Of a DNA stretch of 10,650 nt, positions 1 to 10,650 are shown one piece after another. Origin of the DNA: Bacteroidota bacterium (GTDB taxonomy: Bacteria; Bacteroidota; Ignavibacteria; Ignavibacteriales; Melioribacteraceae); contig JAMCSN010000389.1 of assembly GCA_023381535.1 (NCBI GenBank), forward strand, positions 1 to 10,650. The letters run 5' to 3'. Every line of letters starts with the position of its first letter. Position 1 is the first letter of the stretch. Under the pieces are notes generated by a model, which was given only the letters and a program-made list of their open reading frames with translations, did not search any database and had not been told where the DNA came from. Both the position numbers and the translations under genes were made by a program.

Positions 1-613
1 CTGCTTCTTCCGAAAAACTCTTTTCACTTAGGAAAAGATTTTGAGATGAAAGAGAAAGAGAAAGGAAATCGAAAGGTTGGTATGTAAATCCGATATCCCC
101 GCGCCAGAAATTATCGTTTGTAACCGTTGTTTTTGTCGAGATATAATTTGCCTTATCGGTAAAGATCGGCTCGGGCTGGTCTTCCTTAAATTGTTGTTCA
201 AAATATCTTAACGAAAATCCGGCAGAAAATTTCCCCAAAAATCTATAAGAGTATCCGAACCCGAATATTTCCGCAAAATGAATTTTCGTATTTAATGAAG
301 AATTGAATTTCAAAGAATCGCTCAAAAGAAGTTTAATTCCGCTGTTAACTATAAAGTCCTGAACATAACCGGGCGTGTACCTAAGATAAAAATAGTTTGC
401 GTCAATTCTTTTTGAAAGAGAAAGCATAAAAATGTTCCCGGAAATTTGGTTTTCTCTAACGCCGGAAAATGAAAGAGCCAATTCCCAATCTTTGCTCATA
501 CTAAAATTGCCGGCGTTCGATTCCAAAGAATTAAGCCGGTACATAGAGTTTATGGATTGAGAATTGCCAAAAAAATCCAATGATTGCTGTCCGTATAAGG
601 CAGAACCACACAT
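1..613 (-). CDS. Partial outer-membrane beta-barrel-like protein (C-terminus outside window)
   Basis: About 204 codons are visible before the left window edge. The protein has alternating polar/aromatic strands typical of outer-membrane barrels, such as FGFGYSYRFLGKFSAGFSLRYF followed by a tail rich in LSLSLSSQ-like strands, and many Asn/Ser/Tyr/Phe residues. I do not recognise a named family. It lies just downstream of two lipoprotein genes and probably belongs to their operon. The start is uncertain. The ATG at 613 is preceded by AGGAG 11 nt upstream, but it gives almost no signal peptide (MCGSALYGQQ). The frame stays open upstream to a stop at 704-706, and a TTG at 691 would add a basic segment and a hydrophobic stretch (IELILGVWLIMCGSALYG), which makes a convincing Sec signal but overlaps the preceding gene by 47 nt. 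A TTG at 619 is also possible. The barrel assignment is inferred from composition. Confidence 0.6.
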   Translation of the reverse strand, partial: MCGSALYGQQSLDFFGNSQSINSMYRLNSLESNAGNFSMSKDWELALSFSGVRENQISGNIFMLSLSKRIDANYFYLRYTPGYVQDFIVNSGIKLLLSDSLKFNSSLNTKIHFAEIFGFGYSYRFLGKFSAGFSLRYFEQQFKEDQPEPIFTDKANYISTKTTVTNDNFWRGDIGFTYQPFDFLSLSLSSQNLFLSEKSFSEEA

Positions 614-644
614 GATCAACCAAACTCCTAAAATTAGTTCGATC

Positions 645-1577
645 TTACCGCGGAATATCGACTTTAATGTTATGAATACTTTGCGATGCAATATAACTGT
701 CTTTTAATACTGCGTTATAAGGAATTCCTTTTATTAATCTTTTAATTAAGGTTACAACTAAAAATTTGCTTTGACTAAACTGAATCTTTTCGAGAATTGA
801 CCACGGCACTTTCAAAGCGTTTGTATGAGCCGCCTTGAAAATAAAGAGCGGGTTGGCATCGTTGGATGTTAAATTTATATTGCCGATAATAATATCAACA
901 GAATCACTGGCACTGCCGTTCCATGTAACTTCCATACTTAGATTATTTGTTGAAACTCTTCCTTGAAGATTAACCTGTCCAATAACTTCAGCCGGCGTTG
1001 GCAAGTTGAATTGGTATGTAGGATTTGAGCCGTCGTTAATTCTTACATTAATACTTGAACTGTAAGGGAATTGATTGTTCATCCCGCCGTGCATGCCGTG
1101 CCCCATTCCACTGGATACAACATATCTGAAACCGAGCGATGTATCTATTGAAGTATGAGTTTGATCCATCATCTTCATGCGATTTGATTCTGTCTGTGCC
1201 GATATATTGTTGAAAAGAACGGAAGCAACTTGTTTTGATTTATACCCAACCACTGTGTTGTTGGGACCCATTACGGGTTTAGTTTTGTCATTGAAGACTG
1301 CGAAGTAATAAGCGCCGTCGGTAAAACTTCCGTAATTCGAGTTATGTATTCCGCTCACATTGACGATTGTACTTTTGTCGATAAATGGCTCAACTATGCC
1401 GGTTGAATCGTACCCATTGCTGTAAACATAAGTGGACGGCTTTTCGGGAACAACTCCAACGTTAATGTTTTCCGGAGTGGATGTATTATCGGTAAACTCA
1501 ACCGGCGAAGGATCGCCACAAGAAACAAGAAAAACAAGCGGGAGTAACAATATCAAGTATTTTATTTTCTTCTTCAT
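645..1577 (-). CDS. Secreted lipoprotein with a Met/His/Gly-rich patch, function unknown
   Basis: This 310-residue protein starts with a basic, hydrophobic signal peptide ending in a lipobox (LVSC, Cys20), so it should be lipid-anchored in the envelope. After a Pro/Thr/Asn-rich linker (about 21-50) the body is beta-rich and of no family I can name. Residues 157-170 form a short Met/His/Gly patch (GMGHGMHGGMNNQF), and more Met and His lie at 133-141 (MKMMDQTHT). Such composition could bind soft metals such as copper, but that is only an inference. It follows the larger Met-rich lipoprotein after 48 nt and precedes the partial beta-barrel gene, so the three probably share one transcript from the promoter near 2770. 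No clear Shine-Dalgarno is seen before the ATG at 1577; a GC-rich hairpin sits where one would be expected. Confidence 0.85.
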   Translation of the reverse strand: MKKKIKYLILLLPLVFLVSCGDPSPVEFTDNTSTPENINVGVVPEKPSTYVYSNGYDSTGIVEPFIDKSTIVNVSGIHNSNYGSFTDGAYYFAVFNDKTKPVMGPNNTVVGYKSKQVASVLFNNISAQTESNRMKMMDQTHTSIDTSLGFRYVVSSGMGHGMHGGMNNQFPYSSSINVRINDGSNPTYQFNLPTPAEVIGQVNLQGRVSTNNLSMEVTWNGSASDSVDIIIGNINLTSNDANPLFIFKAAHTNALKVPWSILEKIQFSQSKFLVVTLIKRLIKGIPYNAVLKDSYIASQSIHNIKVDIPR

Positions 1578-1592
1578 AATTAATCAAAATGA

Positions 1593-1609
1593 GCGGGCAT
1601 TACGCCCGC
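1593..1609 (-). other. GC-rich intercistronic hairpin between two lipoprotein genes
   Basis: A perfect 6-bp stem (GCGGGC pairing with GCCCGC) with a 5-nt loop lies between the stop of the upstream lipoprotein (1626) and the ATG of the next one (1577). On the minus strand it is followed only by a broken T-rich tract (TCATTTTGATT), so it is a weak terminator at best and may instead be an attenuator or an mRNA-stabilising or processing element. On the plus strand it is followed by CCAATTTTTTT, so it could stop antisense transcription. Confidence 0.5.
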
Positions 1610-1625
1610 CCAATTTTTTTCTAAT

Positions 1626-2717
1626 TTATTTTACCGCCATTGGAATTCCCCAGCTTTTTTCTTCAACCGGGGCGGTATCATCATAAACAGATTGTTTCGG
1701 CATAGCGTTCACAACTGCGTGCATAAATCCTCCTCCTACAGAAGGAGCGTTCCATTGGAGTTCATAAATTTTATTGTAAGAACTTCCATTTTGCGTAGAG
1801 GAAATTAACTTAAATCTCAGTTTATTTCTATTGCCAAAAGTATTCATATTGGAACCATTTCCCATAGAACCGTTTCCATGCATTCCGTTGCCCATCATAC
1901 CGCCGCCCATCATGCCGTTGCCGCTCATACCGTTTCCCATAGAGCCGCTTCCAACTCCGCCCATCATATAACCGTTTGCCATACCTTGTATCATCATACC
2001 ATGTGTTAAAGTTAAAATATCTTCATCGCTATAAGCGCTTACAAGTTCTACACGTACAGTTGCCGAACTTTGTTTTCCGTAAAGCGGAAATTGATGATGA
2101 GCGCCTTGAAGCATAGTTAAAAAGAAATCGTTAGGAGATGTTGTTTCATAAACTTTTCCATCGGCAAATGTAACCGTTACTTTCTTGATATCTATGTTGG
2201 TTGTATTTGACCCGCCTGAGACAAGAGAAACAGCGATTACGCGCCAATCGTTTAATTGGTTGCCTGTGTCTCCAACTTTTGCATATTTAATAACACGGGT
2301 AACAATTGTTGAATAAGGTTTGCGAATTAATGTATCTACTCTTGCCGGGTTACCGGTAATTGATTTTTGATAAGACGCCGCAATCAAAAGTTCGCCTTCA
2401 AACTTTTGCGTTAAGTAACCATAAGCGGTATCGGCTTGCTGTTGAAAATCCAACTGGCTGTCAACCATCTTTAAGTTTTGCCCGATTTTAACCGGGTAAA
2501 TTTCCTTTGCCAGTCCGCCAACAATATTCATAACGGCGGTTTCATTGTAATTTGGTTCGAATGACTGAACAGCCGGGTCGTTAGCCGTGATTTTCTGAAG
2601 AGCAGAGTTTAGCGACTGTGAACCGGATTCGACAGGGTTGGTTCTATCGCAGCCGTACAAACCGAAGATAAACATTATTAACGCTGCTAATGAGAACATG
2701 ATTTTTCGTTTTTGCAT
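1626..2717 (-). CDS. Met/Gly/Asn-rich lipoprotein, function unknown
   Basis: The 363-residue product starts with MQKRKIMFSLAALIMFIFG and a lipobox (LYGC, Cys23), so it is a lipoprotein. I chose the ATG at 2717 because GGAG lies 7 nt upstream and the signal peptide begins there. A longer in-frame start at 2801 would run through the conserved promoter element and bury the signal peptide. Residues about 24-235 are a beta-rich domain of no family I recognise. Residues about 239-292 are a low-complexity stretch made of repeated GNGM, GGM and MMG units with one HGM and one MHG, rich in Met, Gly and Asn. The last 70 residues return to ordinary sequence. Met-rich tracts of this kind occur in copper- and silver-handling proteins, so metal binding is possible but unproven. 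It is the first gene of a likely three-gene operon with a sigma-54-like promoter directly upstream. Confidence 0.85.
   Translation of the reverse strand: MQKRKIMFSLAALIMFIFGLYGCDRTNPVESGSQSLNSALQKITANDPAVQSFEPNYNETAVMNIVGGLAKEIYPVKIGQNLKMVDSQLDFQQQADTAYGYLTQKFEGELLIAASYQKSITGNPARVDTLIRKPYSTIVTRVIKYAKVGDTGNQLNDWRVIAVSLVSGGSNTTNIDIKKVTVTFADGKVYETTSPNDFFLTMLQGAHHQFPLYGKQSSATVRVELVSAYSDEDILTLTHGMMIQGMANGYMMGGVGSGSMGNGMSGNGMMGGGMMGNGMHGNGSMGNGSNMNTFGNRNKLRFKLISSTQNGSSYNKIYELQWNAPSVGGGFMHAVVNAMPKQSVYDDTAPVEEKSWGIPMAVK
1842..2003 (-). repeat. Imperfect short repeats coding Met/Gly/Asn-rich tract
   Basis: Inside the lipoprotein gene, short units encoding GNGM, GGGM, GSMGNG and MMG recur many times with a near 12-15 nt rhythm (for example, CCGTTGCCCATCAT and CCGCCGCCCATCAT on the plus strand). 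The degeneracy of the copies suggests an old expansion by slippage with selection on amino-acid composition. Confidence 0.7.
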
Positions 2718-2756
2718 TTTATAACTCCATATATATTTTATGATTTCGGTTAGAAC

Positions 2757-2774
2757 ACTCATAATGGATGCCAA
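2757..2774 (-). promoter_or_regulatory. Sigma-54-like promoter P1 for the lipoprotein operon
   Basis: On the minus strand TTTTGGCA is followed by 6 nt and ATGAGT. The GG sits where the -24 GG of a sigma-54 promoter would be, with 10 nt to the position of the -12 GC, which here reads GA. If GG is at -24, transcription starts near 2747, giving a 30-nt leader before the ATG at 2717. The same element, with the same 6-nt gap and the same 54-nt distance from GG to ATG, lies upstream of the gene starting at 6927. The -12 deviation keeps the sigma-54 call tentative, but the shared layout is seen directly. Confidence 0.6.
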
Positions 2775-2821
2775 AAGAAAAACTTTAGATTCTGCGCCCA
2801 AAATGGAAATTGTAAAAATTT

Positions 2822-2870
2822 GAATTGCCTGGAACTTGAAAAGAATTGCCTGAAGTGAACTATACAGGCA
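2822..2870 (-). promoter_or_regulatory. Upstream activator sites of P1 (direct repeats, 21-bp period, plus inverted copy)
   Basis: On the plus strand GAATTGCCTG occurs twice, at 2822-2831 and 2843-2852, exactly 21 bp or two helical turns apart. An inverted CAGGCA lies at 2865-2870, inside the last codons of the sigma-54 activator gene. The pair is 57 and 78 bp from the TGCCAA core of P1, that is at roughly -80 to -105, a usual place for enhancer-binding protein sites. The same arrangement recurs at 7033-7080. The binder is inferred to be the activator encoded next door. Confidence 0.65.
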
Positions 2871-5307
2871 GTTTTCTTAATAAATTCTTGATCGTTTCGT
2901 CAAGGTAAGGATGAAATTTTGCCGGTAAGTTTTTGTACTTTGAAGCGAACACATGCTTAATTTTTGCGAAATCGTTTTCTTTGAGCTTTACCAAATCCTT
3001 TTGCAGATTTTCGATGTAAGTTTGAGTTTTTAATTTTAGCCGGTTCAAAGATTCGGCACTGTCAGTACGGGCAAGTTCAATAACAGTTTTATCAAAGCCG
3101 AAAGAATTTGCAACGTAAATTTTGAAGAATAAACCGCGAAGATTTTCCGAAACGATCGTTCGATTAATATTGCCGAGTTCCTTTGCCGTTTCATTGATTG
3201 ACGAATGCGAAAAAGATTTATTGCGCAGTGATTCCAAAATCAAATCTTCCATATCGGAACGGTTGACCATGCGGTATTCTTCCGAAAGATCGTTTAACTG
3301 AATAATTTTTCTGCCTTCCGACTTAGAAAAGATTACGGCACGTTTAATTACGGATTCCAGTTCACGTACGTTTCCTCGCCAATCATTTTTTATAAGACTG
3401 TCTAAGACGGCTTTAGAGATTTGCATTTCGGAATCTTCCATACGCACGAAATGATATGCAAGTAATTCGACATCTTCTTTCCTATCGCGCAGAGGCGGCA
3501 ATTCTAATTTCATAACATTTAAGCGGTAGTAAAGGTCTTCCCGGAATAATTTCTTATTAACAAGCTCGTCCAATTTTTTATTGGTGGCAGTAACAATGCG
3601 AACGTCAACATGTTTTATTTCTGCGGCGCCGACTTTTTGAACCTCGCCGAATTGAATTACACGTAAAAGTTTAGCCTGGAAGTTCTCGGTAGTTTCGCCT
3701 ATTTCATCAAGAAAAATTGTCCCGCCGTCGGCAATTTCAAATCTTCCTTTGCGGTCTGCAACGGCATTGGTAAAGGCGCCTTTTACGTGACCGAAAAGTT
3801 CGCTTTCAAGAAGCGAGTCCGGCAAAGCAGCGCAGTTGACAGCGACAAAATTTTTACCTTTCCTTTTACTAAGATTATGAATGGCGCGCGCAACAAGTTC
3901 TTTACCGCTTCCGCTCCCGCCCAGAATTAAAGCGGTGGCGTCTGTGCCGGAAATTTTCTTGATCATATTAATGAGACTTTTCATAACCTCGCTGCGAAAG
4001 ATCATCCCTTCAAACAAATTGCTTGTTTCGTCTTCTACATTGACCGGTTCCGGTTCGTTATCGTCTTTCCATTTTTTAAGGCGTGAAATTTCATCTTCGA
4101 GCATAATTATTTTCGAAGTAAGATGGCTCTGGCGGTCATCGGAAATGACGGAAAGTTGTTCCTTTAATTCTGAAAGTTCTTTTTCTTTTGTTGAAAGCGT
4201 GCGTTTTAATATTTCCGATTCGTTGAAGGTATCGCGTAATTTTGTTTTACTTTCTAATAAATTAAAGCTGAATTCTATTAGAAAAAATGCAGCCGCGGGA
4301 AAAATAACCGCAGAATAATTTATCTCAAGAAAGAAAAATGTAAAAAGTAGAAATGATGCAATTACAAAAAAGAGAATGTATATAAGCGCGGCTTGCGTTC
4401 TCGGAAAATCCTTTCTAATTAAAACAATCGCAATCAAAGGCAAAAGGAAGATAATTGCGAGATATGGACTAAGATGAAACTTGAGTGAGCGGTTTGTAAG
4501 TATATTGTCGAGCGCGAAAGCGTGAAGCGCTACACCCGGAAGTTCTTTATCAAATGCAGTTGAGATAGTTTTTGCAATCGTCGGATCGCTGACGCCGACC
4601 AACACAATTTTATTTTTTAGCTTATCAAGACTGCTATCTTTCTCTTCAACTAATCTGAAAAATTCAAGCAAAGAATATTTCTGATAATTCTTCCAGGAGT
4701 TATAGAAATTTATTTTTATACGCTTGTCTATCTGATCTTTATTTGCAAGGGCAGACGAAAATGATTTTTCCGCTTTGCCATTAACCTTTATGGAATTGGG
4801 TATGTAAATTCCGTCATCTGAAATATAATTTAAGTGCCCGCTTTTAAGATTGGGGTTATCCAATTTGGGTTGTGAATAAATTATTGAATCGGCAGCGCCG
4901 TCATTTAGTATCAACGACGAAACAACAACTCTTTCGCTTCGCTTTATTTCCTCATCCAAAAGATCGTTGTAAATAGATTGTGTGGCGGCATTGTTCGACA
5001 GAAGAACCTCCACGCCAATTTTAGCCGCTCCTAAACTTGAGAGTTTGCTAATCAATAAGGCGTAGTAACTTCTTTTAAGAGGCCAGCCGCCGAGTTTTTC
5101 AATATCATTGTCATTGATGTGAATTATTGCTATGGCGGTGTCTAACGATCTTTGTCCCGTTATTTTGGTAAAAGCATTTTCGGTAGTTTTATTGAACGAA
5201 CTAAACGCTCCCAACAGCGAAAGCAAAAACAGAAGCGTTATTGAAGCTAATTCAATAACCTTTTTGTTAGAAAATATCTTTCCGGTTTTATTCATTTTTG
5301 ATTTCAT
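2860..5307 (-). CDS. Membrane-bound CHASE2 sensor / sigma-54 enhancer-binding transcription activator
   Basis: About 815 residues. Layout: one N-terminal membrane helix (about 17-36), a periplasmic CHASE2 sensor domain (about 46-270; IHINDNDIEKLGGWPLKRS near its start, NKIVLVGVSD and PGVALHAFALDNIL near its end), three membrane helices (about 280-348), a coiled coil (about 353-412), then a sigma-54 AAA+ ATPase domain (about 430-665). Seen in the ATPase: Walker A GGSGSGKE (463-470), sigma-54 contact loop GAFTNA (510-515, usual form GAFTGA), Walker B GTIFLDEI, sensor I TATN, arginine-finger region FREDLYYRL and sensor II GNVRELE. A helix-turn-helix-like segment (about 684-727, INETAKELGNINRTIVSENL) and a helical tail follow. 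It should activate sigma-54 RNA polymerase in response to a periplasmic signal; likely targets are the two flanking promoters. CHASE2 is more often joined to kinases, cyclases or GGDEF domains. The start is unsure: ATG 5307, ATG 5295 and TTG 5319 are all in frame and none has a good ribosome site. TAATTTTG at 5317-5324 resembles a Bacteroidota -7 box but would leave almost no leader. Confidence 0.9.
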   Translation of the reverse strand: MKSKMNKTGKIFSNKKVIELASITLLFLLSLLGAFSSFNKTTENAFTKITGQRSLDTAIAIIHINDNDIEKLGGWPLKRSYYALLISKLSSLGAAKIGVEVLLSNNAATQSIYNDLLDEEIKRSERVVVSSLILNDGAADSIIYSQPKLDNPNLKSGHLNYISDDGIYIPNSIKVNGKAEKSFSSALANKDQIDKRIKINFYNSWKNYQKYSLLEFFRLVEEKDSSLDKLKNKIVLVGVSDPTIAKTISTAFDKELPGVALHAFALDNILTNRSLKFHLSPYLAIIFLLPLIAIVLIRKDFPRTQAALIYILFFVIASFLLFTFFFLEINYSAVIFPAAAFFLIEFSFNLLESKTKLRDTFNESEILKRTLSTKEKELSELKEQLSVISDDRQSHLTSKIIMLEDEISRLKKWKDDNEPEPVNVEDETSNLFEGMIFRSEVMKSLINMIKKISGTDATALILGGSGSGKELVARAIHNLSKRKGKNFVAVNCAALPDSLLESELFGHVKGAFTNAVADRKGRFEIADGGTIFLDEIGETTENFQAKLLRVIQFGEVQKVGAAEIKHVDVRIVTATNKKLDELVNKKLFREDLYYRLNVMKLELPPLRDRKEDVELLAYHFVRMEDSEMQISKAVLDSLIKNDWRGNVRELESVIKRAVIFSKSEGRKIIQLNDLSEEYRMVNRSDMEDLILESLRNKSFSHSSINETAKELGNINRTIVSENLRGLFFKIYVANSFGFDKTVIELARTDSAESLNRLKLKTQTYIENLQKDLVKLKENDFAKIKHVFASKYKNLPAKFHPYLDETIKNLLRKLPV

Positions 5308-5343
5308 TAACCGGAACAAAATTAGCGATTTTTAGGGGAATGA

Positions 5344-5380
5344 TAAAAAATAAAAATCCCGGCTTGTCACCGGGATTTTT
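5344..5380 (-). terminator. Bidirectional rho-independent terminator after the T9SS protein gene
   Basis: An 11-bp perfect inverted repeat (AAAAATCCCGG at 5352-5362 and CCGGGATTTTT at 5370-5380) with a 7-nt loop is followed by a T-rich run on both strands. It lies between the end of the secreted-protein gene (5413) and the start of the sigma-54 activator, so the activator probably has its own weak promoter or depends on read-through. Confidence 0.88.
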
Positions 5381-5412
5381 TTATCTAATGACTCATTACT
5401 CAATACTTGATA

Positions 5413-6927
5413 CTATTTGAGCAGCATCATTTTTCTTACCTGGACAAAGTTGCTTGTTTGAAGTTTGTAAAAATAAACTCCGCTTGCAAGCCTGCTTGCA
5501 TCAAAACTAATTTTATAGCTGCCAGCATTCTGAAAACCGTTCATAAGAGTTGTCACTTCGTTGCCAAGAATATCGTAAACTTTCAGACTAACATTTCCGT
5601 TGGAAGAAAGTTTGTAAGAAATTGTTGTTGATGGGTTAAATGGATTAGGATAATTTTGATTAAGAACAAATTCCGTAGGGAGACTTTCAGTTATTTCAAC
5701 AGCGGTTACTGTAGAACCCGACAGGGCGACAAATCCACTCACGGTTGATGAGCTGAAAGAAACGGTATTGTTTTGTGTATTTATTGTTGAGGCAACAGAT
5801 TTCCATGAGTTTGTTTGATCATCCCACAGTTTTGCCTGGATGTTATTTTTATTCATACCGTAGGCATTTAACTGCGCGTCTGTAAAATGGAGCTGAATTT
5901 TGATATTGTTGCCAAAATCCATGTGTCCGCCGCCGTGACCGTTCTCCCACATCATGTTGTTTTCGTTCGGATTGAACATATCAATTTCGTAACCGGCAAA
6001 AATATTTTGTCCTTTGAAGTCCGGCATATTTTCCGGGTAAACTTCAAACATCTGTCCGAAAATTGAATCCGGCAGCGAACCCATCATGTGTCCGCCTTGA
6101 TGCCAGCCGCGCATCATTGTTACCATTGTGCTGTCGTCAAAAGGTGAATGAAACTTTGCCGAATCAGAATTTTGATTGAACCATCCACCGCCGAAATGAG
6201 GATTTAATTTTGTAGAATCTCTCCAGACTTCACCATTTATTTCATATACTATAAACATTGATAAGCCGGAGTTATTTGAAAGCAATCCGCCTTTAACGGT
6301 AATTGTTTTTCCGTCCTGCGGTCTTTGTGCGCCGGATGCAGGTTGATACCAATACGGACCAAAATTCAAAAAGTAATTTGGTTTCCCATCATTATCGGTA
6401 TCAAGGTAAAAATGATTCATCATAAAAGTTGTGTCGACTAAAGTTGTGCCGGTTAGCGTAACGGTTTTTAATGAATCATGATTCCAACCGAAACCATAAC
6501 TTCCGCCGAACATACCGTGTTTACTCCAACCGAACATGTGGTTATTTTTACCCATATTATTCCAATTGGCAAAAAACGGATCCCGCCAGAGAAGGTTATT
6601 GATTTCATAAACTACAACTGATTTGAAATTATACATAGACGACTGGTAAGCGCCGCCGACAATCGTTATTTGATCGCCATTCTGCGGGCGTTTTGCTGCG
6701 GAGCTGTCCGGTTGATACCACGGCGGGCCGAAGTTAAGATGGTAATCCGGGTTCCCATCAAGATTTGTATCGATGAAATATTGTGGAACCGGCATTGATT
6801 GATCAACAATAGCATTACCGGTTAATGTAAGTGTGTCTAATTTATCTGCTCTAAGGTGACTGTTCATCATTTGGGCGAATGATAAAGAAGTCATGAGAAT
6901 GAAGCTAAGTAAAAGTATTTTTTTCAT
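5413..6927 (-). CDS. Secreted T9SS cargo protein, duplicated domain, Met/His/Gly-rich, C-terminal sorting domain
   Basis: 504 residues. An N-terminal Sec signal (MKKILLLSFILMTSLSFAQ) is followed by two copies of a domain of about 84 residues (33-117 and 156-238). Both carry TLTG, a calcium-loop-like acidic stretch (DTNLDGNPD and DTDNDGKPN), LNFGPxWYQP, a GG turn, VYEIN and WRD. Between and after them are segments rich in Met, His, Gly, Trp and Phe, such as HMFGWSKHGMFGG (130-142), GWHQGGHMMG (274-283) and NGHGGGHMDFG (329-339). Residues about 415-504 form a type IX secretion type-A sorting domain, with NQNYPNPFNPSTTISY, VYDILGNEV and SGVYFYKL. It should therefore be exported through the outer membrane by T9SS and anchored or released. 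AAGGTG lies 4 nt before the ATG. It stands alone between a sigma-54-like promoter and a terminator. No enzyme motif is visible; metal or ligand binding is a guess from composition. Confidence 0.9.
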   Translation of the reverse strand: MKKILLLSFILMTSLSFAQMMNSHLRADKLDTLTLTGNAIVDQSMPVPQYFIDTNLDGNPDYHLNFGPPWYQPDSSAAKRPQNGDQITIVGGAYQSSMYNFKSVVVYEINNLLWRDPFFANWNNMGKNNHMFGWSKHGMFGGSYGFGWNHDSLKTVTLTGTTLVDTTFMMNHFYLDTDNDGKPNYFLNFGPYWYQPASGAQRPQDGKTITVKGGLLSNNSGLSMFIVYEINGEVWRDSTKLNPHFGGGWFNQNSDSAKFHSPFDDSTMVTMMRGWHQGGHMMGSLPDSIFGQMFEVYPENMPDFKGQNIFAGYEIDMFNPNENNMMWENGHGGGHMDFGNNIKIQLHFTDAQLNAYGMNKNNIQAKLWDDQTNSWKSVASTINTQNNTVSFSSSTVSGFVALSGSTVTAVEITESLPTEFVLNQNYPNPFNPSTTISYKLSSNGNVSLKVYDILGNEVTTLMNGFQNAGSYKISFDASRLASGVYFYKLQTSNFVQVRKMMLLK

Positions 6928-6966
6928 AATGCACCTTGTGTTATGTTGTTTTAGGATGCTTTATTT

Positions 6967-6984
6967 ACTCATCAATCGTGCCAA
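6967..6984 (-). promoter_or_regulatory. Sigma-54-like promoter P2 for the T9SS protein gene
   Basis: On the minus strand TTTTGGCACG is followed by ATTG and ATGAGT. TTGGCACG is a full match to the sigma-54 -24 box, while the -12 box reads GA in place of GC. The distance from the GG to the ATG at 6927 is 54 nt, as at P1, and predicts a 30-nt leader. The wider element (TCTTTTGGCA-N6-ATGAGT) is shared with P1. Confidence 0.63.
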
Positions 6985-7032
6985 AAGAGAATAGTTGGAT
7001 TCTTTGTAGAAAAACAATTTTGCAGATTACTA

Positions 7033-7080
7033 ACATGCCTGAAATTAGCAGCGACATGCCTGAAGTAATAGTTTCAGTCA
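7033..7080 (-). promoter_or_regulatory. Upstream activator sites of P2 (direct repeats, 21-bp period, plus degenerate inverted copy)
   Basis: ACATGCCTGAA on the plus strand occurs at 7033-7043 and again at 7054-7064, an exact 21-bp period. CAGTCA at 7075-7080 is a one-mismatch inverted half-site at the same offset (18 bp) as the perfect inverted copy at P1. The offsets to the promoter core (57 and 78 bp) are identical to those at P1, which argues that the sites work with the promoter as one unit. Confidence 0.65.
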
Positions 7081-7335
7081 AAAGGGGGACTTACGCTTGA
7101 AAGAACTCGATTGCATTACTTAATCTTCATTTCGGAATTAAATAGAGAGAAAAATCCCGAGCAGACGTTAACATTCCCGTTTATGGCTAAACCGGGGTAG
7201 TGCGACGGCAGTCTGACTTGTGTTTATGAATGCCCTGACATGTGCTCTCGACATCTACAACGCTGGGGTTATCGGCGAGCATTTAAGCCCGGCTCAATAA
7301 ACCAACTAACTAAACAAATTGTGATAACAACTGTT
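7081..7335. other. Intergenic stretch with a GC-enriched, hairpin-prone segment of unknown nature
   Basis: No reading frame here looks like a gene. Bases about 7155-7295 are roughly half G+C by my count, clearly higher than the AT-rich surroundings. They contain a hairpin (CCCGTTTA at 7176-7183 with TAAACCGGG at 7188-7196, one bulge), an outer 5-bp pairing (CAGAC 7162-7166 with GTCTG 7211-7215), and a later TGCTC/GAGCA pairing. The plus strand leads into the strong terminator at 7343-7362, so a small RNA on the plus strand is conceivable. A copy of a dispersed intergenic repeat is another option. Neither can be decided from this sequence. Confidence 0.35.
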
Positions 7336-7369
7336 AAAAAAACCCGATGAAAAATCATCGGGCTTTTTT
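7336..7369 (-). terminator. Bidirectional rho-independent terminator after norZ
   Basis: An 8-bp stem (CCCGATGA 7343-7350, TCATCGGG 7355-7362) with a 4-nt loop is flanked by an A-run on the left and a T-run on the right, so it has a terminator tail in both directions. It starts about 20 nt past the norZ stop codon and ends that operon. Confidence 0.9.
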
Positions 7370-7385
7370 CTTGCCAACAAAAAAA

Positions 7386-9611
7386 TTATTTCTCTTTGTT
7401 GGTATTGAAGAATTTGAACGACAGATTCAAAATAAAAACAACAAGCACTACTGCACCAATTGCGAAGATCGTATCGCCGAACGCACGAGTCCAACGAAGA
7501 GTGTCCATCAATGGGGTTTGCAGAAACTCCGAACTTCTTGCATACCAGTAGCCGTATTTGACTGAAGCCCATGTTTGCATTAAGCCGACAGGCAGCAAGC
7601 TAAACGTGACCATCGCAAACAACCCGAAGTTGATTGCCCAGAAAGAAAACTTCAACGGTTTTTCATTCCATTCAATATCTGGTCTGATGGCGCGTAAAGT
7701 AAACAGCATCAAACCTATTCCCAGCATACCGTAAACGCCAAACAATGCAGCGTGTCCGTGAACCGGTGTAGTGTTAAGACCTTGCATGTAGTAAAGTGCA
7801 ATCGGCGGATTGATCATAAATCCAAAAAGACCGGCGCCAAGCATATTCCAGAATGCAACTGCAACGAAGAAATATATCGGCCATTTGTATTTCTGAACCC
7901 AATCTTTGGATTTGGAGAGACGGATATTTTCCCAAGCTTCATAACCTACAAAAATAAGAGGCACAACTTCGAGCGCACTGAATACGGAGCCAAGTGCGAG
8001 AGCTATCATAGGTGTTCCGCTGAAATATAAATGATGCAGAGTTCCGATAATTCCTCCGGACAAAAAGATTGTTGAAGCAAGAAGGGTTGCCCGCGCAGTG
8101 GTTTTCAGACTAATCAATTTCAAACGGGCAAAAAGAAATGCTATTACAACGGTCGCAAAAACTTCGAAGAAACCTTCTACCCAAAGATGCACAACCCACC
8201 AGCGCCAATATTCGGCAATGGAAAGATTAGTATGTTTGCCGTACATCAATGCGGCGCCGTAGAACAGAGCAATTGCAACGGTGGAAACCAGAAATAAAGA
8301 AAGAATTTGTTTCTGATCGCTGTTGTTTTTCAATGCCGGCTTGATGGCTCTTACCATTAAGACAAGCCATAAAAGTAATCCGATAAACAGCGCAATCTGA
8401 AAAAATCTTCCGAGATCAATATACTCATAGCCGCTGTGACCAAACAAAAACCAGTTGCTGTCGGACATTTTGTTCATCACGCTTAACCATTCGCCGAACA
8501 TTGAACCGAGAACTACAATCAATAAAGCGCCGAACAAAACATTAACGCCCAATCTTTGGTACTTCGGCTCTACGCCGCTTACTGCGGGACCGATATAAAG
8601 TCCTGATGCAAGCCAAGCGGTGGCGATCCAAAATATTCCAAGTTGATTATGCCATGTTCTTGTAATGCTATAGGGAAGAATTTTGGAAAGAGGGATACCG
8701 TAAAAACCGTTTCCCTCAACTCCGTAATGCGCTGTAATTACACCCATAACTATTTGAAGCAAAAATAGACCGGTGACTACCCAAAAATATTTTATGACTG
8801 CCTTTTGCGAAGGAGTTAAAACCGAGCCGAGTAACGGATCGTTTGTAGGTACGTCGCCATATGGTTTTTCTTTTTCTTGAGAACCGTTGTACCAAATCAT
8901 CCCGCCTATGCCGGCAAGCAGCAGTATTATGCTTACTCCTGTCCAAACTACAGCTTCGCCGGTAGGATTATTGGCGACTAATTCTTCATGAGGCCAATTA
9001 TTGGTGTAGGTGATTTCATCATTCGGACGATTTGTTGATGCTGCCCATGAAGTCCAAAAAAAGAATGCGCTAAGTTTGCGGAGTTTTTCAGGATCGCTGA
9101 GAGAATTTTTTCTTATTGCATAAGCGTCTCTTCCGTTAGAGAAAACATCGCTGAAATATTTTACATTATTCTCAATTGCCTTTTCTCTTACCGGATCGAT
9201 CGTGATAACTTTGCCGGCTTCGTCGTAAGTGTTTCTTCTAAACATTTTTTTGAGACGCGATTTTAGCGCAGCTTGTTCCTCGTTGCCAAGATCGGAATAA
9301 GCGGTTTTGAATTGCGATTGCGACCAATAGTTAAGCACAAACATTGCTTCACGGTGCAGCCAATCCGCCGTCCAATCGGGTGCAACATAACTGCCGTGTC
9401 CCCAAACCGTACCGACTTCCATGCCTCCGAGAGCCTGCCAAATATTTTGTCCCTCTTCGATATCGTTTTTTGAAAAGACCGTTTGACCGTTGGACGTAAC
9501 TACTTTCTCCGGAATCGGAGGCGCCTGCTGATAGATTTTAACCCCTATCCAACCGAGAACGGAAAATGAAACTACAATGACAACCGTAAAAGCTATCCAA
9601 TATTTCTTCAT
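7386..9611 (-). CDS. norZ: Quinol-dependent nitric oxide reductase (qNor)
   Basis: This 741-residue integral membrane enzyme reduces two NO to N2O, taking electrons from the quinol pool in the cytoplasmic membrane. The length fits single-subunit qNor. An N-terminal helix (about 5-26) leads to the extracytoplasmic cytochrome-c-like domain that lacks a haem c motif, with the family signature GQNIWQ (54-59), VWGHGSYVAPDWTADWLHRE (69-88). About a dozen further helices follow (from about 220). Likely ligands seen: His321 (TWHNQLG) and His620 for low-spin haem b, His618 for haem b3, and His475, His526 and His527 with Glu479 (HLWVEGFFEVF, HHLYF, VHGHAALFG) for the non-haem FeB site. All are present, so it should be active. 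It is the last gene of an operon, 38 nt after the ferredoxin, and GGAG lies 7 nt before the ATG. It may serve NO detoxification or partial denitrification; no nitrite or nitrous-oxide reductase gene is in the window. Confidence 0.97.
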   Translation of the reverse strand: MKKYWIAFTVVIVVSFSVLGWIGVKIYQQAPPIPEKVVTSNGQTVFSKNDIEEGQNIWQALGGMEVGTVWGHGSYVAPDWTADWLHREAMFVLNYWSQSQFKTAYSDLGNEEQAALKSRLKKMFRRNTYDEAGKVITIDPVREKAIENNVKYFSDVFSNGRDAYAIRKNSLSDPEKLRKLSAFFFWTSWAASTNRPNDEITYTNNWPHEELVANNPTGEAVVWTGVSIILLLAGIGGMIWYNGSQEKEKPYGDVPTNDPLLGSVLTPSQKAVIKYFWVVTGLFLLQIVMGVITAHYGVEGNGFYGIPLSKILPYSITRTWHNQLGIFWIATAWLASGLYIGPAVSGVEPKYQRLGVNVLFGALLIVVLGSMFGEWLSVMNKMSDSNWFLFGHSGYEYIDLGRFFQIALFIGLLLWLVLMVRAIKPALKNNSDQKQILSLFLVSTVAIALFYGAALMYGKHTNLSIAEYWRWWVVHLWVEGFFEVFATVVIAFLFARLKLISLKTTARATLLASTIFLSGGIIGTLHHLYFSGTPMIALALGSVFSALEVVPLIFVGYEAWENIRLSKSKDWVQKYKWPIYFFVAVAFWNMLGAGLFGFMINPPIALYYMQGLNTTPVHGHAALFGVYGMLGIGLMLFTLRAIRPDIEWNEKPLKFSFWAINFGLFAMVTFSLLPVGLMQTWASVKYGYWYARSSEFLQTPLMDTLRWTRAFGDTIFAIGAVVLVVFILNLSFKFFNTNKEK

Positions 9612-9649
9612 AGATACTCCTTTTATTTATTTAAAAATGGAATTCGTTT

Positions 9650-9874
9650 TTATTTAATGATGCAATTCATTGGACAAATTTCTACACACGGCGGAATTTT
9701 TTTGCGATCTCTGCATTCATCACATTCATACGGATTAATAAAGTAGTGATCAAAGGCTAACGGCTTAATATTTGAACCGGAGAAATCTTCTTCATGAGAA
9801 TAAATAGCATGCTGCGGACACTCGGATGCACATGCACTGCAGTTAATACATTCCGAAGTGATAAAGTATGCCAT
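9650..9874 (-). CDS. 2[4Fe-4S] ferredoxin (YfhL / Allochromatium-type)
   Basis: This 74-residue protein has a first cluster motif CxxCxxCxxxCP (Cys9, 12, 15, 19) and a second, extended motif CxxC-x8-CxxxCP (Cys51, 54, 63, 67), with an extra Cys71. The eight-residue insertion in the second motif is the mark of the Allochromatium/YfhL ferredoxin class, whose clusters have low and unequal potentials. It should be a cytoplasmic electron carrier. The ATG lies 4 nt after the stop of the upstream membrane-protein gene, and the ribosome site (AAGGAGAAAGG) is inside the end of that gene, so translation is probably coupled. Its link to NorZ is not obvious, since qNor takes electrons from quinol; it may serve repair of NO-damaged iron-sulphur centres or another partner. 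Confidence 0.92.
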   Translation of the reverse strand: MAYFITSECINCSACASECPQHAIYSHEEDFSGSNIKPLAFDHYFINPYECDECRDRKKIPPCVEICPMNCIIK

Positions 9875-9878
9875 GGCA

Positions 9879-10337
9879 TTAAAACCTTTCTCCTTGCGCT
9901 TCTCTTACGTGACTTCCAACCGATCTGATTCTTCCCCACATTGAGATGAAGAAAATTATTATTCCCAGAACTTGACCGCATGCCGAAATTGTAAGAATGA
10001 ATTTCGAAAGATCGTTGGAATTTAAAAACGAAGAGGCGATTTGAGAAGCGAACCGTATCACAGTCGATACGGTCATGATATAGTAAGCAACTAGTACTGC
10101 TGCCGGTTTGTAAAGTTTGTCATTTTTTTCTGCACGCGGAAAAAACCATAACGCAACGCCCATTATCATCATCATAACAGACCCAACAAGAATAATGTGT
10201 GTGTGGGCAGATACGAGATCCGGGTGAGGCCAAATATTAAAATAATTCCGTGCGATCAGCATGTAAAGACCCGTCAATATTCCCAATACGAGGAAGATTA
10301 TACTGGTCTTGATAAAATACCTTACCGTTGAAAACAT
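9879..10337 (-). CDS. Four-helix membrane protein resembling a heme-copper oxidase subunit I fragment
   Basis: The 152-residue protein has four predicted membrane helices (about 9-29, 44-66, 79-97 and 112-133). The stretch PHPDLVSAHTHIILVG (37-52), followed by MMMIMGVALWFFPR, resembles the helix of cbb3-type/NO-reductase catalytic subunits that holds a haem-ligand histidine; His38, His45 and His47 are candidates for haem b binding. It is far too short to be an oxidase and lacks the catalytic-site helices, so it is a stand-alone member of the small HCO-I-like family that is often seen beside nitrogen-oxide genes. It is the first gene of the operon with the ferredoxin and norZ, with AAGGA 7 nt before the ATG. 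A role in haem or electron handling for NorZ is inferred from position only. Confidence 0.85.
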   Translation of the reverse strand: MFSTVRYFIKTSIIFLVLGILTGLYMLIARNYFNIWPHPDLVSAHTHIILVGSVMMMIMGVALWFFPRAEKNDKLYKPAAVLVAYYIMTVSTVIRFASQIASSFLNSNDLSKFILTISACGQVLGIIIFFISMWGRIRSVGSHVREAQGERF

Positions 10338-10361
10338 AAATGTTCCTTTGCAACAGTGTAA

Positions 10362-10367
10362 ATATTA
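10362..10367 (-). promoter_or_regulatory. Probable -10 hexamer of the nor operon
   Basis: TAATAT on the minus strand would put the transcription start near 10355, about 18 nt before the ATG at 10337. The centre of the Fnr-type palindrome then lies close to -41, the classic class II activator position. Confidence 0.45.
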
Positions 10368-10388
10368 AAATGTCAAGGGTAACTTCCT

Positions 10389-10402
10389 TTGACTTAAGTC
10401 AT
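10389..10402. promoter_or_regulatory. Fnr/NnrR-type operator
   Basis: TTGAC-TTAA-GTCAT is a near-perfect Fnr-class site (TTGAY-N4-RTCAA type) with a perfect 12-bp palindromic core (TGACTTAAGTCA). It lies 52 bp upstream of the first gene of the nor operon and just downstream of a gene for an Fnr-type regulator. Activation under low oxygen or NO is inferred. Confidence 0.72.
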
Positions 10403-10456
10403 GATATATCGTTTTGGCAGTTTCAATGTTGTACAGAAAAAATCTGTAGAATAAAC

Positions 10457-10650
10457 TCATTCAGCTAATTCTTTCAGACGTTTGAAGTTCTTAACAAAAA
10501 CTGTTTTACCGGAGGTGCGAATGATTTGATCGGCATGCAGTTTCTTTAACGAACGCGAGAGGGTCTCGGTAATTGTTCCGAGATACGAGGCAATATTTCT
10601 TTTCGAAACGGAAAGTTTTACAAACGGTTCGGTTAACTTTTCCGTTTTCG
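10457..10650 (-). CDS. Crp/Fnr-family transcription regulator, partial (C-terminal DNA-binding domain)
   Basis: Only the last 63 residues are in the window; the N-terminal sensor domain is beyond the right edge. They form a typical Crp-family winged helix-turn-helix: VSKRNIASYLGTITETLSRS followed by LKKLHADQIIRTSGKTVFV and a short tail ending in ELAE. The recognition helix carries E-T-x-S-R, as in Fnr, whose Glu, Ser and Arg read TTGA half-sites, rather than the Crp pattern. That fits the TTGAC/GTCAT operator found 55 bp after its stop codon, in front of the nor operon. It is probably an oxygen- or NO-responsive activator of norZ (Fnr, Dnr or NnrR type); which signal it senses cannot be told without the missing part. 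Confidence 0.85.
   Translation of the reverse strand, partial: KTEKLTEPFVKLSVSKRNIASYLGTITETLSRSLKKLHADQIIRTSGKTVFVKNFKRLKELAE

What the first reader, a model, noticed from the sequence alone, without database searches (positions are those of the whole stretch)
2757..7080. Two promoters with base-for-base identical architecture flank the gene for a sigma-54 activator
P1 (2757-2870) and P2 (6967-7080) share: ATGAGT and TTGGCA separated by 6 nt; 54 nt from the GG to the start codon; two TGCCTG repeats at 57 and 78 bp from the promoter core; and an inverted copy 18 bp further out. Downstream are a Met-rich lipoprotein operon and a Met/His-rich T9SS protein; between them is the only enhancer-binding protein gene in the window. 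Identical spacing at both sites is strong evidence for one shared regulator. It could reflect promoter duplication, since some of the DNA between the elements also matches without gaps (for example GATTCT), or selection on geometry.
Basis: partly seen in the sequence, partly recalled or inferred. Interest (0 to 1): 0.85.

Follow-up and report, generated by a model that had tools for sequence, protein, structure and literature searches.

The report
Conserved sigma-54 regulon beside its activator
Two gene switches in this bacterium share the same DNA layout, and the layout recurs in related bacteria in front of cell-surface and secreted protein genes, often right beside the gene for a membrane-bound activator, so it looks like a genuine gene-control circuit.

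Summary
P1 and P2 share an inverted half-site (one mismatch in P2), CAGGCA-N15-CAGGCA, a 52-nt gap and TTGGCA-N6-ATGAGT. Relatives decide the matter. In 21 of 22 loci where lipoprotein LP1 follows the activator gene, a CAGGCA pair lies after that gene; the 22nd has CATGCA. Of 48 LP1 upstream regions, 39 carry a half-site pair plus GGCA under a relaxed pattern, against 0.04 in shuffles. The composite has 42 hits in 25 of 45 activator-positive genomes (reversed control 0) and background in 346 others (18 against 14). Half-sites drift to CATGCA while geometry stays. Best reading: activating sequence plus sigma-54 promoter of a small envelope/secretion regulon of Ignavibacteria, driven by the CHASE2 enhancer-binding protein encoded between P1 and P2. 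Corrections: ATGAGT and the leader length are not conserved; Met-richness is confined to some lineages; recent duplication is not needed. Binding and sigma-54 dependence are inferred.

The parts
2865..2870 (-). P1 upstream activating sequence, inverted half-site TGCCTG; overlaps the last codons of the activator gene
   Evidence: inverted half-site with at most 1 mismatch in 25 of 43 sites against 2.0 in shuffles; best match 17-20 nt from the first CAGGCA in 38 of 43 (counting matches with up to 2 mismatches)
2847..2852 (-). P1 distal CAGGCA half-site
2826..2831 (-). P1 proximal CAGGCA half-site, spacer exactly 15
2757..2774 (-). P1 sigma-54-like core, TTGGCA (-24) with GG-N10-GA (-12); 52 nt from the proximal half-site
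1626..2717 (-). LP1 lipoprotein-like gene (363 aa), first gene of the P1 operon; Met-rich loop of low model confidence (246-296 in the 366-residue reading frame 1626-2726)
645..1577 (-). LP2 lipoprotein-like gene (310 aa)
   Evidence: lipoprotein by eye
2..691 (-). start of the ~650-aa exported protein gene (labelled OMP in my scripts by eye); the complete relative in L125 has a Transglut_core domain; cut by the window end
2860..5319 (-). enhancer-binding protein, 819 aa: CHASE2, membrane helices, coiled coil, sigma-54 AAA+ domain (GAFTNA loop), helical C-terminal DNA-binding-like region
7075..7080 (-). P2 inverted half-site TGACTG (one mismatch)
7057..7062 (-). P2 distal CAGGCA half-site
7036..7041 (-). 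P2 proximal CAGGCA half-site
6967..6984 (-). P2 sigma-54-like core TTGGCACG-N4-ATGAGT
5413..6927 (-). Met/His-rich type IX secretion cargo (504 aa, Por_Secre_tail), target of P2
   Evidence: similar proteins behind a site in L125, L162, L126, L214, L218

Best explanation
P1 and P2 are sigma-54-type promoters of one small regulon. Each has an upstream activating sequence of three half-sites (inverted TGCCTG, then CAGGCA-N15-CAGGCA, 21 bp or two helical turns apart) that would span about -125 to -80 from the expected start site. The C-terminal region of the membrane-bound CHASE2 enhancer-binding protein encoded between P1 and P2 binds it; on an extracytoplasmic signal its AAA+ domain opens the sigma-54 closed complex. 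Targets are exported proteins: the LP1-LP2-transglutaminase-domain operon (P1) and a type IX secretion cargo (P2). Shown: the composite site, its conservation and co-occurrence with the activator, the domain make-up, rpoN in relatives. Inferred: DNA binding by this protein, sigma-54 dependence, signal sensing, the position of the start site.
For: Site in both promoters. CAGGCA pair (one with a mismatch) 3-502 bp after the activator gene in 21 of 22 syntenic loci, CATGCA in the 22nd. 39 of 48 LP1 upstream regions carry a pair plus GGCA against 0.04 in shuffles and 0 on the other strand; spacers are 15 or 16 in 33 of 35 CA[GT]GCA pairs. Genome-wide 42 hits in 25 of 45 activator-positive genomes, reversed control 0; 18 hits in 16 of 346 others, control 14. 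Gap ranges 11-41 and 73-103 give 2 and 3 hits in the 45 genomes (one of the 3 is a known site with a second TGGCA). Half-site drift with constant geometry. Transglutaminase-domain gene in 43 of 45 activator-positive genomes and, at a cut of 1e-110 chosen afterwards, 1 of 346 others. rpoN in 45 of 45; in 12 of the 45 the activator lies within 5 kb of rpoN (coordinates). Of 22 hits outside the activator loci, 19 were fetched (the other 3 look coding); each of the 19 precedes a gene in the right direction, and 16 of these genes look exported by eye.
Against: No binding or expression data. The -12 base is rarely the canonical C (7 of 43) and the GAFTGA loop reads GAFTNA in the window. 20 of the 46 loci have the activator next to other genes, and 20 of 45 activator-positive genomes lack the exact CAGGCA composite; 7 of those 20 have the CATGCA form (the eighth genome with it, G181, also has two CAGGCA hits that look coding). 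No HTH residue cleanly separates CAGGCA from CATGCA activators. Genomes carry many other possible activators (15-42 first-look candidates in the activator-positive genomes). Nine of 48 LP1 regions have no site under the relaxed pattern. Related genomes are not independent, so the statistics are too optimistic.
Confidence: 0.8

Rival explanations
1. The site is a sigma-54 upstream activating sequence, but a different enhancer-binding protein of the genome binds it, and the CHASE2 protein is a neighbour with another job.
For: Genomes hold many candidate activators; in 20 of 46 loci the CHASE2 activator sits beside other genes; no HTH residue tracks the half-site change.
Against: Site and activator co-occur across genomes; the site lies within 502 bp of the activator gene in 21 loci and overlaps its 3' end in the window; four of five distant cassettes looked at keep activator and operon together at 34-42% identity.
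Confidence: 0.13
2. The repeats are the operator of an unrelated regulator and the TTGGCA element is incidental; transcription uses another sigma factor.
For: The -12 element is weak (C in 7 of 43).
Against: The element follows at gaps of 50-53 or 61-67 in 41 of 42 sites, although a 31-nt range was open to the genome search, and GG-N10-G is kept in 36 of 43; rpoN in 45 of 45.
Confidence: 0.05
3. P2 is a recent copy of P1 (or the reverse) and the shared geometry is only descent.
Against: Both sites exist in L125 and L126, whose activators are 76% and 57% identical to the window's, so the pair is old; the window's P1 matches P2 of L125 equally well (27 of 55), and P1 of the window and of L125 match at only 20 of 55 outside the motifs; promoters of other targets share the geometry.
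Confidence: 0.03
4. A NorR-like nitric oxide regulon, because norB lies next to P2.
For: A norB gene and, by eye, the end of a Crp/Fnr-type regulator lie upstream in the window; NorR is among the best NCBIfam hits.
Against: The NorR model scores 317.9 against a cut-off of 476 and matches only residues 398-683; the sensor is CHASE2; P1 and P2 do not face norB; no norB-like neighbour is seen upstream of the cassette in L126 and L162, the two close relatives whose contigs reach that far (by eye).
Confidence: 0.02

Closest known systems
Sigma-54 promoters with upstream activating sequences bound by enhancer-binding proteins (NtrC, NifA, NorR, PspF type)
   Same: -24 GG element, AAA+ Sigma54_activat domain, repeated half-sites roughly 100 bp upstream (review PMC7057263, passages seen, gives about 100-150 bp)
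   Different: three half-sites with 15-nt direct spacing, -12 base mostly A, CHASE2 sensor and membrane helices in the same chain as the activator
CHASE2 histidine kinase operon of Burkholderia with a LysM/FecR protein (PMC5192318, passages seen)
   Same: CHASE2 extracytoplasmic sensor encoded with an exported partner protein
   Different: a two-component system with a CreB-type regulator there; here the CHASE2 domain is fused to a sigma-54 activator, and Pfam finds no FecR domain in the fourth operon protein
Sigma-54 as controller of the bacterial exterior (PMC3162934, abstract and two passages seen)
   Same: envelope and exported proteins as targets
   Different: its text has no hit for CHASE or Chlorobi

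Membership tests
sigma-54-dependent promoter | -24 element TGGCA | tested here: met
   present in P1 and P2 and in 41 of 43 sites (the genome-wide sites were partly selected for it)
sigma-54-dependent promoter | -12 element GC ten bases after GG | tested here: inconclusive
   G in 36 of 43, following C only in 7 of 43; the usual consensus is TGC (PMC12316311, passages), which also cites E. coli promoters that deviate
sigma-54-dependent promoter | rpoN in the genome | tested here: inconclusive
   45 of 45 activator-positive relatives; the window's own genome is not held
sigma-54-dependent promoter | transcription lost without sigma-54 and activator | not testable with these tools
   needs an experiment
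bacterial enhancer-binding protein | Sigma54_activat AAA+ domain | tested here: met
   PF00158 2.1e-66; profile hits to NtrC1, FleQ and PspF chains
bacterial enhancer-binding protein | GAFTGA loop | tested here: inconclusive
   GAFTNA in the window; of 46 sequences GAFTGA 18, GAFTNA 14, other 13, gap 1
bacterial enhancer-binding protein | C-terminal helix-turn-helix | tested here: inconclusive
   conserved helical region from residue 687 in alignment and model; no Pfam HTH match
upstream activating sequence | repeated half-sites upstream of the core, kept in relatives | tested here: met
   estimated -125 to -80 in the window, a little nearer than the 100-150 bp of the review
NorR | curated NorR score cut-off | tested here: not met
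   317.9 against 476

The most novel reading that the evidence does not exclude
The CHASE2 protein is a one-component, membrane-embedded enhancer-binding protein that reads the state of the cell envelope, possibly through the exported proteins of its own operon, and binds DNA while anchored in the membrane: a sigma-54 counterpart of anti-sigma cell-surface signalling, ancient in Ignavibacteria, whose binding site changes sequence while its geometry is held.
Probability: 0.35. Interest if true: 0.78.

Novelty: new variant of a known kind. Interest (0 to 1): 0.62.

Why it matters
It gives a bacterial group with few regulatory data a defined regulon (activator, site, targets) that can be tested in a cultured relative, and it would couple an extracytoplasmic sensor directly to sigma-54 and to type IX secretion cargo. 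In eight searches of the held library (most lists were capped at 8-15 rows, only one search was complete) none of the listed titles or abstract openings describes such a regulator. The drifting half-sites on a fixed frame offer a natural series for studying how an activator and its site change together.

Tried and rejected
Rejected: recent promoter duplication; a NorR-type NO regulon; Met-richness as the theme of the regulon (the Met-rich stretch is a low-confidence loop present only in some LP1 proteins); strict helical phasing of the gap (two classes, 50-53 and 61-67, about 12-13 bp apart rather than 10.5; best single period near 13); a recognition-helix residue explaining CAGGCA versus CATGCA (the best-separating columns lie mostly in the sensor, and 676 and 754 near the C-terminus are confounded with kinship).

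Controls and choices to know: the activator cut of 1e-150 and the cut of 1e-110 for the transglutaminase-domain protein (read off, where 97 of 391 pass 1e-40) are mine. At 1e-100 more distant activators appear (8 in a phylum sample of 296). The class sample is 391 of a larger group. Of 42 activator-positive hits, 20 lie at the activator loci, 19 were fetched and 3 that look coding (two in G181, one in G002) were not. One of the 19, L208, is itself next to the end of an activator gene that the assembly splits from L157. L141's pair had no promoter-like follow-up and was dropped; L156 was left out of the gap statistics because its TGGTA match is wrong (CGGCA at 52); L131 has TGGTA. In one search nine of 48 LP1 regions had no site: L131, L205, L267, L268, L270, L271, L272, L274, L275. 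L235 is listed there with a nearer CGGCA; its TGGCA gap is 64. Export, lipoprotein, enolase, hslVU and Crp/Fnr labels are by eye.

Full report
Observation. Both promoters lie on the minus strand and read inverted half-site, CAGGCA-N15-CAGGCA, 52 nt, TTGGCA-N6-ATGAGT. The pair with spacer 15 did not occur in 300 Markov shuffles of the window. The activator gene between them encodes CHASE2 plus Sigma54_activat. Its model shows N-terminal helices, the CHASE2 region, helices 284-300, 307-329 and a long helix 336-391, the AAA+ domain and a helical C-terminal region (mean pLDDT 81.8, pTM 0.45, so the relative placement of domains is not reliable). That the window comes from Ignavibacteria is an inference from its relatives.

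Relatives. No genome is held for the window. A search of 391 genomes of the class, centred on a genome reached through L001 (a contig titled Melioribacter roseus), found 45 with an activator at E <= 1e-150. With up to 8 kb around each, 22 of 46 loci including the window have the order activator, LP1, LP2, the 650-aa protein, and a fourth exported protein where the contig reaches; 20 have other neighbours, two have the operon on the other strand (L160, L163) and two are cut (L157, L162). In 21 of the 22 a CAGGCA pair (one with a mismatch) lies 3-502 bp after the activator gene, followed by TGGCA in 19, TGGTA in L131 and CGGCA in L156; the 22nd, L137, has CATGCA-N15-CATGCA. A second site lies before the Met/His-rich secreted protein in L125, L162 and L126, as P2 does in the window.

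Genome-wide. The pattern CAGGCA-N15/16-CAGGCA-N42..72-TGGCA has 42 hits in 25 of 45 activator-positive genomes with no hit for the reversed pattern, and 18 hits in 16 of 346 other genomes with 14 for the reversed pattern. Neighbouring gap ranges of the same width give 2 and 3 hits in the 45 genomes. Among 42 sites the gap is 50-53 in 19, 61-67 in 22 and 42 in one; none falls in 54-60. The inverted half-site matches TGCCTG with at most one mismatch in 25 of 43 sites against 2.0 in shuffles.

Targets. Of the 42 hits, 20 lie at activator loci, 3 look coding and were not fetched, and 19 were fetched. Their first genes are: LP1 in 3 (L200, L204, L208, the last beside the end of a split activator gene); large proteins with a sorting-tail-like end in 7 (L201, L202, L203, L205, L209, L213, L215; Pfam CarboxypepD_reg and Por_Secre_tail checked for L201 only); proteins like the window's P2 target in 2 (L214, Por_Secre_tail checked, and L218); WXXGXW proteins in 2 (L207, checked, and L212); a 95-97-aa membrane-like protein ahead of an enolase-like gene in 3 (L206, L210, L211); other small or cut exported-looking proteins in 2 (L216, L217). 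Export was judged by eye.

Drift of the site. CATGCA-N15/16-CATGCA-N42..72-TGGCA is found in 8 of 45 activator-positive genomes, reversed control 0; 7 of the 8 lie before LP1 and the eighth at a contig end. Other LP1 promoters show CAGGTA, CACGCA, CATGCG or one CAGGCA and one CATGCA. Under a relaxed pattern 39 of 48 LP1 upstream regions carry the pair and a following GGCA, against 0.04 of 48 in shuffles and 0 on the other strand. Geometry is thus kept while sequence moves, as expected of a bound, functional site.

Co-occurrence. The 650-aa transglutaminase-domain protein at E <= 1e-110 is present in 43 of 45 activator-positive genomes and 1 of 346 others. Of five more distant cassettes looked at (L267-L271), four have an activator 34-42% identical upstream. 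rpoN is present in 45 of 45, and in 12 the activator lies on the same contig within 5 kb of it (coordinates).

Mechanism. The most likely course is that the activator, held in the inner membrane, binds the half-sites through its C-terminal region, forms its hexamer on a signal, and remodels the sigma-54 closed complex about 100 bp away. The cassette's products look exported, so feedback from the envelope is plausible but untested.

Literature. The review PMC7057263 (passages) puts activating sequences about 100-150 bp upstream, close to what is seen here. PMC12316311 (passages) gives the usual consensus and has no hit for Ignavi. PMC5192318 (passages) describes a CHASE2 kinase encoded with a LysM/FecR protein. 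PMC3162934 (abstract and two passages) links sigma-54 with the cell exterior. The rows listed by searches 38-41, 55, 56, 80 and 81 include no paper on a CHASE2 enhancer-binding protein; most of these lists were capped.

Noticed in passing
L139, L141, L142, L144-L148, L153-L155, L158 (activator loci of a second lineage): In these 12 of 45 genomes the activator gene lies within 5 kb of rpoN, after what looks by eye like hslV-hslU. In several, the downstream gene has a [TC]GGCA-N-TG promoter-like element without the CAGGCA pair, so this lineage may use a second kind of site.
   Followed up: partly
L126, 8 kb around the activator: By eye, the Met/His-rich target sits beside a P-type ATPase with a metal-binding-like start and near a multicopper-oxidase-like secreted protein, which hints at copper for the window's lineage.
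   Followed up: no
window 5352-5382: A G+C-rich hairpin with T-runs on both sides separates the secreted-protein gene from the activator gene, so the activator is probably not transcribed from P2.
   Followed up: no
window 7085-7330: A 250-bp stretch between P2 and norB has no assigned gene, no RNA family over its gathering score and no unusual folding energy.
   Followed up: yes
window 7386-10648: norB (Pfam NorB_cytochrome_c-like and COX1), a ferredoxin-like 74-aa protein, a haem-copper-oxidase-like 152-aa protein and, by eye, the end of a Crp/Fnr-type regulator: apparently a nitric oxide reduction cluster.
   Followed up: partly
activator residues around 514-519 and relatives: The sigma-54 contact loop is GAFTNA here; orthologs vary between GAFTGA, GAFTNA, GSFTNA, GSFTGA and GAFTDA, a surprising freedom for this motif.
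   Followed up: partly
L206, L210, L211: The composite site also precedes a ~95-aa membrane-like protein followed by an enolase-like gene (by eye).
   Followed up: no
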